Shown here: in pieces, positions 1 to 64,000 of the stretch | Position numbering within the stretch: the first letter of the stretch is position 1 | Layout: each line of letters begins with the position of its first letter | Translations under genes and position numbers: made by a program | The notes under the pieces: model-generated | The model's input: the letters and a program-made list of their open reading frames with translations, nothing else | Told to the model about the DNA's origin: nothing | Database searches by the model: none | Origin: Phycisphaera sp. | GTDB lineage: Bacteria > Planctomycetota > Phycisphaerae > Phycisphaerales > Zrk34 | NCBI GenBank assembly: GCA_016125285.1 | Contig: WGMA01000020.1 | Span: 1-64,000, forward strand | Reading direction: 5' to 3' | DNA length: 64,000 nucleotides

Positions 1-70
1 ACTCCACCCGATCCACGAACCACGGCTCGCCCAGCCCCAGAATCTGCTGATACAAACGCTTGTCGTCCAT
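1..70 (-). CDS. ISL3-family transposase, N-terminal fragment (runs off left edge)
   Basis: Only the first 23 codons are in the window. The translation begins MDDKRLYQQILGLGEPWF, which matches the start typical of ISL3-family transposases (LYQQILGL followed by a PW motif). The start codon at 70 is preceded by AGGAGG five bases upstream, a strong ribosome binding site that fixes the start. The rest of the gene, including the DDE catalytic domain, lies outside the window, so whether the element is intact cannot be judged. The family call rests on a short but characteristic N-terminus. Confidence 0.7.
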   Translation of the reverse strand, partial: MDDKRLYQQILGLGEPWFVDRVE

Positions 71-111
71 CTGAACCTCCTGAATGGTCACCCCATCAGC
101 AGGACAAATTA

Positions 112-140
112 ACATCACCCATCATGAAGCCGGAAGAGCC
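112..140 (-). mobile_element. Probable terminal inverted repeat of the ISL3-type element
   Basis: Read on the minus strand, the element would begin with GGCTCTTCCGGCTTCATGAT at position 140. ISL3-family ends commonly start with GGCTCTT or a close variant, and the end lies about 70 bases upstream of the transposase start, the usual spacing. The 8 bases at 141-148 (TTGCTTGT) would be the target duplication if the boundary is right. The other end is outside the window. Confidence 0.55.
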
Positions 141-158
141 TTGCTTGTTAGGTTTTTG

Positions 159-187
159 TTGATATATTCAGGCTTCGTACCTATAAT
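159..187 (+). promoter_or_regulatory. Sigma-70-like promoter beside the IS end
   Basis: TTGATA (159-164) and a perfect TATAAT (182-187) are separated by exactly 17 bases. It would start transcription near 194, toward dxs. A 40-codon reading frame beginning at ATG 202 follows a GGAG, but nothing supports it as a real protein. The transcript would cross the 13-C tract and the hairpins before the second promoter at 611. Confidence 0.6.
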
Positions 188-189
188 GG

Positions 190-610
190 GAGACGGAGAA
201 AATGCGCGCGAGGCCTGCGGGGAGAACGACGCGGATATGGCACGGCGATTTCGATTTACGGATGACCGGCGGGGCGCGGTCCTGCGCGGCGCTGTTCCAT
301 GGCGCCCCCGGCTTGCCGAGCTAGGTCACCAGTGCGCGCCCCTCACGATCCTTGCCCGGAACCGACCACGTCCGTGTGGCGCCCCCCCCCCCCCGAAACC
401 GCACGGGGCGCGCCGCCGGGATTCAGCGCATCCCGACCCGGCGCGCGTAGAGAGATTCAGCAGCGCTGCAAATGCAGGAAAGGGTGAGATTTGCACAAAA
501 TCACCAAAAGCTCACCCGTTTGGGGCGATTTTGGATCGAAATGGCGCCAAAGCCGACGAAAACCGTCCGGTCGCGGATATACGGAATATGCCCCGTTTAC
601 GTCAATATCC
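190..610 (+). other. Non-coding leader region with C13 tract and inverted repeats
   Basis: There is no convincing gene in this stretch. It contains a run of 13 C at 382-394. It also has a perfect inverted repeat GGGTGAG/CTCACCC (482-488 and 511-517), whose loop can itself pair GATTT with AAATC. A second inverted repeat, GGATAT/ATATCC (575-580 and 605-610), sits directly against the -35 box of the dxs promoter, where an operator could be. I could not match it to RNase P RNA, tmRNA or SRP RNA. Confidence 0.4.
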
Positions 611-639
611 TTGCGACGGTTGTCCGATAGACTCATAAT
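611..639 (+). promoter_or_regulatory. dxs promoter
   Basis: TTGCGA (611-616) and CATAAT (634-639) are spaced by 17 bases. The predicted start near 646 gives a leader of about 165 bases before the dxs ATG at 810. That leader opens with a hairpin ATTCGGG/CCCGAAT (650-656 with 667-673, loop of 10). Confidence 0.6.
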
Positions 640-809
640 GTCGGGTTGGATTCGGGTGAACAACATCCCGAATGGCAACGCATTACACACGGACACGCGA
701 TGATGCGACTCACCACAGTCCGACGCACCGCCAAGGGCAAGGCCGCCCGGTGGATCAAGAACGCCGCGTGTCGGTGACGCGCACGGAGGCCCTGACGAAG
801 GGAATTTCG

Positions 810-2747
810 ATGTCTTACCCGCTCCTCGAAACGATCAAGAGCCCGGCCGACGTGAAACGGCTGAGCATCCCCGAACTCGAAAAACTCGCCAGCGATATCC
901 GTCACGCGATCTGCGATCAGGTCTCGAAGACAGGCGGTCACCTCGCGCCGAACCTCGGCGTCGTCGAGCTCACCCTGGCGATGCACTACGTGTTCGACTT
1001 CGGCCACGATCGTCTGCTGTTCGACGTCGGCCACCAGTGCTACCCGCACAAGCTGGTCACCGGGCGCGCGCCCATGCTGGGCAAGCTGCGTCAGAAGGAC
1101 GGCCTGGCGGGCTTCCCCGAGCCGCGCGAGTCCGCGTATGACCTGTTCAGCGTCGGCCACGCCGGCACGGGCATCTCGACCGCCGTCGGCATGGCGCGCG
1201 GCGACACGCTGATGGGGCAGGGCGACCGCAAGGTCGTGTGCATCGTCGGCGACTCATCGATCGTTAACGGTCTGTCGATGGAAGGCATCAACAACGCCGG
1301 TACGCTCAATCGTCAGCTGCTGATCGTGCTCAACGACAACGGCATGTCGATCGGCCAGCCGCAGGGCGCGCTCGCCGGCTACTTCGACAAGTTCCGCCTC
1401 AACCCGTCGTACAAGCAGTTCAAGGATCGCGCCCACGAGATGCTCAAGCACATCCCCGGCGGGCCGACGATCGAAGAGATCTACCACCGCCTCGGCGAGG
1501 CGACCAAGGCCGTGATCTCACACGACCACTTCTACGAGCACTTCGGTCTGCTGTGCGTCGGCCCGATCGACGGGCACGACCTGCCCACGCTGATCGAGAT
1601 GTTCCAGGAGGCCAAGGAGATCAACCGCCCCGTGCTGCTGCACGCCAAGACGATCAAGGGCAAGGGCTTCGAGTTCAGCGAGGGCGACGCCACGACGTTC
1701 CACTCGCCCAAGCCGTTCCGCGTCGAGGGCTGCCGCGTCGAGCTGCAGTCGTCCGGCCGGTCGTTTACGTCGGCGTTCGCGGACCTGATGACCGAGGTGA
1801 TGACGAAGGACGAGAAGGTCACCGTGGTGACCGCGGGCATGCCCGACGGCACGGGCGTGGTGAAGCTGATCAAGGACTTCCCGGACCGCGCGTTCGACGT
1901 GGGCATCGCCGAGTCGCACGCCATGGACATGATGGCGGGCATGGCGAAGGCCGGCCTCAAGCCGTTCGTCGCGGTGTACTCCACGTTCATGCAGCGTGCG
2001 TTCGACCAGGTGTTCCAGGAGGTCACGCTGCAGGGCCTGCCGGTGCGGATCTGCATGGACCGCGCGGGGCTCGTCGGCGGCGACGGCGCCGTGCACCACG
2101 GCTTCTCCGACATCTCGTTCCTGCGCATCTTCCCGAAGATGGCCGTGCTCGCCCCGATGGACGAGCCGACGTTCAAGCTCGGCCTCGAGTTCATGCGGAC
2201 CTACGACGACGGCGCCAGCGCCATCCGTTACCCGCGTGACAGCGTGCCGACCCCCGCGTTCAACGACAACCCGCCCGCCTTCGAGCTCGGCAAGGCCCAC
2301 AAGCTCGTCGACGGCGACGACCTGGCGATCCTCGCGTACGGCTTCCCGGCGAACCACGCCCTCAAGGCCCGCGAAGAGCTCGCCCAGCAGGGCTACAACG
2401 TCGCGGTCTACGACGCCCGCTTCGCCAAGCCCGTCGACATCGAGCTGATCAAGTCGCTTGTCGACGCCGGCACGCCGATCCTCACCGTCGAGGACCACGG
2501 CCTGCAGGGCGGCTTCGGCTCCGCCGTGCTCGAGGCGTGCAACGACGCCCGCGTCAACAGCAGCAACATCCACCGCATCGGCCTGCCTGACGGCTGGATC
2601 TACCAGGGCTCGCGCAGCGGTCAGCTCGCCGAGTGCGGCATCGACGCCACCGGCATCGCCCGCAAGGTCCGCGAGATCCTCGACGACACCGCCGCCGCGG
2701 GCGCGTCGAGCGACGCGACGAACTCCACGATCCGCGCGACGCACTGA
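810..2747 (+). CDS. dxs: 1-deoxy-D-xylulose-5-phosphate synthase
   Basis: Thiamine-diphosphate enzyme that condenses pyruvate with glyceraldehyde 3-phosphate, the first step of the MEP isoprenoid pathway; cytoplasmic. 645 residues from ATG 810, close to the usual ~620-640. The frame is open back to 672, but family proteins begin like MSYPLLETIKSPADVKRLS, and GAAGGGA precedes this ATG. Recognisable blocks are FDVGHQCYPHKL, GHAGTGIS, the cofactor motif in the variant form GDSSIVNG followed by LNDNGMSI, the catalytic-Glu block GIAESHAM, YSTFMQRAFDQV and DRAGLVGGDGAVHHG. The GDG to GDS and IAEQH to IAESH differences are notable but do not suggest inactivity, because the Glu is kept. It appears to be a single-gene transcript. 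Confidence 0.93.
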   Translation: MSYPLLETIKSPADVKRLSIPELEKLASDIRHAICDQVSKTGGHLAPNLGVVELTLAMHYVFDFGHDRLLFDVGHQCYPHKLVTGRAPMLGKLRQKDGLAGFPEPRESAYDLFSVGHAGTGISTAVGMARGDTLMGQGDRKVVCIVGDSSIVNGLSMEGINNAGTLNRQLLIVLNDNGMSIGQPQGALAGYFDKFRLNPSYKQFKDRAHEMLKHIPGGPTIEEIYHRLGEATKAVISHDHFYEHFGLLCVGPIDGHDLPTLIEMFQEAKEINRPVLLHAKTIKGKGFEFSEGDATTFHSPKPFRVEGCRVELQSSGRSFTSAFADLMTEVMTKDEKVTVVTAGMPDGTGVVKLIKDFPDRAFDVGIAESHAMDMMAGMAKAGLKPFVAVYSTFMQRAFDQVFQEVTLQGLPVRICMDRAGLVGGDGAVHHGFSDISFLRIFPKMAVLAPMDEPTFKLGLEFMRTYDDGASAIRYPRDSVPTPAFNDNPPAFELGKAHKLVDGDDLAILAYGFPANHALKAREELAQQGYNVAVYDARFAKPVDIELIKSLVDAGTPILTVEDHGLQGGFGSAVLEACNDARVNSSNIHRIGLPDGWIYQGSRSGQLAECGIDATGIARKVREILDDTAAAGASSDATNSTIRATH

Positions 2748-2754
2748 CGATTGA

Positions 2755-2793
2755 ACCCCTCGCCCCGCTGGGGAGAGGCTGGGAGAGGGGCGA
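2755..2793. repeat. Intergenic palindromic repeat (hairpin)
   Basis: CTCGCCCC and GGGGCGAG arms enclose a purine-rich stretch GCTGGGGAGAGGCTGGGAGA. Repeats of this general form are common between genes in many high-GC genomes. It lies 10 bases after the dxs stop, so it may also act as a terminator or transcript-end stabiliser, although no T tract follows. Confidence 0.5.
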
Positions 2794-2826
2794 GATTCGG
2801 GGCGAGCATCGTCCCGGGGGAAATCA

Positions 2827-3411
2827 TTGGGACTGAACTGGATCGTGCAATCCGATTCGGGCTCGAAGTCCGTGCGCGTCTCGAAAGAGGCGTCGGGCTT
2901 AATGACCGGCGTGTCGGAGAAATCCGCGCAGATCAAACTTGATCTCGAACTCCTGTTCGGCGCGGACGACTTCGGCGAACTCATGTCGCACTCTCGTGGC
3001 GAACTCTTGGCAGCGATGGATCGCTTGCTGCAGGCGTTGCCGACGGCCGAAGGCGTCGACACGTCGTTCGGCACGGCGTACACCCGAGAGTTTCGCGGAA
3101 AGGCGTATGACTGTCGCAACTTTGGCGGCGGGATGGGCGGGTTGCGGATTGCTGGGAGCGAAGACTATTACGGTATCAGAACAGGGGCGAATTACTGCTG
3201 GCTGGATCGAATCGAAGTCGGTGCTGACGGCAGGGGCAACCACGTTGAAAGAATCGACATTCGCGATCGCGATTATGTCGATACGACGAATCTTGGACGC
3301 ATCGAGATCATGAAGAAGTCGTCGATCGCGCCGCTCGTGAAGCTGATCGAGCGGATGCGAAAGACAGTGGAGAAGATCGACGGCGACGAACTCGCTGTCG
3401 GTGTGGCGTAA
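2827..3411 (+). CDS. Hypothetical protein, 194 aa
   Basis: Product not recognised. The reading frame starts at a TTG at 2827, preceded by GGGGGA with good spacing, and ends with TAA. No signal peptide or membrane segment is visible, so it should be cytoplasmic. The middle contains a Gly-rich stretch FGGGMGGLRIAGSEDYYG. The C-terminal third is basic and helical (LVKLIERMRKTVEKIDG). Base composition is lower in GC than dxs. An in-frame ATG at 2902 is a possible alternative start. Confidence is for it being a gene, not for a function. Confidence 0.6.
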   Translation: MGLNWIVQSDSGSKSVRVSKEASGLMTGVSEKSAQIKLDLELLFGADDFGELMSHSRGELLAAMDRLLQALPTAEGVDTSFGTAYTREFRGKAYDCRNFGGGMGGLRIAGSEDYYGIRTGANYCWLDRIEVGADGRGNHVERIDIRDRDYVDTTNLGRIEIMKKSSIAPLVKLIERMRKTVEKIDGDELAVGVA

Positions 3412-3485
3412 CCAGACTCGGCGTCAATGGACGTCGAGCCTGACATTCAGGGGAGAAAGTCCGGGTGGTCTTTGCGCGATCACAA

Positions 3486-4574
3486 TCAATCCAGCGGCTG
3501 GATCCAGATGTTGCGGTAGCGGACCGGGTTGCCGTGGCCCTGGAGGTAGATGCCTTCGGTGGCGACCTCGGGCTTCTTGCCGCCGGCGCCGGTGCCGCCG
3601 TGGACCATCTCGACGTCGTCGTGGATCTTCACGCCGTTGTGCAGCGTGGTGAAGCGCGCGTTGGCGATCTTCTTGCCGGCGGCGTCGAACTTCGGCGCGG
3701 TGAAGGTGATGTCATACGTCTGCCAGACGAGCGGCGGGTAGCAGACGTTGATGTCGGGCGTCTTCCAGTGGTAGAGGCTGCCGGTGAACTGCGTGCGGTC
3801 AGACTGCGGGGCGAAGCCGAGCTCCTTGGTGAAGCGGGCCTTCCAGTCGGCCTCGGCGTCGTGGTTGTAGTGCAGGCCGAACGCATCGAGCACCTGCGTC
3901 TCGTAGCGGTTGAAGGTGTAGATACCGGAGTTGCCGCGATCCTGGCTGGACGGCTTGGCGGACGGCTTGAAGGGCAGGCGGAACTCGAGGTGCAGCTTGA
4001 ACGAGCCGAACTTCTGCGCGGTGTTCGTGCCTTCGCACAGCGTGTCGCCGTCGAGCTTGCCGTTGACCCAGTTCTTCAGCGATGCCTCGGTGCCGTCGAA
4101 GAGAACGGTCGCACCGGCCGGCGGCTTGGCGCCGTCGGTGGGGCTGACGCGCGTGACCTTTTTGAACGTGCCGGTCTGCGAGCCGTTCTTGTCGTAGGTG
4201 GTGATCACGCCGTCCTTGATCACGGCCTTGGAGTCGTCGGTGGGGAACACGACCGAGCCGTCGGCGGCGCGTTCGCCGAGCGCGGTGTGCGTGTCCGTGC
4301 CGTTCCAGCCGTCGCCGGGCAGGCCGCCCACGAGCGCGACGCCGAAGAACTTGCCCTCGCCGAGCGCCACAACCTGCGCGCCCCATTTCTGTGCGCTGCC
4401 GTCCTGCGTGACCTCGCCGACGTATTCACCCTGCACGGCGAAGTCCGGGTCTTCCTTCAAGGCTACGGCGGGATCGGTATACGCCGTGCCTCCGGCGAGC
4501 AGCACGGCGGACGTGCCGCAGAGCGTGGCGAGGATGACGTACACAGCGATGGCGAGGCGTTGCTTGCGCGGCAT
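3486..4574 (-). CDS. DUF1080 (3-keto-disaccharide hydrolase-like) secreted protein
   Basis: 362 residues. Start chosen at ATG 4574 (MPRKQRLAIAVYVIL) because GGAG lies just upstream; the frame is open a little further, to 4589. The N-terminus is a signal peptide or signal anchor, so the protein is exported. The C-terminal half carries the DUF1080 concanavalin-like fold: LFDGTEASLKNW, GNSGIY, ETQVLDAFG and the ending GNPVRYRNIWIQPLD, all typical. In planctomycetes and Bacteroidetes this domain belongs to proteins acting on modified or keto-sugars; activity here is inferred. It lies directly downstream of, and is paralogous to, the gene at 4686-5600, and is separated from it by two facing palindromes. 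Confidence 0.85.
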   Translation of the reverse strand: MPRKQRLAIAVYVILATLCGTSAVLLAGGTAYTDPAVALKEDPDFAVQGEYVGEVTQDGSAQKWGAQVVALGEGKFFGVALVGGLPGDGWNGTDTHTALGERAADGSVVFPTDDSKAVIKDGVITTYDKNGSQTGTFKKVTRVSPTDGAKPPAGATVLFDGTEASLKNWVNGKLDGDTLCEGTNTAQKFGSFKLHLEFRLPFKPSAKPSSQDRGNSGIYTFNRYETQVLDAFGLHYNHDAEADWKARFTKELGFAPQSDRTQFTGSLYHWKTPDINVCYPPLVWQTYDITFTAPKFDAAGKKIANARFTTLHNGVKIHDDVEMVHGGTGAGGKKPEVATEGIYLQGHGNPVRYRNIWIQPLD

Positions 4575-4588
4575 GAGGTTCTCCAACA

Positions 4589-4612
4589 TAGCCCCGGGCT
4601 TGCCCGGGGGAA
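4589..4612 (-). repeat. REP-like palindrome, copy 1
   Basis: Inverted, slightly diverged copy of the palindrome at 4660-4683. Both arms changed together (CCCCGGGC with GCCCGGGG), so base pairing is preserved. The two copies face each other about 48 bases apart between two genes, the arrangement of a bacterial interspersed mosaic element. Confidence 0.7.
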
Positions 4613-4659
4613 TCTTGCGTGTGATCCGATGTTTCGTGCGTATCTTGCAGGTCGCGAGC

Positions 4660-4683
4660 TTACCCCCGGCAAGCCGGGGGCTA
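4660..4683 (+). repeat. REP-like palindrome, copy 2
   Basis: Core CCCCCGGCAAGCCGGGGG, 8-bp arms around AA. The full 24 bases, including flanking TTA and CTA, are identical to the copy at 24300-24323. It overlaps no coding sequence and sits just after the stop of the DUF1080 gene at 4686 on the minus strand. Confidence 0.75.
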
Positions 4684-4685
4684 CG

Positions 4686-5600
4686 TCAGTCCTTCGGCAG
4701 CACCCACACGTTGCGGAAGCGAACGGGGTTGCCGTGGTTCTGCAGGTAGATCGGGCCGGGCTCGGGGCCTTCCTTCAGCGGCGAGGCGGTGGTCGAGTGA
4801 TCGGCCTCGACGTTGTCCTGTACGACCACGCCGTTGAGGAACACGGTCAGCCGGGCGTTGGCGACCTTCTTGCCGTCCTCGAACTTCGCGGCGGTGAACT
4901 CGACGTCGTAGGTCTGCCAGGTCAGCGGCGGCAGGCACATGTTCAGGTCGGGGTCCTTGACGGAGTAGATGCCGCCGGTCTCGTTCATCTTGCCCTCGAG
5001 GCCGAACGAGTCGAGCACCTGCGTCTCGTAGCGTCCCTGCACGTACAGGCCGCTGTTGCCGCGTCCCTGTCCGCGTGCGAACGGCTTGAACGGCGTGCGG
5101 AACTCGACGTGGATCGTGCAGTTCTGGAACAGGTCGATCGACGTGGCGCCCTGCTCGAGCAGGCCCTCGTCGGTGATCTTCGCGCCCGGCTTCCAGTGCT
5201 TCTCGAGCGATTCCTTCGTGCCGTCGAACAGGTGGATCGCACCGGCCGGGGGCTTGGCGCCGAGCGACGGGGGCACGCGCTTGATGTGCTTCATGCCCTT
5301 GTCTTCGGTCAGCTCCTTGACCTTCGCGGCGTCGCCCTCGACGGTGGCGGTCTTGCCGGTCATGCCCTTGCCGGGCAGGCCGCCTTCGTAGGTGACGACG
5401 CGGAACTTGCCGTCGCCCAGCGCGATGACCTGAGCGCCGACCTTCTCGCCGAGGTACTCGCCCTGGACGCGGAAGTCTTCGTTTTCCTTGGCGGCGACGT
5501 CGGGGTCGATCCAGGTCTTGTCGTTGTCCTCGGCCGCGAGCGCGGGCACGGCGGCGGCGAAGGCGAGCAGGGCGATGGCGATCGTGAGGTTGCGCGGCAT
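4686..5600 (-). CDS. DUF1080 (3-keto-disaccharide hydrolase-like) secreted protein
   Basis: 304 residues. Start set at ATG 5600 (MPRNLTIAIALLAFAAAVPA) because of the GGAG six bases upstream. A classic Sec signal peptide ends near ALAAED. The mature part begins with a short domain (EDFRVQGEYLGEKVGAQVIA), followed by the DUF1080 domain with LFDGTKESLEKHWK, GNSGLYVQGRYETQVLDSF and the ending GNPVRFRNVWVLPKD. It is a tandem paralog of the downstream gene and probably co-transcribed with it from the TATAAT at 5634. Role inferred: exported enzyme for glycoside or keto-sugar breakdown. Confidence 0.87.
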   Translation of the reverse strand: MPRNLTIAIALLAFAAAVPALAAEDNDKTWIDPDVAAKENEDFRVQGEYLGEKVGAQVIALGDGKFRVVTYEGGLPGKGMTGKTATVEGDAAKVKELTEDKGMKHIKRVPPSLGAKPPAGAIHLFDGTKESLEKHWKPGAKITDEGLLEQGATSIDLFQNCTIHVEFRTPFKPFARGQGRGNSGLYVQGRYETQVLDSFGLEGKMNETGGIYSVKDPDLNMCLPPLTWQTYDVEFTAAKFEDGKKVANARLTVFLNGVVVQDNVEADHSTTASPLKEGPEPGPIYLQNHGNPVRFRNVWVLPKD

Positions 5601-5633
5601 GTGTGGCTCCGTAGGGGGTTGCGTGCCGGGTCG

Positions 5634-5662
5634 ATTATAGCGAGCCGATCGGCGTGTGTCGG
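5634..5662 (-). promoter_or_regulatory. Promoter of the DUF1080 pair
   Basis: On the minus strand, CCGACA (5662-5657) and a perfect TATAAT (5639-5634) are separated by 17 bases. The start would be near 5627, giving a leader of about 27 bases that contains the GGAG ribosome binding site. Confidence 0.5.
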
Positions 5663-5763
5663 ACACGCGGCGGGCTGTTCGTTGATACGTTGCTATTGCA
5701 CGTTCGGGTCGATAAGCTACGCGACCCTAGCCCAAAAAGGCCGTAATCCAGCAGAGGTGCACC

Positions 5764-6954
5764 ATGTTTGAACACGTTCAGACCGCTCCGCCCGACCCGA
5801 TTCTCGGTCTGACCGAGACCTTCAACGCCGACACGCGCAGCGAGAAGATCAACCTGTCGGTCGGCGTGTACAAGGACGCGGCTGGCAAGACGCCGATCCT
5901 CGCGACCGTCAAGGAGGCCGAGCGTCGCCTGCTGGAGAACGAGACGAGCAAGGGCTACAAGCCGATCTCCGGCGACCCGGTCTACGACGCGCTGGTGCAG
6001 AAGCTGCTGTTCGGCGCCGGCAGCGACGTGATCGCGTCGAAGCGTGCGTTCACCGCGCACACGCCCGGCGGTACGGGTGGCCTGCGCGTCGCCGGCGACT
6101 ACCTGCATCACCTGCACAGCGACTCGGGCATCTGGGTCAGCGACCCGACGTGGGCCAACCACCGCGGCATCTTCGGTGCGGCGGGCCTGGGCATCATGAG
6201 CTACCCGTACTACAACCCCGCCGAGCACGCGATCGACTTCGACGCCATGCTCAACGCGCTGAAGGAAGTGCCCGCGGGCGACATCGTGCTGCTGCACGGC
6301 TGCTGTCACAACCCGACCGGGCAGGACCCGACCGTCGAGCAGTGGGGGCAGATCGGCCAGGTGCTCGCCGAGCAGGGCGCGCTGCCGCTGGTCGACTTCG
6401 CCTACCAGGGCTTCGCCGAGGACATCGACGGCGACGCCGCGGGCCTGCGGGAGCTGATGAAGCACGTCGACGAGCTGATCATCTGCTCGAGCTTCTCGAA
6501 GAACTTCGGGCTGTACTGCGAGCGCACCGGCGCGATCACGTTCGTGGCCAGGGACGCGGCGCAGTGCACGGCGGTCGGCAGCCAGGTGAAGGTCGCCATC
6601 CGCCGCAACTACTCCAACCCGCCGTCGCACGGCGGCGCGATCGTCGCGACGATCCTCGGCGACGACCAGCTCCGCAAGCAGTGGGAGGGCGAGGTCGCCG
6701 TGATGCGCGACCGCATCAACGGCATGCGCCAGCTGTTCGTCGACACGCTCAAGGCCAAGGGCGTCGACCAGGACTTCTCGTTCATCACCGAGCAGCGCGG
6801 CATGTTCAGCTTCTCGGGGCTGAGCAAGGAGCAGGTCGACGAGCTGCGTGACAAGCACGCGATCTACATCGTCGGCTCCGGCCGCATCAACGTCGCGGGC
6901 ATGACCGAGTCCAACATGGACCGCCTGTGCACGGCGATCGCCGCGGTGCTTTGA
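5764..6954 (+). CDS. Aspartate/aromatic aminotransferase (class I)
   Basis: PLP-dependent aminotransferase exchanging amino groups between aspartate or aromatic amino acids and 2-oxoglutarate; cytoplasmic. 396 residues, the size of the AspC/TyrB family. Family signatures: INLSVGVYKD near the N-terminus, TPGGTGGLR, HGCCHNPTGQDPT (Asn183), PLVDFAYQGF (Asp211 and Tyr214 that hold the cofactor) and SSFSKNFGLY with the Schiff-base Lys246; SGRINVAG near the C-terminus carries the carboxylate-binding Arg. Start at ATG 5764 behind AGAGGTG. Sequence alone does not separate AspC from TyrB specificity. Confidence 0.93.
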   Translation: MFEHVQTAPPDPILGLTETFNADTRSEKINLSVGVYKDAAGKTPILATVKEAERRLLENETSKGYKPISGDPVYDALVQKLLFGAGSDVIASKRAFTAHTPGGTGGLRVAGDYLHHLHSDSGIWVSDPTWANHRGIFGAAGLGIMSYPYYNPAEHAIDFDAMLNALKEVPAGDIVLLHGCCHNPTGQDPTVEQWGQIGQVLAEQGALPLVDFAYQGFAEDIDGDAAGLRELMKHVDELIICSSFSKNFGLYCERTGAITFVARDAAQCTAVGSQVKVAIRRNYSNPPSHGGAIVATILGDDQLRKQWEGEVAVMRDRINGMRQLFVDTLKAKGVDQDFSFITEQRGMFSFSGLSKEQVDELRDKHAIYIVGSGRINVAGMTESNMDRLCTAIAAVL

Positions 6955-6967
6955 TCAGGAGACAGGG

Positions 6968-6988
6968 AACAGGAATCAGTGGTCAGCG
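6968..6988 (-). repeat. Dispersed intergenic repeat, copy A
   Basis: Read on the minus strand, CGCTGACCACTGATTCCTG differs by one base from the sequence at 24955-24973 upstream of the CCA enzyme gene. It lies just after the aminotransferase stop, next to the heptamer array. Confidence 0.55.
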
Positions 6989-7010
6989 CGTCGCACCCAT
7001 GCGTTAGGAT

Positions 7011-7052
7011 CACCTGTCACCTGTCACCTGTCACCTGTCACCTGTCACCTGT
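7011..7052 (+). repeat. Six tandem CACCTGT heptamers
   Basis: Six perfect head-to-tail copies of CACCTGT fill the gap between the convergent aminotransferase and P-type ATPase genes, touching the ATPase stop codon. The array resembles the short tandem heptamer repeats described in cyanobacteria. It is not a CRISPR array, as there are no spacers. Confidence 0.85.
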
Positions 7053-8971
7053 TACGCATCAAAGTCCGTCAGCGACTTCGGCGGGATCGCTACGCGCAGG
7101 GCGTTGAGGACGGCGATGACGTCGATCGCTTCCTGCGCGACGGCGCCGGCGACGGGCGGCAGGTAGCCCATCGCCGCGAGGATCATGCCGACGACGCTCA
7201 GCGCCATGCCGCCCACCGCGGACTGCAGCGCGATGCGGCGCATCCGCTGGCTGATGTGCAGGAACTCGTCGACCTTTTCCAGCGAGCTGTCCATGATGAC
7301 CGCGCCCGCGGCCTCGGTGGTGACGTCGCTGTTGGCGCCGAACGCGACGCCGACCGTCGCGGCGGTCAGGGCCGGTGCGTCGTTGATGCCGTCGCCGAGG
7401 AACACCGTGTTCGCCTCGGCGGTGGTCTTGCGCACGATCTCGACTTTCTGCTCGGGCGTCTGACCGGCGTGGACCTCCGTGATGCCGACACGGGCGGCGA
7501 GGTACTCGACCTCCGACGCGCGGTCGCCCGACACGAGCATCACGCGGTCGAAGTGGTGCTTGGGCGAGAGGTGGCCGATGAACGACCGGCTCTCGCCGCG
7601 CGGCTCGTCGCGGAAGCGGTACGTCGCGGCGTAGGCGTCGTTCATCACGATCACGCACTCGAGGCCCGCGCCGGTCGGCGGCAGCTGCGTCGCGGCGTCG
7701 GTCTGCTCGGCGGCGAGCTGCTTGCGGCTCATCACGCGGATGGTCACGCCGTCGATCTCGGCGCGCATGCCTTCGCCGGGGCGTTCGCTGATCTCGCGCA
7801 CGGGCAGCACATCGATGTCGGCGTCGTCCGCGGCGGCGACGATCGCTCGGGCGAGCGGGTGCTTGGAGTAACGTTCGGCGCTGGACACGAGCGACAGCAG
7901 GCGGGGCGCGTCGACGCCGTCGGCGGTGAGCTGCTCGGTGAGGCGCGGCTGGCCGTAGGTCAGCGTGCCGGTCTTGTCGAAGATCGCCACGCGGCAGGTG
8001 TCGACCTTTTCGAGCACGACGGGGTCGCGCACGATGATGCCGCGCCGGGCGGCGAGCGAGATCGACCCGATGATCGCCACGGGGATCGCGATCAGCAGCG
8101 GGCAGGGCGTGGCGACGACGAGCACGGCGAGGAACCGCACGGCGTCGCCGCTGACGCCCCACGCGATCAGCGCCAGCGTCACGGCGATCGGCGTGTACCA
8201 CGCGCCGAGCTGGTCGCCGAGCCGACGCAGCCGGGGCTTGCGCTGCTCCGACTCGCGCATCACCTGCATGATCTTCGCGTAGCGCGAGTCGCGGGCGAGT
8301 TGCGTGGCGCGGATCGTCAGGGCGGTCTCGCCGTTGATCGCGCCGGAGAGCACCGACGAGCCGGGCGTCTTTGACATCTCGTACGGCTCGCCGGTGAGGT
8401 ACGATTCGTCCATGACGCCGTGGCCCTCGATGACCTCGCCGTCGATCGGGCAGATCTCGTGGGGGTAGACGACGACGACGTCGCCGACGCGGACGTCGTC
8501 GAGGGACACGTCGGTGACGCGCGCCTTGCCCGCGTCGTCGTTGCCGTCGCCGCCGCGCCGGTGCGCGAGGTTGGGCATGCGTTTGGCCAGGGCCTCGAGC
8601 ACGGACGACGCGGACTGCACGGCGTAGGCCTCCAGCGCCTCGCCGCCGGAGAGCATCAGCACGACCAGCGTCCCGGCGAGGTACTCGTCGAGCAGCACGG
8701 CGGTGACGATGGAGATGCCGGCCAGCAGGTCGGAGCCGAACTGCTGGCGCATCAGCTTGACAAGCAGGCCGACGACGAGCGGCGTGCCGCCGAGGCCGAG
8801 CGCGACGAAGAGCGGGATATTCGCCGCGAGCGCCGACGCCTCGGCGCCGAAGCGGAGGATCAGGTGCGTGGCGATGGCGGCGAGCGCGAGCAGCGCGATG
8901 AGGGTCTGGGTCTTGCGGAGGATGCCCCGGGAGGGCTGGGGCGAGGTCGGCGTGTCGGGGGCGTCCGTCAT
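7052..8971 (-). CDS. Heavy-metal translocating P1B-type ATPase
   Basis: Membrane pump moving a transition metal with ATP. 639 residues from ATG 8971; the frame stays open upstream but only this start has the family's N-terminus. All P-type signatures are present: TGEP in the actuator domain, phosphorylation site DKTGT (Asp332), GDGINDAP hinge and about six to eight membrane helices. The transmembrane metal motif is TPC (288-290, ATPCPLL) rather than the CPC of copper and zinc pumps, and there is no N-terminal HMA metal-binding domain. TPC-type pumps have been linked to nickel or iron; the substrate here is an inference. The last helix has [15 protein letters not shown]. Monocistronic, divergent from prfB. 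Confidence 0.92.
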
Positions 8972-9018
8972 GTTTGGCGTGATCCGACGCGTAGGCGCCG
9001 CGTCGCGCCCCGCGCCGG

Positions 9019-9045
9019 AGTATACCACGCGCGGGCAGGTGACAA
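9019..9045 (-). promoter_or_regulatory. Promoter of the metal ATPase
   Basis: On the minus strand an extended -10, TGGTATACT (TATACT at 9024-9019), lies 15 bases after TTGTCA (9045-9040). The -35 overlaps that of the divergent prfB promoter, so the two genes may compete for polymerase. Confidence 0.4.
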
Positions 9046-9067
9046 TCCCCGCGGTGGCGGATACCAT
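9039..9067 (+). promoter_or_regulatory. Promoter of prfB
   Basis: GTGACA (9039-9044) and TACCAT (9062-9067) spaced by 17 bases. The predicted start near 9074 leaves a leader of about 26 bases carrying GAGAGG before the ATG at 9100. Confidence 0.4.
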
Positions 9068-9099
9068 GCCACGTCCTACAACGACCGAGAGGTGCAGCC

Positions 9100-10216
9100 A
9101 TGCAGCGCGAGAACGTGCAGTACGACATCGAAACCCTTGCGGCGCGGATCGTAAACATCCGCGACTCTCTTTAACATCGACAAGCGAATAGAGCGGCTCA
9201 AGGAACTCGAGCAGCAGATGGGCGCTCCAAACTTCTGGAACGACCAGGACGCCGCGCAGAAAGTCGTCGCCGAGCTGAAGTCGAACAAGGCGTTGATCGA
9301 CCCGGTCGAGGCCGCGGTCAAGGCGTCGCGCGACCTGAACGAGCTGTACGAGCTGGCGTCGATGGAGGGTGACGCGGAGGTGCTCGCGGAGGTCGAGGCG
9401 GAGCTGACGAAGCAGGAGCAGCAGGCCGAGAAGCTCGAGCTGCGGACGCTGCTGGGTCGCAAGCACGATCACCGCAGTTGCTACCTGTCGATCTACTCCG
9501 GCGACGGCGGCACGGAGGCGAACGACTGGTCGGAGATGCTGATGCGGATGTACCTGCGGTACTGCGAGATGCAGGGCTGGAAGGTCGAGGAGGTCGACCG
9601 GCACGACGGCGAAGAGGTCGGCATCAAGGACGTGACGCTGCACATCAAGGGCGAGTACGCGTTCGGGTACATGTCGTGCGAGCGGGGCACGCACCGGCTG
9701 GCCCGCGTCAGCCCGTTCAACGCGCAGGGCAAGCGGCAGACGAGCTTCGCGACGGTCGACGTCGTGCCGGAGCTCGAGGAGAACGACATCGAGATCGACG
9801 AGAACGATCTGGACATCGAGTTCTTCGCGCGGTCGTCGGGCCCGGGCGGGCAGAACGTCAACAAGGTGGCCTCGGCGTGCCGCATCATCCACAAACCGAC
9901 GGGCATCACGGTCGTCTGCTCGGTCGAGCGGAAGCAGCAGCAGAACAAGAAGCAGGCGATGGGGATCCTGCAGGCGAAGCTCGAGGTGCTCGAGGAAGAG
10001 AAGCGCGAGGCGGAGCGGCAGAAGGACGCCGGCGACCTGAAGATGGGCTGGGGCACGCAGATCCGCAGCTACGTGATCTACGACAACCGCGTGAAGGACG
10101 TGCGGACGGGCTACGAGGTGGGCAACCCGCAGCGTGTGCTCGATGGCGATCTGGACGGATTTATCGACGCCGAGCTCCGCCGCCGCCAGCAGGTCAAGCA
10201 GGCGGGCGATAACTGA
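9100..10216 (+). CDS. prfB: Peptide chain release factor 2 (programmed +1 frameshift)
   Basis: Releases nascent chains at UGA and UAA codons. The zero frame starts at ATG 9100 behind GAGAGG, encodes 24 residues ending IVNIRDSL and stops at TAA 9172-9174. Sliding one base forward at CTT TAA C continues as [17 protein letters not shown] and gives about 371 residues in all, the usual RF2 size. Conserved RF2 features follow: the SPF tripeptide ([10 protein letters not shown]) for stop recognition and GPGGQNVNK with the catalytic GGQ loop. The slippery site is the classic CTT-stop-C, but the stop is TAA instead of the near-universal TGA. No AGGGGG-like internal Shine-Dalgarno sequence is visible upstream. 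A caller ignoring the shift would start at ATG 9218. Confidence 0.93.
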
Positions 10217-10409
10217 TATCGGACGTGGCCCGCCGGGGGCGCAACGTCACCGGCCGCCGGTTGCCGACAGACGTGGGAGAAAGATGACTTATTGTGAATA
10301 AGGTAGTTACGTAAGTTAACCCCGAGCGCGGCCGTCAGAGTTCACGCCGATTTTGCGACTGATTCTCTGGCATTGGCACCGTGTTGCGGTTTAGAATGAC
10401 ACGCTGAAA
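10217..10409 (+). other. Intergenic region, nothing firm
   Basis: AT-rich for this genome. TAGAAT at 10392-10397 lies 12 bases before the next ATG and could be a -10 box, but no good -35 is found at the right distance. No gene or clear terminator seen. Confidence 0.3.
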
Positions 10410-13400
10410 ATGAAGATCGACCCTCGCTTTACAACCGAGTCAGGGCGGGAGGTTTTTACAGGCAACGAATTACTGGTGAAGGGGGCGCTTGAGACCCGCG
10501 GCGGCGTGCATCTGCTGACCGGGTACCCAGGCTCGCCGATCGCCGGCTTCTTCGACGCCTGTGAAGCCATCGGGCCGCTGCTTAACGAGCACGGCATCAT
10601 TGCCCGCATCGCCTCCAACGAGGCGTTGTCTGTGGCCATGGTGAACGGTTCGCAGATGGCGGGCTGTCGGTCGATGACGGCGATGAAGAACGTCGGGCTG
10701 CACGTCGCGTCGGACGCGCTGGCGCTGGGTGTGCTGGCGGGTACGAAGGGCGACGGCGGCGGGCTGATCATCTGTGGCGACGACCCGTGGTCGGACTCGA
10801 CGCAGGTGCCGGCCGACAGCCGCTACCTCGCCGAGCACGTCCGCATGCCGATGCTCGAGCCGTCGACCCCGCAGGAAGTCAAGGACTGGGTCGACGTCGG
10901 CTTCCGCCTGTCCAAGGCGGGCAACATCTACATCGGGTACATGATGACGGTGGCGGTCGCGGACGGAGGCGGGTCCGTCGAGTGCCGCGCCAACCACTTC
11001 CCCGAGGTCAACACGCATCAGCGCGCCACGCTCAGCTACGAGCGCGACATCGAGCAGTCGCTCGATCAGTTCGTGCTGCTGCCGCCGCGCACGTGGCAAC
11101 GCGAGCTGACGATCCCCGCGCGGCACGCCGCGGTCGTCGCCGAGGCGCGCAAGCTCGGCGTCAACCGCATCGAGCACAAGCCGCAGAAGGGCGAGGTCGT
11201 GCCGCTCGGGTTCGTCGCGTCCGGCGTCGCCTACGCGTATCTCACGCAGGCGCTCGAAGAGATGGGCCTGTCCGGCAAGCTGCCGATCCTCAAGCTCGGC
11301 CTGTCGTACCCCGTCGACGACCAGCTCGTGCGCGAGTTCGCGTGGCAGTGCCGCCAGATGATCGTCATCGAGGAACGCCGCGACTTCGTCGAGCGACAGA
11401 TCAACTCGATCATCTCCCCGCTGCGCCAGCGCGGCGAGCTGAACACCGACGTGTGGGGCAAGCAGTTCCCCAACGACCTGCCGGGCATCCCGGCGTTGCG
11501 CGGCCTGCATCCGTCGATGCTCATCGAGCGGCTCGTCCCGCTCATCAAGGACCACCCGACGCTGCCGATCGAGCTGACCAACGGCCGGCTCAGCGCCGAG
11601 GTCGCCCGCATCCAGCGCGCCGGCGAGGTGAGCGTGGCGGTGTCGAAGCGGACGCCGACGTTCTGCCCGGGCTGCCCGCACCGCGACTCGTCGAGCGTGC
11701 TGCTGGAGCTCCGCCGCGATCTGCTCGACGCCCAGTACATGCAGCGCACGCACAAGTCGCCGCCGGTCGATCTCGTGGCGCACGGCGACACGGGTTGCTA
11801 CACGATGCTGATGTTCGAGCCGAACAAGCCGCTGATGCACAACTACAGCGGCATGGGCCTCGGCGGCGCGACCGGCGCGGGCATCGACCCGTTCATCACC
11901 AACAAGCAGATCGTGTTCATGGGCGACGGCACGTTCTTCCACAGCGGCCAGGCGGCGATCGCGCAGTCGATGGCCACGCACCAGGACATCACGTACATCA
12001 TCCTCGAGAACCGCACGACGGCGATGACCGGCCACCAGCCCCACGCCGGTTGTGAGACCGACCTGGCGGGCAACCCGCAGCTGGCGCTGGAGATCGAGAC
12101 GATCGTGCGCGGCATGATCCCCAAGCGGCACAAGTCCGACGTGCGCGTGATCCGCATGAACCCCGAGGACCGCGAAGACTACCGCAGCGCGATGGAGCGG
12201 GCGGTGCTCGCGCCGGGCGTGAAGGTCGTGATCGCCGACAAGGAGTGCGGCATCACCCGCCAGCGGCGCGTCAAGGCCGAGGAACGCGGCGAGATCTACG
12301 AGCAGGGTTACCTGGCGAAGAAGACGTACATGAACGTCGCGACGGAGGTCTGCGAGTTCTGCCTGGAGTGCACGAACACCACCGGCTGTCCCGGCCTCAA
12401 GCTCGTCGACACGGACTACGGCCCGAAGGTGCAGACGGATTTCTCGGCGTGCGTCAACGACGGCGCGTGCGCGCGGATCCACGCGTGCCCGAGCTTCGAG
12501 GAGGTCACGGTCTACCGGCAGGCGGCGCCGCGCAGCGGTGACGAGCACGTCGAGCTGCGCGACATCCCGCCCGCGCCGCGCCCGATCCACGCCGAGCAGG
12601 ACACGTGGCGAGCCTACCTCGCCGGCGTCGGCGGCATGGGCATCGGCCTGGCGACGGCGATCCTCGTGACCGCCGGTCACAAGATGGGCTACAACGTCCA
12701 GTTCCTCGACAAGAAGGGCCTGGCGATCCGCGGCGGCGGCGTGTTCAGTCAGATCGTGTACACCCGCGAGCAGCAGCGTCCGCGGCAGACCACGCCGGTC
12801 GTGCCGTACGGCAAGGCCGACCTGCTGCTGGCCGTCGACCTGCTCGAGGGCGTGCGTGCGATCGACGCCGAGGCCGGGTACCGCGTCGCGGCGCGCGACA
12901 CGACCGCCGCGGTGGTCAACACGGCGCTGGCGCCGACGGTGCTGAACCTGATGGGCCGCGACGGCATCGACATCGACGCCCTCCGCGGCGCCATCGCGAG
13001 CCACACGCACCCCGAGCGTCAGTTGGCGTTCAACGTCGGCGACCTGTGCGAGCGTGTGCTCGACTCCAAGCTCTACGCCAACATCATGATGCTCGGCATG
13101 GCGTTCCAGGGCGGGTACCTGCCGCTGACGTACGAGGCGATCGAGTCGGCGATCCGCAGCGTCGTCCGCCGCGACCTCGAACGCAACCTCCGCGCGTTCC
13201 ACATCGGACGCAAGATCGTCGAGCGGCCCGACCTGTTCACCGTCGACCCGACCCACGAGGTCGAGTCGCCCGCGAAGGCGATCCGCCGCAAGGCCAACGC
13301 GCTGCGGGCGCAGTTCCTCGGCTGGTTCGGCCAGGGGCGCGGCAAGGCGGTGTCACGCAAGTACCGGCACGCCGTGCTGCCGCTGCTGCGGAAGATGACG

Positions 13401-14090
13401 AAGATGGGCGTTGACGATCGCCTGATGCGCGACGTGGTCATCCGCGCCTACGACTGCGTGATGTGGGGCGGCGGGCCGGACTACGCACGCCAGTACCTCT
13501 CGCGCATCGAGCGCATCCTGCTGAAGGATTCCGCCGAGCACGGCTGGGCGATGACCCGCGCCGCCGTGTGGAACCTCGCGAAGGTGATGCTCATCAAGGA
13601 CGAGGTGTACGTCTCGTCGATGCTCACCAGCCCGCACAAGTACCAGCGCGACCGCCGCCGCTTCAACGTCAACCCCGCACGCGGCGACCGCATCGTCTAC
13701 CGCCATCACAATCGGCCGGAGTTCGTCCTGTTCGGCCACAAGCTCCGCTTCCACTTCAAGGCGCGCGACTGGCACCTGCGTGTGATGTCCGGCTGCAGGT
13801 GGCTGCGCGGGTTGCTGCCGGGCTGGCACAAGCCCGAGCGCGAGTTCCGCGACTGGTTCATGGAACTGGTCGATCAGGCCGACTGGGCCGACGAGCAGCA
13901 GTACCAGACCTGGCTCAACGTGTTGCGCACGCCGGATTCCGTGACCGGCTACCGCGAGGTGCGCTACCCGAAGATGGAAGCCGCCCGCGCCCGCGCCCAG
14001 GCGTTCCTCGACGGCCGCGACGCCCGCCCGCCGCAGGCCGGTCGCACCGTCAGCCTCTCCGACCGCATCCTCACGCAGCGCGTCTCCTGA
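10410..14090 (+). CDS. Indolepyruvate:ferredoxin oxidoreductase, fused alpha-beta subunits
   Basis: Thiamine-diphosphate, iron-sulfur enzyme that oxidatively decarboxylates 2-oxoacids such as indolepyruvate to acyl-CoA with reduction of ferredoxin. 1226 residues in one chain. Order of parts: pyrimidine-binding domain with GGVHLLTGYPGSPI; middle domain; TPP-binding domain with FCPGCPHRDS, HGDTGCYT and the GDG motif FMGDGTFFHSG; a 4Fe-4S segment with CEFCLECTNTTGCPG and a further Cys cluster to HACPSF; then a gamma-type oxidoreductase domain starting AGVGGMGIG with IRGGGVFSQI. In archaea IorA and IorB are separate, while many bacteria have this fused form. The C-terminal ~300 residues are the usual extension. 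It stands alone, with no ferredoxin gene beside it. Confidence 0.9.
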   Translation: MKIDPRFTTESGREVFTGNELLVKGALETRGGVHLLTGYPGSPIAGFFDACEAIGPLLNEHGIIARIASNEALSVAMVNGSQMAGCRSMTAMKNVGLHVASDALALGVLAGTKGDGGGLIICGDDPWSDSTQVPADSRYLAEHVRMPMLEPSTPQEVKDWVDVGFRLSKAGNIYIGYMMTVAVADGGGSVECRANHFPEVNTHQRATLSYERDIEQSLDQFVLLPPRTWQRELTIPARHAAVVAEARKLGVNRIEHKPQKGEVVPLGFVASGVAYAYLTQALEEMGLSGKLPILKLGLSYPVDDQLVREFAWQCRQMIVIEERRDFVERQINSIISPLRQRGELNTDVWGKQFPNDLPGIPALRGLHPSMLIERLVPLIKDHPTLPIELTNGRLSAEVARIQRAGEVSVAVSKRTPTFCPGCPHRDSSSVLLELRRDLLDAQYMQRTHKSPPVDLVAHGDTGCYTMLMFEPNKPLMHNYSGMGLGGATGAGIDPFITNKQIVFMGDGTFFHSGQAAIAQSMATHQDITYIILENRTTAMTGHQPHAGCETDLAGNPQLALEIETIVRGMIPKRHKSDVRVIRMNPEDREDYRSAMERAVLAPGVKVVIADKECGITRQRRVKAEERGEIYEQGYLAKKTYMNVATEVCEFCLECTNTTGCPGLKLVDTDYGPKVQTDFSACVNDGACARIHACPSFEEVTVYRQAAPRSGDEHVELRDIPPAPRPIHAEQDTWRAYLAGVGGMGIGLATAILVTAGHKMGYNVQFLDKKGLAIRGGGVFSQIVYTREQQRPRQTTPVVPYGKADLLLAVDLLEGVRAIDAEAGYRVAARDTTAAVVNTALAPTVLNLMGRDGIDIDALRGAIASHTHPERQLAFNVGDLCERVLDSKLYANIMMLGMAFQGGYLPLTYEAIESAIRSVVRRDLERNLRAFHIGRKIVERPDLFTVDPTHEVESPAKAIRRKANALRAQFLGWFGQGRGKAVSRKYRHAVLPLLRKMTKMGVDDRLMRDVVIRAYDCVMWGGGPDYARQYLSRIERILLKDSAEHGWAMTRAAVWNLAKVMLIKDEVYVSSMLTSPHKYQRDRRRFNVNPARGDRIVYRHHNRPEFVLFGHKLRFHFKARDWHLRVMSGCRWLRGLLPGWHKPEREFRDWFMELVDQADWADEQQYQTWLNVLRTPDSVTGYREVRYPKMEAARARAQAFLDGRDARPPQAGRTVSLSDRILTQRVS

Positions 14091-14151
14091 AAAGCCACCC
14101 CTAATCGATGTACAACCGGTGTGCGCTTGCGGTACGCCAGGTGTGCGCCGG

Positions 14152-14183
14152 TTACGACGACGCGATGCCCATAATCGTCGTAA
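14152..14183. promoter_or_regulatory. Inverted repeat, possible operator or terminator hairpin
   Basis: Perfect 9-bp arms TTACGACGA (14152-14160) and TCGTCGTAA (14175-14183) around a 14-base loop, between the oxidoreductase stop and the next gene. No T tract follows, so an operator is as likely as a terminator. Confidence 0.45.
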
Positions 14184-14206
14184 GTCATTGAATATTAACG
14201 TTTGCG

Positions 14207-14240
14207 TGCTGTGGCACGGGGATTGATTTATGTCACAGCA
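14207..14240 (+). promoter_or_regulatory. Inverted repeat covering the start of the next gene
   Basis: TGCTGTG (14207-14213) pairs with CACAGCA (14234-14240), whose last base is the A of the ATG. The intervening sequence has no Shine-Dalgarno element. In the RNA the stem would bury the start codon. Confidence 0.4.
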
Positions 14241-14686
14241 TGAGACTCGACACGCACACAGAATGGGCGGGTATCACCGGGAGCCCGCAGGACCTTGAAC
14301 ACTCCAGCCGCTGGTACGCGGCGGTCAACGGGCTGGCGGGTGTCAGCCTGCTGCTGTTCGCGATCGGCCTGCTGCTGCCGGCGATGGAGGGCGTGCCGGG
14401 GTACGTGATGCTCCGCTTCGGCGTCTACCACTACGGCTCGAACGCGCTGCTGCTGGCCGCGCCGCTGCTCGTCCGGCTGCTTCGGCACGCGTCGCCTTGG
14501 GCCGTGGGTATGTTCCAACTCGTGATGACCGTTTCGACGATGTGGGTCGCGTTCGGCGCGATGATGTTTGTCGCGCCGGTCGACCTCGCGTCGGGCTACG
14601 TCGTGTGGGTCGCGGCACACGTGCTGATGACGATGTACGTGTTCTTGATCACCGGCGTATCCGCGCACGCCGCGGACCCCGCGTAG
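14240..14686 (+). CDS. Small integral membrane protein, 148 aa
   Basis: Not assigned to a family. After a polar N-terminus (residues 1-25), about four hydrophobic helices follow, for example GVSLLLFAIGLLLP, ALLLAAPLLVRLL, VMTVSTMWVAFGAMMF and VLMTMYVFLITG. This indicates an inner-membrane protein with few loops and no catalytic motif. No ribosome binding site precedes the ATG, and the start overlaps one arm of an inverted repeat. A GNAT-aminotransferase fusion gene begins 44 bases downstream on the same strand, so the two may be co-transcribed. Confidence 0.7.
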   Translation: MRLDTHTEWAGITGSPQDLEHSSRWYAAVNGLAGVSLLLFAIGLLLPAMEGVPGYVMLRFGVYHYGSNALLLAAPLLVRLLRHASPWAVGMFQLVMTVSTMWVAFGAMMFVAPVDLASGYVVWVAAHVLMTMYVFLITGVSAHAADPA

Positions 14687-14729
14687 GCGCACCGTTCGCT
14701 TTAAAGCAATCTCGCTTCGGAGGCCTGCC

Positions 14730-16445
14730 ATGATTCTCCAGGACCAGACACACGAAATGATGACCGTCGCCATCGCCGACGAGGCGCAGCGCGAGACGAT
14801 CTATCAGATGCGTCACGACGTGTACGCGGAGGAACTGTCGCAGCACGCGGTGAACGAGCGCGGCCGCCTCAGCGACAGCCTCGACACGTTCAACACCTAC
14901 CTCACGGTCACGTCGGGCGGCGAGATGCTCGGGTTCGTCAGCGTCACGCCGCCGGGCGCCACGCCGTTCTCGATCGACAAGTACGTCGACCGCGAACGTC
15001 TGCCGTTCGAGCTCGACCGCGGCGTGTTCGAGGTGCGGCTGCTGACGGTGATGCCGCGGCATCGCCACACGCAGGCCGCGGCCGTGCTGATGTGGGCGGC
15101 GCTGCGATGGGTCGAGTCACGCGGCGGGCGGCGGATCGTGGCGATCGGACGCGACGCGGTGATGGAGATGTACGAGCGGGTCGGCTTCGAGCGGGTCGGC
15201 ATCACGGTGAAGAGCGGGGCGGTGGGGTTTGAGGTGATGAGCGCGTCGGTGCAGCGGCTGCGGCGGGGCGGAGGGAGATTCGTGACGCGCTGGGAACGCG
15301 AGGGCTGTATCGACTGGCGGCTCGACACGCCGTTCGATCGGCCCGCGGCGTGTTACCACGGCGGGGCGTTCTTCGACGCGATCGGCGCCGACTTCGACAC
15401 GCTCGAGCGGCGCGACCGCGTCGTCAACGCCGACGTGCTCGACGCGTGGTTCGACCCGTCGCCCGGCGTCGTCGAGGCGCTGCGCGATCACCTGCCGTGG
15501 CTGCTGCGCACGTCGCCGCCGACCGGCTGCGAGGGCATGGTGCGCGCGATCGCGACGGCGCGCGGCGTCGACCCCGCGTGCGTGCTGCCCGGCGCGGGGT
15601 CCAGCGACCTGATCTTCCTGGCGCTGCGCCGTTGGCTGACGCCCGACAGCCGCGTCCTGATCCTCGATCCGATGTACGGCGAGTACGCCCACGTGCTCGA
15701 GCACGTCATCGGCTGCGAGGTCGACCGCCTCACGCTCCGACGCGGCGATCAATACGACGTCGACACCGCGGCGCTCGCCACGCGGCTCGCCGGCGGACGC
15801 TACGACCTGGCGATCCTCGTCAACCCCAACAGCCCGACGGGGCGGCACGTCGACGGGCACGTGCTGCGCGACGTGCTCGACCAGGCGTCGCCGCGCACGC
15901 GTGTGTGGATCGACGAGACGTACATCGACTACGTCGGCGCGGCGCAGTCGCTCGAGCGATACGCAGCGGACAGCGCGAACGTGGTGATCTGCAAGTCGAT
16001 GTCGAAGGTGTACGCGCTGAGCGGCGTGCGTGCGGCGTACATGGTCGGCCCGATGCACCTGATCGAATCGCTGCGCCCGCCGACGCCGCCGTGGGCGGTG
16101 AGCCTGCCGGGGCAGCTCGCGGCCGTGCGCGCGCTGCAGGACCCCGATTACTACGCCGCGCGCTACGCCGAGACCCACCGCATGCGCGACGCGATGGCGC
16201 GCGAGCTGGCCACCCGATTCGACATCGACGTCGTGCCCGGCGTGGCGAACTTCCTGCTGTGTCACCTGCCGCAGCCCGGCCCCAACGCCGCCGAGCTCGT
16301 CCGCGCCTGCCGCACCAGCGGCGTGTTTCTCCGCGACGCGTCCAACATGGGCGACCACCTCGGCGACCGCGCCATCCGCATCGCTCTCAAAGACGAAGCG
16401 ACCAACGCGACCATCATCGGCGCGATCGCCGACGTGTTGAGATAA
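14730..16445 (+). CDS. GNAT-like acyltransferase fused to a HisC-type aminotransferase
   Basis: 571 residues in two parts. Residues 1-190 look like a GNAT/autoinducer-synthase-type acyltransferase (IYQMRHDVYAEELSQH, FEVRLLTVMPRHRHTQAAAVLM, MYERVGFERVG). Residues ~200-571 are a class I/II PLP aminotransferase resembling histidinol-phosphate aminotransferase: GAGSSDLIF, LVNPNSPTGR, WIDETYIDY and the PLP-lysine block CKSMSKVYALSG. A strong GGAGG precedes ATG 14730. Known family chemistry predicts acyl transfer and transamination in one chain; substrates are unknown. No histidine biosynthesis genes are nearby, so a role as the pathway HisC is unlikely. Could act on an amino-acid-derived signal or lipid; that is speculation. 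Confidence 0.85.
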   Translation: MILQDQTHEMMTVAIADEAQRETIYQMRHDVYAEELSQHAVNERGRLSDSLDTFNTYLTVTSGGEMLGFVSVTPPGATPFSIDKYVDRERLPFELDRGVFEVRLLTVMPRHRHTQAAAVLMWAALRWVESRGGRRIVAIGRDAVMEMYERVGFERVGITVKSGAVGFEVMSASVQRLRRGGGRFVTRWEREGCIDWRLDTPFDRPAACYHGGAFFDAIGADFDTLERRDRVVNADVLDAWFDPSPGVVEALRDHLPWLLRTSPPTGCEGMVRAIATARGVDPACVLPGAGSSDLIFLALRRWLTPDSRVLILDPMYGEYAHVLEHVIGCEVDRLTLRRGDQYDVDTAALATRLAGGRYDLAILVNPNSPTGRHVDGHVLRDVLDQASPRTRVWIDETYIDYVGAAQSLERYAADSANVVICKSMSKVYALSGVRAAYMVGPMHLIESLRPPTPPWAVSLPGQLAAVRALQDPDYYAARYAETHRMRDAMARELATRFDIDVVPGVANFLLCHLPQPGPNAAELVRACRTSGVFLRDASNMGDHLGDRAIRIALKDEATNATIIGAIADVLR

Positions 16446-16500
16446 GAGGAGTTTCGGTCGTTCACGCGATCGTTCGAGTGGTCGTCTTGGATATCCAAAC

Positions 16501-16962
16501 ATGCGCGTTGTGACTCTACTTGCAGTTTCATTGTTCGTGATAGCTGGGTGTGGTAGACCGGGTACGACAATCAAGCTTTCAGCCGATCGCGAGACGGTGT
16601 GGAATGCCGCGAGATCCGCCGTCCACGACGAGTTGGCGGTGGATGAGAACTTACAGATTGGTTTCTCGGGTTGGGGAGGTCTATTCAGCGATCCGGTCAG
16701 AAGTGAGTTCTGTCGCGATACCGGACACATTCGCGTGCCTGGATTCCCAGCGGCATTCGGAATCGAGAGTGAATCCAACCTCTTCTTCGGCATCGTCTAT
16801 GTGCTCGATCTTTACGTTATCGAGCACGGCCAGGAAACGTTGCTCAACGTGCACATCTGGCGATCGGGTTGTTTCAATCAGAAGTGCGGTTGGAATTCGG
16901 GCGAAGAAAATCGCTTCATTGCTGAGGTGCGTAGACGCCTGCCGAGTCGTGAACCTGACTAG
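16501..16962 (+). CDS. Putative lipoprotein, 153 aa
   Basis: The N-terminus MRVVTLLAVSLFVIAGCG is a lipoprotein signal with the lipobox IAGC, so it should be processed by signal peptidase II and anchored to a membrane. The mature part has Cys residues at FCRD and SGCFNQKC that could form disulfides, and ends EENRFIAEVRRRLPS. No family recognised. The 3' end overlaps the stop of the convergent bioB gene by four bases. No clear ribosome binding site precedes the ATG. GC is lower than in neighbours. Confidence 0.65.
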   Translation: MRVVTLLAVSLFVIAGCGRPGTTIKLSADRETVWNAARSAVHDELAVDENLQIGFSGWGGLFSDPVRSEFCRDTGHIRVPGFPAAFGIESESNLFFGIVYVLDLYVIEHGQETLLNVHIWRSGCFNQKCGWNSGEENRFIAEVRRRLPSREPD

Positions 16963-18116
16963 GCCTTCTTCGCCACCGACACCTTCAGCGTCGCCCGCAT
17001 CTCGGGGGCGCCGGCGGTGTCGGTCGGCGTGGCGTGGGGCAGCGAGCCGTTGGCGTGGCCCTCGATGAGGCGACGCAGCGACTCGGGCGCCTCGGCGGGG
17101 TTGTCGAACGCGGGGGTGAAACCGGCGTCTAGGATCATCCGCAGCGTGTCGCCCGCCGCCTGGCCCTCGGTCAGCAGGTAGCCTTCCATGAACAGGCTGT
17201 TGGCGGGGTAGAGGCCGAGCGGCTGAAGCGAGCGGAGGTGCGCCTCGCGGCCCGCGGCGATGCGGATCTCGGCGGTCGGATTCACCAGACGCATCATGCA
17301 CAGCACACGCAGGACGAATTGCGGGTCGAGCGGACGCCCGCCGCTGGTGGGGTTGTTGACGCGGTTGCCCTCGATCGGCAGCAGGAAGTTGACCGGGATC
17401 GACTCGGCCCGCACCGCCCGCAGCGCGTACGCCACGTCGAGCAGGTCCTCGTAGGTCTCGTTCATGCCGACGATCAGCCCGGAGCACACGCCGAGCCCCG
17501 CGTCCTTCGCCGCACGCAGCGTGTCGACGCGGTCGTCGTAGGTGTGCGTCGTGCAGATCTCGGGGTAGTGGCGGCGTGACGTGTTGAGGTTGTGATTGAG
17601 GCGGTCGAGTCCGGCGTCGCGCAACTGACGGGCCTTGTCGTCGTCGAGCAGCCCCGCGCTGAGGCAGGTGCGCAGGCCCATCGCTTTGATGCGGCTGATG
17701 GCGTCGCACATGTGCTCGATCTCACGCTCGCCCGGGCCGCGGCCGGAGATCGCCATGCAGAAGCGGTACGCGCCGGACTCCTGCGCCCGGCGGGCGTCGT
17801 CAACGATCGCGTCGACGGACTTGAGCTTGTACGGCTGGATGGGCGCGTCGGAGTCACGCGACTGTCCGCAGTAGCCGCAGTCCTCGGGGCAGGCGCCGTT
17901 GCGGACGTTGTCGAGGACGTGGATGGTGACGGTGTTGCCAAAAAAACCGCGGCGGACTTCCCCAGCGGCGTGCACCAGCGACAGGGTGTCGATGGCGTTG
18001 CCGTTGAGGATGTCCGCCGCGTCGGTTCGATCGATCGAACGGTCGTCGAGCCCGGCTTGGGTCCATTGCCGGTAGGGCCGGGCGTTGGTCGACGACATCG
18101 TGTGCGTCCCGTCCAT
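16959..18116 (-). CDS. bioB: Biotin synthase
   Basis: Radical-SAM enzyme inserting sulfur into dethiobiotin, the last step of biotin synthesis. 385 residues. The radical-SAM cluster motif is CPEDCGYCGQS (CxxxCxxC), followed by YRFCMAISGRGP, LNHNLNTSRRHYPEI and PVNFLLPIEG, all diagnostic of BioB, with Arg in RIAAGRE binding the second cluster. No other bio genes are adjacent. ATG 18116 was taken as start; MSST a few codons later is an alternative. Convergent with the lipoprotein gene at 16501 and downstream of the small exported-protein cluster, from which a transcript could read in. Confidence 0.95.
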   Translation of the reverse strand: MDGTHTMSSTNARPYRQWTQAGLDDRSIDRTDAADILNGNAIDTLSLVHAAGEVRRGFFGNTVTIHVLDNVRNGACPEDCGYCGQSRDSDAPIQPYKLKSVDAIVDDARRAQESGAYRFCMAISGRGPGEREIEHMCDAISRIKAMGLRTCLSAGLLDDDKARQLRDAGLDRLNHNLNTSRRHYPEICTTHTYDDRVDTLRAAKDAGLGVCSGLIVGMNETYEDLLDVAYALRAVRAESIPVNFLLPIEGNRVNNPTSGGRPLDPQFVLRVLCMMRLVNPTAEIRIAAGREAHLRSLQPLGLYPANSLFMEGYLLTEGQAAGDTLRMILDAGFTPAFDNPAEAPESLRRLIEGHANGSLPHATPTDTAGAPEMRATLKVSVAKKA

Positions 18117-18139
18117 GGGTAAGGCTCGCCCGGCGCGGA

Positions 18140-18493
18140 TCAGCGTCCGAGGCGGTTGTTGGCAGCGGGGGCGGCGCCGGCTCCGGCACGCATGATGGTG
18201 TCCATCTCGCCGGACACGCTGAGCTTGTCGAGCAGCTGGACGCGCTTGTCGCGGGCGTTGCGGTCCTGGGCGTAGGCCAGCAGCAGGCCGCTGCGGGAGT
18301 CGAGCACGTAGAGCAGTTCCTCGGCGGAGCTGACGGGCGCGGTCATGAGCGTGAAGCTGCCCTTGTCGAGCACCATGAGGGCCTGGGCCTGGTTATCGAC
18401 GAAGCGTTGCGCCTGGATCATGACGATGGCGGTGAGGATGAAGGCCGTTGCGACGAGGATCCAGCAGGCGGTGTTGGTCTGTTTGCGGTTCAT
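18140..18493 (-). CDS. Small membrane-anchored protein, module copy 2, second gene
   Basis: 117 residues: an N-terminal hydrophobic segment (ACWILVATAFILTAIVMI) then a short extracytoplasmic domain with ALMVLDKGSFTLMTA and LLYVLDSRSGLLLAY. The same blocks occur in the gene at 19215-19580 (MVIDKGSFTVMTA, YLYLLDSRTGALIAY), so the two are paralogs. It sits downstream of the gene at 18531 as in the other module copy. Function unknown. The repeated YxLDSxxG pattern resembles one blade of a beta-propeller or a small beta sandwich; this is inference. Confidence 0.75.
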   Translation of the reverse strand: MNRKQTNTACWILVATAFILTAIVMIQAQRFVDNQAQALMVLDKGSFTLMTAPVSSAEELLYVLDSRSGLLLAYAQDRNARDKRVQLLDKLSVSGEMDTIMRAGAGAAPAANNRLGR

Positions 18494-18530
18494 AATGATC
18501 GCTCCTTGAGCGTGATGATCGTGGTGTGGT

Positions 18531-18824
18531 TTAGCGGCCGATGCCCTGCTGGGCGGCGAAGTCCTGGGTCATGACCCGCCAGCCGACGGACTCGAGGCGC
18601 TTCTTGCCGATGTTGTACTGCACGGCGATCATCCCGCCTCGTGCGGCGTCGATGATGTAGACGGTGCCGACGGTGGTGCCTTGGCTCTGTCCAGCGATCA
18701 TCATGTAGTTGGACGCGCCACCGAGCTGCGCTTCGGCAGGCTGGGGGGCGAACGAGAAGATGCCGAGCATCACCAGCAGCACGACGTTCAGCACGATCAG
18801 TGCTCGCAGGCTTCGCTTGTTCAT
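18531..18824 (-). CDS. Small exported protein, module copy 2, first gene
   Basis: 97 residues with a signal peptide (MNKRSLRALIVLNVVLLVML, cleavage near AEAQ). The mature core is NYMMIAGQSQGTTVGTVYII then DAARGGMIAVQYN. The gene at 19625-19945 has the equivalent QYLMLAGQSPGSTSSTLYII then DTNRNAMMSVRLE, so they are paralogs. Start at ATG 18824 behind AAGGAGT. No enzyme motif. Part of a two-gene unit found twice in tandem. Confidence 0.75.
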   Translation of the reverse strand: MNKRSLRALIVLNVVLLVMLGIFSFAPQPAEAQLGGASNYMMIAGQSQGTTVGTVYIIDAARGGMIAVQYNIGKKRLESVGWRVMTQDFAAQQGIGR

Positions 18825-18887
18825 GGCTGACTCCTTAGAGAGATCCCGATGAATAGAGAGGGTGTTCGTAAGTGATACGCCGGTCGA

Positions 18888-19097
18888 TCAGTCCTGGTGC
18901 GACCGCTTGGCGCCCTTCATCGCGCCGACGCCGACGATAAACGTCAGCACGAAGGCGATGAAATAGGGGATCAGCGACCGGTTGTCCGGCGGTGGCCCCG
19001 GCTTCGGAGGGATCTGCGCCAGCAGCGGCATGACCCCGAGCCCCACGGTCAGCACGACGGCGATGATGCAGTGGAACTTGCGCATGTGCCTAATCAT
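18888..19097 (-). CDS. Small hydrophobic protein between the two modules
   Basis: 69 residues from ATG 19097 (MIRHMRKFHCIIAVVLTVGL) or 65 from ATG 19085; both have weak upstream purines. It has a signal-like first helix, a proline-rich linker (QIPPKPGPPPDNR) and a second helix (PYFIAFVLTFIVGVGAM), then a basic tail ending KGAKRSHQD. Two-pass inner-membrane topology is likely. Its position between the duplicated modules and its strand suggest co-transcription. Function unknown. Confidence 0.6.
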   Translation of the reverse strand: MIRHMRKFHCIIAVVLTVGLGVMPLLAQIPPKPGPPPDNRSLIPYFIAFVLTFIVGVGAMKGAKRSHQD

Positions 19098-19214
19098 AGG
19101 TTTCCGGCCAGCGGCTGTAAACCTGTCGGGGGCGTGACTTGGGGGGTGAATCGGGCGCCGCGCCGGCGGGCGCGACGCCCGCGATTTCACCCGGGACGGT
19201 GTCGGGGTCGGTGG

Positions 19215-19580
19215 TCACCGCTCGATCCGCGGGCCGCTCGAACCGCCGCCCGCGGGTTTGATCATCTTCAACGCCCGGTCGAACGACGCGTTGACGTCCA
19301 GCACGTCCACCCGCTCGATCAACGCGCCGGTCGGCTCCTTCATGTAAGCGATCAACGCCCCGGTCCGCGAGTCAAGCAGGTACAAATACTCGATGTCGTT
19401 GCTGTAGCGGGCGGTCATGACCGTGAAGCTGCCCTTGTCGATCACCATCTCGGCATGGGCGTCGCGGTCGAACAGGCCGATGCGGTTGACCAGCAGCCCG
19501 CCCAGCAGGATCGCCATCGCCAGCAGCGCCCAGCCCGTCGTCTGCGTTCGCCTGGGGGTTTCGCGTGTGTCGGTATTCAT
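19215..19580 (-). CDS. Small membrane-anchored protein, module copy 1, second gene
   Basis: 121 residues. The start is put at ATG 19580 (MNTDTRETPRRTQ) because GAGGAG lies upstream; the frame extends to 19628. One hydrophobic anchor (ALLAMAILLGGLLVNRIG) precedes an outside domain with MVIDKGSFTVMTA and YLYLLDSRTGALIAYMK, shared with the gene at 18140. The tail RALKMIKPAGGGSSG is less conserved. The gene starts 45 bases after the stop of its partner at 19625, so the pair forms an operon. Confidence 0.75.
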   Translation of the reverse strand: MNTDTRETPRRTQTTGWALLAMAILLGGLLVNRIGLFDRDAHAEMVIDKGSFTVMTARYSNDIEYLYLLDSRTGALIAYMKEPTGALIERVDVLDVNASFDRALKMIKPAGGGSSGPRIER

Positions 19581-19624
19581 GTCGGCACTCCTCGTGTGCT
19601 CGGTGTCGGATCGGTCGGAGGGGG

Positions 19625-19945
19625 TCACTTCTGTTCGGCGGCTCGACGCATCGCGGTGATCACGTCGAAGTCGCCGGTCACGTCACGCACGCCGGTCGGC
19701 ACCAGTTCCCTGCGGCCCTTGGTGCGCGGCTCGAGACGCACGCTCATCATCGCGTTGCGGTTGGTGTCGATGATGTAGAGTGTCGAGCTCGTCGATCCCG
19801 GCGACTGCCCGGCCAGCATCAGGTACTGCGGCTGGTTGAAGTTCGCCTGGGCGCTGGCGCGCGGCGACGTCCAGCCCGCCACGGCCAGCGCCGCCAGCAG
19901 CGCCACGTTCAGCGCCGCCAGCGCTCGCACGGTTCGCCTGTTCAT
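19625..19945 (-). CDS. Small exported protein, module copy 1, first gene
   Basis: 106 residues from ATG 19945 (MNRRTVRALAALNVALLAAL), placed by the AAGGAGA upstream. A signal peptide ends near ASAQ. The core QYLMLAGQSPGSTSSTLYII matches the paralog at 18531, and even the signal peptides are similar (RxLRALxxLNVxLL). First gene of the leftward cluster that carries two copies of this pair and probably reads on toward bioB. Function unknown. Confidence 0.75.
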   Translation of the reverse strand: MNRRTVRALAALNVALLAALAVAGWTSPRASAQANFNQPQYLMLAGQSPGSTSSTLYIIDTNRNAMMSVRLEPRTKGRRELVPTGVRDVTGDFDVITAMRRAAEQK

Positions 19946-20166
19946 CGTTCGTCTCCTTTCGGTTCGATTCGGTTCGTCGTTCACGGGCGACGTCCGATGC
20001 GACCGCGCAGCGACATCGCCGACACACGTGGGCTTCGCACGCGTGTCACGCCGCGCTGTCGCGCTGTGCGTGGGGTCACGGATCAGACGTTGCTCTGCTA
20101 ATCAGACGGATCAACCCCGCTTGCGGTTCACGGGATCCGCCGAAATGTTGAGGCGTTGAAGGGGGA

Positions 20167-20667
20167 TCACAGCATCTGCATCAGCGGGCGGCTGATCGTG
20201 TTGAACTTCTCGGCCGGGACGTGCACGGTCTTCCACTTGGGGCTGCGCTGCGTCATGTATTCGCGGTACTCGTCGACGCCGCACGCCAGCACGGCGTACC
20301 AGCGGTCGCGGTGGGTGAAGGTCTCGAGAAACAACGCGTCGGGCGGCTGGGCGGCGCACCAGTACAGGAACACGATCGCCGCGCTGAACCCGTCGCCGAA
20401 CACCTCCTGCCAGCGGGCGAGGTCGGCGATGTCATCCTCCGTGACCCAGTTGTCGAGTTGCTTGCGGCTCTTGCCCGCGTGCTTGCGTCCCTTGACGTCG
20501 ACCAGCAGGTTCGTGCCCGACTCGCCGTACACCACGAAGTCGAAGCTCTTGAGCTTCTTCGGCCCGTGCAACGCCCGCTTGGCTTCGTCGACGGCGACGT
20601 AGGGCAGCTGCTTGGCGCGCAGGTAGTGCTCGAACGCCGAGTCGTAATGGAAGCGACGGTGGGCCAC
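20167..20667 (-). CDS. HYExAFE-family protein
   Basis: 166 residues, cytoplasmic. The N-terminal HYDSAFEHYLR is the signature that names this mostly planctomycete family. The block SFDFVVYGESGTNLLVDVKGRK has the spacing and D-x-K end of a PD-(D/E)xK nuclease core, so a DNA-processing role is plausible but inferred. The rest (FSAAIVFLYWCAAQPPDALF) looks like the remaining strands of that fold. No operon partner is obvious; it lies just upstream of the small exported-protein cluster. Confidence 0.75.
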   Translation of the reverse strand: MAHRRFHYDSAFEHYLRAKQLPYVAVDEAKRALHGPKKLKSFDFVVYGESGTNLLVDVKGRKHAGKSRKQLDNWVTEDDIADLARWQEVFGDGFSAAIVFLYWCAAQPPDALFLETFTHRDRWYAVLACGVDEYREYMTQRSPKWKTVHVPAEKFNTISRPLMQML

Positions 20668-20736
20668 GTCGCCAGTTTGCGACGCGTTGAGATATTAATC
20701 AAGACGGCTGTAGTGAAATGTAGTCCGGGTGGTCAT

Positions 20737-21030
20737 TCAATCTTTGGCCACCACGAGTCGTCGACGTCGTCGTGCGTGTTCGCCGCCGCCGAGACTGCCG
20801 ATGTCGAGCAGCACCGCGATCACGACGACGATCAGGTAGGCCCCCGTCACCGATCCGTGCGCGTTGATCGCCCACGCGTACGCGAGCGTCGTGAACGGCA
20901 TAAAGAAGAAGCCGAGCAGCGGCCAGAGGAATGTCTGATACGCGTTTTGCAAGTACGTGGTGAACAACGCCAGCAGCGCGATCACCAGGCGTGGCAGGAA
21001 CAGGGCGAGAATGGCGAGCAGGCAGGGCAT
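20737..21030 (-). CDS. Small inner-membrane protein, 97 aa
   Basis: Three hydrophobic helices: LLAILALFLPRLVIALLALF, LWPLLGFFFMPFTTLAYAWA and AYLIVVVIAVLLDI, then a basic tail (HARRRRRLVV). Proteins with FLPRLV...WPxLGFxFMPxTTLxY are widespread uncharacterised membrane proteins, so this is a real gene of unknown role. The Arg-rich tail should face the cytoplasm. Separate from hisS by 80 bases. Confidence 0.7.
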   Translation of the reverse strand: MPCLLAILALFLPRLVIALLALFTTYLQNAYQTFLWPLLGFFFMPFTTLAYAWAINAHGSVTGAYLIVVVIAVLLDIGSLGGGEHARRRRRLVVAKD

Positions 21031-21110
21031 GCATCACGATATGCCGTGCGTTCACCGCCGCCAATCAGCCGATTTCCGATGAACCGACGCGGGGATGGGA
21101 ATCGACCGGA

Positions 21111-22421
21111 TCAGATCGCGTCGCGGAGATGCTCGACGAGTGCGTCGCGCGCCACTTCGACCTGCTCGCCGCTGGCGAGGTCCTTGACGCCGACGGTCCC
21201 GGACGCGGCCTTGTCGTCGAGGATCACCGCAAACCGCGCGCGGCAGTTCGTGGCGTCCTTGAGCAGCTTGCCGACGTTGGTCGTGGTCTTGTAGCTGAAC
21301 CGCGTGTGCAGGCCCGCGGCGCGCAGCTCGGCGGTGATCGGGCCGACGAGGGGCTGCGCGTCCGCTGTCGCCGCGAGCACAAACACGTCGGCGGGGGGCG
21401 CGACGTCCGTCGGCTTGAGCCCGCGGTCCTCCAGCACCAGCGACAGCACGACGTCGCCCATGCCGAAGCCGACCGCCGGGGTCGCCGGGCCGCCGAACGA
21501 CTCGATCAGGTTGTCGTATCGCCCACCGCCCGCGATCGCACGCTCGGCGCCGCTGGTCTCGTGGATCTCGAACACGGTGCCGGTGTAGTACGCCAGGCCG
21601 CGCACGATGCCCAGGTCGTACTCGCACCACTCGGCGATGCCGAACGCGTGGAACTGGTCGTGCAGCAGGCGCAGCTGCGTGACGTCCGACTCGGGGATGC
21701 CGAAGTCGTCGACGATGCGGCTCCAGTCGTCGCTCGATCGCAGCCGCGTGCGCGCGACCTGGTTGAACCGCTCGACCGTCGCGGCGTCCAGCCCCAGCGC
21801 CGCGGCCTGCCTGGCGAAGTCGTCCGGCGTGATCTTGTCGCGGCGGTCCAGCAGCGTGAACGCGTCGATCATCTTGTCTTCCGCCACGCCCATCCGCAGC
21901 AGGATCCGACGCACCACGTCGCGGTGGCTGACCTTCACCTTCACCTGCTGCGACGTCAGGCCCATCTCGCGCAACAGGTCTACGGCGGTGAAGATCACCT
22001 CGGCGTCGGCGACCGGCGAGTCGCTGCCGATCACGTCCACGTTCCACTGCCAGTGCTCACGCAGGCGCCCGCGCTGCGGCGCCTCGGCGCGGCAGAGGTT
22101 GGGCATCGCGAACCACTTGACCGGTTTAGGCATCGTGTTCGCCCGCTCGGCGACCATGCGCGCCAGCGTCGGCGTGAACTCGGCGCGCACCGCGTAGTCC
22201 ACCTCGCCGCCGGTCCGGCGGAAGCTGAACAGCTCGCTGACGATGCCCTCGCCGCTCTTGCGCTTGTAGAGGTCGAGCGTCTCGTAGATGGGCCCGTCGA
22301 CCTCCTCGAAGCCGTTACGCACCGCCACCGCGCGCCACCTCGCTTCGAGGTGACGACGCCACGCCATGTCTTCCGGGTAGAAGTCGCGTGTCCCGCGCGG
22401 TTTCTGGATCTTCTCAGCCAT
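21111..22421 (-). CDS. hisS: Histidyl-tRNA synthetase
   Basis: Class II aminoacyl-tRNA synthetase charging tRNA-His. 436 residues. It begins KIQKPRGTRDFYPEDM, typical of the family. Motif 2 lies around CRAEAPQRGRLREHWQWNVD. The histidine-specific loop LAYYTGTVFEIH and motif 3 block AGGGRYDNLIESFGG follow with GFGMGDVV, and the C-terminal anticodon-binding domain starts near DVFVLAATADAQ. ATG 22421 chosen. A class I methyltransferase gene precedes it, separated by a heptamer-rich inverted repeat. Confidence 0.95.
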   Translation of the reverse strand: MAEKIQKPRGTRDFYPEDMAWRRHLEARWRAVAVRNGFEEVDGPIYETLDLYKRKSGEGIVSELFSFRRTGGEVDYAVRAEFTPTLARMVAERANTMPKPVKWFAMPNLCRAEAPQRGRLREHWQWNVDVIGSDSPVADAEVIFTAVDLLREMGLTSQQVKVKVSHRDVVRRILLRMGVAEDKMIDAFTLLDRRDKITPDDFARQAAALGLDAATVERFNQVARTRLRSSDDWSRIVDDFGIPESDVTQLRLLHDQFHAFGIAEWCEYDLGIVRGLAYYTGTVFEIHETSGAERAIAGGGRYDNLIESFGGPATPAVGFGMGDVVLSLVLEDRGLKPTDVAPPADVFVLAATADAQPLVGPITAELRAAGLHTRFSYKTTTNVGKLLKDATNCRARFAVILDDKAASGTVGVKDLASGEQVEVARDALVEHLRDAI

Positions 22422-22445
22422 CGTTCGCTCCGCTTCGCTGCGCGC

Positions 22446-22519
22446 GTTTCAGGTTTCATGTCTCACGTTTCAAGCGTTGCGCTCCGGGGTCTTGAGACCT
22501 GAAACCTGAAACCTGAAAC
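22446..22519. repeat. Heptamer-built inverted repeat
   Basis: The left arm GTTTCAGGTTTCATG... (22446-22474) is an imperfect inverse of the right arm (22491-22519), which contains three tandem TGAAACC units. The hairpin sits at the 3' end of the methyltransferase gene on the minus strand and could end its transcript. Confidence 0.6.
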
Positions 22520-23352
22520 TACTTCTTGACCGCGACCATGTACGAGACCCACGCCGGGTCGGACTCCGCGTGCTTGCGCACGCGGTAGTTGCCGTTGCCC
22601 TCGCCGTCCTCGCCGGTGTCTTCCCAGTAGACGTCGACGCGGCCGAACCCGGCCTCGAGCAGCATCTCACGCACCTCGGGGATCGTCCACAGCCGCCACT
22701 CGTACGTGAACGCACGCTTCATGCGGCTGCCGTCTCTGAACTTGAAGTGGATGTGGAAGCGGCAGTCGTGCGTGATCGGGTCGAACCGCTCCTGCTCCCA
22801 GACGTACTCGAACTTCTTGCCGTCTTCCGTTTCCTTGTCGCTCGACTCCTTGCGGTCTTCCTCCAGCGTCTCGGAACCGCCCATCATGTCGAGCAGGAAG
22901 ATGCCCTCGTCCTTGAGGTTCGCGTAGGCGGTGCGGAAGTAGTCGGTAACGGTCTGGCGATCCTTGAAGCACCAGAACGAGAAGTTCTGCGCGCCGACCA
23001 TGTCGGCCTTGTCGCCCTGCACCTTGCGGACGTCGTCCTGCAGCAGGGTCACGCGTTCGAGCTGCTTTGCCTTGATTAGCGGCGCGAGGTGCTCGCGGCC
23101 CCAGTTCAGCGGCTCGGGATCGATGTCCACGCCGATCGCGCGGTGCTCTTTCGACTTCTTGACCCAGTCGTAGCACACCGCGGCGGTGCCGCAGAAGTCC
23201 TCGCGCAGCACCAGCGGCGTGCGCTTGAACTCCTTCTTAAACACGCGGTGGAAGAACCACACCTCGTGCTCGGGGTCCTGCACGGACGCCAGGTACAACG
23301 CGTACTTATCCGCCTTCTTGGCCATCGACTTCTTTCGTTTCCTGCGAGCCAT
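22519..23352 (-). CDS. Class I SAM-dependent methyltransferase, paralog A
   Basis: 277 residues from ATG 23352 (MARRKRKKSMAKKADKYALY); the second Met (23325) is an alternative. Rossmann methyltransferase features: VLREDFCGTAAV takes the place of motif I, AIGVDIDPEPL is the acidic SAM-ribose strand, and VGAQNFSFWCF lies at motif IV. It shares VVLREDFCGTA, VWEQ, DPIT and RAFTYEWRLWTIPE with the divergent gene at 23488, so both come from one ancestor. Target unknown. The N-terminus is very basic. Divergent promoters must lie in the 135 bases between the two. Confidence 0.8.
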   Translation of the reverse strand: MARRKRKKSMAKKADKYALYLASVQDPEHEVWFFHRVFKKEFKRTPLVLREDFCGTAAVCYDWVKKSKEHRAIGVDIDPEPLNWGREHLAPLIKAKQLERVTLLQDDVRKVQGDKADMVGAQNFSFWCFKDRQTVTDYFRTAYANLKDEGIFLLDMMGGSETLEEDRKESSDKETEDGKKFEYVWEQERFDPITHDCRFHIHFKFRDGSRMKRAFTYEWRLWTIPEVREMLLEAGFGRVDVYWEDTGEDGEGNGNYRVRKHAESDPAWVSYMVAVKK

Positions 23353-23487
23353 AGACGGCGGAATGTACCGCGTGACCCCTGCGATGTCCAAGGAAATGAG
23401 CCCCTTCCTGTCAGACGCGCGACGCGCGGGCGTGTATGCTGTTCGCCGAATGCTCGCGGAACACCACGACGAGAGCCACGACGAACG

Positions 23488-24240
23488 ATGAAATACGACC
23501 GACATCAGCTTTACGAGTTATCCGTTCAGCAGCCGGTGGTGCTGCTGGACTTTCTCGAAGACGTGTGCGACGACGTGATGGACCGCGAGCCGGTCGTATT
23601 GCGTGAGGACTTCTGCGGCACGGCGTACCTGTCGTCGATGTGGGTGCGCAGCGATGAGGGGCGGAAGGCGGTCGGCGTGGACTTCGATGCGAAGGTCCTG
23701 CGGTGGGCCGAGCGTCACAACCGCAAGCCGCTGGCGGGCGACGCGGGGCGGCTCAAGCTCGTCGAGGCCGACGTGCTGCGTTGCGGCGCCAAGGCCGACA
23801 TCGTCGCGGCGCTGAACTTCTCGCACTTCATCTTCAAGACGCGCGACGAGCTTTTGCGGTACTTCCGCCACGCGCGGCGGTGCGTCAAGCCCGGCGGCGT
23901 GATGCTGCTCGACGCCTACGGCGGGCCCGGCGCGATGGCCGCGTGCGAGGACGTGCGCCGCTTCGGCGACTTCGACTACGTGTGGGAGCAGAAGCCGATC
24001 GACCCGCTGACGAATCGGGTCGTCAACTACATCCACTTCCGATTCCCGGACGGAACGCGCATGGACCGCGCGTTCCGCTACGACTGGCGGCTCTGGTCCG
24101 TCGTCGAGCTCCGCGAACTGCTCGTCGAAGCGGGCTTCGCCGACGTGCTCGTGTGGTTCGAGACCGAAGAAGGCTTCGACGCGGAGCTCGACACGTCGGA
24201 CATGGAGGCGTGGGTGACCTATCTGGTGGCGGTGACGTAA
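23488..24240 (+). CDS. Class I SAM-dependent methyltransferase, paralog B
   Basis: 250 residues from ATG 23488 (MKYDRHQLYELSVQQ). Blocks VVLREDFCGTAYL, AVGVDFDAKVL, AALNFSHFIFK, VMLLDAYGG and RAFRYDWRLWSVVELRELL run in the same order as in paralog A on the opposite strand. Paralog A has LIKAKQLERV-type insertions that are missing here. The reading frame is open further upstream to 23089, but that part is antisense to paralog A and was discarded. Substrate unknown. Confidence 0.82.
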   Translation: MKYDRHQLYELSVQQPVVLLDFLEDVCDDVMDREPVVLREDFCGTAYLSSMWVRSDEGRKAVGVDFDAKVLRWAERHNRKPLAGDAGRLKLVEADVLRCGAKADIVAALNFSHFIFKTRDELLRYFRHARRCVKPGGVMLLDAYGGPGAMAACEDVRRFGDFDYVWEQKPIDPLTNRVVNYIHFRFPDGTRMDRAFRYDWRLWSVVELRELLVEAGFADVLVWFETEEGFDAELDTSDMEAWVTYLVAVT

Positions 24241-24299
24241 GCACGGCCTGCCGGGGAAGCTCGGTGGGTTGAGGCGGAACCTGGCCAGACAACGCGGGA

Positions 24300-24323
24300 T
24301 TACCCCCGGCAAGCCGGGGGCTA
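24300..24323 (+). repeat. REP-like palindrome, copy 3
   Basis: Identical over 24 bases to the copy at 4660-4683 (core CCCCCGGCAAGCCGGGGG). It ends exactly where the -10 box TATATT of rsmD begins (24322), so the palindrome occupies the promoter spacer. Confidence 0.75.
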
Positions 24324-24327
24324 TATT
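24322..24327 (+). promoter_or_regulatory. -10 box of rsmD, leaderless type
   Basis: TATATT ends six bases before the ATG at 24334 and no Shine-Dalgarno element is present. Transcription should start at or next to the start codon. Confidence 0.5.
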
Positions 24328-24333
24328 GGTGTC

Positions 24334-24903
24334 ATGCGAGTTATTGCGGGAACACATCGCGGGCGGCAGTTGATCGGACCGGCGGACGCGACGACCACGC
24401 GGCCCATCACGGTCCGGGTCAAGACATCGCTGTTTGATCGACTCGACGCGGCGGGGCGGGTCGAGGACGCGGTCGTGCTCGACCTGTTCACCGGCACGGG
24501 CTCGATCGGCATCGAGTGCCTCAGCCGCGGCGCGAAGCACGTGACGTTTGTCGAGCGTGACCGCGACGCGCTAAAGCGACTGAACGAGAACCTCACGGCC
24601 CTGCGTGAGACGGACAACGCGAAGGTGCTGCCGTCGGACGCGCTGTCGGCGGCGCTGTTCCCGGCGTTGGGTGGGCGGTCGTTCAGCCTCGTCTTTATGG
24701 ACCCGCCTTACGTGATGATGCTCGACGAAAGGCAGCGGCAGCGTGTGGAGAATCAGATGTCGCGACTGGCCGGTTGCTGCGACGACGACGCGCTGCTGGT
24801 GCTGCGTACGCCGGAGCACGCGGAGATCCGGCCGGTCGAGGCCTGGCGCGAGCCGGAGGTGTTCGATTACGGGTCGATGGCGGTGAGCTTCTATCGGAAG
24901 TAG
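24334..24903 (+). CDS. rsmD: 16S rRNA (guanine-N2)-methyltransferase RsmD
   Basis: Methylates G966 of 16S rRNA (E. coli numbering) during small-subunit assembly. 189 residues, the family size. It starts MRVIAGTHRGRQLIGP, the hallmark RsmD opening, followed by TRPITVRVKTSLFDRL. The SAM site is VLDLFTGTGSIGIECLSRGA, and the catalytic motif is MDPPYVMM (DPPY). Next to the CCA enzyme gene in the same orientation; the gap carries its own promoter, so an operon is not required. Confidence 0.93.
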   Translation: MRVIAGTHRGRQLIGPADATTTRPITVRVKTSLFDRLDAAGRVEDAVVLDLFTGTGSIGIECLSRGAKHVTFVERDRDALKRLNENLTALRETDNAKVLPSDALSAALFPALGGRSFSLVFMDPPYVMMLDERQRQRVENQMSRLAGCCDDDALLVLRTPEHAEIRPVEAWREPEVFDYGSMAVSFYRK

Positions 24904-24982
24904 TCGGCGGCCAGTCGTCAGCGGTCAGGCGTGCACGAGGCGCATCGGGCTGAACGCTGACCACTGACTCCTGACCACTGGT
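24904..24982. repeat. Intergenic repeat block upstream of the CCA enzyme gene
   Basis: CGCTGACCACTGACTCCTG (24955-24973) repeats, with one mismatch and in the other orientation, the sequence at 6968-6988. Within the block CTGACCACTG occurs twice, and an imperfect inverse (GTCGTCAGCGGTCAG) lies near its left end, so a hairpin can form. Confidence 0.55.
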
Positions 24983-24988
24983 TACACT
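24983..24988 (+). promoter_or_regulatory. -10 box of the CCA enzyme gene, leaderless type
   Basis: TACACT ends eight bases before ATG 24997 with no ribosome binding site between. Confidence 0.4.
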
Positions 24989-24996
24989 GTTCGTCA

Positions 24997-26274
24997 ATGG
25001 GGAAACCAAAGCGACAGGTCGATGCGCGGGGCGCGGCGGAGGAGGTCGTGCGTGTGCTGCAGCAGCACGGGCACGAGGCGTTCTTCGCGGGGGGGTGCGT
25101 GCGCGATGTGGTGCTGGGCGCCGAGCCGAGCGACTACGACGTGGCGACGGACGCGCCGCCGGACCGCGTGAAGGAGCTGTTCAAGATCGCGCGGTACGTC
25201 GGTGAGGCGTTCGGCGTGGTGATGGTGAAGGTGCGCGGGGCGTGGATCGAGGTCGCGACGTTCCGCATGGAGTGGGGCTACAGCGACGGGCGTCGGCCGG
25301 ACAACGTGGAGTTCTCCGACGCCGAGGCGGACGCGCGGCGGCGCGACTTCACGATCAACGGCATGTTCTACGACCCGGTGACCGACCGCGTGATCGACTT
25401 CGTCAACGGCGGTGCAGACCTGGAGGCGAAGGTGATCCGCGCGATCGGCGACCCGCACCTGCGCTTCGGCGAGGACTACCTGCGGATGCTGCGGGCGGTG
25501 CGTTTCGCGGCGCGGCTGGGGTTTTCGATCGAGGCGGACACCGCGGCGGCGATCCGCGCGCACGCCGGGAGCCTGGCGCAGATCAGTCGCGAGCGAATCG
25601 GCATGGAGGTGCGCACGATGCTCGAGCACCGCACGCGGACGGACGCGGTGCGGCTGATGCAGGACCTGGGCCTTGACGCGGCGGTGCTGAACGAGTCGAA
25701 CCTCGCGCGGACGCCGGTGGCGATGTCGAGCCTGGCGACGCTGGCGGACTACCCGACGGCGTTGGCGGCGTGGCTGCTCGATCGGCATCTCGACCCGGAG
25801 CTGCCCGACGACGACGCGGCGCTGGCCGAGGCGCTCAAGCGGCTCAAGGCGTTGCAGATCGTGCGGCGGTGGCGCAAGGCGCTGGTGCTGTCGAACGAGG
25901 ACCGCGACGTGCTGCTCAGCGCGCTGACGCACGTGCCGACGATGCTCGGCTGGTTTGAGCTGCCGGTGGCGAGGCGGAAGCGGCTGCTGGCGCGGGACGA
26001 CTGGATGCAGGTGCGATGGACGCTGGCGGCGGCGCTGTCGCTGTCGGAGCAGTCGGCGTTCGACACGGCGTTGCTGGACGCGCAGGTCGCGGAGCTGGAG
26101 CACGAGGGGGTGGCGCCGGAGCCGCTGATCACGGGCGACGACCTGATCGCGATGGGCATGGAGCCCGGGCCCGCGTTCAAGCGGCTGCTGGACGACGTGT
26201 ACGACGCGCAGCTCGAGGGCCGCGTGGTCGACAAGGCGGAGGCTGCGGAACTGGTGCGTGAGTTGACGGCGTGA
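24997..26274 (+). CDS. CCA tRNA nucleotidyltransferase (or poly(A) polymerase)
   Basis: Class II nucleotidyltransferase that adds the 3' CCA to tRNA; some members add A tails. 425 residues. Signatures: FFAGGCVRDVVLG (helical turn), SDYDVATD carrying the catalytic Asp pair, ARRRDFTINGMFYDP, and FGEDYLRMLRAVRFAARLGF (the nucleotide-selecting motif D region). The single intact tRNA gene in the window lacks an encoded CCA, consistent with a need for this enzyme. The C-terminal HD-type phosphohydrolase motif is not evident. The stop overlaps the GTG start of the next gene (GTGA), which implies translational coupling. Confidence 0.9.
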   Translation: MGKPKRQVDARGAAEEVVRVLQQHGHEAFFAGGCVRDVVLGAEPSDYDVATDAPPDRVKELFKIARYVGEAFGVVMVKVRGAWIEVATFRMEWGYSDGRRPDNVEFSDAEADARRRDFTINGMFYDPVTDRVIDFVNGGADLEAKVIRAIGDPHLRFGEDYLRMLRAVRFAARLGFSIEADTAAAIRAHAGSLAQISRERIGMEVRTMLEHRTRTDAVRLMQDLGLDAAVLNESNLARTPVAMSSLATLADYPTALAAWLLDRHLDPELPDDDAALAEALKRLKALQIVRRWRKALVLSNEDRDVLLSALTHVPTMLGWFELPVARRKRLLARDDWMQVRWTLAAALSLSEQSAFDTALLDAQVAELEHEGVAPEPLITGDDLIAMGMEPGPAFKRLLDDVYDAQLEGRVVDKAEAAELVRELTA

Positions 26275-27056
26275 AGAACGAACGCGGCGAGATCGATCGG
26301 TCGGACTACCGCGACGCGGCGATCGCGGAGAGCGCCCGCCTGCTCGCCGCGGCGGGGCAGCCCGCGCCGCTGCTGGCGGGGATGTCGCTGTGCCTCTGGG
26401 CCGACAACGAAGACGAGGCGAAGGAGACGCTGGCCAACCTGGAGATGAAGCGGCTGAGCGGCCTCGCCGCGATGGGGGTGCTCTTCGCGGTCGGCGCGGT
26501 GGTGTTCGGCTACGGCATCTATCGGCTCGTCGACATCGACCACCTCTCCGACGTGCCCTACACGACGATGGGCGTGCTGCTGATCGTCGGCGTGTGGGGC
26601 GTACGGCGCCTGGCGCGCGGCTGGTTGAAGCAGGCGCAGGAACGGGCGATGGTCGACACGGTGCGCGACCGGCCGGGCGGCTTTTTCGACTACCGCCCCG
26701 AGCAGGCGTCGATGATGATCTTCCGGGTGGCGGACCCGATCGACGCGGACCTGCACTGGCCCCGGGCGGCGGACCTGGTCGTGGCGTACCTCGATGCGAC
26801 CAACCGTCGGCTGGTCATCGAGGGGTTGCGCTGCCGTTACATCGTCCGCGGCGTCGACCTGCTCGGCCTCGACCCGCGTGAAGGGCGCAACGCGGACCGG
26901 GCGATCGACGTGCAGTACCGGGTCGGCGAGGCGGCCCTGACGCTGGTGTTGTTCCACGTCGGCGAGCTGGACAACCTGACCGCGCAGCAGTTGCACATCC
27001 ACGCTGAGGATATGCTTGATCACCTGAGCTACACGCTGCTGGGCGGGGTGGCGTAG
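26271..27056 (+). CDS. Membrane protein of unknown function, 261 aa
   Basis: Starts at GTG 26271 inside the stop of the upstream gene (GTGA overlap). After a cytoplasmic N-terminus of about 60 residues come two hydrophobic helices (AMGVLFAVGAVVFGYGIY and MGVLLIVGVWGVRRLA), then a soluble domain of about 140 residues (FRVADPIDADLHWPRAADL to LLGGVA). No motif recognised. Coupling to a CCA enzyme may reflect only compact gene packing. Confidence 0.7.
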   Translation: MKNERGEIDRSDYRDAAIAESARLLAAAGQPAPLLAGMSLCLWADNEDEAKETLANLEMKRLSGLAAMGVLFAVGAVVFGYGIYRLVDIDHLSDVPYTTMGVLLIVGVWGVRRLARGWLKQAQERAMVDTVRDRPGGFFDYRPEQASMMIFRVADPIDADLHWPRAADLVVAYLDATNRRLVIEGLRCRYIVRGVDLLGLDPREGRNADRAIDVQYRVGEAALTLVLFHVGELDNLTAQQLHIHAEDMLDHLSYTLLGGVA

Positions 27057-27097
27057 ATTCCCCCGACACTTGTTTCGATCTTTGACTCTGGTACCGA

Positions 27098-27103
27098 TAC
27101 AAT
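27098..27103 (+). promoter_or_regulatory. -10 box of the beta-propeller gene, leaderless type
   Basis: TACAAT (GATACAATC) ends eight bases before ATG 27112; no Shine-Dalgarno element. The nearby TTGACT at 27082 is too close to serve as its -35. Confidence 0.4.
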
Positions 27104-27111
27104 CAGGCGTG

Positions 27112-30100
27112 ATGCGTTTGTCCATGCGTATGTCGATGCCGTTCGTCGCGGTCGTGGCCGTGGCGGCGGTGATTCTCACGACGGGCGGCGCCGCGAAGGG
27201 ACAGACAACCCAGGTCTACGTGCAGGACTCTCCGGCGGCGGTGGAGCTGCTGGCTGCGTCGCGTGACCGGCTCGGCAAGGAAGAGCCGGAGGAAGCGGCG
27301 CGCCTGATTCAACAGGTATTCGATCAGCACGGCTCGAAGTTGATGGAGCTGCGACCCGGCGGCTACTCCGAGGCGCGCCGGGTCGCGGCCGCCGTGCTGC
27401 TCAAGAACAAGACGCTGCTGGAGGTGTACCGTCAGCTGGAGGAGCCGGTCGCGTCGCGGCTGGTCGAGCAGGCGGGCGGCGATCGCGAGAAGCTGCGTGA
27501 GGTGGTAGAGCGGTTCGCGTTGACGGACTCCGGGCTCGTCGCGGGATTGCGTCTGGCCGGGCTGTCGATGGAGGCGGGCGAGGCCGCGGCGGCGACGGTC
27601 GTGCTCAACTCGCTGGCGGATCACCCGGCGATGGATCGCTACCGCATGCTGTGGCTTCGGCTGTCGGCGACGGCGGGGCTGCTGAGCGGTCACATGGACC
27701 TGTTCAAACGTCACCGCGCCACGCTGGTCGACGAGAAGGCGACCGAGGTCGTCGCGGCCCTCGACAAGCTGGCCGAGCAGATCCACCACCAGGCGCCGCC
27801 GGTGCCGCTGAACCCGCTCAGTACGCTGCCCGCGGCCGCGCCGCCGCCGAACACCGTCAAGGACCCGCTGTGGCGGATGCGCGTGGGCGGATCAGAGCAG
27901 TACCTCTCGGAGGCGTATCGCGCCGAGCAGTCGCAGGTCGATGAGCTGGCCGAGGAGGGGCGCTTCCTCAACATGGTGCCGGTGGTGTCGGGCTCGACGC
28001 TGTTCATCAACGACGGCCGGACGATGATCGCGATCGAGCCGAGCAGCGGTCGCGAGATGTGGCGGACGCCGGTGATCACGGGCGTGTCGAACGGGATGCG
28101 GTTCGCGCCGACACGCTGGCTGCCGTACGGCATGGACATCAGCGCGACGGCGGTCGGCCCCGGGCGCGTCGTCGGGCTGTTCGGCTTCGGGGCGATGGTC
28201 ACGATCTACCCGTACTGGCAGTCGGACAGCGACAGCCTGCTGACTTGCATGGACGATCACACGGGCAAGGTGCAGTGGACCGTCCGCCCGGACGACATCG
28301 ACAAGAACCTCGTCGGCGCGTTCTGGTACGGCCGACCGACCATCAGCGGCGGGTGCGTTTACGCCACGGCCCGCCGCCGGCAACGCACGCAGTTCCAGGA
28401 CACGTACCTGATCGCGCTGGAGTTGCGCAGCGGTGCGGTGTTGTGGCATCGCCACCTCGCGTCGACCGCGCTGACCGACCGCCATGCCACGCCTTCGATG
28501 GCGCACCCGATCGTCGTGGACGGCTGGGTGTACCTCGACAGCGGGCTGGGCACGATCGCGAAGGTCTCGGCGGCGGACGGCGCGGTGGACTGGCTGACGG
28601 TGGTGCCGCTGGACGAGGATCACCGCCTGACGAAGGCGCGTCGGCCGTGGCAGGCGTCGTCGCCGGTGCTGGTGCCGGCGGGGCTCGTCGTGCTGGACGA
28701 CTGGAGCGGCGTGATCCGCGTGTTGAACCCCGATACGGGCGTCGTGCAGCATACGGTGCCGGCCGACACGTGGGGCGGGCCGCTGTACCTGATGGCGGTG
28801 GGTGATGATCTGCTGACCGTCGGCGATCGTTCCGGGCGGTTCGACGGCAGGACGCTGGCCAACCGCTGGTACTACGACGCGGGCGGTGTGGTGCGCGGGC
28901 GCGCGGCGGTGTGCGGCGATCGGCTGTACCTGCCGGCGGGCGACGCGGTCGAGATCGTGTCCCTGGACTCCGGCAAGCGGTCCGCGAGCCTGCCCGACGA
29001 CCTGCCGGCCAACCTGCTGGTGGTCGACGGGCAGATCATCGCGGCGCAGCGGTCGAGCATCTCCAGCTACAGCACGTGGGAAGTGGCCGCGGCGCAGCTG
29101 CAGCGTCACATCGATCAGCACCCCAACGACCCGGCGCCTTACATGTCGCGCGCCTGGCTGGCGTTCGCCACCGGTCGCACGAAGATGCTCGTCGACTCGC
29201 TCGACCGCGCCGTCGAGCTGACCAACGACGGTCCCGACGGGCCGAACCGTCGGCGGTACGGCGTCGAGCTGTTCGAGCTGCTGTTGAACATGGCGGTCGA
29301 CGAGGACGACCCGGCGGACGACAAGCTGCGGCAACTGCTGTTCGATCGCATGGCGCTGGTGGCGGACGGGCCGGAGCAGGAAGTCACGTACCGCCTGGCG
29401 ATGGCGAAGTTCTACGAGCGGACGCAGCGTGTCGACGACGCGGTCGAGCAGTACCAGACGCTGCTGGCCGAGCCGAACTACCGCAATCAGCTTTACACGC
29501 ACGGCGCGACGGCGCGTCAGATGCGGTTGGAGGTGGGGCGGCGGCTGGAGCTGCTGCTGGAGAAGCACGGGCGCGAGGCGTACGGGCCGTTCGAGGCGTA
29601 CGCGTCGGTGCGATTCGACGAGCTGAAGAACGTCAACGAACCGCAGCCGCTGATCGAGCTGGCCGAGTCGCACCCGATGGCGACGGTGACGCCGCGCGTG
29701 CTTCAACGCGCCGCGGAGCTGACCGCCAAGCAGGGGCACACGCGCGAGGCGGTCGAGCTGCTGAATCGCGCCACGCGGCTGACGCAGGACGAGCGGCTGC
29801 TCGGCCAGCTGTACGGCAGCCAGGTGCTGCTGCTGGAGCAGTCCGGCCAATTCGTGCTCGCCCAGCGGGTGTTGCACCAACTCGCCGCGGCGCACCCGAC
29901 GGTGGTGCCCGAGCGTGACGATCTGCCGTACCCGGTGGCGCTGTGGCTGGAGGACCTGGCGAAGAAGGTCAAGACCGACGCCGAGCCGCGGATCGCCACG
30001 CCGCTGAGCGGGCAGCCGACGGTTTTGCCGGGGCGGATGCTCAAGCCGATGAGCCCCGCGCCGGACCTGGCGACGCCGCCCGTGATGGTGCTGCGCCTGC

Positions 30101-31281
30101 CTGAGGAGATCGAGCTGCGGCGTGCGTCGGACCTGGAGGTGATGTGGCGGCACCCGGTGGGCGTCGACGAGGTGCGGCTGCTGTCGATCGACGAGCGACG
30201 CGTCTGGCTGTGGTACCCCGGCGGGTCGCGCGTGCAGCTGCTGTCGACGAAGGACGGCACGGTGCTGTGGGAGCAGGAAAACGTCGACCAGATGCTCGGC
30301 GCGATCAAGCAGCCGGAGGTCGACGACCACGGCCGCCCGGCGCGCGAGCGCGTGATCATCTTCGGCGGAGCCAACGTGTTCGGCCGGTTCAACGAGGACG
30401 GCGTGGAGGACACGTCGCTCATGGTCGCGGTGAGCGACACGGCGGCGGCGGTGGCGGATCGGCAGGGCCGACTGGTCGTGCTCGACGCCGACACCGGCAA
30501 GATCCGCTGGCGCGACGCCACGCTGGTCCGGCAGGCCGAGATGGTCATGATGGACAGTCAGCACCTGATGATCGCCGGGACCGACGAGGACGACGCGCCG
30601 CTGTTGTGCGTCTACGACGTGTACAGCGGCGTGCTGCTGCACCGGCTGATCAAGCCGCGGCGGCAGAACATCCTCTGGATGGCGCGGACCGACGAGGGCG
30701 TGCTGGTCTACGTCACGAGCAACGGGGCGGACGGGTTCGACCTCTACCGCGGCCAGACCCGCTGGCTGGCGAAGCTCGACACGCAGATCGCCCCCGACGT
30801 CGTGCCCGTGATGGACGGCGACCGCCTGATGATCCGCACCACCGACGGCGACCTGGTCTGGCTGAGCCTGGAGGACGGCAAGACCGTCACGCAGCTGCCG
30901 CTGCGCGGGTCTCTGCCCGGCACGCTCGACGGTGATCACATCGAGGGCCGACACGGCGACTGGTTCCTCAGCGGTGACGCGCAGGCGGTCGCGATCGGCG
31001 CCGACGGCGAGGTCCGCTGGCGCGACGGGATCGCCGACGGCAAGCGGATCATCCAGCAGATGGTCACCCAGCGTTACGTCGTGCTGCTGGCCGCGCCGCC
31101 GGAAGGTCAGTTCGACGAAGCGCTGACACGACGGATCTACCTGCTCGAACGCGCCTCCGGCCGACTCGTGCAGGAGTACCGCCTGCTGAGCGGCCAGGCG
31201 ATCGAACGCATCGACGTCGTGGGCGGCAAACTCGCCGTGGTCGGCGTCGGCAGCACGTCGATCCTCAGCGGCGCGCCGTGA
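27112..31281 (+). CDS. Secreted PQQ-like beta-propeller and TPR protein
   Basis: 1389 residues from ATG 27112 (MRLSMRMSMPFVAVVAVAAV), whose N-terminus is a signal peptide ending near GAAKGQ. After ~200 helical residues come PQQ-type propeller blades (TMIAIEPSSGREMWRTPVI, LLTCMDDHTGKVQWTV, YLIALELRSGAVLWHRH, VIRVLNPDTGV), a TPR-like helical stretch (~residues 660-930: NDPAPYMSRAWLAFATGR, DAVEQYQTLLAEP), and a second propeller (VQLLSTKDGTVLWEQ, LVVLDADTGKIRWRD, LLCVYDVYSGVLLHRL). Such proteins in planctomycetes are thought to be periplasmic scaffolds; no dehydrogenase residues were identified, so an enzyme role is not claimed. Confidence 0.87.
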   Translation: MRLSMRMSMPFVAVVAVAAVILTTGGAAKGQTTQVYVQDSPAAVELLAASRDRLGKEEPEEAARLIQQVFDQHGSKLMELRPGGYSEARRVAAAVLLKNKTLLEVYRQLEEPVASRLVEQAGGDREKLREVVERFALTDSGLVAGLRLAGLSMEAGEAAAATVVLNSLADHPAMDRYRMLWLRLSATAGLLSGHMDLFKRHRATLVDEKATEVVAALDKLAEQIHHQAPPVPLNPLSTLPAAAPPPNTVKDPLWRMRVGGSEQYLSEAYRAEQSQVDELAEEGRFLNMVPVVSGSTLFINDGRTMIAIEPSSGREMWRTPVITGVSNGMRFAPTRWLPYGMDISATAVGPGRVVGLFGFGAMVTIYPYWQSDSDSLLTCMDDHTGKVQWTVRPDDIDKNLVGAFWYGRPTISGGCVYATARRRQRTQFQDTYLIALELRSGAVLWHRHLASTALTDRHATPSMAHPIVVDGWVYLDSGLGTIAKVSAADGAVDWLTVVPLDEDHRLTKARRPWQASSPVLVPAGLVVLDDWSGVIRVLNPDTGVVQHTVPADTWGGPLYLMAVGDDLLTVGDRSGRFDGRTLANRWYYDAGGVVRGRAAVCGDRLYLPAGDAVEIVSLDSGKRSASLPDDLPANLLVVDGQIIAAQRSSISSYSTWEVAAAQLQRHIDQHPNDPAPYMSRAWLAFATGRTKMLVDSLDRAVELTNDGPDGPNRRRYGVELFELLLNMAVDEDDPADDKLRQLLFDRMALVADGPEQEVTYRLAMAKFYERTQRVDDAVEQYQTLLAEPNYRNQLYTHGATARQMRLEVGRRLELLLEKHGREAYGPFEAYASVRFDELKNVNEPQPLIELAESHPMATVTPRVLQRAAELTAKQGHTREAVELLNRATRLTQDERLLGQLYGSQVLLLEQSGQFVLAQRVLHQLAAAHPTVVPERDDLPYPVALWLEDLAKKVKTDAEPRIATPLSGQPTVLPGRMLKPMSPAPDLATPPVMVLRLPEEIELRRASDLEVMWRHPVGVDEVRLLSIDERRVWLWYPGGSRVQLLSTKDGTVLWEQENVDQMLGAIKQPEVDDHGRPARERVIIFGGANVFGRFNEDGVEDTSLMVAVSDTAAAVADRQGRLVVLDADTGKIRWRDATLVRQAEMVMMDSQHLMIAGTDEDDAPLLCVYDVYSGVLLHRLIKPRRQNILWMARTDEGVLVYVTSNGADGFDLYRGQTRWLAKLDTQIAPDVVPVMDGDRLMIRTTDGDLVWLSLEDGKTVTQLPLRGSLPGTLDGDHIEGRHGDWFLSGDAQAVAIGADGEVRWRDGIADGKRIIQQMVTQRYVVLLAAPPEGQFDEALTRRIYLLERASGRLVQEYRLLSGQAIERIDVVGGKLAVVGVGSTSILSGAP

Positions 31282-31404
31282 CGGTCGTCGCGACGGTAAC
31301 CCCTGTCAATTTCTAGGTCAGCACGCCGACACCCCGTTGTCTGAGCGCGCGCTTTGGCATACACTCACCGCAACAGAGGCCCCACACGGATGTGGAAGAT
31401 ACCG

Positions 31405-31623
31405 ATGAAACGTACCCTGAAGCTCAGCCTGTTTGCCTTCTCCGTATTCGCCGGTCTGATGGTCGGCGGCTGCGAGAAGTCGCTGTTTCCGCAGGAACTG
31501 CCACGGACGCAGTTCGAGCGGTACGACACGCTGCGTGGACGGTACGTGCCAGCGGAGCAGGAGAATCGGTTTGGCGGCTCGGAGCCGGCTCTGAGAGAGC
31601 GCCTTTCCCGACATCGGCAGTAA
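31405..31623 (+). CDS. Small lipoprotein, 72 aa
   Basis: MKRTLKLSLFAFSVFAGLMV then GGCEKS: a lipoprotein signal with lipobox VGGC at residues 20-23. The start is put at ATG 31405 behind GGAAGAT; ATG 31390 (MWKIP) is possible. The mature part is about 50 polar residues (RTQFERYDTLRGRYVPAEQ) and is probably a surface or periplasmic anchor peptide. The gene is followed by a palindrome GATTCGAATC (31639-31648) and a strong hairpin. Confidence 0.65.
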   Translation: MKRTLKLSLFAFSVFAGLMVGGCEKSLFPQELPRTQFERYDTLRGRYVPAEQENRFGGSEPALRERLSRHRQ

Positions 31624-31679
31624 TCACGGCCGATATCTGATTCGAATCTCCGCCCTCATCGAAAAATCGCACGCCTCTG

Positions 31680-31703
31680 GACGAAAAACGCAAGTTTTTC
31701 GTC
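31680..31703. terminator. Hairpin with GCAA tetraloop
   Basis: Perfect 10-bp stem GACGAAAAAC/GTTTTTCGTC closed by GCAA, a stable GNRA-type loop. It lies 57 bases after the small lipoprotein stop and before the amidase gene. The T run is inside the right arm rather than after it, so termination efficiency is uncertain. Confidence 0.5.
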
Positions 31704-31818
31704 TGACGCTGCCGATGCAAACGGTACGTGGATCTGAATCTAGATCGCGTCACCTACGATCGCATCGGTTGAGTCGGCAACGGCCCGCTCACTGGTCGTA
31801 CATGGAGGTAAGGCCGAA

Positions 31819-32472
31819 ATGGCGTCTAACGCTCCGTCCAATCCGCCGCTTTTCGAGCGCCGCACGCTGGTCGTGCTGACCTGCCTCATCTTCTCGCTCA
31901 CGGCCGTCAGCGGTCTGCTGTTGTCCCTCGAGCCGCAGCCGCTCGCCCCGGCGTCCGGCACCGTGCTGACCGCGTTCGAGACCAACTCCGTCAGCATCGA
32001 ATCGATGCTCGCCAGCGAGCCCGCCGCGTACCCCGGTCGCTGGAAGGCGATCATCGTGCATCACTCCGGTCAGCCCTACGGCGACGCCCAGACCCTCAGC
32101 CAACTCCACCAGGACATGGGCTACGGCGGATTGGCGTATCACTTCGTGATCGGCAACGGCGACGGCGCCGACGACGGCCAGATCCAGGTCGGCTACCGCT
32201 GGACACGTCAGCTCGACGCGGCCGGGATCTACGGCGTCGAGTCCGCGGCGTGGTTCAACCATCACGCGATCCACATCTGCCTCATCGGCAACGGCGACCG
32301 CGCCGCACCGACGCAGGCCCAGATGGATCAGCTCGTCAAGCTCGTTCGTGTGCTTCAGAACCGCTTCGGCATCCCCGCGGAGCACGTCCTGCTGGCCGGT
32401 AACGTCGCTCCGACCACCAGCCCGGGCCTGCTGTTCCCCGGCGCCACGTTCCGCGGCCAACTGATCAACTGA
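31819..32472 (+). CDS. N-acetylmuramoyl-L-alanine amidase-like protein (PGRP/amidase_2 fold)
   Basis: 217 residues. One N-terminal membrane segment (TLVVLTCLIFSLTAVSGLLL) acts as anchor or signal. The extracytoplasmic domain has KAIIVHHSGQPYGD (first zinc His), GYGGLAYHFVIGNG, and HHAIHICLIGNGD in the positions of the amidase_2/PGRP fold. The last zinc-ligand region (DP.C in active amidases) is not clear: the C-terminal part reads GNVAPTTSPGLLFPG. It may therefore bind peptidoglycan more than cut it. A GGAGG precedes the start. A kinase gene follows. Confidence 0.8.
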   Translation: MASNAPSNPPLFERRTLVVLTCLIFSLTAVSGLLLSLEPQPLAPASGTVLTAFETNSVSIESMLASEPAAYPGRWKAIIVHHSGQPYGDAQTLSQLHQDMGYGGLAYHFVIGNGDGADDGQIQVGYRWTRQLDAAGIYGVESAAWFNHHAIHICLIGNGDRAAPTQAQMDQLVKLVRVLQNRFGIPAEHVLLAGNVAPTTSPGLLFPGATFRGQLIN

Positions 32473-32631
32473 CATACACACGCGTCCCCACCGGGGTGCG
32501 ATCCCGGCCCGAATCCGCGGCCGCGGTTGTCGGCGGGGCGTCTGCTATTTAAACTTTCACACTCGACGGCCCGCCGGGTCGTCGTCCCACCCGACGCCAT
32601 TGGGGGCTTCAGGTAACGTGACGAGGCACGC

Positions 32632-33480
32632 ATGAGCCATCCCGACAAGATCGTCGGATTTGAGGTGTTGACCGTGCTGGGCTACGGCGCCCACAGCACG
32701 ATCTATGCCGCGCGCGACGACAAGTCCGGCCAGGTCTTCGCCATGAAGCGTGTTACCCTCGACACGCCCGACGACAAACGCTTCCTCCAGCAGGCGATGA
32801 TCGAGTTCGACGTCGGTCGTAAGCTCGACCACCCGACGCTGCGGAAGTGCTTCAAGATCAAGAAGCAGCGGCTGCTGTGGAAGGTCACCGAGGTCGTAGT
32901 CACCATGGAGTACGTCGAGGGCCACACGCTCGTGCACAAGCGGCCGCCGTCGCTGCGTAAGATGATCGACGTGTTCATCGAGGTCGCCACCGGCCTGCAG
33001 GCCATGCACCGCGACCGGATCGTCCACGGCGACATGAAGCCCAACAACATCATCGTCACCGACGCCGGCGAGGTGAAGATCATCGACTACGGCCACGCCT
33101 GCCCGTTCGGCACGATCAAGGAACGCGTCCAGGGCACGCCGGACTACATCGCCCCCGAGCAGGTGCAGCGTAAGGCCCTCGACGCACGCACCGACGTATT
33201 CAACTTCGGCGCGTCGATGTACTGGTGCGTGACCGACAAGCACGTGCCCACGATGCTCCCGGCGCAGCCCAACGCGATCATGCTCAAGAAGGAAGTGGCC
33301 CTCCAGCCCCCCAACGAGATCAACCCCGACGTCCCGATCGCGTTGAACAACCTGATCATGGAGTGCGTGGCCAACGACCCGGCCAAGCGCCCCGTGTCGA
33401 TGAACGCCGTGCGGGAACGCCTGCAGATGTCGCAGCGACAGACCGACGCGGCGCACCAGACCGTCCGAGCACGCGGCTGA
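32632..33480 (+). CDS. Serine/threonine protein kinase
   Basis: 282 residues, little more than one kinase domain and no membrane segment, so a soluble kinase. Gly loop LGYGAHSTIYA (16-26), ATP lysine in FAMKRV (Lys39), catalytic loop IVHGDMKPNN (HGD in place of HRD; Asp134, Lys136, Asn139), metal site IIDYGHA (DYG for DFG; Asp152) and GTPDYIAPEQ in the activation loop. All catalytic residues are present, and HGD with DYG is typical of bacterial kinases lacking the regulatory Arg. GAGG before the start. The final ~25 residues are a polar tail. Confidence 0.92.
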   Translation: MSHPDKIVGFEVLTVLGYGAHSTIYAARDDKSGQVFAMKRVTLDTPDDKRFLQQAMIEFDVGRKLDHPTLRKCFKIKKQRLLWKVTEVVVTMEYVEGHTLVHKRPPSLRKMIDVFIEVATGLQAMHRDRIVHGDMKPNNIIVTDAGEVKIIDYGHACPFGTIKERVQGTPDYIAPEQVQRKALDARTDVFNFGASMYWCVTDKHVPTMLPAQPNAIMLKKEVALQPPNEINPDVPIALNNLIMECVANDPAKRPVSMNAVRERLQMSQRQTDAAHQTVRARG

Positions 33481-33518
33481 TCCGCCGTTCGCCGATCGCG
33501 ACCGCGTGTCGCACCCGC

Positions 33519-34658
33519 TCAGATCTTGTGGATGGATTCCTGGATGCGCTGGTGCTGCAGCTGCACCTTCGTGAAGAGCATGTCCGTCGCGTCGAGCCGC
33601 TTCTGCAGGCCGGCCTCACGCATCTGATGCATCAGATCGACCATGCCGACCATCCCGCACGACGCGCTCGACACGCCCCAGGCGTACGCGAGCTGGAAAA
33701 CCTCCGCCGCCTCGCGCCGCGACAGGGCGTCCTCGAGGTCCATCAGGCGTGTCCCGGCCTTGCGGATGTAGCGTTCTGCGAGTTGCTCGGGCGTCCAGCC
33801 GCACGACTTGGCCATACGCCGTAGCTGGTGCACGTCGATCAGACCGGCGTCCAGGTGGTCGCCGTTGGAGGACCCGCCGGCCGCGGGCGTCGCGTCGCTG
33901 CCGTTGGTCGGCGCGCCGCGGAGCCCGGCGTTGACCTGCATCGCGCCCTCGGCCTGCACGGCCGGACCCGCGCCCGATGGCGCGGCGGCGGGGGCGCCTT
34001 CGCCCGCGGGACGGTAATCCAGCCAGCCGAGCTCGCGCAGCTTGTCGGCCATCTGCTTCACCGGCGACTCGCCGGGCGTGATCAGCTGTGCGTTCCACTT
34101 GAGGCTGCGCGCCGCGTCCACGTTCAGCGAGTCGTTGTCGAACAGCAGCACGCTCTCGGGCGATACCCCGAAGGTCGTATCGACCGGATCGTACGCGTCG
34201 AGGCTCGGCTTGCGGTCGCCGATGAGAAAGCTCGCGAAGCGATGAAGGATGTGTCGGCGGAGCGGAGCGTAGCGTTCGTCAGTCTCAAAGACGTTCCAGT
34301 ACCAGTTGTTCGTGTTGGCGAGCACCGCGAGCCGGATGTCGTGATCGACCAGGTCCTGTAGCAGTTCTTCGACGCCCTTATACAGGTCGACATGCCATTG
34401 CGTCATCGCCGCCCTGATCTCGCTTGTCTCATACCCGCTGACGTACGAGAGAACGCGGATGAACTGGTCCGCGGGGGCCTTGCCGATCTCGACCAGGTTA
34501 TTCGCTTCGCTGATGCCCGGGTTGCGGACGAGTCGCTGGACGCGATGCTCTTTGACGTCGACCCCGGCGCGGCGCAGCGCGTCTTCCCACCCGCTGACGG
34601 TCTCGACGAGCACGCCGGGCAACTCGAAGCAAACTACCTTGATGGGGTCTTCCGCCAT
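33519..34658 (-). CDS. HAD-superfamily protein, probably catalytically inactive
   Basis: 379 residues from ATG 34658 (MAEDPIKVVCFELPGVLVE). The first strand of a HAD hydrolase should read DxDGT; here it is FELPGVL, so both catalytic aspartates are missing. Other landmarks remain: LAVLANTNNW (motif II), GDRKPSLDAYD (motif III Lys) and VLLFDNDSLNVDAA (motif IV, DND). Residues ~215-265 are a low-complexity Ala/Gly/Pro linker, followed by a helical C-terminal domain (LRRMAKSCGWTPEQLAERYI). It likely serves as a binding or regulatory protein. The -10 box TATAAT lies nine bases from this ATG, supporting a leaderless start here. Confidence 0.75.
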   Translation of the reverse strand: MAEDPIKVVCFELPGVLVETVSGWEDALRRAGVDVKEHRVQRLVRNPGISEANNLVEIGKAPADQFIRVLSYVSGYETSEIRAAMTQWHVDLYKGVEELLQDLVDHDIRLAVLANTNNWYWNVFETDERYAPLRRHILHRFASFLIGDRKPSLDAYDPVDTTFGVSPESVLLFDNDSLNVDAARSLKWNAQLITPGESPVKQMADKLRELGWLDYRPAGEGAPAAAPSGAGPAVQAEGAMQVNAGLRGAPTNGSDATPAAGGSSNGDHLDAGLIDVHQLRRMAKSCGWTPEQLAERYIRKAGTRLMDLEDALSRREAAEVFQLAYAWGVSSASCGMVGMVDLMHQMREAGLQKRLDATDMLFTKVQLQHQRIQESIHKI

Positions 34659-34667
34659 GGTCGGGGG

Positions 34668-34673
34668 ATTATA
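34668..34673 (-). promoter_or_regulatory. -10 box of the HAD-like gene, leaderless type
   Basis: A perfect TATAAT on the minus strand, nine bases before ATG 34658, with no Shine-Dalgarno element between. Confidence 0.5.
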
Positions 34674-34764
34674 CCGCACTAATACTCAAGCACACGCTTG
34701 ATGAACTTATCGGTCGAACCGACGATCTCACACGACGAATCGGCTTGCGGCCGCGGGGCGACGG

Positions 34765-34793
34765 TTGAGACGCTCGGCGGCGGTGTGTAGAAT
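34765..34793 (+). promoter_or_regulatory. Native tRNA-Cys promoter, now at the left end of the element
   Basis: TTGAGA (34765-34770) and TAGAAT (34788-34793), spacer 17. Transcription would start near 34800, just before the tRNA-Cys 5' fragment at 34809. Before integration this promoter would have driven the complete tRNA gene, now at 45841. It currently reads into the mobile element. Confidence 0.65.
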
Positions 34794-34806
34794 CCCTCGT
34801 TCGGTT

Positions 34807-34830
34807 CCGGCCGCGTAGCCAAGTGGCCCA
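34807..34830 (+). repeat. attL core
   Basis: Starts CCGGCCGCGTAGCCAAGTGG and ends CCCA; identical to 45839-45862. It covers tRNA-Cys nucleotides 1-22. After this point the sequence departs from the tRNA, so this copy cannot make a tRNA. Confidence 0.85.
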
Positions 34831-35023
34831 TTCTGCCGGGTCTCCTAACAAACAGCATCCCAAACAATTACGGCCCTCGCAAGTTGGCCGCGCAGCGCAT
34901 GCGCAGCGCGCAGCCAACCCCGACCCTGACTTTGACACCCTCGTGAGTGCGTGGCCAACGCTATCAGCATCGCTGCGCGCTCGGATCGCGGACATGGTCC
35001 GCACGGAGATGAACCGGGCATAA
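34811..35023 (+). pseudogene. Detached 3' end of the integrase gene (intC)
   Basis: The frame that crosses the attL core continues as HSAGSPNKQHPKQLRPSQVG and ends WPTLSASLRARIADMVRTEM then NRA and a stop at 35023. Motifs like LVxAWPTLPExxRxxIxxMV are common at the C-termini of tyrosine integrases of planctomycetes and other high-GC bacteria. The frame through the core (codons CGG CCG CGT AGC CAA GTG GCC) is the same as in the integrase at the right end, so a circularised element encodes one protein of about 536 residues. Alone it has only a GTG at 34823 as possible start and is probably not translated. Confidence 0.8.
34889..34910 (+). repeat. Candidate arm-type integrase site, left
   Basis: 22 bases containing the palindrome GCGCATGCGC, identical to 45646-45667. 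It lies 58 bases inside the attL core. One copy in each arm of the att region is the pattern of integrase arm-binding sites. Confidence 0.6.
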
Positions 35024-35090
35024 TGCCCCATGAAAAAACGCCGGAAGCGTGTCATTCGACCGAGACGCGACCGACGTTGGAGTAAGACTC

Positions 35091-36236
35091 ATGAGCAGTA
35101 TAGCACGCGGATGTTCCCTCGTAACGGCGTACATGGAAATGGAATCTGGACGAAAGAAAAATCCAACGAACGCCGACTACAAGCGACGCTGTCACAAGAC
35201 GGCGTGTTCGGCCTGCGGGCTGTACGATTGCCGCACGTGGGTCGGCCGTCATCATTGGAAGGTTGCGGCGCTGCACGCCAGAACGAGCACGTACACGCTG
35301 ACGTGGCCGAAGCTCCCGACGTGTAAAGCGTCCGTGGAGTCCGTACTGTTGTTCTTCGCAGCCGTGGAGCGTCTCCGGCGACGGCTGGCGTCGGACTATA
35401 TGTGGCTCCGCAACGTGATCGGTTTCGTCCTCAAGACCGAGATCAACTTCCTTCCGAGATCACGAGGAGGGCAGTTCCAACTCCACGGTCACCTGTTGAT
35501 CGTGTTCGCCACGCCACAATCGCAGCGGAGTTTCCCGATCACCTTGGCAGCATTGTGGAAGGCCCCGAAGGGGCAAACGATCGAGTCAGACGATGACCGT
35601 GAGAACAGCAGTCTGGCCGGGTTCCTCTACTACTGCGCCAAGCACCCGGTGCAGGTGTCCGACGAGGAAGCCGACGAGAAGCAGCAAAACGATTGGCGTA
35701 TGAAGTTGCAGCGGTGCGTTCTCAATGATGTCGAACGCGAACTCGGCCGACCAGCCATCGCGAAGCATGTCGAGGGCATCTTGAAGGGACACAAGTTTCG
35801 GGAGATGGAAGACCGCGCGCACTACGAGCAGTTGCCACCCGATGAGCAGGCCACGAGTCCGTCACGGAAGGCCGCGCCGCTGCCGGAAGGTGTAAACCGT
35901 GTGTTGGTGAAACCCCGTTGTCCACAATGTCGCGGCGTTGGGCGGAAGATCATCAAGTGGTGCAAGGATCGACACGGTGAACAGCGCTACCGCTGTAAGA
36001 AATGCGCCGTGACGTTCCTTCATCGGCATCGTTCACCCCACGCTGAAAAGCTCCTGAAAAACAGCACCATCCCGCGTAAGGAAGCCAACGCGATGCGCAA
36101 ATTGTTCGAGCAAGGGACGAGCGTTGCGGCGATCGCGAGGCACTTCAACCGAGCATGGATCACTGTCAAGAAGGTCATCGAATACTTCCGCGAACAGTCC
36201 CGGCAGTATAACTACCCCGGTGCTAGCGCGGCCTGA
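35091..36236 (+). CDS. HUH-endonuclease Rep-like protein with zinc knuckles and HTH
   Basis: 381 residues from ATG 35091 (GGAG upstream). HUH landmarks in order: motif 1 TYTLTWPK (~67-74), the acidic strand VLKTEINF, the HUH motif as LHGHLLIVF (His132, His134), and motif 3 LAGFLYYCAKHP with Tyr180/Tyr181 and Lys184 where the nicking Tyr is expected. A Cys cluster (CHKTACSACGLYDC, 34-47) precedes it and a zinc ribbon (CPQC at 277-280, CKKC at 302-305) follows. A helix-turn-helix (SVAAIARHFNRAWITVKKVI) ends it. Likely nicks the element's origin for rolling-circle replication. In the integrated state it lies downstream of the host tRNA promoter. Confidence 0.72.
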   Translation: MSSIARGCSLVTAYMEMESGRKKNPTNADYKRRCHKTACSACGLYDCRTWVGRHHWKVAALHARTSTYTLTWPKLPTCKASVESVLLFFAAVERLRRRLASDYMWLRNVIGFVLKTEINFLPRSRGGQFQLHGHLLIVFATPQSQRSFPITLAALWKAPKGQTIESDDDRENSSLAGFLYYCAKHPVQVSDEEADEKQQNDWRMKLQRCVLNDVERELGRPAIAKHVEGILKGHKFREMEDRAHYEQLPPDEQATSPSRKAAPLPEGVNRVLVKPRCPQCRGVGRKIIKWCKDRHGEQRYRCKKCAVTFLHRHRSPHAEKLLKNSTIPRKEANAMRKLFEQGTSVAAIARHFNRAWITVKKVIEYFREQSRQYNYPGASAA

Positions 36237-36287
36237 CCGGGACTGACTGTGTGTCAAACGAGACTGACGGGAAGCATGGAGGAGCAC

Positions 36288-36656
36288 ATGAGTAACGACA
36301 CGACACAGCAGCCGGTATCACTCCCTGAGTACGTAGCGCACGCGATAGCGATCCACCCTTGCGAACATCGTGACATCGAACGCGTGGTACGTGACACGAT
36401 CAAAGTGATGGCGTTACTCGCAATGGAGGGCAAGGCAGTTGAGCTTCCCGGTTACGGAACCATCGAGGTCGGTACGCGGCCAAACCGGAAGGTCAAGAAG
36501 AACATGGATGGCCCTGACGGCGAGACGTATGACACCGGTCCACGAGCATGTCTCCGGTTGAAGCCGACGGAACGGTTCCAGAAGAAACTGAGCGTGATGC
36601 ACCGAGTCCGGCAAGGGCTCATTGGATCAGGGAGGAACAACGATGCCAAAGCATGA
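36288..36656 (+). CDS. HU/IHF-family DNA-binding protein 1
   Basis: 122 residues from ATG 36288 behind GGAGG. Residues ~20-60 form the helical dimer part (HRDIERVVRDTIKVMALLAM). Then come the characteristic strand LPGYGTIEVGTRPNRK, an arm, and ACLRLKPTERFQKKL, matching the HU/IHF layout of GxGxF, RxxRxxxNP and xFKPGKxLK. The RNP arm tip is altered. Its 3' end overlaps the start of the second HU-like gene by 14 bases, so the two are translated together and may form a heterodimer that bends the element's att or origin DNA. Confidence 0.72.
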   Translation: MSNDTTQQPVSLPEYVAHAIAIHPCEHRDIERVVRDTIKVMALLAMEGKAVELPGYGTIEVGTRPNRKVKKNMDGPDGETYDTGPRACLRLKPTERFQKKLSVMHRVRQGLIGSGRNNDAKA

Positions 36657-37023
36657 CTACGAGCCGATCGACTTGGTCAGCCTGCTCATCCAACACCTCG
36701 GCCGTGAGGGCTACGGTCCACGCGAAGTCCGACGTGTGCTCGAAGCCGTCGGCAACATCGTCGTGGACATCCTGCAACAGGGACACGCACTTCGTTGGCC
36801 GGGTGTCTGCACGGTGCGGACGAAGCTGCGAGGCTTCCGCGTCTTCAAGTCAAACCTGCCTCACCTTCGTGGCCGGGTGTGTTACTCGCGATCCAAGGCG
36901 AAACTCGTGGTCAAGCCGGAGGGCCATCTGAAACGGTACTTGGGCCGTGGCTTGATCGACAGTCTTAAGCCGGGCGTGCGCCGGGAATGTCCTGAACTGG
37001 ACGGGACTTCTCAGGTCGGATGA
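36643..37023 (+). CDS. HU/IHF-family DNA-binding protein 2
   Basis: 126 residues from ATG 36643 (GGAGG seven bases upstream). It shows the same plan as its neighbour: helices VEAVGNIVVDILQQGHAL-like, then WPGVCTVRTKLRGFRVFKSN and AKLVVKPEGHLKRYLGRG, corresponding to the HU beta arm and FKPGKxL segment. It is more diverged than protein 1 and very basic. Paired HU-like genes recall IHF alpha and beta, an architectural factor needed by many tyrosine integrases. Confidence 0.65.
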   Translation: MPKHDYEPIDLVSLLIQHLGREGYGPREVRRVLEAVGNIVVDILQQGHALRWPGVCTVRTKLRGFRVFKSNLPHLRGRVCYSRSKAKLVVKPEGHLKRYLGRGLIDSLKPGVRRECPELDGTSQVG

Positions 37024-37265
37024 CGAGCTTGTTCAGCAGGCTCCGTTAAGAACCTACGCGAATCAGCGGTGTTTGCGTCGAACGTCCGCAGTAACACGCG
37101 ACCTGATCCCGCAGGCATGAGGTACGAACGATGACACAGTGTCAATACATCCAATCGGTCAGTCCATCGGCGAGGTGGTATAATCATTCCCACGCGGTGC
37201 GACGGGGCACAGCCGGACTTGTAACGGGGACGCATCCGTCGGGTACTCCATATTGGGAAGAAGCC
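37024..37265 (+). promoter_or_regulatory. Intergenic region with extended -10 promoter
   Basis: TGGTATAAT at 37176-37184 is an extended -10 box (TGn plus perfect TATAAT). CGGTCA at 37156-37161 is a weak -35 at 17 bases. Transcription would begin near 37191, with a ~75-base leader before the gene at 37266. Nothing else is recognised here. Confidence 0.55.
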
Positions 37266-37934
37266 ATGACCAACTACCGCGTACTGTTCTTGACCCTTCT
37301 TATCGCTGCGGCGTGTTGTGCCGACGACGTGGCGATCGAGAAGACCGTGGCGAAGGACGCCAAGGTCGCATACGACGCGGAAGTGACGAAAGCCACGCAG
37401 GAATATGAACGGAGTGTCGAGTTGGCGGCGAAGAAGCGAGACGCCGCCGTGGCGCAGGCGCAACGTGGATACCTGCTGCAACTGAAACGGGCGATCGAAG
37501 CCGAGACAAAGCAAGGGCACCTCGACCGGGCGCTCGCCGTCCGCGCCGAGATCGAACGGATCGAGAAGGGTGATGAACGCGAGTCCACTACCGCTGCACC
37601 GTCGCCGACCCCGTCACAGGCAGTCAAACCCGTCGTCGATGAGACGCAGCAACAGCCCCCGAAACTGGTCGGTGGGACTTACCCGGTTGAATGGAGCAAC
37701 GGCGTCACGTGGAAGTTCCTTATCAAGGGCGACAAGATGCTGTGGGGCACCGGGGCGGCGCAGAAGTGGTATGACCTGCAAGTCGTCAAGGGGCGGGTCA
37801 TTCGCGTGGACCTGCCGGAAGGGCCGATCGAATGGGCGGAGGATAAACAAGGGAATCTGCACGTGCGGTACGACGCCGCGAGCGGATTACATGAGGGCAA
37901 AGTATCCGCTGCTAATCGCCCGAAGGGAGACTGA
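37266..37934 (+). CDS. Exported coiled-coil protein of unknown function
   Basis: 222 residues from ATG 37266 behind GGAAGAAG. Signal peptide MTNYRVLFLTLLIAAACC; the AACC end could also be a lipobox-like Cys. Residues 25-105 are a charged helix likely to form a coiled coil (EYERSVELAAKKRDAAVAQA). A Thr/Pro/Ser linker follows (TTAAPSPTPSQAV), then a beta domain of ~80 residues (YPVEWSNGVTWKFLIKGD, DLPEGPIEWAED). The plan resembles planctomycete exported proteins with a helical stalk and small beta domain. Only three bases separate it from the next gene. Confidence 0.7.
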   Translation: MTNYRVLFLTLLIAAACCADDVAIEKTVAKDAKVAYDAEVTKATQEYERSVELAAKKRDAAVAQAQRGYLLQLKRAIEAETKQGHLDRALAVRAEIERIEKGDERESTTAAPSPTPSQAVKPVVDETQQQPPKLVGGTYPVEWSNGVTWKFLIKGDKMLWGTGAAQKWYDLQVVKGRVIRVDLPEGPIEWAEDKQGNLHVRYDAASGLHEGKVSAANRPKGD

Positions 37935-37936
37935 CC

Positions 37937-38509
37937 ATGTATGAAAAACTGATGGAAAAGGCTGGCCCCGAAGGGTTGACCAAGGCGGCGATCAGACGAG
38001 TCGATCATTTGGTGGATCGCGCGGACCTGCGTAGAGGGGTTGTCTTTGTGCGGGCGCTCGATTTGGATGCTACCCCCGACGCAAGCGCCAAGGTCACCGA
38101 GTTGGTTAAGCAAGCGGGCCGGTGTCCATTTCGTCTCGGCGTGACCTATCGACAGGAGGGTGCGCAGGGCACTCGACACGAAGTGATACACGTGTTTCGC
38201 CGGTTCAATTACGCCGACGCCAAGACCATGATCTGGCAGATGACCAAGGGAAACGGGACACGTTGGATGATCCGTTTCGGGTTGTACGACGGGGTCACGA
38301 TCGTCTCGAACGATGACCTCGATTATGAGGAACTGGATCGCAAGCCCGATTTCGACTACCTGCCGGAGGTCTTGCCGCAATGGTTGGCCTTGGCTCGCGG
38401 AGATGATCCGCGCGGAACGGAGTGCATCAGCATCGAGTACCTGCCGAGTCATCCAAGCGACGCTCGCGGCTGGATGCTGGCGGTCGCGCAACAGGCCAAC
38501 CATAATTGA
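37937..38509 (+). CDS. Hypothetical protein of the element, 190 aa
   Basis: Not recognised. GGGAG precedes ATG 37937, and the gene follows the previous stop by three bases, so the two form an operon. No signal or membrane segment; predicted mixed alpha/beta (RLGVTYRQEGAQG, HEVIHVFRRFNYADAKTMIW, RWMIRFGLYDGVTIVSND). GC and codon use match other element genes. It could be an element-specific defence or immunity protein, but nothing in the sequence says so. Confidence 0.6.
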   Translation: MYEKLMEKAGPEGLTKAAIRRVDHLVDRADLRRGVVFVRALDLDATPDASAKVTELVKQAGRCPFRLGVTYRQEGAQGTRHEVIHVFRRFNYADAKTMIWQMTKGNGTRWMIRFGLYDGVTIVSNDDLDYEELDRKPDFDYLPEVLPQWLALARGDDPRGTECISIEYLPSHPSDARGWMLAVAQQANHN

Positions 38510-38873
38510 CCCGGAACACCGGGGCATTGACAATGAGTCACTGAACGACAGCTACGACACCCACGCGAAGGAGCAGCACGACAAGATTGACACGATGACA
38601 ACTTAACGAACTCAACGAGTTCGGGTTTCTGAGCCGCACAGGGAAAATTGGCATTACTCACGCGCGAAGGAATGGAACCCCGGCTCGCTCCGTATGGAGC
38701 GGGTTGCGGGTGTTCGGTTTCGCGCACGGCATGCCAATGCCGCCCTGTGGACCGGGTTTCTCGTTAGCCCGCTCCATTTGTATTGGCGTCCCTGTGATCG
38801 GCCTTCAACAGTATCGAATATCGTTCGCCGCGTTGGTGACGATGAGACGAGTACCTCAGAAGGAGATCACGTA
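38510..38873 (+). ncRNA. Gene-free stretch with a long nested hairpin (candidate structured RNA)
   Basis: Between 38637 and 38749 four arms pair in nested order: CACAGGG/CCCTGTG, TTGGCAT/ATGCCAA, GCGCGAA/TTCGCGC and CTCGCTCC/GGAGCGGG (one G-U), closed by GTAT. A GAACCCCG/CGGGTGTTC pairing lies between the last two. The sequence CGGGTTTCT flanks the structure on both sides (38622 and 38753). A smaller hairpin CGAACTC/GAGTTCG lies at 38607-38623. No convincing reading frame crosses it. It could be a structured RNA, a folded single-strand DNA site or a small non-autonomous insertion. Confidence 0.5.
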
Positions 38874-39389
38874 ATGACCGATCAACATCCCGACACTCAG
38901 CGTAAATGGTATGACAGCAAGGCGATTGTAATCTTGCTCCTGATCCTGTTCTTCCCCGTGGGTTTGTATGCCCTGTGGAAGGGGCAGAATTTTTCTACGG
39001 TTGTGAAGGGAATACTCACCGGGGTGATATGTTTAGCGGTACTCGGCTCAATGGGGGACCGTCCTGAGCGGCGTCAATCAACTAGCGGGACGGGAAGTGC
39101 GCCGACTAGCAGTCAACCAAGAACTCAGACGGCAAGTGAACCCGAATCGAAACAGAAGTCGGGATCACTTGGTGTTACAAAAGCCGGGTACGAGGCCATC
39201 CAGAACGGCATGACGCGCGAACAGGTCATTGCCATATTGGGCGAAAGCGGCGAAGAACTCAGCCGTGCAGGCGATGGTCAGTATGAGACCGCCATCTACA
39301 CGTGGAAGGCAGGGTTCTTTGGCGCGAACATGAATGTTACCTTTCAAGGTGATCGAGTCATGGCCAAGGCGCAGTTCGGTCTAAAGTAA
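38874..39389 (+). CDS. Membrane-anchored protein with BamE/BLIP-like domain
   Basis: 171 residues from ATG 38874 behind AAGGAGAT. N-terminal membrane part AIVILLLILFFPVGLYALW and VKGILTGVICLAVLG. A Ser/Thr/Gln-rich linker (STSGTGSAPTSSQPRTQTAS) leads to a C-terminal domain: VTKAGYEAIQNGMTREQVIA then ILGESGEE ... AIYTWK ... MNVTFQGDRVMAKAQFGL. This is the helix-helix-beta layout of SmpA/BamE and beta-lactamase-inhibitor-like domains, in which YxxIxxGMTxxQVxxILG is the key signature. Function in the element unknown; likely a surface or envelope protein. Confidence 0.72.
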   Translation: MTDQHPDTQRKWYDSKAIVILLLILFFPVGLYALWKGQNFSTVVKGILTGVICLAVLGSMGDRPERRQSTSGTGSAPTSSQPRTQTASEPESKQKSGSLGVTKAGYEAIQNGMTREQVIAILGESGEELSRAGDGQYETAIYTWKAGFFGANMNVTFQGDRVMAKAQFGLK

Positions 39390-39583
39390 CGATGAAAGTT
39401 GGGCCATGACGATCGTTGATTGATGCGATCTCGGTACAGCCCAAGGGGAAGTTGAACTACTACTACCGCAATAAAACATCTCTGCAAAGCCAGACCGGCG
39501 CAGGCGTCATACTCATCGCTTGTGTTGCCTGATCGGGCCGTGTGCAACTTCACTATGTGATGGCAGACGAAAGGACTTGCCAC

Positions 39584-40039
39584 ATGAAACCTGTCTATTC
39601 GATGAAAGGCGTTGGGGGGTTGCTTGAAGTCTATGAAGACCGAGTGAATATCACGCCAAAGGGCGTGTTGGGGTTCCTTAATAAGGGACTGAAAGGGACG
39701 AAGTCGATTCCGTTTTTTTCGATCACCGGCGTGCAGTTTAAGAAGTCAGGGATGACGAGTGGGTACATCCAGTTCACCATGCCCGGCGGCAATGAAAGCA
39801 GAGGTGGAGTGCTCGCAGCTACACGAGATGAGAACACATTCATGTTTGCGAGACAGAACGAGTTGGCAATCGAGATCAAGGATTACATTGAGAATCGCAT
39901 CCAAGAACTGCATCGACCACAAGCCTCATCACCCGCCTTTAGCATCACGGATGAATTACAAAAACTCGTAGACATGAAGACAAACGGCATTTTATCCGAT
40001 GACGAGTTTGAGGCGGCAAAACGTCGAATCATCGGATAG
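39584..40039 (+). CDS. DUF4429-like protein with C-terminal SHOCT domain
   Basis: 151 residues from ATG 39584 (AAGGAC upstream). The first ~105 residues are a PH-like beta domain (SMKGVGGLLEVYEDRVNITP, IPFFSITGVQFKKSG, YIQFTMPGGNES), as in DUF4429 or bacterial PH proteins. The last 30 residues, ITDELQKLVDMKTNGILSDD then EFEAAKRRIIG, are a textbook SHOCT (short C-terminal) helix pair. SHOCT domains are thought to mediate oligomerisation. Cytoplasmic. Separate transcription unit, no partner evident. Confidence 0.8.
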   Translation: MKPVYSMKGVGGLLEVYEDRVNITPKGVLGFLNKGLKGTKSIPFFSITGVQFKKSGMTSGYIQFTMPGGNESRGGVLAATRDENTFMFARQNELAIEIKDYIENRIQELHRPQASSPAFSITDELQKLVDMKTNGILSDDEFEAAKRRIIG

Positions 40040-40178
40040 GTCGTGCTCATCTATTGGCGTTCAGGCAATCGAGCATCTATGCCGTTTCACGGTGAAGGAA
40101 CTGGATGCGATATGGGGCAGTCGGTGATGGCAGTGCCATGATGACCCGCGCACAGCGCCTCGACAACGGAGGAGCCAA

Positions 40179-42539
40179 ATGCTTAACACGCTTATCGAAG
40201 ATTTCCGCACCGGCAAGGCGCATGGTGTGAAGATCATTGTCATCCCGGACGACGCCGACGGTGTTGAGGCCGTGGAGATCGGCGCTGTGCTATCCGATGC
40301 CATGCCCGACGACCTGCTCATTGGCGTCGAGTCCGGCGACACGCTACCGCACTACTCGCTGGCGGGGGCGCTGCGTAATGCGTATCTGCGACCGAAAGGC
40401 AGGCCGGGTGCGTGGCGAGCAGCGTTCGATAGAGCCAAGGACAAGATCGGTGATCTCGCGCTCGACGGCATGGGCGGCGTGGTCGGAGTTGCCGCGCACC
40501 TGACGCTGGACGCGCTGCCACAGTCGCCGATCAAGTCCGTGCTCAAGTCACCGTACTCCGTCGAAGCGGTGCATGAGGCCATCGGGCAATTACTCAAGGT
40601 CAAGCCGCTCGTGCTATGCATTAAACGGGCGCATATCGACTCGGCTGAGTCGATCCGGTTCGTCATGGAGCACTGCGTGCGCGGGGACAATCTCCGTAAG
40701 GGCGACAACCGGTTTCTGATCGTGCTGTACATTCGACAGCGAGACCTCGATAACGAACTATGGAAGGGTGTACAGGACTTCGTCGCTGATGAGGGACTGA
40801 TCGAGTTTCTTCACTACCGGGCGGACGGCGGTGCGTCGGAGTCGCCCTTGGTCGTCATCCTCCGTGAGGCCGACGACGCGGCGATACGGGTGCTGATGGC
40901 GCTGCGGTCGTACATGTCGGCATACGAGGCGGAGGTTTGCCCACGCACCGTGTTGACCAAGGCCATCGGTTCCGTGTCGCGGCCGCTGCAATGGCTTGAG
41001 GAGAAGGGAGTGGTGCAGCGGATCGGCGACGACGGTGAGTTGTTGGTCCTGCCAGAATCGTATGACTGGACCGACCTGCGCGATGCCGTCGATGATGTGA
41101 TCGACACCGCCGATACAGACGACGAGTATGACGACGAGGACGTAGCGGACTCGCAGCCGGTCGTGGAAGCCGCCCGGTCGATGTTCACAGCCGTGATCGA
41201 AACTGATGGGCGGACGCAGGGCAACTTCAAGCCGCTGCTTGAACTTGCGGTCGAGGGTCGCCTTGCCGCACAGGCGATGGACTTGGCGGGTCGTACCGTT
41301 CAGGCACTTGCCGAGGCACGCGATCACGACGAACTACTTCGCCTGCGACCGCTCCTTCGGCGTGCGTTTCGGCGCATGGACCTGTGGGAGTCCGCAGAAC
41401 GTCAGGATGTGGATGCGATTCAGGCGGGGATGCGGGCGTTCGGCGCGGCTTTCGATGCGTTGGCGTGTGAGCCGTGGGGATTGGTGCAGGCGGAAGTCGC
41501 TGGCATGATCCGTCAGGTCTACGCCGACGCCCGACGGCACCTGCCGTGGGCGATCCTGCAACACCTCGAAGATGTGGCTGATGGTGATTCGGGAAATCTG
41601 TTACTGACCACACGCAGGGGACGTGTGAAACTCGTGTCGTACCAACACAGCGGGTTCCAGACGAAGCGTCGTGGCCTGCGCGGAAAATCCTTGCTGTCGG
41701 ACCCTGACGATGATGGAACGCTATCGGAGTTGTATCCCGTGTCTGGCGGTCACCTCATGTGGGCGTTCTGTTCGGACCAGTCGGTCTACTGCTATCCGAT
41801 CGGATTCATCGACGCGAAAGACCATGATGGGGGGTATTGCCTTCCAGCGCAGGATGTGTCTATCTGTCTCGAACTGCGCCCGCCGGAGGATGTAGTGACG
41901 TATGGGATACCGCCCAAACCGGTAGCGCCGGGCTATGTCGTTCTGCTGAGCGAAACAGGGCAGGCGGCTGTCATTGACAGTACGGCACTTCCCACCTCCC
42001 CTCGTGCGCGGGTCGCCCTCCCCGTTGAACTGCTGTCCTCGCGCGTCGCGCCGCGTTGGTCGGTGTTCGTGCAGGCGGATGAAGACCTGTTTGTCGGCAC
42101 CACCGACAACAAGGTATTACGTGTGCCCGGAACCCTTCTACCGAGCAGGTCAGGGGCACCGGCCGAGCCAATCATTCACCTCGACGGTGACGCCAGATTG
42201 GCCGCAGCGTGCGCACTGCCGCCGTCCAGTGGAGGCAACCCGCAATATCTGTTTGTCGCCACGACGGGTGGATACGGCAAGTCGATCGACGCCCGCGAGT
42301 TCTCCGCCGCATCGTGGGGTGACGTTGGGGTCGTCGCCCAATCCGAGGGGAAGCGATCCGGTTCACTTTGCACGATCGAGCCACTGACACTCTTTGGCGA
42401 CGTGGTACTTGGCACAGCCCAAGGCGAGATCATCCGCATCTTCCGTAGCGATATTCCGCTCCGTAACCGAACAGGTGTCGGCGTGAAACTGATCGACCTG
42501 CTGAAACGCGATCAGGTCGTATGCGGCTGCGCCATGTGA
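40179..42539 (+). CDS. Large element protein: degenerate ATPase-like N-terminus plus GyrA-CTD-like beta-pinwheel
   Basis: 786 residues; GGAGGA before ATG 40179. Residues 15-190 follow a AAA/STAND-like pattern (first strand VKIIVIPDD, Walker B-like LVLCIKRAHIDSAES at 144-158, sensor-like FLIVLYIRQRD), but the P-loop lacks the GK(S/T) and the Walker B Asp is replaced, so ATP hydrolysis is unlikely. Residues ~240-295 look like a winged helix (AIGSVSRPLQWLEEKGVVQR), then an acidic linker. From ~470 on, repeats resemble the gyrase A C-terminal pinwheel: LLLTTRRGRVK with TKRRGLRGKSL (like a GyrA box), YVVLLSETGQAAVI, LFVATTGGYGKSI and GEIIRIFRSDIPLRNRTGVG then VKLIDL. Proposed role: wrapping or bending DNA. 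The similarity is by eye only. Confidence 0.6.
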   Translation: MLNTLIEDFRTGKAHGVKIIVIPDDADGVEAVEIGAVLSDAMPDDLLIGVESGDTLPHYSLAGALRNAYLRPKGRPGAWRAAFDRAKDKIGDLALDGMGGVVGVAAHLTLDALPQSPIKSVLKSPYSVEAVHEAIGQLLKVKPLVLCIKRAHIDSAESIRFVMEHCVRGDNLRKGDNRFLIVLYIRQRDLDNELWKGVQDFVADEGLIEFLHYRADGGASESPLVVILREADDAAIRVLMALRSYMSAYEAEVCPRTVLTKAIGSVSRPLQWLEEKGVVQRIGDDGELLVLPESYDWTDLRDAVDDVIDTADTDDEYDDEDVADSQPVVEAARSMFTAVIETDGRTQGNFKPLLELAVEGRLAAQAMDLAGRTVQALAEARDHDELLRLRPLLRRAFRRMDLWESAERQDVDAIQAGMRAFGAAFDALACEPWGLVQAEVAGMIRQVYADARRHLPWAILQHLEDVADGDSGNLLLTTRRGRVKLVSYQHSGFQTKRRGLRGKSLLSDPDDDGTLSELYPVSGGHLMWAFCSDQSVYCYPIGFIDAKDHDGGYCLPAQDVSICLELRPPEDVVTYGIPPKPVAPGYVVLLSETGQAAVIDSTALPTSPRARVALPVELLSSRVAPRWSVFVQADEDLFVGTTDNKVLRVPGTLLPSRSGAPAEPIIHLDGDARLAAACALPPSSGGNPQYLFVATTGGYGKSIDAREFSAASWGDVGVVAQSEGKRSGSLCTIEPLTLFGDVVLGTAQGEIIRIFRSDIPLRNRTGVGVKLIDLLKRDQVVCGCAM

Positions 42540-42605
42540 TTTGAGTGTGCTCACCCGTTCCGTTGCGCACAGGATCGGGGCCTTTGACAACGAGTCAGTC
42601 GCCAG

Positions 42606-42642
42606 TTGACGGGCAATGTAACGGACCGTACAATAGTACGGT
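42606..42642 (+). promoter_or_regulatory. Promoter and overlapping operator of the serine recombinase gene
   Basis: TTGACG (42606-42611), 17-base spacer, TACAAT (42629-42634). A perfect palindrome ACCGTAC-AATA-GTACGGT (42625-42642) covers the -10 box and the start site and ends at the base before the ATG (42643). There is no Shine-Dalgarno element, so the mRNA is likely leaderless. A protein bound to the palindrome would block transcription; self-repression by the recombinase or control by the ribbon-helix-helix protein is conceivable. Confidence 0.65.
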
Positions 42643-43347
42643 ATGAAGCGAGCCGTCGCATACATCCGAGTCAGCACCTCCGATCAGGCCCTCGACGGCG
42701 TGTCGCTGGATGCGCAGCGGGCAAAGATCGAGGCGTGGGCGCGTGCGAACGACTACGACCTCGTGGAAGCCCATACGGATCGGGGAATCTCCGGCAAGGC
42801 CACGCACAACCGACCCGCCCTTCACGACGCTTTGGCTGCTGCGTGCCGTCAGAAGGCCGTCCTCGTCGTGTATAGCTTGTCCAGATTGGCAAGATCCACC
42901 AAAGACGCCATTGACATCAGCGAGCGCTTGGAACGCTGTGGGGCTGATCTGGTGAGCTTGAGTGAGCAACTGGACACGACCTCGGCGGCCGGGAAGATGC
43001 TGTTTAAGCTCTTGGCCGTGCTTGCCGAGTTTGAGAGTGACACGGTGTCCGAAAGGACGAAGGCAGCGATGGCGTACAAGCGAAGCCGTGACGAGCGGAC
43101 CAGCAGATTTACGCCGTATGGCTACACGCTCGACGTTGACGGGAAGCGGCTTCTTCCCGACCCTGACGAGCAACAGGTGATCCGCAAGATGACGCAGATG
43201 CGGCAGCGGGGGCAGACGTACCGAACGATATGCCGGAACCTCGAAAAGCAAGGGGTCCGCAGCAAGCGGGGCAAGGGGCGGTGGTCGCCGACCGTCGTGC
43301 GCAAGATCATCCAGCGGGCGGACGAGCGGGAACTGGTATCACAATAA
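42643..43347 (+). CDS. Serine recombinase (resolvase family)
   Basis: 234 residues. The catalytic domain begins RAVAYIRVSTSDQALDGVSL, with the nucleophile Ser in VSTSDQ and conserved Arg in SLSRLARS; GKMLFKLLAVLAEFESD is the E-helix region. A short recombinase-type domain follows (TPYGYTLDVDGKRLLPDPDE, then TICRNLEKQGVRSKRGKGRW and PTVVRKII). Shorter than large serine integrases, it is more likely a resolvase or invertase acting on the element, for example to resolve multimers, since a tyrosine integrase is also present. Confidence 0.9.
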   Translation: MKRAVAYIRVSTSDQALDGVSLDAQRAKIEAWARANDYDLVEAHTDRGISGKATHNRPALHDALAAACRQKAVLVVYSLSRLARSTKDAIDISERLERCGADLVSLSEQLDTTSAAGKMLFKLLAVLAEFESDTVSERTKAAMAYKRSRDERTSRFTPYGYTLDVDGKRLLPDPDEQQVIRKMTQMRQRGQTYRTICRNLEKQGVRSKRGKGRWSPTVVRKIIQRADERELVSQ

Positions 43348-43382
43348 AAACCCGCCGCGTCACCAAGGTGACACAGCGGGCA
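43346..43382 (-). terminator. Hairpin with T run on the minus strand
   Basis: CCCGCCGCGTCACC-AA-GGTGACACAGCGGG forms two stacked stems (CCCGC/GCGGG and GTCACC/GGTGAC with a small internal loop). On the minus strand it is followed by TTTTTATT, as in an intrinsic terminator. On the plus strand, where all neighbours lie, no T run follows. It may insulate the element against antisense transcription. Confidence 0.5.
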
Positions 43383-43448
43383 TTCCGGGGGCAAAGTTGG
43401 GCGGGCAGTGTAGCACGCGAGTCCGGGCACAGCGAGGAGCAACGGCAG

Positions 43449-43700
43449 ATGTCGAAGCGTAAAGCGGCAGCGTCCCTCAAGGCAGAGGCAGGCGGTAATG
43501 ATGCGTTGAAGCTGGCAACAGCCGCCGAACTGCGCGCGAAGCTGCGCGAGGGCGACACCAAGACCGAGCGTATCGAACTTCGCCTGTCGAAGCGCGAGAA
43601 GAACCTGCTGGCGACACTCGCCAAGGATCACGGCGTGAGCGTCGCGCAACTCGTTGTCAACCTCGCCACGTTCGCGGTGGACAAACTCAGCAAAGGATAG
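43449..43700 (+). CDS. Ribbon-helix-helix-type small protein
   Basis: 83 residues from ATG 43449 behind GAGGAG. Basic N-terminus (MSKRKAAASLKAEAGG). The C-terminal 45 residues ERIELRLSKREKNLLATLAK then DHGVSVAQLVVNLATFAVDK fit a ribbon-helix-helix fold: a short strand, helix A, turn, helix B. Such proteins act as plasmid copy-number or antitoxin-like repressors. No toxin partner is adjacent. It may control the palindrome at 42625 or the promoter at 43941. Confidence 0.65.
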   Translation: MSKRKAAASLKAEAGGNDALKLATAAELRAKLREGDTKTERIELRLSKREKNLLATLAKDHGVSVAQLVVNLATFAVDKLSKG

Positions 43701-44017
43701 AAGGGGGCGAGACATATGAAGTTGCGAAGGCCGGTGGCTGCAACAGGCAACATGAACTGTCCGCGTGACGTGGGAAGAACTATGGGGCGAGACACTGGCA
43801 AGTGGCAACAGCGTCGCGAACCACGATGTTTACGAGGTTTGACGAATCATAACTTTGTCTCGCGTCACGCGGACAAAGCACCAGCCGTAAAGGTCTGAAA
43901 TACAACGCAATATGCCATGCCTTCGCGACTCGATTCCCTATTGAGTCAGTGTCCGGTGTGACCCTACTATGGCCTGCATGGATTTGACAGAGCCGATCAG
44001 ATAGGAGGCAGGCCGAT
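43701..44017 (+). promoter_or_regulatory. Intergenic region with promoter of the xis-int operon
   Basis: TTGAGT (43941-43946), 18-base spacer, TACTAT (43965-43970) give a promoter ~48 bases before the excisionase-like gene. A hairpin TTTGTC(T)CGCGT/ACGCGGACAAA lies at 43854-43877. No coding sequence is supported here; the small frame from ATG 43716 is not convincing. Confidence 0.55.
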
Positions 44018-44236
44018 ATGAGACGAAAGGATGCAGAAGCGATGGCGACCAGCGTGTTGGGCGACTCGATGCTCAAGTTGAAAGAGGTTGCCGAGTTTTT
44101 GGGGATCGGGCTTTCTACGGCGAAGCGGTGGAAGGCACAGGGTAAGTTCCCGCCGCCAGATTTTCGGGTGAGTGGCATCATCCGCTGGCGTGTCGGCACC
44201 ATTGAGCGATGGATGGAAAAGCAGGAGGGGCGATGA
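44018..44236 (+). CDS. Excisionase/AlpA-like HTH protein
   Basis: 72 residues; a perfect AGGAGG precedes ATG 44018. Residues ~18-45, MLKLKEVAEFLGIGLSTAKR then WKAQGKFPP, are the MerR-like winged helix of AlpA/excisionase proteins, continuing with the family pattern DFRVSGIIRWRVGTIERWME. Presumed to bind the att region and direct the integrase toward excision. First gene of a tight operon: its stop overlaps the next start (ATGA), and the following gene overlaps int by TGATG. Confidence 0.85.
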   Translation: MRRKDAEAMATSVLGDSMLKLKEVAEFLGIGLSTAKRWKAQGKFPPPDFRVSGIIRWRVGTIERWMEKQEGR

Positions 44237-44445
44237 TGGGAAGCGTATGGAGACAACGGCAGGTTCCCGGGTGTCAATCCACTCGCTGGCGGTTCGCCTA
44301 CGTCGATGAGACCGGCAAGCGGCGAACTCAGACGGGGACGCATTCAAGGCGCGAGACTATGGATATGTTGAGAGCGGCGGAAGCAGCAGTCACGCGCACT
44401 GAGTTGGGATCGAGTGGGAAGCCCAATGAGGGCGGGGGTGGTTGA
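44233..44445 (+). CDS. Stand-alone copy of the integrase arm-binding domain
   Basis: 70 residues from ATG 44233 (AGGAGG upstream, 4-base overlap with the excisionase gene). The sequence MGSVWRQRQV ... WRFAYVDETGKRRTQTGTHS then RRETMDMLRAAEA parallels the N-terminus of the integrase that follows (MGSVWKRKTD ... WWFTYINELGKRRTEKGTCS then KEETTELLQAAEA). It therefore looks like a duplicated first domain without catalytic part. It could compete for arm sites and tune the direction of recombination. Ends in a Gly-rich tail whose stop overlaps the int start. Confidence 0.72.
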   Translation: MMGSVWRQRQVPGCQSTRWRFAYVDETGKRRTQTGTHSRRETMDMLRAAEAAVTRTELGSSGKPNEGGGG

Positions 44446-46025
44446 TGGGCAGCGTTTGGAAGCGAAAAACTGACAAGCGACGGTCCGGTGTGCCTTGGTG
44501 GTTCACGTATATCAACGAGTTGGGCAAACGCCGAACTGAAAAGGGAACATGCTCGAAGGAGGAGACTACGGAGTTGTTGCAGGCGGCCGAAGCAAGAGTG
44601 CTGCGACGAAAGCACGGAGTGGTGTCAGCGAAGGATGAGAAGTTCGCAGAGCACGCCAAGAAACCGATCACGCAGCACATTGAAGACTACCTTGCTCACT
44701 GTGAATGTGTGGGGCATAACGATAAGCACCACCACAACGTGACGCAGCAATTGAAGCGAATCGTCAGGGTGACACGGGCAGTGCATTTACGCGATGTGGA
44801 TGCACCCGCAATCGAGCGGTACATGATGAAGATGAAGGAGGCAGGTCGAGCGCCTCGCACAATCAACCACCACCTCAAGGCCGCGAAGGCGTTTTTCAAC
44901 TGGTGCGTTGCAGAGGATCGACTGTCGATCAATCCGATCGCTAGGGTGAAACGACATGAGGAACGGGGAAGACACAATCGTCGGATGCTTCGCCGTGCTG
45001 CTACGCGTGACGAGTTTGAAGCACTCATCCGAGTGCCCGAAGCTGTCAGGCGAGGGCGTCATCACGTATACATCATCGCGTATTGGACAGGGCTGCGGCG
45101 GAACGAACTACGGCAACTTCAATGTCGTGACGTTGACTTAGAGCATCGACAGATCGTCCTTCCCGCGCACGTCGATAAGGCAAGGAAGGAGAATCAAATC
45201 CATCTTCACCCGCAAGCGGTCGAGTCGCTACGCGCGACAATCCTTCCCGATGTGAAACCGGGCGATCGGGTGTTCCGCTCGATCCCTGAGCCAAGTACGT
45301 TCAACAGGGATTGCGAGCGGGCAGGAATCAAGCGAGAGATCGACGGACGGGTGTTTAACTTTCACGCGTTGCGTATGACTGCAAACACGCACCTTGGTCA
45401 GGATGGAGTGAGTGAGGATGACAGGCGTCGATTCCTTCGGCACTCCGACCCGAGGATCACGCGTGACAACTACGACGACACAAAGGTGCGTCTTGACAGT
45501 CTTGGGCACATCATCGACTCGCAGCCGCCCATCGGCGCGAAGACCGATCGCCCCGAGGTGGTTGAACAACGGGCAAAGGCGACGGGTACGGACGACGCAG
45601 TGGCGGTGTCTGACGATGTGTCAAAACCAAAGGATGACGAAACCCCGCGCAGCGCATGCGCAGCGCGGAGAGACGAACGAGCGAGCCACAACGATACTGA
45701 GCGGTACCCCGATGGAGTGGTGGGCCGGATTGAACGAAGCGGGAGCACCGACTACAATCCCGCGTCTGAAACTGAGTTAGACTCGGCGAGACTCACCGAA
45801 ACCAAGTGTGAAGTGAGCACCGGAGAAGACACTGATTCCCGGCCGCGTAGCCAAGTGGCCCAAGGCGACGGTTTGCAAAACCGTTATTCGTGGGTTCGAA
45901 TCCCACCGCGGCCTTTTTTCATTGCGACGCGCACGCCGCGTCGCGAAGCACTTCGCCTCTCTCCCGCTTGTATGAATGCGCGCCCGCGGTCCTTTGACTC
46001 GCCTGGCGTTACCCCGGTGATCTGA
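44445..46025 (+). CDS. int: Tyrosine integrase, C-terminus replaced by integration
   Basis: 526 residues as it stands. Start ATG 44445 in a TGATG overlap; TTG 44442 is possible. Residues 1-60 are the arm-binding domain, ~75-165 the SAM-like core-binding domain (PITQHIEDYLAHCECVG, TINHHLKAAKAFFNWCV), and ~185-350 the catalytic domain: TGLRRNELRQL (Arg218/219), FHALRMTANTHL (His307, Arg310), RHSDPRITRDNYDD (His333, nucleophile Tyr343). All catalytic residues are upstream of the attachment core, which is read as residues ~466-472. From residue 473 the frame runs through the rest of the tRNA-Cys gene and into host DNA. The element-encoded C-terminus lies at 34829-35023. Confidence 0.9.
   Translation: MGSVWKRKTDKRRSGVPWWFTYINELGKRRTEKGTCSKEETTELLQAAEARVLRRKHGVVSAKDEKFAEHAKKPITQHIEDYLAHCECVGHNDKHHHNVTQQLKRIVRVTRAVHLRDVDAPAIERYMMKMKEAGRAPRTINHHLKAAKAFFNWCVAEDRLSINPIARVKRHEERGRHNRRMLRRAATRDEFEALIRVPEAVRRGRHHVYIIAYWTGLRRNELRQLQCRDVDLEHRQIVLPAHVDKARKENQIHLHPQAVESLRATILPDVKPGDRVFRSIPEPSTFNRDCERAGIKREIDGRVFNFHALRMTANTHLGQDGVSEDDRRRFLRHSDPRITRDNYDDTKVRLDSLGHIIDSQPPIGAKTDRPEVVEQRAKATGTDDAVAVSDDVSKPKDDETPRSACAARRDERASHNDTERYPDGVVGRIERSGSTDYNPASETELDSARLTETKCEVSTGEDTDSRPRSQVAQGDGLQNRYSWVRIPPRPFFIATRTPRREALRLSPACMNARPRSFDSPGVTPVI
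45646..45667 (+). repeat. Candidate arm-type integrase site, right
   Basis: Identical over 22 bases to 34889-34910 and in the same orientation (contains GCGCATGCGC). It lies 171 bases before the attR core, inside the int reading frame. Confidence 0.6.
45839..45862 (+). repeat. attR core
   Basis: Identical to 34807-34830. It supplies nucleotides 1-22 of the intact tRNA-Cys, so the element restores the tRNA gene it entered. Confidence 0.85.
45841..45914 (+). tRNA. tRNA-Cys (anticodon GCA)
   Basis: Acceptor arms GGCCGCG (45841-45847) and CGCGGCC (45907-45913) pair fully. The anticodon stem is ACGGT/ACCGT with loop TTGCAAA, anticodon GCA at 45875-45877. The T arm GTGGGTTCGAATCCCAC is perfect. 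The discriminator is U (45914), the identity base for tRNA-Cys. CCA is not encoded. A run of T follows at once and may terminate transcription. The 5' part is element-derived and the native promoter is 11 kb away at 34765. Transcription now probably depends on the xis-int operon or a weak local promoter. Confidence 0.95.
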
Positions 46026-46052
46026 AACACACCCGCCCGACCGCCCAGACAC

Positions 46053-47117
46053 TTACGCCGGTCGGATGATCTCCACCGGAACGATCTCGTGGTCGGGGTC
46101 CGGCTTGCCGCCGCCGGCCTGGACCGCCAGCATCCGCCCGATGTGGGCGCCGATCTCCTCCGGACGCAGCGTCGAACGCGCGTGCGCGAACGGGACCTCG
46201 TGAGCGCCCTTCTTGTACACATCGCAAACCACGATCGGACAACCCGCGTCCGTCGCATCCACGCCCGCCTTGGCCGCGTGTCCCAGCGGCTCGTTGCGGC
46301 AGAGGAAGCCGATCGGCCGGTCGTCGGCCTTGATCAGTCGCTTCACCTCGGCGCCGACGCTCTCTTCGTCGTTCGCCGTGCAACGCACACGCAGCGCGTC
46401 GGCCGAAAGGCCGTGCTGCGCCAGCGTGTCCGCCACCGAGTCGAGCAGCACGTGGTCGCCGGGCATCAGCTTCTGACGCATCAGCACGCCGATCCGCTTG
46501 CAGCCCTGCTCGAGCAGGTGCTCGGCCAACTCGCGGCCGATCTGCGCCTGGTCGCGCTCGATCCACGCCACGCCCGCGATCGACGGGTAGAGCGTGCCGT
46601 GCACGACCATCGGCAGCCCGCTGGCCATCAGCAGCCGCTGGCTCGTCAGCGACGACCGCACGAGCACGAACCCCTCGGCGGACGACGACCGCAGCGCTTC
46701 GCTGATCAGTTGATTGACGTAGTCGCCTTCTTCCTGGGCGGGCAGAAAGCTGAACTGGATCTGCGCGACCGGCAGGGCTTCCTGCATGCCGACGACGACG
46801 CCGTCCGCCATGAGCCCTTCGGTGCGCAGGTAGTTGTGATGCACCAGCAGGTGAACCCTGCGGAGCGACGCCTGCTTGCCGTGCTCCGGCGGCTCGGTGA
46901 TCGACGAGCCCTTGCCCTGGCGTCGGTCGATAAGATTGCGTTTGGCCAGCACCTGCAACGCACGGTTGGCCGCGTTGGCGCTGACGCCGAGCATCTTTGC
47001 CGCGTCGACGGTGCTGAGGTACGGATCACCCGGCTTCAGCCCGCGACTGACGATGTCAGCCTCGAGTTGGTCGGCCAGTTGAACGATGCGAGGAATCTGT
47101 GTGCCGGCGCTACCCAT
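46053..47117 (-). CDS. GntR-type transcriptional regulator with LacI-like sensor domain
   Basis: 354 residues. Residues ~10-75 are a GntR winged helix (LADQLEADIVSRGLKPGDPY, VDAAKMLGVSANAANRALQV, DRRQGKGSSI). The remainder resembles a LacI/periplasmic-binding-protein domain (RVHLLVHHNYLRTEGLMADG, GFVLVRSSLTSQRLLM, GCKRIGVLMRQ), as in AraR-like regulators. Such proteins repress sugar-use genes until a sugar binds. Its target is not evident; the divergent NusG-like gene begins 82 bases away, so it may control the polysaccharide genes. Convergent with the tRNA end of the mobile element. Confidence 0.85.
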   Translation of the reverse strand: MGSAGTQIPRIVQLADQLEADIVSRGLKPGDPYLSTVDAAKMLGVSANAANRALQVLAKRNLIDRRQGKGSSITEPPEHGKQASLRRVHLLVHHNYLRTEGLMADGVVVGMQEALPVAQIQFSFLPAQEEGDYVNQLISEALRSSSAEGFVLVRSSLTSQRLLMASGLPMVVHGTLYPSIAGVAWIERDQAQIGRELAEHLLEQGCKRIGVLMRQKLMPGDHVLLDSVADTLAQHGLSADALRVRCTANDEESVGAEVKRLIKADDRPIGFLCRNEPLGHAAKAGVDATDAGCPIVVCDVYKKGAHEVPFAHARSTLRPEEIGAHIGRMLAVQAGGGKPDPDHEIVPVEIIRPA

Positions 47118-47186
47118 AGAACCGTATGTTAACGGATAATCCCCAGTCTACGCCAGTGTTTATGTACGATTTTGAACCGATTGTCG

Positions 47187-47192
47187 TAGAAT
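47187..47192 (+). promoter_or_regulatory. -10 box of the NusG-like gene, leaderless type
   Basis: TAGAAT ends six bases before ATG 47199; no Shine-Dalgarno element. Confidence 0.45.
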
Positions 47193-47198
47193 GGGTGC

Positions 47199-47732
47199 AT
47201 GGCACGTTCCATCCAGCAACTCACCGACAGCCCGCCCTGGCCCGAGCGGGGCGACTGGCTCGTGCTGCACACACGCAGCCGGCAGGAGAAGGTGGTCGCC
47301 GAGGACCTGCTGGCGATGGACATCCCGTTCTTTCTGCCGCTGATCGAGCAGCCGCGCTTCTACGGCAAGAAGAAACGCCGCGTGCGACTGCCGATGTTCC
47401 CCGGCTACCTGTTCCTCCGCGGCGACAAGGAGCAGGCGTACCGCATCGATCGCACCCGGCGCGTCGCGCAGATCATCGAGGTCGCCGACCAGGCCGCGCT
47501 CGACGCCGAACTGCACAACATCCACCTCGCCGTGACACGCGAAGCGCCGCTCGACCCGTACCCGTACCTCCGTGAGGGCATGCTGGTCGAGGTGCGCAGC
47601 GGGCCGTTCAAGGGCCTGCGCGGCATCATCGAGCAACGCACCTCGCCCGATCGCCTGCACCTCCAGGTCGACATGCTCGGTGCCGCGGTCGGCATGGAGA
47701 TCGACGCGGCGCTGCTCGAGCCGGTGGAGTGA
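47199..47732 (+). CDS. NusG/RfaH-like transcription antitermination protein
   Basis: 177 residues: N-terminal NGN domain (DWLVLHTRSRQEKVVAEDLL, FFLPLIEQPRFYGKKKRRVR, MFPGYLFLRGD) and a C-terminal KOW domain (LREGMLVEVRSGPFKGLRGI). The QEKVVAEDL and MFPGYLF blocks mark specialised NusG paralogs (RfaH, UpxY type) rather than housekeeping NusG. Such factors let polymerase read through long polysaccharide operons. It stands before sugar-nucleotide genes, and a perfect 30-bp hairpin lies between it and the next gene. The start looks leaderless. Confidence 0.87.
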   Translation: MARSIQQLTDSPPWPERGDWLVLHTRSRQEKVVAEDLLAMDIPFFLPLIEQPRFYGKKKRRVRLPMFPGYLFLRGDKEQAYRIDRTRRVAQIIEVADQAALDAELHNIHLAVTREAPLDPYPYLREGMLVEVRSGPFKGLRGIIEQRTSPDRLHLQVDMLGAAVGMEIDAALLEPVE

Positions 47733-47774
47733 CACCAGCGAACACAAATCGAGTAAATACAGTAATCTCATGAC

Positions 47775-47847
47775 GCCGGGCCGAAGCGCAGCGCAGGCCC
47801 GGGTAGGCGAAGGTCACACCCGGGCCTGCGCTGCGCTTCGGCCCGGC
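47775..47847. repeat. Perfect 30-bp inverted repeat
   Basis: Arms 47775-47804 and 47818-47847 are exact inverse complements over 30 bases (GCCGGGCCGAAGCGCAGCGC... and its complement) around a 13-base loop. It lies between the NusG-like stop and the dehydrogenase ATG. Such a stem would strongly affect RNA or cruciform formation. No T tract follows, so it is not a simple terminator. Confidence 0.85.
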
Positions 47848-47867
47848 TTGTCAGGATCGAGAAGACG

Positions 47868-49181
47868 ATGCCCTCTCTGCACGACATCATCACCGACCGC
47901 TCCGTCGTCGTCGGCGTCATCGGCCTCGGCTACGTCGGCCTGCCGCTGAGCCGCGTGTTTACCGACGCCGGCGTCCGCGTCATCGGATTCGACGTCGACC
48001 CGGCAAAGATCGAGGCCCTCGCCGCGGGACGCAACTACCTCAAGCACCTCGGCGACGACTACGTCAAGGCGCTGATCGCCGACGGGCGATTCGAAGCCAC
48101 CACCGAGTTCGCCCGACTCGACGAGGCCGACGCGATCCTCGTTTGCGTGCCCACACCGCTCGGACCGCACCTCGAGCCGGACCTCAGCTACGTCGAGAAG
48201 ACCGCCGACGACATCGCCGCCAACCTCCGCGCCGGCCACCTCGTCGTCCTTGAGTCCACCACCTATCCGTCCACCACGCGCGACGTCGTCCTGCCGCGCC
48301 TCGCAGCCACCGGCCTGATGTGCGGCCACGACTTCTTCCTCGCCTACAGCCCCGAGCGCGAGGATCCCGGCCGCAAGGACGCCAACACCCACACCATCCC
48401 CAAACTCGTCGGCGGCATCGACGAAGTCAGCGGCGAATTGGCCACGGCGCTCTACCGGCTCGCCATCGAGAAGGTCATCCCCGTGCGCAACGCCGAGGTC
48501 GCCGAGGCCGCGAAACTGCTCGAAAACATCTACCGCGCCGTGAACATCGCGATGGTCAACGAGATGAAGGTGCTGATGACCGCGATGAACATCGACGTGT
48601 GGGAAGTCATCGACGCCGCGGCGACCAAGCCGTTCGGGTTTCAGCCGTTCTACCCCGGGCCCGGGCTCGGCGGACACTGCATCCCGATCGATCCGTTCTA
48701 CCTGACGTGGAAGGCGAAGGAAGTCGGCCTGCCCACGCGCTTCATCGAACTCGCCGGTGAGATCAACCACCAGATGCCCGAATACGTCGTGCAGCGCACC
48801 ACGTGGGCGTTGAACCAGCGGGGTAAGGCCGTGAAGGGCGCGCGCGTGCTCGTGCTCGGCCTGGCTTACAAGCCGGACGTCGACGACGTGCGCGAGTCCC
48901 CGGCGCTGGAACTCATCGAGAAGCTGCGCGACCTCGGCGCGGCCGTCGACTACAACGACCCGCACGTCCCGGCGACGCACAAGATGCGGCGGTACGACCT
49001 GAAGATGACCAGCGTCGACCTCTCGCCGGAGATGCTCGCGGGCTATGACGCGGTCGTCGTCGCGACGGATCACTCGGCGTACGACTGGCAGTCCATCGCC
49101 GACAACGTCCGCCTGCTCATCGACACCCGCGGCGCGACCCGCCGTGTCACCGGCCCCCGCGACCACATCGTCGGCGCGTAA
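47868..49181 (+). CDS. UDP-N-acetyl-hexosamine dehydrogenase (WbpA/WecC type)
   Basis: NAD-dependent oxidation of a UDP-sugar C6 alcohol to the uronic acid, for surface polysaccharide. 437 residues. Rossmann GVIGLGYVGLPLS at 16-28, VCVPTPLGPHLEPDLSY, LESTTYPSTTRD, YSPEREDPG, and the catalytic Cys in PGPGLGGHCIPIDPFYL. The GGHCIPIDP and SPERxDPG forms separate this group (UDP-GlcNAc or UDP-ManNAc dehydrogenases) from UDP-glucose dehydrogenases such as the second gene at 56344. C-terminal domain LVLGLAYKPDVDDVRESPAL. Exact substrate not decidable here. Confidence 0.9.
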   Translation: MPSLHDIITDRSVVVGVIGLGYVGLPLSRVFTDAGVRVIGFDVDPAKIEALAAGRNYLKHLGDDYVKALIADGRFEATTEFARLDEADAILVCVPTPLGPHLEPDLSYVEKTADDIAANLRAGHLVVLESTTYPSTTRDVVLPRLAATGLMCGHDFFLAYSPEREDPGRKDANTHTIPKLVGGIDEVSGELATALYRLAIEKVIPVRNAEVAEAAKLLENIYRAVNIAMVNEMKVLMTAMNIDVWEVIDAAATKPFGFQPFYPGPGLGGHCIPIDPFYLTWKAKEVGLPTRFIELAGEINHQMPEYVVQRTTWALNQRGKAVKGARVLVLGLAYKPDVDDVRESPALELIEKLRDLGAAVDYNDPHVPATHKMRRYDLKMTSVDLSPEMLAGYDAVVVATDHSAYDWQSIADNVRLLIDTRGATRRVTGPRDHIVGA

Positions 49182-49354
49182 TGCGCCGCCCTTCAACGCG
49201 ACACGCAAGACTTGAGTTCGCGGTGTGACGCGCGCCGCGCCCTGCGGTTTTGCATTTGCCGCGCATGTCTTGACGCGGCGGCTGGGCGTCGGGAAAATTG
49301 CATGCATCTCGACCGGGTCTGCAAGTCTGTCATCTTGAACGGGGGTTTACGAAA

Positions 49355-50314
49355 ATGGGCATTCCGATCGGCCAGCGTTACACCGCGACGATGAAGGGCT
49401 CGACGATGAAGCGGGCCGACTGCGAGTCGTGCAAGCAGGCCTACTACTACAAGGTTGAGCGGTCGGCGACCGGCGAGGGATCGAGCATCCTGTGGCTGGA
49501 CAACGAAGGCGCCTCGGACCGTGCTTCGTCCGCCGCCGAGGTGGCGTTGAAGGCCGCACTGGACAAGGCCGTCGATCTCGTCGCCTGCCCTAACTGCGGC
49601 TACTTCCAGAAGAACATGGTCTCGCGGGGCAAGTGGCGCCGGTTCGGGTGGACGTTCGGCGTGCTGGCGCTGGTCGCGGTCATCCTGCTGGTCATCGCAG
49701 CGGCCCAGTCGGATCGTCGTGGGAATTCGTCGTCGGCGTTCATGATCGCGGCGCTGGTCACCGGCGTTGCGGGATTCGTGCTCGGCGTCGTCTGGTTCAT
49801 CGCGTACAACCCCAACCGCGGTCACGAGGAGAAGGGCGGTCGCCGCCGCGATATCGCCAGCGCCAGCCGCGGCATCCCCGAGGAAACCTTCGACGCCAAG
49901 TACAACCGCTCGGATGATCAGATCCGCGCCGACATGCACCGCGCTCTGCGCGAGGCGATGCTGGTGACCGCCGCGGCCGACGGCGCCGTCGTCGACGTCG
50001 AGATCGAATCCGTGGCCAGGCTCGTCGAGCAGATCACAGAATCTCGCCCGGACCCCAGCGTGCTGCGCACCGAGGCGGCGGGTTTCGCGGGCGGGAACGA
50101 GCAACTCCATCAGCAGTTCCACACGCAGTTGGCCGACCTGGCGCCGTACCTCAGCGACGAAGGCAGGGGGCTGTTCATTAAGGCATCGCTTATCGTCGCG
50201 GCCGCCGACCGGCAGGTCGAGGACGCGGAGTGGGACATGCTTGCGAAGATCGGCGCGTCGTTGAACATGACCGTCCCGCAGATCAACGCGGTGATCGATC
50301 AGATGACTAAGTGA
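49355..50314 (+). CDS. Membrane protein with zinc ribbon and TerB-like domain
   Basis: 319 residues from ATG 49355 with GGGGG upstream. An N-terminal zinc-ribbon-like part has CESCKQAYYY and CPNCGYFQ. Two membrane helices follow (FGVLALVAVILLVIAAA and MIAALVTGVAGFVLGVVWFI). The C-terminal ~130 residues look like a TerB/tellurite-resistance-type helical domain: REAMLVTAAADGAVVDVEIE and IVAAADRQVEDAEWDMLAKI are duplicated acidic helices typical of that fold. Cytoplasmic face likely. Role unknown; the domain often appears in envelope stress proteins. Confidence 0.7.
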   Translation: MGIPIGQRYTATMKGSTMKRADCESCKQAYYYKVERSATGEGSSILWLDNEGASDRASSAAEVALKAALDKAVDLVACPNCGYFQKNMVSRGKWRRFGWTFGVLALVAVILLVIAAAQSDRRGNSSSAFMIAALVTGVAGFVLGVVWFIAYNPNRGHEEKGGRRRDIASASRGIPEETFDAKYNRSDDQIRADMHRALREAMLVTAAADGAVVDVEIESVARLVEQITESRPDPSVLRTEAAGFAGGNEQLHQQFHTQLADLAPYLSDEGRGLFIKASLIVAAADRQVEDAEWDMLAKIGASLNMTVPQINAVIDQMTK

Positions 50315-50391
50315 ACGCCGGTGGGACTGGCTGAACGGGCCATCGTGTCAGGACGTACCGCGTGTCACCAGACGCGGACGACCTCGTCGAA

Positions 50392-50709
50392 TCAGTAGAA
50401 CGAATCGATCACGACGCCGGCCACGAAGAGGATCATGAACATCGCCATGATCGACGTGGCCACCAGAATCGAGCGTGTTGTCGGATCCGTCGGGGCGGTG
50501 ACGCACGCGGTGATCATGAGGCCGAGACCGACACAGACGCCTGCCAGTTCGGTCCACGGATTGATCCAGGTCGCCGTGCTGTGTGTCGTGGTCACGCCCG
50601 ATCGGCTCGTCCGGATGGCTTCGAACAGAATCAGTCCGATCGGCGTGGTCAGCGCGCTACCGATCCACACCCAGAGCTGCCAGTGATGCCATACGTAGCG
50701 TCGTTTCAC
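50392..50709 (-). CDS. Small membrane protein coupled to the desaturase-like gene
   Basis: 105 residues from GTG 50709, which overlaps the stop of the upstream gene as GTGA. It starts VKRRYVWHHWQLWVWIGSAL (with Met at the GTG). Hydrophobic helices lie at WVWIGSALTTPIGLILFEAI, LAGVCVGLGLMITACV and VATSIMAMFMILFVAGVVI. No family recognised. Translational coupling suggests it works with or stabilises the hydroxylase. Confidence 0.6.
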   Translation of the reverse strand: MKRRYVWHHWQLWVWIGSALTTPIGLILFEAIRTSRSGVTTTHSTATWINPWTELAGVCVGLGLMITACVTAPTDPTTRSILVATSIMAMFMILFVAGVVIDSFY

Positions 50710-51560
50710 GATGCTGCTCGCGTTGGCGATGGATCGTCGGTGTGCGCCGGGCAAAGGACTTCCTCGGGCGTACGGGGTGGTTCGGTCACCGCGTCCACGG
50801 CGTCGAGGTAGTCGGCGTGGTTCGTGCCCATCAGGCGGTCCCAGAGGTTGAAGTAGAGGCTGAAGTTGCAGCCGACGTGGCTGTGGTGCATGTCGTGGTG
50901 CACCGTCGTGTTGTGCCAGCCGAGCAGGCGGTGGCGGGCGAAGCCGTGGGGCAGCAACTCGTAGCCGAGATGGCCGCCGACGTTCATGATCGTCATGTAC
51001 AGCAGCCAGAGCCCCGCGACGTACAGGTGCACCGGCATCACGATCACGACGAGCGGGAAGACGATCGCGTGGATCAACGCCTCGACGGGGTGGAAGCTGA
51101 ACGCGGCCCACGGCGAGGGGTTGTGGCTGCGGTGATGCACGGCGTGCACGTGCCGAAACAGCGGACGCCAGTGCATCAGGCGGTGCGTCCAGTAGAACCA
51201 CGCGTCGTGAATCAGCACGAGCGCGACGAGTGACAACGCGAAGTACCCCCAGCCGTAGTCGTTGACGTTGTAGTACAGCATCAGCCAGCCGCGCCGCTGC
51301 AGCGCGACGGTGAGCACGCCGACGGCTGCGAAGATCGCGAACGAGATCACGCTGAGCGCGACCTCCCGGCGGATCTGCGTCGCGGCGGGGCGGCCGGGCT
51401 GGATCTTCCGCGCGGTCATCGCCCGACGGAACAGCACGTAGAACAGCACCCACGCGCCGCCTGCCAGCACGAGGTACCGCAGGAAGTGGATGGCGTAACC
51501 GGCAAAAAACACGCGCCACGGGTCGGCCAGCACGTGCTCGATGGCGTCGGTGAGGGGCAT
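50706..51560 (-). CDS. Sterol desaturase / fatty acid hydroxylase family protein
   Basis: Di-iron membrane enzyme; 284 residues from ATG 51560 (MPLTDAIEHVLADPW). The histidine clusters that bind iron are all visible: HDAWFYWTHRLMH, HAVHHRSHNPSPW and HHDMHHSHVG, the classic HxxxH, HxxHH, HxxHH set, between four or so membrane helices. Family members hydroxylate or desaturate sterols, carotenoids or fatty chains; the substrate is unknown. The 4-base overlap with the next gene indicates an operon. Confidence 0.88.
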   Translation of the reverse strand: MPLTDAIEHVLADPWRVFFAGYAIHFLRYLVLAGGAWVLFYVLFRRAMTARKIQPGRPAATQIRREVALSVISFAIFAAVGVLTVALQRRGWLMLYYNVNDYGWGYFALSLVALVLIHDAWFYWTHRLMHWRPLFRHVHAVHHRSHNPSPWAAFSFHPVEALIHAIVFPLVVIVMPVHLYVAGLWLLYMTIMNVGGHLGYELLPHGFARHRLLGWHNTTVHHDMHHSHVGCNFSLYFNLWDRLMGTNHADYLDAVDAVTEPPRTPEEVLCPAHTDDPSPTRAAS

Positions 51561-51678
51561 GGGGCAGCGCCTGCGTGAGAGGTGTGCGTCCATTATACGG
51601 AACGGCCGCGCCCGACCGGAGCCCGAATTGTAACGCACCGTTGAACGCGCGGCGGGGTCGATCGTCTTATTCAGTACG

Positions 51679-53304
51679 ATGAGCATGCACCCCCAATACA
51701 CCACGTCGCACAGCGCACAGGACCGGGATGACCGGCCCCGCGGGACCGCCGAGCGGAGTTCGATGCTCGGTGGCGGCCTGATGCGGAACATCTTCAAGAG
51801 CATCATTGCCAGCCTGATCGCCACGCTGATCGCCGCGGTGGGGGTCGGGGCGAACACGGGCGTGTCCAACGGCGGCGACCCCGAAGTGCCCGACCCGGTC
51901 GCGCCGCGCCCGCCGGTCCGCCAACTGCCGCCGAACGACCCGCAGGTCGTCGGCTACCTCCAATACCGCGACGTGATCCGTCAGACCGCGGGGATGGTCG
52001 GCGACAGCGACGCGCAGCGTATGGCGGCGGCGCACGGGATGAAGGTGCTGAACGTGACGTGGGAGGACACGGGGCGATTCAAGAACTTGGCGGTCGGGCC
52101 GAACATCTCGGACATGACGATCCAGGTGCAGCAGATGGACCCGCGCACGGAGCAGTTCGAGCTGAGCTGCATGCCGGTGATCCGCTTCCCGAACTTTGAG
52201 GACAAGACGGGCGACGTGCCGACGGACCGCTTTCAGCTGCTGGTCGGCAACGAGAAGCCGGGCGGGGCGCTGCGGAAGATCACGCTGAAGGAACTGCTGC
52301 AGAACCCGACGAAGTACATGACAAACGCGGACTCGTGGAAGTCGCCGGGCGGGTGGTTCGGCAAGAAGCCGCGGACGCTGTGGGCGGAGCGCGACACGCA
52401 CGTGCTGGTCTCGGCGCAGGCGTGCTTCCTGCCGATCCCGCGCAGCGGTGAGGCGACGTTCAACCCGGTGCTGTTCAACTACCAGTCGGGCAAGGAGAAC
52501 CCGGCGGTGTTGGCGATCCTCGTGACGCCGCAGGGCACGAGCATGACGGTGATCGACAACACGCGCGACGCGTTCGCGGCGGGGCAGACGTGGGGCCAGC
52601 GGCTGTTCTTCAACAAGGCCGGCGAGCGTGCTCCGCTGACGGGCAAGCGCCTCAGCGACGTGGCGCGCCCCGTGCCGACGCCCTTGCCTGGCGATCGCCC
52701 CGGCGTCGTGACGTCAGCGGTGCACGACGGCGCCAACATGGTGATGCTGATCCAGGTGCCGCTGAAGCACAAGGACCTGATGCGTAGCGGCGGGCTGGGG
52801 CTGTCATTCGGCGCCGAGGAAGACACGGCGGCCGCGACCAGCGTGGACGACTTCGCGGCGCGGAAGTCCGACGTCGAGGCCGCGGTGATCGGCCACGGGC
52901 GTGTCGAGGGGCCTTTCACCGAGGTCGATAACCTGCCCGTCGAGCGCGACCCGCGGTTCCCGGTGCGGGTGACGGTTCAGTTCTACAAGGCGACGTCCAA
53001 CGGCGTGGTCGACGACCGCGACGTGGCGCAGATCGCCAGGCAGATCCAGCGGGTGTACGACGACGCGGACTACGTCGGATCGCTCGTGGTCGAGGGCGAG
53101 ACGGGGCGGCCGACGGAGCACGACGGCCCGAAGGCCGAGCCCGCCGACTGGTGGCAGCGGTTCTGGGAGAAGCACGAGCGCGAGACGCTGATCACGCAGG
53201 AGCAGACGATGGTGCTGCTGCGTCAGATCCACGGCGAGGATTACCGGCCGACGACCGAGGCGCAGCTGCGACGCGACATCGAGGCGCTGCGTGCGGAGAA
53301 GTAG
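51679..53304 (+). CDS. Putative exported protein of unknown function, 541 aa
   Basis: A hydrophobic segment (IFKSIIASLIATLIAAVGVG) at ~38-57 follows a polar N-terminus, so it is exported or anchored; an internal ATG (MRNIF, 51781) would give a more usual signal peptide. The rest is soluble and beta-rich (FQLLVGNEKPGGALRKITLK, THVLVSAQACFLPIPRSGEA, PAVLAILVTPQGTSMTVIDN). It ends in a charged helix (ETLITQEQTMVLLRQIHGED). No family recognised. Convergent with the SUFU-like gene, nine bases between stops. Confidence 0.65.
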   Translation: MSMHPQYTTSHSAQDRDDRPRGTAERSSMLGGGLMRNIFKSIIASLIATLIAAVGVGANTGVSNGGDPEVPDPVAPRPPVRQLPPNDPQVVGYLQYRDVIRQTAGMVGDSDAQRMAAAHGMKVLNVTWEDTGRFKNLAVGPNISDMTIQVQQMDPRTEQFELSCMPVIRFPNFEDKTGDVPTDRFQLLVGNEKPGGALRKITLKELLQNPTKYMTNADSWKSPGGWFGKKPRTLWAERDTHVLVSAQACFLPIPRSGEATFNPVLFNYQSGKENPAVLAILVTPQGTSMTVIDNTRDAFAAGQTWGQRLFFNKAGERAPLTGKRLSDVARPVPTPLPGDRPGVVTSAVHDGANMVMLIQVPLKHKDLMRSGGLGLSFGAEEDTAAATSVDDFAARKSDVEAAVIGHGRVEGPFTEVDNLPVERDPRFPVRVTVQFYKATSNGVVDDRDVAQIARQIQRVYDDADYVGSLVVEGETGRPTEHDGPKAEPADWWQRFWEKHERETLITQEQTMVLLRQIHGEDYRPTTEAQLRRDIEALRAEK

Positions 53305-53313
53305 GGCGGGCGG

Positions 53314-53973
53314 CTAGACGACGGGCGCGCGGTCGAGGTCGGAGTAGGGGTAGTGACCGGCGTCGCGCAGCAGCTTGATGAGCTTGGCGCCGCCGTTGTC
53401 CATCGCGTACTGCATCTCGGAGCGGAAGACCTCCATAATCAGCAGCAGGCCGAAGCGGTCGGTCTGCTCGTCGTCGTGCAGGGCATAGCCGTCGAAGATG
53501 AAGCACTTACCGGAAAGATCGCCGAACCCGTCGGGGAACTCGCTGGTCTCGTGGGGATTCAGCGAGGCGATCTCGCTGTAGCGGGCGATCGCGTTGAGCA
53601 CGCGGTTGATGGTCGCGTGCGACTTGCCGAACGGCGTGTCGTCGTCGCCGGCGTTGTCGAGGTCGAGCGCGTGCGGCGTGAACATGACCAGCTCGTAGTT
53701 GCGATAGACGCGGTTCGCCGAGCCCTGCCCGGGCACGACAGACAGTTCCTTGGTGGCGATCGCGGTGCCGGACACGCCGTTGGGGTAGTAGTAGAGGTCG
53801 AGCCCGCCGCCGACGGAGTAAGGGATGATGGCGTGCATCACGATGTCGTGCTCGGCGCCGAGCGAGTCTTCGAGCAGACGCGATTTGTGTTCGTACCACG
53901 CCTCGGCGGCGGCTTCGTCGAACTCCTCGGGTTTAGAGCCCAGCCCGAGCCATTGCTTGATTCGGCTGATCAT
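53314..53973 (-). CDS. Suppressor-of-fused-like domain protein
   Basis: 219 residues, cytoplasmic. The blocks VMHAIIPYSVGGGLDLYYYP, GTAIATKELS, YELVMFTPHALDL and GLLLIMEVFRSEMQYAMDNG fit the bacterial SUFU-like domain (PF05076 type), where xHxIxP, LDLYxYPxG and TxELS recur. These proteins often function as immunity or binding proteins in bacteria, but no toxin gene is seen here. Short helical N-terminus MISRIKQWLGLGSKPEEFDE. Confidence 0.65.
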   Translation of the reverse strand: MISRIKQWLGLGSKPEEFDEAAAEAWYEHKSRLLEDSLGAEHDIVMHAIIPYSVGGGLDLYYYPNGVSGTAIATKELSVVPGQGSANRVYRNYELVMFTPHALDLDNAGDDDTPFGKSHATINRVLNAIARYSEIASLNPHETSEFPDGFGDLSGKCFIFDGYALHDDEQTDRFGLLLIMEVFRSEMQYAMDNGGAKLIKLLRDAGHYPYSDLDRAPVV

Positions 53974-54175
53974 GTTGTGGGATCCCCAGAGTGCGCCGAT
54001 CGGTGAATCCCCCCGGACTCATGCCGATCGACGCTGTGAAACAGATAGCATCGCCGAAGTCGGTTTGTAGGTCAATCGTAGACTTGAAGATCGGTGCAGC
54101 CGGACGGATGGGCCTCGCCTGTCTCGCATCCCGCCCCTTGGACGAGCGGCGCGGCGAAGGCGACAGTCGGCTTGA

Positions 54176-54181
54176 TATACT
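54176..54181 (+). promoter_or_regulatory. -10 box of the TPR membrane protein gene, leaderless type
   Basis: GATATACTG contains TATACT, ending six bases before ATG 54188; no Shine-Dalgarno element. Confidence 0.45.
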
Positions 54182-54187
54182 GTTCAC

Positions 54188-56287
54188 ATGTCGAGTCAGG
54201 GTAATTCGTTGCGGGCCGAAGGCGGCCTGAATCGTGGTGCGGTCATCGCGGTGGCGATCGGCCTGGTCGCGCTCGTGTACGGCTTGTACGGGCAGACGGC
54301 GACGTTTGAATTCGTGCGATATGACGACCCGACGTTTGTCACGGAAAACCCAGCCACGCGTGAAGGCTTGACTGGCTCGACCATCGCGTGGGCCTTCACC
54401 AATACACAGGCGGGCGCCTGGTATCCCGTGACATGGCTGAGCCACATGTTCGACGTAACCTTGTTCGGCCTCAACGCGGGCGGGCACCACCTGACGAGCG
54501 TGACGCTGCATGCGCTGAACACGCTGCTGGTGCTGGGGCTTCTGCTGCGGATGACGGGTCGGCTGTGGCCGAGCGCACTGGTCGCGGCGCTGTTTGCTGT
54601 CCACCCGATGCAGGTGGAGGCCGTGGCTTGGATCGGCGATCGGAAGGGCGTGCTGAGTGGCACGTTCTGGCTCCTGTCGCTGCTTGCTTACGTCTGGTAC
54701 ACGGAACATCCGGGTTGGCGACGGTATGTGTGGATCGTTGTGATGATGGCGTTGGGGCTGATGACCAAGCCGACCCTGATCATGTTGCCGGCGGTCGTGT
54801 GGTTGCTGGACATCTGGCCCCTGGAACGGTGGCGTTCTCCATCCCCCGAGCAGGACGCGTCCACGGCCGCGGTGGCGACACGGCGCGGGCTGCTCCTTGA
54901 GAAACTACCGCTGGTCGCGCTGGCGGCGGCGTCGCTGCTCGTCACGATGGCGGTCAAGATTGGCAAAGATGAACGTACGCTTGTCACACCGATCTTCGAA
55001 CGTGCCGGCAACGTGTGCCTCAACTACGTGACGCTGTTAAGGAAGGCGGTCTGGCCCAGCGACTTGTCGATTCCTTACCCGGCTCGTGACTCGATCGACT
55101 GGATGCTCGTCGGCGTGGCAGGGCTGGTTCTTGCGGGCGTCACCGTGGCGTTGTATTTCGTGCGTCGCGAGCGTTACCTTCTGGTCGGTTGGCTGTGGTT
55201 CCTGATCATCATGGTGCCGACTTCCGGCGTGATCTCGATCGGGCATCACGCGTTCGCCGACCGGTACATGTACATCCCCCAATTGGGTCTGCTGGTGATG
55301 TTGGTCTGGTCGATCAGCGCGTGGTGTGGCAATCGGCCTGCTCGGGTCCGCGTGGCGGCCGGGGTTGCCGCGGTCTTGTTGGTGGCGTGCTCGCTGCTCA
55401 CCTGGCGACAGATCGGCGTCTGGAAGAACACCCAGACGTTGTTCGCGCACACGCTCGCGTTGCAGCCGAGCAACACGTTGGCGAACGAGCAACTGGGGTA
55501 CATCGCCCAGCACGGCCCCCAACCCGATCTCGCCGCCGCGGAACGACACTATCTGGCCGCGGAGGGCGATGAACTCGACCGGGCCACGCGGCGGGACTGG
55601 CTCGGACAGATCTGCGAAGCACGCGGCGATTTTAAGAAGGCCGAAGAGTGGTATCGCATGGCCATGAAGGATGATCCTGATGCCGTCGGTCCATGCTTCC
55701 GCCTTGCAGTACTGCTCAAGAAACAGGGACGCCTCGACGCCGAGGAGATCGTGCTACTCGATGCGGTTAAACGCAATCCAGACGACTCGGAACTTCTCAA
55801 CGAACTGGGCGTGCTATATCAGTCACGCAATCAGATCGATCGCGCGATCGACGTGTTCAAGAAGGCCGTCGCGATTGATCCGTTGGCGAAGACCTTCTTC
55901 AATCTTGGTGTGATTTATGAATCACACAATCAGATCGACCTCGCGATCAAGAGCTATCAGGCGGCGCTGTCGGCACGCGAAACCTCGGACGCACAAGCGA
56001 TGTCTCACGGCCATCTCGGGTTCCTGTTCCTCAAGAGCGGGAAGACCGATGTCGCCCTGTATCACCTTCAGAATGCAACGCAGAAGCTGCCCGACGATCC
56101 GGTCAATCAGTACCTTCTAGGTGTCGCGCTGGCGCGTGTGGGACAGCGGGAGGGCGCCGCTCAAGCGTTCCGCACGGCGCTACGGATCAAGCCCGATATG
56201 GAGCAGGCCAGGGCCGCGCTCGATCGACTGGCCCAGCCACCCGCCAATCAGAGCGCGCCAAAGACGGCGACACCCCCGGCTCGCTGA
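54188..56287 (+). CDS. TMTC-like membrane protein with C-terminal TPR repeats
   Basis: 699 residues. Residues 1-400 hold about ten membrane helices. After the first helix, an outer loop has FEFVRYDDPTFVTENPATRE; the DDP acidic pair is where GT-C glycosyltransferases have the catalytic Asp. HHLTSVTLHALNTLLVLGLL and ALFAVHPMQVEAVAWIGDRK are typical of this family. The C-terminal ~290 residues are five to seven TPR units (EEWYRMAMKDDPDAVGPCFR, AIDVFKKAVAIDPLAKTFFN, ALYHLQNATQKLPDDP). Related to the eukaryotic TMTC O-mannosyltransferases; protein glycosylation is therefore plausible but inferred. Confidence 0.82.
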   Translation: MSSQGNSLRAEGGLNRGAVIAVAIGLVALVYGLYGQTATFEFVRYDDPTFVTENPATREGLTGSTIAWAFTNTQAGAWYPVTWLSHMFDVTLFGLNAGGHHLTSVTLHALNTLLVLGLLLRMTGRLWPSALVAALFAVHPMQVEAVAWIGDRKGVLSGTFWLLSLLAYVWYTEHPGWRRYVWIVVMMALGLMTKPTLIMLPAVVWLLDIWPLERWRSPSPEQDASTAAVATRRGLLLEKLPLVALAAASLLVTMAVKIGKDERTLVTPIFERAGNVCLNYVTLLRKAVWPSDLSIPYPARDSIDWMLVGVAGLVLAGVTVALYFVRRERYLLVGWLWFLIIMVPTSGVISIGHHAFADRYMYIPQLGLLVMLVWSISAWCGNRPARVRVAAGVAAVLLVACSLLTWRQIGVWKNTQTLFAHTLALQPSNTLANEQLGYIAQHGPQPDLAAAERHYLAAEGDELDRATRRDWLGQICEARGDFKKAEEWYRMAMKDDPDAVGPCFRLAVLLKKQGRLDAEEIVLLDAVKRNPDDSELLNELGVLYQSRNQIDRAIDVFKKAVAIDPLAKTFFNLGVIYESHNQIDLAIKSYQAALSARETSDAQAMSHGHLGFLFLKSGKTDVALYHLQNATQKLPDDPVNQYLLGVALARVGQREGAAQAFRTALRIKPDMEQARAALDRLAQPPANQSAPKTATPPAR

Positions 56288-56343
56288 CGTTTGATCGGTC
56301 GCGTGGACGGGCCGGTGAACGCATCGCGTGTGCGGTCGACCTG

Positions 56344-57696
56344 TCAGGGCGTGACGACGGCGCGGCCGACCGAGTAATACGTGAACCCCGCGCGGCGCAT
56401 CGCGTCGAGGCGGTGGAGGTTGCGGCCATCGAAGATCACCGGCGACTTCATGCCCTTCTTGACGGCGCGGAAGTCGGGGTTCTTGAACTCGTCCCAGTCG
56501 GTGCAGATGACCAGTGCGTCGGCGGCGTCGGTGGCTTCGATCGGGTCGTCGACGTAAGCGATGGCGTCGCCGAACACCTCGCGGGTGGTGTGCTCGGCGA
56601 CCGGGTCGTACGCGGCGACCGTCGCCCCGGCGTCGAGCAGGTGGCGGATGATCGTCACCGACGGCGCCTGTCGCATGTCGTCGGTGCCGGGCTTGAACGC
56701 CAGGCCCCACACGGCGACGCGCTTACCCGCGAGCGCCCCGCCGAAGTGCTTGTCGATCTTCGCGATGAACCGCTGACGCTGCGCGTTGTTGACCTCGTCG
56801 ACCGCCTCGAGCACGCGAGCCGGCGTGTCCGACTCCTGCCCCATCGAGATGCACGCCAGCACGTCCTTGGGGAAGCACGACCCGCCGTAGCCCAGGCCCG
56901 GGTAGAGGAACTTGTTGCCGATGCGCGCGTCGGCGCACATGCCGAGCCGCACCTGGTCGATGTCAGCCCCGAACGACTCGCACAGCGACGCGATCTCGTT
57001 GATGAACGAGATCTTCGTCGCGAGCATGCAGTTGCTGGCGTACTTGACCATCTCCGCCGACGGGATGTCCATCGTGTAGATCGGGTTGCCCTGACGCACG
57101 AACGGCGTGTACAGGTCGCGGAGGCGATCGGCGGCGTGATCGGTTTCGACGCCGATGACCACGCGGTCCGGCTTGTTGAAATCGTTGATCGCCGCGCCTT
57201 CCTTGAGGAACTCGGGGTTGGACGCCATGTGGAACGGCTTGGACGTGTGCGCCGCGAGCTCGGCCTTGACGCGTGCGTTGGTGCCGACGGGCACGGTGGA
57301 CTTGACGATGACGATCTTCTCGGGATCGTTGTCGGCGTCGCCGCCGGTGGCGCCAGGCGCGGCCTGCATCGCGGCGGCGATGTCACGGGCGACGGCGATC
57401 ACGGCGGTCAGGTCGGCCCGGCCTCGGTCGTCGGAGGGCGTGCCGACGCAGATGAACACCGCCTCGGCGGGGCGATAAGCGGCGTCCTTGTCGGTGGTGA
57501 AGTGCAGGCGGCCGGCGCGGACGTTGTGCTCGATCATCTCCTCGAGACCGGGCTCGTAGATCGGCACGCGACCGGCTTGGAGCTGCGCGATCTTGCCCGC
57601 ATCGATGTCGAGACACGTGACATCGTTGCCCTTGTTCGCGAGGCACGTGCCGGTGACGAGACCGACGTAGCCCGTGCCTACCATGGTCAGACGCAT
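56344..57696 (-). CDS. ugd: UDP-glucose 6-dehydrogenase
   Basis: Makes UDP-glucuronate from UDP-glucose with NAD, for surface polysaccharide. 450 residues from ATG 57696 (MRLTMVGTGYVGLVTGTCLA), set by AGGAG six bases upstream. Motifs: VGTGYVGLV, GTPSDDRGRADLT, KSTVPVGTN, SNPEFLKEGAAI, and the catalytic Cys in GLGYGGSCFPKDV; then VWGLAFKPGTDDMRQAPS and the C-terminal UDP-binding half. It is the second nucleotide-sugar dehydrogenase in the locus and differs from the first in its GGSCFPKD motif. Convergent with the TPR membrane protein gene. Confidence 0.93.
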   Translation of the reverse strand: MRLTMVGTGYVGLVTGTCLANKGNDVTCLDIDAGKIAQLQAGRVPIYEPGLEEMIEHNVRAGRLHFTTDKDAAYRPAEAVFICVGTPSDDRGRADLTAVIAVARDIAAAMQAAPGATGGDADNDPEKIVIVKSTVPVGTNARVKAELAAHTSKPFHMASNPEFLKEGAAINDFNKPDRVVIGVETDHAADRLRDLYTPFVRQGNPIYTMDIPSAEMVKYASNCMLATKISFINEIASLCESFGADIDQVRLGMCADARIGNKFLYPGLGYGGSCFPKDVLACISMGQESDTPARVLEAVDEVNNAQRQRFIAKIDKHFGGALAGKRVAVWGLAFKPGTDDMRQAPSVTIIRHLLDAGATVAAYDPVAEHTTREVFGDAIAYVDDPIEATDAADALVICTDWDEFKNPDFRAVKKGMKSPVIFDGRNLHRLDAMRRAGFTYYSVGRAVVTP

Positions 57697-57808
57697 GCCA
57701 AACTCCTGTGCGTGGACGGCCACCCAAGCCGATCCGGCGATCGGTTCGGCCAGTGTAGCGGCGGCATGCGGGGCGGCAACCGGCGTGTCGTCATTCCCCG
57801 GCGATTGC

Positions 57809-57836
57809 TTGTTTAGGCCGGGACCGCTGATATAAT
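57809..57836 (+). promoter_or_regulatory. Promoter of the prepilin-like genes
   Basis: TTGTTT (57809-57814), 16-base spacer, TATAAT (57831-57836). The leader of about 33 bases contains GGAGG before ATG 57876, in contrast to the leaderless genes nearby. Confidence 0.6.
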
Positions 57837-57875
57837 GCTTCGAAGTACCGGCACATCCAGCGCCCGGAGGTCGAC

Positions 57876-58961
57876 ATGTCGCAGAAACGGTATCCGCACA
57901 GCCATCCTGCAGCCCGTGGGTTCACGCTCATGGAACTGATGGTGGTGATTGTCATCCTCGTTCTGCTGATCGGCATCCTCTTGCCGGCGTTGCACTCCGC
58001 CCGCGCCAAGTCGCTGAAGACGACCAACCTCGCCCAGCTTTCGTCCATCGCCAAGGCGTGCGAGTCGTACCAGTTGGCCTATCAGGGCGTGATGCCGGGC
58101 TACCTGAAGGAAACCGATATCGCCGACAACTCGGGCGTGCGCGAAGTGTTCACGGGCAACGAGAATCTCGTGCTGAGCCTGATGGGCGGCATGGTTTCAA
58201 GCACGGCGACGATCGGCACCGCGTTCAGCAACCAGGCGGCGCTCAATTCTTATATGGGCAACGATTCGAGCGGAAGCGCGCAGAAGATCGACATCGATAA
58301 GGTCGGCCTCGGACCGCAGTCCGCCGCGGGGCGTCAGTTCGGTTCGTTCTACTCGCCGAAGGAGAACGAGCTGTTCGCGGTGACCGGCACGCTGACCTCG
58401 GACAACAACATGCCGGAGCTCGTCGACGGCGCCGGTGGATCACCGATCCTCTACTACCGCGCCACACCGCCGGTCGGGACGGGCGTTTCCAACGCGGTTG
58501 GGTTCTGCCGGTCGTGCAGCGACGCGCCGTCGCTTGTCGGGTCGTCCGCCTACTTCACCTTCCTCCGCGGCACGTGCGTCGACTACCTCGACGCCGTGGA
58601 GCTGAATACCGCCAAGGGCAAATACGTCGACAACAAGGACACCAGTCTGTTCTCGGCGACGCACGCCAATTCGGTGAACGGCGGCCCAGGCGGCCGTGGC
58701 ACACAGGCCGTGGCTGACAACCAGCTCGCGTGGTGGACGATCCACGAGTCGATGAGCGACGTCGCCAGCGCGGGGCAGGGCAACGCGAATCAGGATTCGA
58801 CCGGTTCGGACGCCGACATCGTCAAGGGCCAGTTCGTGCTGATCGCGGCGGGGCCCGACGGTGTATTCTGCGACGATACGCAAAACGGCGGTAATCTGAT
58901 CAAGCAGGCGAGCGACCGAAAGAACTTTGACGACGTGTCCGTGGTTGGCGGCATCAAGTAA
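57876..58961 (+). CDS. Prepilin-type N-terminal cleavage/methylation protein 1
   Basis: 361 residues. The type IV pilin-like signal ARGFTLMELMVVIVILVLLI at ~14-33 (G/F cleavage, Glu at +5) marks a pseudopilin or PulG-like exported protein. The long C-terminal part shares landmarks with the two following genes: ENLVLSLMGG, FYSPKENELFAVTG, MPELVDGAGGSPILYYRA, FVLIAAGPDGVF and a final FDDVSVVGG. This family is abundant in planctomycetes, where pseudopilins are thought to line secretion machines or bind surface polymers; the true role is unknown. GGAGG before the start. Confidence 0.88.
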   Translation: MSQKRYPHSHPAARGFTLMELMVVIVILVLLIGILLPALHSARAKSLKTTNLAQLSSIAKACESYQLAYQGVMPGYLKETDIADNSGVREVFTGNENLVLSLMGGMVSSTATIGTAFSNQAALNSYMGNDSSGSAQKIDIDKVGLGPQSAAGRQFGSFYSPKENELFAVTGTLTSDNNMPELVDGAGGSPILYYRATPPVGTGVSNAVGFCRSCSDAPSLVGSSAYFTFLRGTCVDYLDAVELNTAKGKYVDNKDTSLFSATHANSVNGGPGGRGTQAVADNQLAWWTIHESMSDVASAGQGNANQDSTGSDADIVKGQFVLIAAGPDGVFCDDTQNGGNLIKQASDRKNFDDVSVVGGIK

Positions 58962-59085
58962 AGGCAAGTTCAGCGGGGTAGGGACCGCCGCACTTCCTCA
59001 CGGACCGTTTCCCTTGGGTGTTGGGTGATACGCGAGTCGGACCGACGAGGCGCAGGACGCGTCGCGTCGCTATTGTCGTTTCGCA

Positions 59086-59103
59086 GGGGCTGTGCCCCGG
59101 GAG
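59086..59103 (+). promoter_or_regulatory. Hairpin next to the ribosome binding site of prepilin-like gene 2
   Basis: GGGGC-TGT-GCCCC (59086-59098) directly abuts GGGAG (59099-59103), the ribosome binding site of the gene at 59110. It might influence access to that site. Confidence 0.35.
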
Positions 59104-59109
59104 ATCACC

Positions 59110-60090
59110 ATGGCGGACCACCGCACCCCGTCACCCGCTCGCCGCGTCGCGCCGCGAGGCTTCACGCTGATCGAGCTGCTGGTCGTGATCACGATCATCG
59201 CGCTGCTGGTTGGGATCCTTATGCCGACGATCATCACGTCGGGCATCCGCGCCAAGGAGATGGCGACGCACATGCAGCTGCGTGGTATCGCCAACGCGTG
59301 CATGACCTATCAGGGTGATCAGCACGCGATGCCCGGTGTGGTGTCCGACGCGGAACTCGCCGCGGACCCCGTGCTGCAGTCGGAGCTGACGAGCACCGAG
59401 AACATGCTGTTGAGCCTCATGGGCGCCGTGGTGGACGCGGCGGACGCCTCGCGGCCGTGGTCGCCGTCGAGCGTGCCGCCGAGCATGACGGGTCGCGTGG
59501 TGGACTTGGACCTGATCGGTTCGGGCGCCCGCAGTCGCGCGGGGCATCGCCTCGGGTCGTACCTCTCTCCCAGCGACATGGAACTCGCCACGATCACCGG
59601 CACGCTCGGGGCCGACAACGACGTGCCCGAACTCGTCGACCGCTGGCGGGGCCTTCCGATCCTGGCGCTGCGGGCGCAGACGCCCAAGACGCCCTCGGTG
59701 CTTGCGGCCGACAGCGGGCTCAACGCCTACTTCCTCCGCAACACGGTCCGCGACTACACCGAGGCGATGACGCTCAAGTCCGCCCGCGGCGACGTGCTCA
59801 ATCAGCGGAGCTTTTCGATGCTGTCGGACGTGGCGGTCGGCTCGCCCGACGCGGCGAACAACCTGGCGTGGATCGTCGCCCAGTCGCAGATGAGCAACGT
59901 CACGTCCGGCGTCAGCGGCTCGGCAAACGACGGCAACGACGCTGCTCGAGGCAGCCTCGTTCTCATCGCCGCGGGTTACGACCAGATTTACTTCAGTAAG
60001 GACGAACTCGACGAGTACCCCACCGAGGACGCGATCGACGATTTCGCCGACCTTAAGGGCTTCGATGACATCATCGAGGTCGCCCAGTGA
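59110..60090 (+). CDS. Prepilin-type N-terminal cleavage/methylation protein 2
   Basis: 326 residues from ATG 59110 (MADHRTPSPARRVAPRG), placed by GGGAGATC. Signal APRGFTLIELLVVITIIALL. It shares TENMLLSLMGAV, YLSPSDMELATITG, VPELVDRWRGLPILALRA, LVLIAAGYDQIYFSKDELDE and the ending LKGFDDIIEVAQ with the neighbouring paralogs. Exported through the prepilin peptidase route. Probably one operon with genes 1 and 3, though the gaps (148 and 77 bases) could hold extra promoters. Confidence 0.88.
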   Translation: MADHRTPSPARRVAPRGFTLIELLVVITIIALLVGILMPTIITSGIRAKEMATHMQLRGIANACMTYQGDQHAMPGVVSDAELAADPVLQSELTSTENMLLSLMGAVVDAADASRPWSPSSVPPSMTGRVVDLDLIGSGARSRAGHRLGSYLSPSDMELATITGTLGADNDVPELVDRWRGLPILALRAQTPKTPSVLAADSGLNAYFLRNTVRDYTEAMTLKSARGDVLNQRSFSMLSDVAVGSPDAANNLAWIVAQSQMSNVTSGVSGSANDGNDAARGSLVLIAAGYDQIYFSKDELDEYPTEDAIDDFADLKGFDDIIEVAQ

Positions 60091-60167
60091 AAACCCCCGT
60101 TTGTTGTTCGGCCATGGGGCCAACGGTACAATTCAAAGGCTACGGGATGACACCTCAGGAGAGCACC

Positions 60168-61148
60168 ATGTCTGCAACGGATTCTCGGCGTCGCATCGTG
60201 CGAGGCTTTACGCTGGTCGAACTGCTGGTGGTGATCGCGATCATCATCCTGCTGATCGGCATCCTCCTGCCGGCGCTGAACTCCGCGCGCGACCGCGCTA
60301 AGAAGACGGCGGTGCAGATTCAGCTTGAGTCGATCGCCGACGCCTGCGAGAGCTATCACTTCGAGTACAGCGCCTACCCCGGCTATTTCACCGACGCGGA
60401 GATCGCCGACACGATCGGCGCCGAGTTCTCGAACAACGAGAACCTTGTGATCAGCTTGATGGGTTACGTACAGACCTCCAATACCGGCTACGTCCCCACC
60501 GGTTCGTCGATGCCTACGACGAGCCCGGATTATAAGTCGATCAATATCGATAAAATCGGTGACGGCCCGCTTACCCGTCAGGGCGCCGCTCACTCGCCGT
60601 TCTACTCGCCGAGTTCTCGCGAACTCTTCGCGATCCCCGACGACGGCGGCAGCGAGCCCTTGATGCCGGAAATCGTCGACAACTGGAAGGGCATACCGAT
60701 CCTTTACTATCGCGCTAATCCGCGTGGCACGAAGCCGGTCTCCGAGACCAGCGCGGGCGGCGGCACGTACTACCGCAACGCCAACAAGAAGTACTTCAAC
60801 CGCGCGGCGCTGACCAACCAGAAGGAAGACCAGTACATCCAGAGTCAGGTCAGCCTGATCTCGAACACCGGCGCCGGCTCGGCGACGACCGCGGACAACA
60901 ACATGTCGTGGATCGTGGCGAATCGCAAGCTCACCACTCTCTCCGCGGAAAACTCGAGCTTTCCGATTCACCCGAGCAACGATGCCAACGGCACGGGTGA
61001 CGTGGCGAAGGGCGGTTTTGTGCTGATCGCTGCCGGCAAAGACGGCACCTATTTCGACAAGGACGCGCTGAGTGCGGGAACCTACATCGACGCCTATGAA
61101 GATGTCGATGAGTTGGATGACATCATTGTCTTCGGCGGCAACCGCTGA
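60168..61148 (+). CDS. Prepilin-type N-terminal cleavage/methylation protein 3
   Basis: 326 residues from ATG 60168 (MSATDSRRRIVRGFTLVELL) behind AGGAGAG; the frame is open back to 60087 but lacks a ribosome binding site there. Signal RGFTLVELLVVIAIIILLIG. Shared blocks: NENLVISLMGYV, FYSPSSRELFAIPD, MPEIVDNWKGIPILYYRA, FVLIAAGKDGTYFDKDAL and DELDDIIVFGG. Third of three tandem paralogs. The conserved ends and variable middles suggest duplication followed by divergence of a surface-exposed region. Confidence 0.88.
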   Translation: MSATDSRRRIVRGFTLVELLVVIAIIILLIGILLPALNSARDRAKKTAVQIQLESIADACESYHFEYSAYPGYFTDAEIADTIGAEFSNNENLVISLMGYVQTSNTGYVPTGSSMPTTSPDYKSINIDKIGDGPLTRQGAAHSPFYSPSSRELFAIPDDGGSEPLMPEIVDNWKGIPILYYRANPRGTKPVSETSAGGGTYYRNANKKYFNRAALTNQKEDQYIQSQVSLISNTGAGSATTADNNMSWIVANRKLTTLSAENSSFPIHPSNDANGTGDVAKGGFVLIAAGKDGTYFDKDALSAGTYIDAYEDVDELDDIIVFGGNR

Positions 61149-61352
61149 TCGATCGAGATTGAGCGATCAGGTCGCGTGGAGCCTGAGTGACGTCGTGAGG
61201 CCGTTACGCTCACTTCAAAATCATTGCCAACCCGGTAGTGCTATAATCGCTGGCGAATGCGGTCCTCACGGGCCGAAGCGGGGCGTCACGCATCACGGGA
61301 ATGTCTACGTGCTCCGCGCGACCCTCGGCTCGCTCAAGGAAAAGCCGTAGCC

Positions 61353-62003
61353 GTGACCAGCGCACCCGAGAATTCGACCGCTCGTTCGACGCTTCGACCC
61401 GCGGTGTTCCTCGACCGTGACGGGACCGTGATCCGACACGTGCCGTATCTCGTCGACCCGGCTGACGTGGCGCTGGTGGACGGCGCGGGCGAGTCGATCG
61501 CGGCGCTGCAGCGGGCCGGCTACGCGTGCGTGATCGTGACGAACCAATCGGCGATCGGGCGCGGCATGCTCACCGAGGCGGGGCTTGCCGGCGTGCACCG
61601 CGTGATGGACGAGCAACTGGCGACGCACGGCGTGACGCTGGACGGGCTTTATCACTCGCCGCATGCGCCGACACAGAAGGATCACGCGGTCATCGAGCAT
61701 CACGACCGCAAGCCCGGGCCGGGCATGCTGCAGCGCGCCGCCGCGGAACTCGGGCTCGACATCGGCCGCTCGTGGATGGTCGGCGACTCGCTGAAAGACA
61801 CGCACGCGGGGCGCAACGCCACGGTGCGTGGGACGGTGCTGGTGCTGACCGGCGAGGGTGGTGAGGTTGATCGGATGGACCGATCGATCGATCATGTGGC
61901 CGACGACCTGCCGGCGGCGGTGGCGTTTATCCTGCACGCCGACGGTCACGACGATGCGCTGCCGCCGGCGGCGCGGTGGACCGAGGAGTCCGAGTCACGA
62001 TGA
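61353..62003 (+). CDS. D-glycero-D-manno-heptose 1,7-bisphosphate 7-phosphatase-like HAD phosphatase
   Basis: 216 residues from GTG 61353 (AAGGAAA upstream). ATG 61257, nine bases after a TATAAT at 61242, would add a 32-residue basic extension without family similarity. Motifs of GmhB/histidinol-phosphatase HADs: VFLDRDGTVIRHVPYL (nucleophile DxD), VIVTNQSAIGRG, CxxC-less HSPHAPTQKDHAVIEHHDRK, and WMVGDSLKDTHAGRNA. The region where GmhB has zinc-binding Cys instead has His (YHSPHA). With a GmhA-like gene two positions downstream, ADP-heptose supply for surface glycans is the likely role. The stop overlaps galE by ATGA. Confidence 0.85.
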   Translation: MTSAPENSTARSTLRPAVFLDRDGTVIRHVPYLVDPADVALVDGAGESIAALQRAGYACVIVTNQSAIGRGMLTEAGLAGVHRVMDEQLATHGVTLDGLYHSPHAPTQKDHAVIEHHDRKPGPGMLQRAAAELGLDIGRSWMVGDSLKDTHAGRNATVRGTVLVLTGEGGEVDRMDRSIDHVADDLPAAVAFILHADGHDDALPPAARWTEESESR

Positions 62004-63010
62004 GGCTGCTGCTGACAGGTGGGGCCGGTTACGTGGGCAGCGCCTGCCTGCGGTGGCTGTTGCGCCACGGGCACGATCCGTTCGCGTACGACAACCTCAG
62101 CGAGGGGAACACGGCGTCGGTGCCTGGCGATCGGCTGATCGTCGGCGACGTGGGCGATCGCGACGCGCTGGCCCGTGCGATGCACGAGGTGGGCGCCCAG
62201 GCCGTGATGCACTTCGCCGCGCTGGCGTCGGTGCCGCAGTCGATCAGCGACCCCGACACGTACTGGCGCGTCAACGTCGGCGGCACGAAGAACGTGCTCG
62301 ACGCCATGCGCGACGTCGGCGTCGACCGCGTGCTGTTCTCATCGACGGCCGCGACGTACGGCTTCGACGCCGCGATGCCGCTGACGGAGGACTCACCCCA
62401 GCAGCCGCAGACGCCGTACGGCACGACCAAGCTCGCCTGCGAGTGGATGATCAAGGAGTACAGCCGGGCGTACGGCATCGGCTACGCGATCCTGCGTTAC
62501 TTCAACGCCGCGGGCGCCGACCCGGACGGCCGATTCGGTGAATGCCGGCGTCACGAGGGGCACCTGATCCCGCTCGTGCTCTACGCGGCGCAGGGCAAGC
62601 GTGACAAGATCCTCATCTACGGCGGCGACTGGCCGACGCCCGACGGCACCTGCGTCCGCGACTACATCCACACCGACGACCTCGCGCAGGCGCACCAGCT
62701 TGCCGTCGAAGCGTCGAAGCCCGGCGGCGGGGCGGTGTACAACCTGTCCAACGGCGCCGGCGTCTCGGTCATGCAGGTCGTCCAGACGTGTGAGCAGGTC
62801 GTCGGGCGACCGATCCCGCACGAGGTGGTCGACCGTCGCCCGGGCGATCCGCCGACGCTCATCGCCAGCTCCGCCCGTATCCAGTCCGAGCTGGGCTGGT
62901 CGCCGCGTTACCCCGACATCCGCGACATCGTCGAAACCGCGTGGCGATGGCACCACACCCATCCGCACGGCTACGCCGACCAACACGCCGAGACCAAGCA
63001 GCATGACTGA
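62000..63010 (+). CDS. galE: UDP-glucose 4-epimerase (NAD-dependent SDR)
   Basis: Interconverts UDP-glucose and UDP-galactose or N-acetyl forms. 336 residues from ATG 62000, inside the stop of the preceding gene. NAD site TGGAGYVGSACLRWL, MHFAALASVPQS, FSSTAATYGF, the catalytic PYGTTKLACEW (YxxxK), ILRYFNAAGADPDG, and DGTCVRDYIHTDDLAQAH are all standard GalE. It overlaps the following gene by eight bases. Substrate width (acetylated or not) cannot be read directly. Confidence 0.93.
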   Translation: MRLLLTGGAGYVGSACLRWLLRHGHDPFAYDNLSEGNTASVPGDRLIVGDVGDRDALARAMHEVGAQAVMHFAALASVPQSISDPDTYWRVNVGGTKNVLDAMRDVGVDRVLFSSTAATYGFDAAMPLTEDSPQQPQTPYGTTKLACEWMIKEYSRAYGIGYAILRYFNAAGADPDGRFGECRRHEGHLIPLVLYAAQGKRDKILIYGGDWPTPDGTCVRDYIHTDDLAQAHQLAVEASKPGGGAVYNLSNGAGVSVMQVVQTCEQVVGRPIPHEVVDRRPGDPPTLIASSARIQSELGWSPRYPDIRDIVETAWRWHHTHPHGYADQHAETKQHD

Positions 63011-63587
63011 CACCATGAGCAACACGCACGCCGACATCGTCGACTCGCTCCGCACCAGTTCCGCGGTGATCGCCTCGCTGGAGAGCCAAGCCGACACGCT
63101 GGCGGCGATCTGCGACGCGGTCGTCGGCGCGCTGCAGAACGGCAACAAGCTGTTGACGGCGGGGCACGGCGGCAGCGCGGCTGAGGCGTTGCACATGGCC
63201 GAGGAACTGCTCGGGCGGTTCAAGTCGAACCGCCGTCCGCTGCCGGCGGTGGCGCTCGTGGCCGACCCGACGTTGATGACCTGCATCGCCAACGACTTCG
63301 GCTTCGAGGCGCTGTTCCCGCGGCAGGTCGAGGGGCTCGGACAGCCCGGCGACGTGCTGGTGATCTTCACGTCGAGCGGCAACGGCGACGGATTTCTCCA
63401 GGCCGTCGACGTCGCGCGGGGCAAGGGCATGATCAGCGTCGGTCTGATCGGCAAGGACGGCGGCCCGCTCGCCGGGCGATGCGACCACGAGCTGATCGTC
63501 GCCCACGACGAGACCGCCCGCGTGCAGGAGGCGCACACCGTGATCCTGCACGTGATCCTCGAGGCGGTCGAACGCGCGTTCACGTGA
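63003..63587 (+). CDS. Sedoheptulose 7-phosphate isomerase-like SIS protein (GmhA type)
   Basis: 194 residues from ATG 63003 (a Met at 63015 is possible). SIS-fold phosphosugar isomerase: ALQNGNKLLTAGHGGSAAEA is the GmhA signature (in E. coli ICGNGGSxxDAxH), followed by FGFEALFPRQVEGLGQPGDV, FTSSGNGDG and a C-terminal zinc and active-site region VQEAHTVILHVILEAVE (the E and H of the GmhA site). It makes D-glycero-D-manno-heptose 7-phosphate for heptose-containing glycans, with the HAD phosphatase two genes upstream. Confidence 0.9.
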   Translation: MTDTMSNTHADIVDSLRTSSAVIASLESQADTLAAICDAVVGALQNGNKLLTAGHGGSAAEALHMAEELLGRFKSNRRPLPAVALVADPTLMTCIANDFGFEALFPRQVEGLGQPGDVLVIFTSSGNGDGFLQAVDVARGKGMISVGLIGKDGGPLAGRCDHELIVAHDETARVQEAHTVILHVILEAVERAFT

Positions 63588-63611
63588 TCCGTCCCGTTCG
63601 TAGGAGTCGCG

Positions 63612-64000
63612 ATGACGCCCCGCCCAGAGGATGACACTTCGACGCCGCCCCCCGGCTCGGCCGACACGGTGGTCCTCGATGGCGTGTCGCTGGCGGCGAT
63701 GACCGAGCGGGGCTGTATCGATCGCGTTCTGGACGACCTCGACGCCGGCGTGGGTGGGTGGCTGGTGACGGTGCACCTGGACATGCTGCGTCGGGTTCGC
63801 CGGGTCGATGAACTCCGTGAGTTGATCGGCGCCGCGACGCTGCGCGTGGCCGACGGCATGCCGTTGGTGTGGGCCAGTCGCCTGCAACGCACGCCGCTGC
63901 CGGGCCGCGTGGCGGGGTCGAACCTCGTCGATACGCTCAGCGGCGCGGCGGCGGAGCGTGAGCGGTCGGTGTTTCTGCTGGGCGGCAACCCGGGCACGGC
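63612..64000 (+). CDS. WecG/TagA/CpsF-family glycosyltransferase (N-terminal part, runs off right edge)
   Basis: Start ATG 63612 behind AGGAG; 129 codons are visible and no stop is reached. After an N-terminal Pro/Ser-rich ~20 residues come VVLDGVSLAAMTERGCIDRV, WLVTVHLDMLRRVRRVDELR, LRVADGMPLVWASRLQRTPL, PGRVAGSNLV and SVFLLGGNPGT. ADGMPLVW and RVxGSDL are hallmarks of the N-acetylmannosaminyl-type transferases that add a sugar to a lipid-linked intermediate. Last gene of the polysaccharide cluster seen here. Confidence 0.88.
   Translation, partial: MTPRPEDDTSTPPPGSADTVVLDGVSLAAMTERGCIDRVLDDLDAGVGGWLVTVHLDMLRRVRRVDELRELIGAATLRVADGMPLVWASRLQRTPLPGRVAGSNLVDTLSGAAAERERSVFLLGGNPGT

Follow-up and report, generated by a model that had tools for sequence, protein, structure and literature searches.

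An integrative element in the 5′ half of a planctomycete tRNA-Cys gene: an integrase gene containing its own attachment site and a putative substitute tRNA promoter

Recombinases that disrupt their own gene were described as exclusively archaeal in a 2021 review, which also states that recombinant tRNA genes of bacteria are, with rare exceptions, still served by the promoter they had before (PMC8371274). Bacterial cases of an attachment site inside the integrase gene are nevertheless on record. In phage Mx8, attP is reported to lie inside int and integration to exchange the C-terminal 112 residues for 13, leaving the catalytic part whole and the altered enzyme less active (PMC4701971; PMC4383910); the ICEs of rumA are named beside Mx8 as cases of this kind (PMC4701971). 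Some elements target the 5′ end of protein genes and bring a new promoter for them, among these the dusA islands (IMEVchUSA3) and ICE SXT in prfC, as a lacZ test has shown for dusA (PMC8409611). In the tRNA-dependent lysogeny of mycobacteriophage Fionnbharth, integration rebuilds no tRNA gene, and the phage therefore brings a complete one of its own (PMC10865867).

In this study, we analyzed a 64,000-nt stretch of a Phycisphaera sp. contig (hereafter the window), in which an 11-kb integrative element occupies the 5′ half of a tRNA-Cys gene. With Mx8 it shares a bacterial tyrosine integrase, an attachment site within its gene, an exchanged C-terminus and a whole catalytic part. Mx8 is described as a single case, however, whereas the integrase of the window belongs to a large Planctomycetota family with a common tail motif. 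The pTN3-like elements of Thermococcales share with the window the attachment site in int, the use of the tRNA 5′ half, the loss of the promoter and an int fragment left near the host promoter (PMC8371274, PMC5495485). Their cut separates the N-terminal from the catalytic part, whereas the cut in the window lies after the catalytic domain, and transcription of their rebuilt tRNA is ascribed to the integrase promoter (PMC8371274), whereas the window has a separate promoter-like sequence near the tRNA. Integration of SSV1-type elements also splits the integrase gene, but there the cut inactivates the enzyme and the tRNA 3′ part is used (PMC8371274), while the integrase of the window loses its C-terminal tail only.

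Like the dusA and prfC elements, the window has a promoter sequence, here a predicted one, that belongs to the element and precedes the rebuilt gene; the dusA and prfC targets are protein genes, and the description of their promoter does not place it within the integrase gene (PMC8409611). The element would also resemble Fionnbharth in taking over the expression of a tRNA disturbed by integration, with the difference that tRNA-Cys is rebuilt at 45841 and only its promoter is substituted. ARAGORN calls no other tRNA genes inside the element. A literature search covering few subscription journals returned no papers on such planctomycete integrases. While the single parts are known, what is new is a large bacterial family with a common tail and a predicted tRNA promoter inside int that accompanies changed orientation.

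The element and its split integrase gene

The element is bounded by a 24-nt exact direct repeat (34807-34830 and 45839-45862, forward strand), of which the genome holds no third copy with up to three mismatches allowed. The left copy is the left attachment core and contains the displaced 5′ fragment of tRNA-Cys, which begins at 34809. The right copy is the right attachment core and supplies the 5′ end of the rebuilt, complete tRNA-Cys (GCA; 45841-45914, forward strand; ARAGORN; Infernal 68.1 bits), and the crossover falls in the D-arm part of the gene. A preliminary description of this DNA had the element entering the 5′ half, with the complete tRNA 11 kb away at 45841, and both the repeat and the ARAGORN call agree with it. 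Between the repeats G+C is 58.5%, as against 65-68% in the flanks. Unbroken tRNA-Cys genes are present in relatives; in one of them (G060) two left-flank genes lie near tRNA-Cys in opposite orientation, which lends weak support to empty-site synteny.

The cargo comprises genes for a Rep-like protein, a serine recombinase, a xis-like protein and a tyrosine integrase. The Rep-like gene (35049-36236, forward strand), downstream of the host promoter, retains its label from the preliminary description; an HxH motif (LHGHLLI) was noted by eye, with weak family matches to HTH and zinc-ribbon parts. The xis-like HTH gene (44018-44236, forward strand) matches HTH_17 and excisionase-type PHROGs, and a probable xis-int promoter, TTGAGT-18-TACTAT, is placed at 43941-43970 (forward strand) by consensus match only. 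Other genes of the element include one for a 786-aa protein (40179-42539) that matches the beta-propeller of DNA gyrase A in its C-terminal part and lacks the other parts of gyrase, and the serine recombinase itself is short and CcrB-like (234 aa; 42643-43347), standing beside a tyrosine integrase in the same element. Elsewhere in the window, ARAGORN calls a 94-nt tRNA-Pro at 15257-15350 that is not in the Infernal search of the genome and is probably false.

The integrase gene, with the attachment core included, spans 44445-45862 on the forward strand (Phage_integrase PF00589, E=2e-16; phrog_1, E=3e-42) and sits between the complete tRNA-Cys and the displaced fragment of the same tRNA. The Pfam scan of int gave PF00589 and SAM-like domains; PF16795 (Phage_integr_3), a domain of the archaeal suicidal integrase families, was absent from it. 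In the integrated state the int frame leaves the core, passes through the tRNA, covers a further 111 bp of host sequence and stops at 46025, so that the gene carries a replacement end of 54 tRNA- and host-encoded codons plus the stop (45863-46025, forward strand). With the element ends joined, int crosses the core and continues for 64 residues in 34831-35023, giving 536 aa in total. This in-frame join identifies 34823-35023 (forward strand) as the detached C-terminal tail, as the preliminary description had proposed in assigning the left-end fragment to int, and homologous tails occur in other elements. The cut falls after about codon 472, and the Phage_integrase match covers residues 189-345 of the 472 shared residues; the catalytic domain is thus intact after integration. 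Directly before int lies a 78-aa ORF (44209-44445) with 46% identity to the N-terminal 59 residues of int; judged by this similarity, it is a partial copy of the integrase end that probably binds the arm sites.

The same anatomy recurs. A second tRNA-Cys element (L118, the same locus as L367; JAJVII010000028.1, Phycisphaerae bacterium Bin_76R) is 4.6 kb long with a 45-nt core and joins in frame to a homologous tail, as does a tRNA-Leu element (L181), and a tRNA-Gly element (L299) is built alike, with a homologous tail. The tails of the window, L118 and L181 share a consensus of roughly DLxxLLxAWPxLPDxLKAxIAxMVRA. Tails split from int in frame were found in four 5′-half and six 3′-half elements; since six 3′-half elements join in frame to the tail motif, the split is independent of 5′-half orientation. 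The motif was not seen in L126, L307, L316, L325, L338 and L373 despite a displaced fragment. Searched against 198 genomes of the class, a profile of the three tails finds matches in 114, for the most part in separate short frames, and in 23 of 28 pairs (same contig, at most 60 kb apart) the tail lies upstream of the integrase on the same strand, the arrangement expected from a split int. The long frames around tails in L256, L259-L266 and L269-L271 held no intact integrase. On the phage-like contig L275, by comparison, int is unbroken, with the tRNA half in mid-gene and the tail at the end, and in L279 and L374 tail and integrase share one frame. From these three loci we conclude, at the level of sequence, that the free form is an int gene with the attachment site inside and that integration breaks the gene. 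Two Verrucomicrobia relatives, L348 and L338 (Chthoniobacterales, Opitutaceae), have a displaced tRNA fragment and an in-frame int extension, which in L348 resembles the tail motif, so the self-splitting int may extend beyond Planctomycetota.

Promoter sequences and the orientation of the target tRNA

The sequence TTGAGA-17-TAGAAT (34765-34793, forward strand) matches the consensus at 10 of 12 positions (shuffle p<0.005) and ends 15 nt before the 5′ tRNA-Cys fragment. The intact tRNA-Cys genes of two relatives have TTGCCA-16-TATACT (G023) and TTGACA-16-TATACT (G019) at the same position, and that of G060 has TTGAAT-17-TACAAT with a 57-nt leader. These similar promoters before unbroken tRNA-Cys genes suggest that the host promoter is real and has been displaced, as the preliminary description had it. 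By position it faces the int fragment and the Rep-like gene, again in line with that description.

The same description saw no comparable promoter before 45841, and here it was mistaken. TTGAAC-17-TACAAT (45730-45758, forward strand), inside int, has 9 of 12 consensus positions (shuffle p<0.005) and ends 82 nt upstream of tRNA-Cys. This is one of the greatest distances in our set, if not the greatest, although a few host tRNA promoters lie equally far. Together with the comparative enrichment reported below, the match suggests that 45730-45758 is apparently an element-borne promoter for the rebuilt tRNA-Cys. The description is right that the tRNA must now be transcribed from element DNA. With a promoter-like sequence of the element close upstream, however, it need not come from the end of an xis-int transcript. 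The genome count of tRNA-Cys genes that had been suggested as a check gives two, the gene at 45841 and one with a long variable arm on contig C32. The latter is an 85-nt tRNA-Cys (GCA), its long variable arm being unusual for tRNA-Cys, in an array of ~31 tRNAs (L031; G000:C32:13000-22800) that is possibly carried by a mobile element. Since a second gene stands in the array, the 45841 tRNA-Cys may be dispensable.

Most genomes surveyed for related loci are metagenome assemblies. The window int as a single query gave no match among the genome contigs, an alignment query did give matches, and plasmid and phage records held distant integrases only. Among the first 69 relatives with a tRNA or tmRNA beside int, 64 are convergent, that is, they target the 3′ half and keep the host promoter, and 5 are co-directional; further loci came from a second set and a pattern search. 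For each locus we scored sigma70-type promoters on the int strand across the 120 bp that precede the tRNA, a consensus score and not a measure of activity. In the first scoring, with shuffle p<0.1 as the criterion for a clear promoter, co-directional loci had a mean of 9.2 and a clear promoter in 11 of 12, as against 3.8 and 4 of 83 for convergent loci. After a single viral locus had been included and the shuffles rerun, the counts were 10/13 and 6/83 (Fisher 1.7e-7). Solitary tRNAs of the window's genome, the positive control, reached 36/44 with a mean of 8.6; for the co-directional loci, the next two 120-bp stretches upstream gave 1/13 each and the antisense strand 2/13. In a replication set of new loci, drawn from named genomes and scored only once the hypothesis had been settled, the promoter was present in 3 of 4 co-directional and 2 of 43 convergent cases. 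Over all loci it is present in 13 of 17 co-directional (5′-half) and 8 of 126 3′-half elements, the four co-directional loci that lack a clear one being L141, L183 (borderline), L291 and L317. In all five co-directional loci where a displaced fragment was found (the window, L118, L126, L181 and L299), the promoter has shuffle p≤0.005. No displaced fragment was found for L061, L141, L155, L166, L179, L183, L188 and L192, most of whose contigs end early, nor in ~60 kb upstream of L188.

Across the tree built from 96 integrases we count 12 changes of orientation, of which 8 or more fall on supported branches, and inheritance in a single clade therefore fails to explain the link between promoter and orientation. 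Of 8 phylogenetically independent pairs, 5.1 show promoter and orientation in agreement and 0.3 in conflict (sign test, median p 0.06), a result that is suggestive and, by itself, borderline. One further reading, in which the promoter is a mere by-product of a conserved linker motif, was rejected because convergent relatives lack the promoter. Among the loci of the collection, L169 (G161:C1:802846) is an integrase of the same family that adjoins and overlaps a gene called as tRNA-Sec, and integrases overlap tmRNA in L064, L078, L085, L123, L147, L176 and L324.

A proposed mechanism, its alternatives and its implications

We consider it probable that the element carries attP within int, that its integration cuts off the host promoter and splits int, and that a substitute promoter within int keeps tRNA-Cys expressed. 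The sequence shows that recombination in the D-arm part leaves the host promoter and the tRNA 5′ fragment at the left end, with tRNA-Cys rebuilt at the right end after element DNA, and that the crossover also cuts int: the conserved tail stays at the left end, and the gene gains 54 tRNA- and host-encoded residues. Because 5′-half integration removes the host promoter, the element would carry a substitute, which the comparison of loci places as a sigma70-type promoter in the linker-coding end of int. Transcription from there should yield a short tRNA precursor lacking the int start codon, and translating ribosomes would thereby be kept off the tRNA. The host promoter, now displaced, may transcribe the tail and the Rep-like gene. 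By analogy with phage Mx8, loss of the tail could make the integrated Int less active or differently regulated, favoring stable integration.

Several other explanations were weighed against this mechanism. The rebuilt tRNA might lack a promoter of its own and be transcribed solely at the end of the xis-int message, tying cysteine decoding to integrase expression. Int and the tRNA are indeed co-directional, the int frame passes through the tRNA, a promoter-like sequence is available at 43941, and the rebuilt tRNA of the archaeal pTN3-like elements is said to be expressed in this way (PMC8371274). We nonetheless regard it as unlikely, given that the tRNA has a promoter-like sequence 82 nt before it, that such sequences are specifically enriched in 5′-half elements, and that ribosomes translating int would traverse the tRNA on this transcript. 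It is also conceivable that 45730-45758 resembles a promoter by chance or through its coding function, with the tRNA made by read-through or with the array tRNA-Cys covering cysteine decoding. A 9/12 match is not strong, since a 12-kb region holds 5 such sites against 3.7 expected, and the array does supply a second tRNA-Cys (GCA); that gene, however, has an atypical long variable arm, and the enrichment is position-specific, seen in about a dozen independent elements, and backed by the strand and position controls and the replication set, which makes this explanation very unlikely.

The proposed mechanism further depends on the tail being part of int. The left-end ORF matches no Pfam family and lies ~150 residues past the end of the Phage_integrase match, so its in-frame join could be put down to the coincidence of an open G+C-rich frame in an unrelated ORF. 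To this we give almost no credence: the idea is largely refuted by the ten elements that join in frame to homologous tails, at different tRNAs and in both orientations, and by the single frames of tail and integrase core in L275, L279 and L374.

Beyond the window, we see about an even chance that a Planctomycetota integrase family routinely cuts its own gene on integration, that every turn to the 5′ half gained a tRNA promoter in int, which places integrase, attachment site and promoter in a single stretch of sequence, and that the host promoter drives the tail and a replication gene. Two predictions follow from the proposed arrangement: a promoter should lie within the last 120 bp before the tRNA, and the tail should be joined to Int only when the element is excised.

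Entry into the 5′ half of a tRNA gene is a situation that the 2021 review calls seldom encountered in bacteria, and the present locus bears on how an element can achieve it safely. Contrary to that review (PMC8371274), our results indicate that self-cutting integrases are common in one bacterial class. In Phycisphaerae, a large number of the short ORFs annotated as "hypothetical" probably represent integrase tails that have become detached, and read-through of tRNA genes probably accounts for many of the integrase C-termini in databases.

Follow-up and report, generated by a model that had tools for sequence, protein, structure and literature searches.

The tRNA-Cys Locus and the Divided Integrase Gene

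The window, the 64,000-nucleotide stretch of contig WGMA01000020.1 analysed here, carries an element of 11,032 bp inserted in tRNA-Cys, and its G+C content is 58.5% against 66% in the flanks. It lies between two identical cores of 24 bp at 34807–34830 (attL, + strand) and 45839–45862 (attR, +); this pair had been proposed in the initial annotation, and no third copy occurs in the window. The core consists of the first 22 nt of tRNA-Cys (GCA) together with 2 nt upstream. The complete tRNA-Cys occupies 45841–45914 (+) and, in a genome-wide search, proved to be the sole full copy. Since the right core starts 2 bases before it, insertion took place at the 5′ end of this gene, and the element now supplies the first 22 nt of the functional tRNA, while the displaced 5′ 22 nt remain at the left core.

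The integrase gene (int; 44445–45862, +) begins at TTG 44442 or, more likely, at ATG 44445; it encodes a tyrosine integrase (Int) with intact catalytic residues, followed by a long linker that runs into the right core, which the frame enters at CGG 45840. In the left core, the matching phase from 34808 stays open to a stop at 35021–35023, and the other two phases are blocked by stops; the continuation of about 64 residues claimed earlier was thus confirmed, in the only open phase of three. This detached 3′ end of int (34808–35023, +) is 71 codons long with the core included, or about 64 beyond it, and ends in the tail DPDFDTLVSAWPTLSASLRARIADMVR, which scores 55.9 bits against a tail model that itself contains this sequence. 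The joined open reading frame (ORF) comprises 537 codons from TTG or 536 from ATG, in support of the earlier proposal that excision would yield one integrase of about 536 residues. The cores and the frame on both sides likewise support the placement of attP within int, a gene that integration splits. The layout exceeds chance, given a 24-bp identity at a tRNA with a single full copy, the flanking 23-bp repeats, and a conserved tail that recurs in frame in many unrelated elements.

The catalytic domain lies wholly within 44445–45838, on one side of the split, which bears out the view that the catalytic Tyr343 is left intact. A Pfam scan matched the protein to PF00589 at 2e-16, with no match to PF16795, and the catalytic columns (Arg, Lys, His-x-x-Arg, His, and Tyr) are invariant in alignment A1, the window Int included. 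A short motif, ATGTxD, is found just past the catalytic Tyr domain in most integrases of alignments A1 and A4.

Other Genes of the Element and the Probable Host Promoter

The gene nearest the tail (35049–36236, +) encodes a protein with a C-terminal zinc ribbon and a helix–turn–helix (HTH), transposase-like or replication-initiator-like by weak matches only; it is followed by an HU/IHF-like DNA-binding protein (36249–36656, +) and a second, weakly matched HU/IHF-like protein (36622–37023, +). A 786-aa protein (40179–42539) resembles in its C-terminal part the GyrA beta-propeller domain. Downstream are a serine resolvase/recombinase (42643–43347, +; PF00239), a weakly matched ribbon-helix-helix protein of the Arc-like or NikA-like kind (43401–43700, +), and, immediately 5′ of int, an HTH_17/AlpA-type protein (44018–44236, +) that matches the excisionase family phrog_66 and is a candidate excisionase.

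The probable native promoter of tRNA-Cys (TTGAGA-17-TAGAAT, 34765–34793, +) has 10 of 12 matches, a score equalled by none of 500 shuffles; it is now severed from the tRNA and points into the element, where the tail ORF and then the 35049 gene follow. The closest promoter-like sequence 5′ of tRNA-Cys is a weak site within the int linker (TTGAAC-17-TACAAT, 45730–45758, +; equalled by 14 of 500 shuffles), and the element may supply a replacement promoter from inside its own integrase gene. In other elements inserted at the 5′ side (G108, G218, and L146), promoter-like sites occur about 40–44 bp ahead of the tRNA, within the int ORF.

Recurrence of the Layout in Other Elements

A second element with the same layout is present on contig C34 of the same genome, with a length of 3,509 bp and a 26-bp core in tRNA-His; it uses the 3′ end of its tRNA, and the window element the 5′ end. 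Its integrase, very different from that of the window, runs into the core, and the other core continues in phase into ...PELLYLISVWPTLPEEVRRTILRIA. Most integrases of the order read into a site that is a tRNA or resembles one; if the other core is present on the same stretch, the frame carries on there into the same tail. Sites in tRNA-Gly are read in differing frames and in both orientations, and the resolved cases still join the tail in frame.

Among 20 element pairs with a tRNA-overlapping core, the conserved tail was found in the integrase's own phase in 16, although several of these tails belong to the tail model and their scores are not independent (L176, L190, L193, L205, and ZRK34 are). 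One pair (ZRK34, tRNA-His) has the tail in the wrong phase, its left core having a 2-bp deletion by which the frame is lost; two have a different long, open, in-phase C-terminus, and one has no tail. The named examples come from Planctomycetota and Verrucomicrobiota, and one of them, in ZRK34 (CP050848), has 45-bp cores at 5299386 and 5307676 in tRNA-Thr. No syntenic empty attB was found in the family members searched.

The split integrases L163 and L180 have a long in-frame C-terminus unrelated to the AWPxLP tail, and further tail families may therefore exist. Tandem elements sharing a middle att in tRNA-Gly were observed at L070–L072 (G016:C18, about 908–953 kb), where int of the first element abuts the tail of the second; the two are out of frame, and no hybrid ORF arises.

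Free and Uninterrupted Forms

Uninterrupted homologs in free forms, suggested in the initial annotation as a check, were found in viral contigs (L112 and L120), where intact integrase ORFs contain an internal tRNA fragment. L112 is 9,542 bp long with an 87-bp terminal repeat, and is therefore probably circular; its int frame of 603 codons encloses a 47-bp tRNA-Gly segment, and its C-terminus is tail-like but without a clear match to the tail. In L120, the int frame passes through a tRNA-Arg segment and then into the canonical tail, ...AWPSLPDALKAGIVAMVK. L121, L124, and L126 are similar, with other C-termini, and L123 combines a weak tRNA fragment with the tail. These matches were obtained with an alignment of restored integrases as the query; the single window Int gave no match in the viral contigs. 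Plasmid records yielded weak partial matches only, and phage records searched for L120 yielded none.

The Conserved C-Terminal Tail

The tail model was built from 16 tails and has the consensus DPxLxxLxxAWPxLPxxVRxAIxAMV with an invariant Trp; searches of Pfam and of PDB sequences gave no credible match. Tail matches were found in 148 of 251 genomes and 105 of the 130 genera of the order, nearly all of them in short frames without an integrase, and, at a stricter threshold, in 45 of 294 genomes across the phylum. A tRNA fragment lies at most 240 bp upstream of 25 of the 30 best tail matches, eight of which are members of the tail model, compared with 6 of 177 control windows.

The few long tail-bearing frames inspected lack a tyrosine integrase domain in Pfam. 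They were considered as intact tyrosine integrases, and this was rejected, as they represent GC-rich read-through, and one continues from a serine recombinase. In L264 (4198–6714), a large serine recombinase frame leads through the tRNA-like peptide EWSRGESNPR into the same tail; L265, L267, and L276 have tails similar to that of L264, with the recombinase not in frame. The source genome also holds an orphan tail (L006, 4856–5100; G000:C23) that borders a prophage-like region encoding a T7-like RNA polymerase, and no partner integrase was found for it. In one close pair, dN/dS was about 0.57 for the tail against 0.17 for the catalytic part, from which tail evolution appears only weakly constrained in that pair.

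Putative Arm-Type Repeats and Predicted Integrase Structure

A 23-bp direct repeat, CCGCGCAGCGCATGCGCAGCGCG, lies 57 bp past the core on the left side (34888–34910, +), and an identical copy lies in the int linker, 194 bp ahead of the right core (45645–45667, +); its 20-bp centre is present only twice in the 6.1-Mb genome. Core-flanking direct repeats above shuffle expectation were detected in 13 of 23 elements, with none significant in the other 10, and inverted arm repeats were sought in the same 23 without any being found. The repeats stand about 100–200 bp from the core on the int side and 32–84 bp on the tail side, ranges that were picked after viewing the data. They look like arm-type Int sites, and since direct-repeat arms often accompany the core, the entire attP seems to lie in coding sequence.

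The natural Int of L120 was modelled by AlphaFold as a confidently predicted enzyme, a disordered stretch at residues 419–532, and a tail of two helices at 538–568. The core falls within the disordered stretch, which is thus predicted to tether the catalytic domain to the tail.

Proposed Mechanism and Alternative Explanations

The explanation favoured here, which we hold to be very probably correct, is that of an integrative element with attP inside int that exchanges the integrase tail upon integration, with a bias in direction as its inferred consequence. The element, of about 11 kb, would hold a complete attP, core and direct-repeat arms together, within the 3′ part of int, and this attP would encode the disordered tether that joins the catalytic domain to the conserved two-helix tail. 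In the circle, int would be a single ORF of 536 codons giving a long, tailed Int. Recombination of the core with the 5′ end of tRNA-Cys would carry the codons of the tail off to the element's far left end, and the chromosomal int would acquire a new 3′ end encoded by tRNA-Cys and host DNA, its catalytic domain remaining whole. Excision would then restore the long gene. Detachment of the tail with retention of the catalytic residues, and its reversal, follow from the sequences themselves. Against the explanation stand the weak constraint on the tail in the one close pair, the lack of a syntenic empty attB in the relatives searched, the 10 elements with no significant arm repeat, and the frame lost in the clear ZRK34 element at tRNA-His.

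The same reading may be extended to function. The tailed Int would be the integrating enzyme, and the tail-less Int would keep the capacity to excise, together with the AlpA-like protein whose gene adjoins int; the swap would then bias direction, as reported for Mx8. By analogy with that phage, the long Int would integrate and the short Int would excise or rest, and the integrated Int may be active but altered, as the initial annotation supposed and in agreement with Mx8 reports. The tail could instead serve a function other than directionality. More tentatively, and with slightly less in its favour than against it, a phylum-wide class of elements may be envisaged in which integration acts as a covalent-like switch of Int, an uncatalogued C-terminal two-helix tail marking the integrating state in the circle and its loss the excising or resting state, with attP and its arms entirely coding.

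The strongest competitor accepts the architecture and denies the split a regulatory meaning: an attP placed in a disordered linker would keep int and attP as one compact module, and both forms of Int would be equal. This is a reasonable possibility, though clearly short of probable. It agrees with the position of the core in a linker that is predicted to be disordered and can be read in any frame, with the weaker constraint on the tail than on the catalytic domain seen in one pair, and with the different C-termini of some homologs (L163, L180, and L112). However, the tail is kept across elements with otherwise unrelated DNA and, with few exceptions, is missing from Int in the chromosome; being conserved yet absent there, it must be selected for while the element is circular. 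The behaviour of the Mx8 Int, moreover, changes on integration. A suicidal integrase of the SSV type, destroyed by integration so that the element is trapped, is improbable: an attP inside the int ORF and a gene split by integration are what it predicts, but all catalytic residues lie on one side in the window Int and its aligned relatives, the family is PF00589 and not PF16795, and an excisionase-like gene adjoins int.

It is highly improbable that the tail represents a small gene of its own beside attL whose fit to the int frame is accidental. In the chromosome, the tail ORF does stand apart, in many cases with a start codon of its own, but 16 of 17 detected tails are in the phase of Int, and in free contigs int, core, and tail form one ORF. 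Least credible of all is a coincidence or assembly artefact behind the repeated core and open frame; the source genome is a draft of 90 contigs, yet the same structure occurs in many unrelated assemblies and also in genomes assembled as a single contig, ZRK34 (CP050848) among them.

The data show that the Mx8 kind of arrangement is widespread in a major bacterial phylum, which accounts for the many integrases here that have tRNA-coded residues at their end. The long and short forms of Int, paired naturally in many elements, offer material for testing how a tyrosine integrase is made directional, and orphan tails mark the far ends of integrated elements and so aid their mapping.

Comparison with Known Systems

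SSV1, pTN3, and pT26-2 resemble the window element in having attP inside int, a tRNA target, and a gene divided on integration. In the suicidal SSV type, however, the cut parts Int(N) from the catalytic Int(C), leaving no complete enzyme, and the integrase belongs to PF16795; in the window, only a C-terminal tail is exchanged in a PF00589 enzyme. The initial annotation called the arrangement SSV-type, which holds for the internal attP and the divided gene; the label itself was rejected, as two defining features fail (a complete enzyme is left, and PF16795 is absent). With the catalytic domain left whole, the parallel to SSV holds only in part.

The candidate claim of a first bacterial case was also rejected, since Myxococcus phage Mx8 has its attP inside int with a C-terminal swap; its integrase is altered, not inactivated, by integration (PMC6070905), and the Islander authors state that the Mx8 and SSV integrases extend across attP (PMC4383910). 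The attP-within-int arrangement of Mx8 and Mx9 is that of Tojo et al. (1996), Magrini et al. (1999), and Julien (2003), as cited in the review PMC6070905 and in PMC4383910. Mx8 and Mx9 agree with the window element in having a bacterial tyrosine integrase, an attP near the 3′ end of the coding region, a new int 3′ end, and a whole catalytic domain, and the core in Mx8 int is tRNA-like, as in the window. By inspection, Mx8 Int lacks the AWPxLP tail, and homology to the tail of the window Int was not found; Mx8 is one full-size temperate phage, whereas the conserved tail family here is shared by numerous elements, about 2 to 28 kb in size, in Planctomycetota and Verrucomicrobiota. In mycobacteriophage BPs (PMC4557955), attP also lies in a coding gene and integration changes the protein C-terminus as a switch; in that integration-dependent immunity the altered protein is the repressor, and in the window element it is the integrase.

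The literature search returned no paper on a planctomycete version of the attP-in-int arrangement and no further bacterial cases. Mx8 is a closer precedent than SSV, and the arrangement as such is known from it; as far as the searched papers show, what is new is the conserved tail, the evidence from frame and arms, and how widely the arrangement occurs in Planctomycetota and Verrucomicrobiota.
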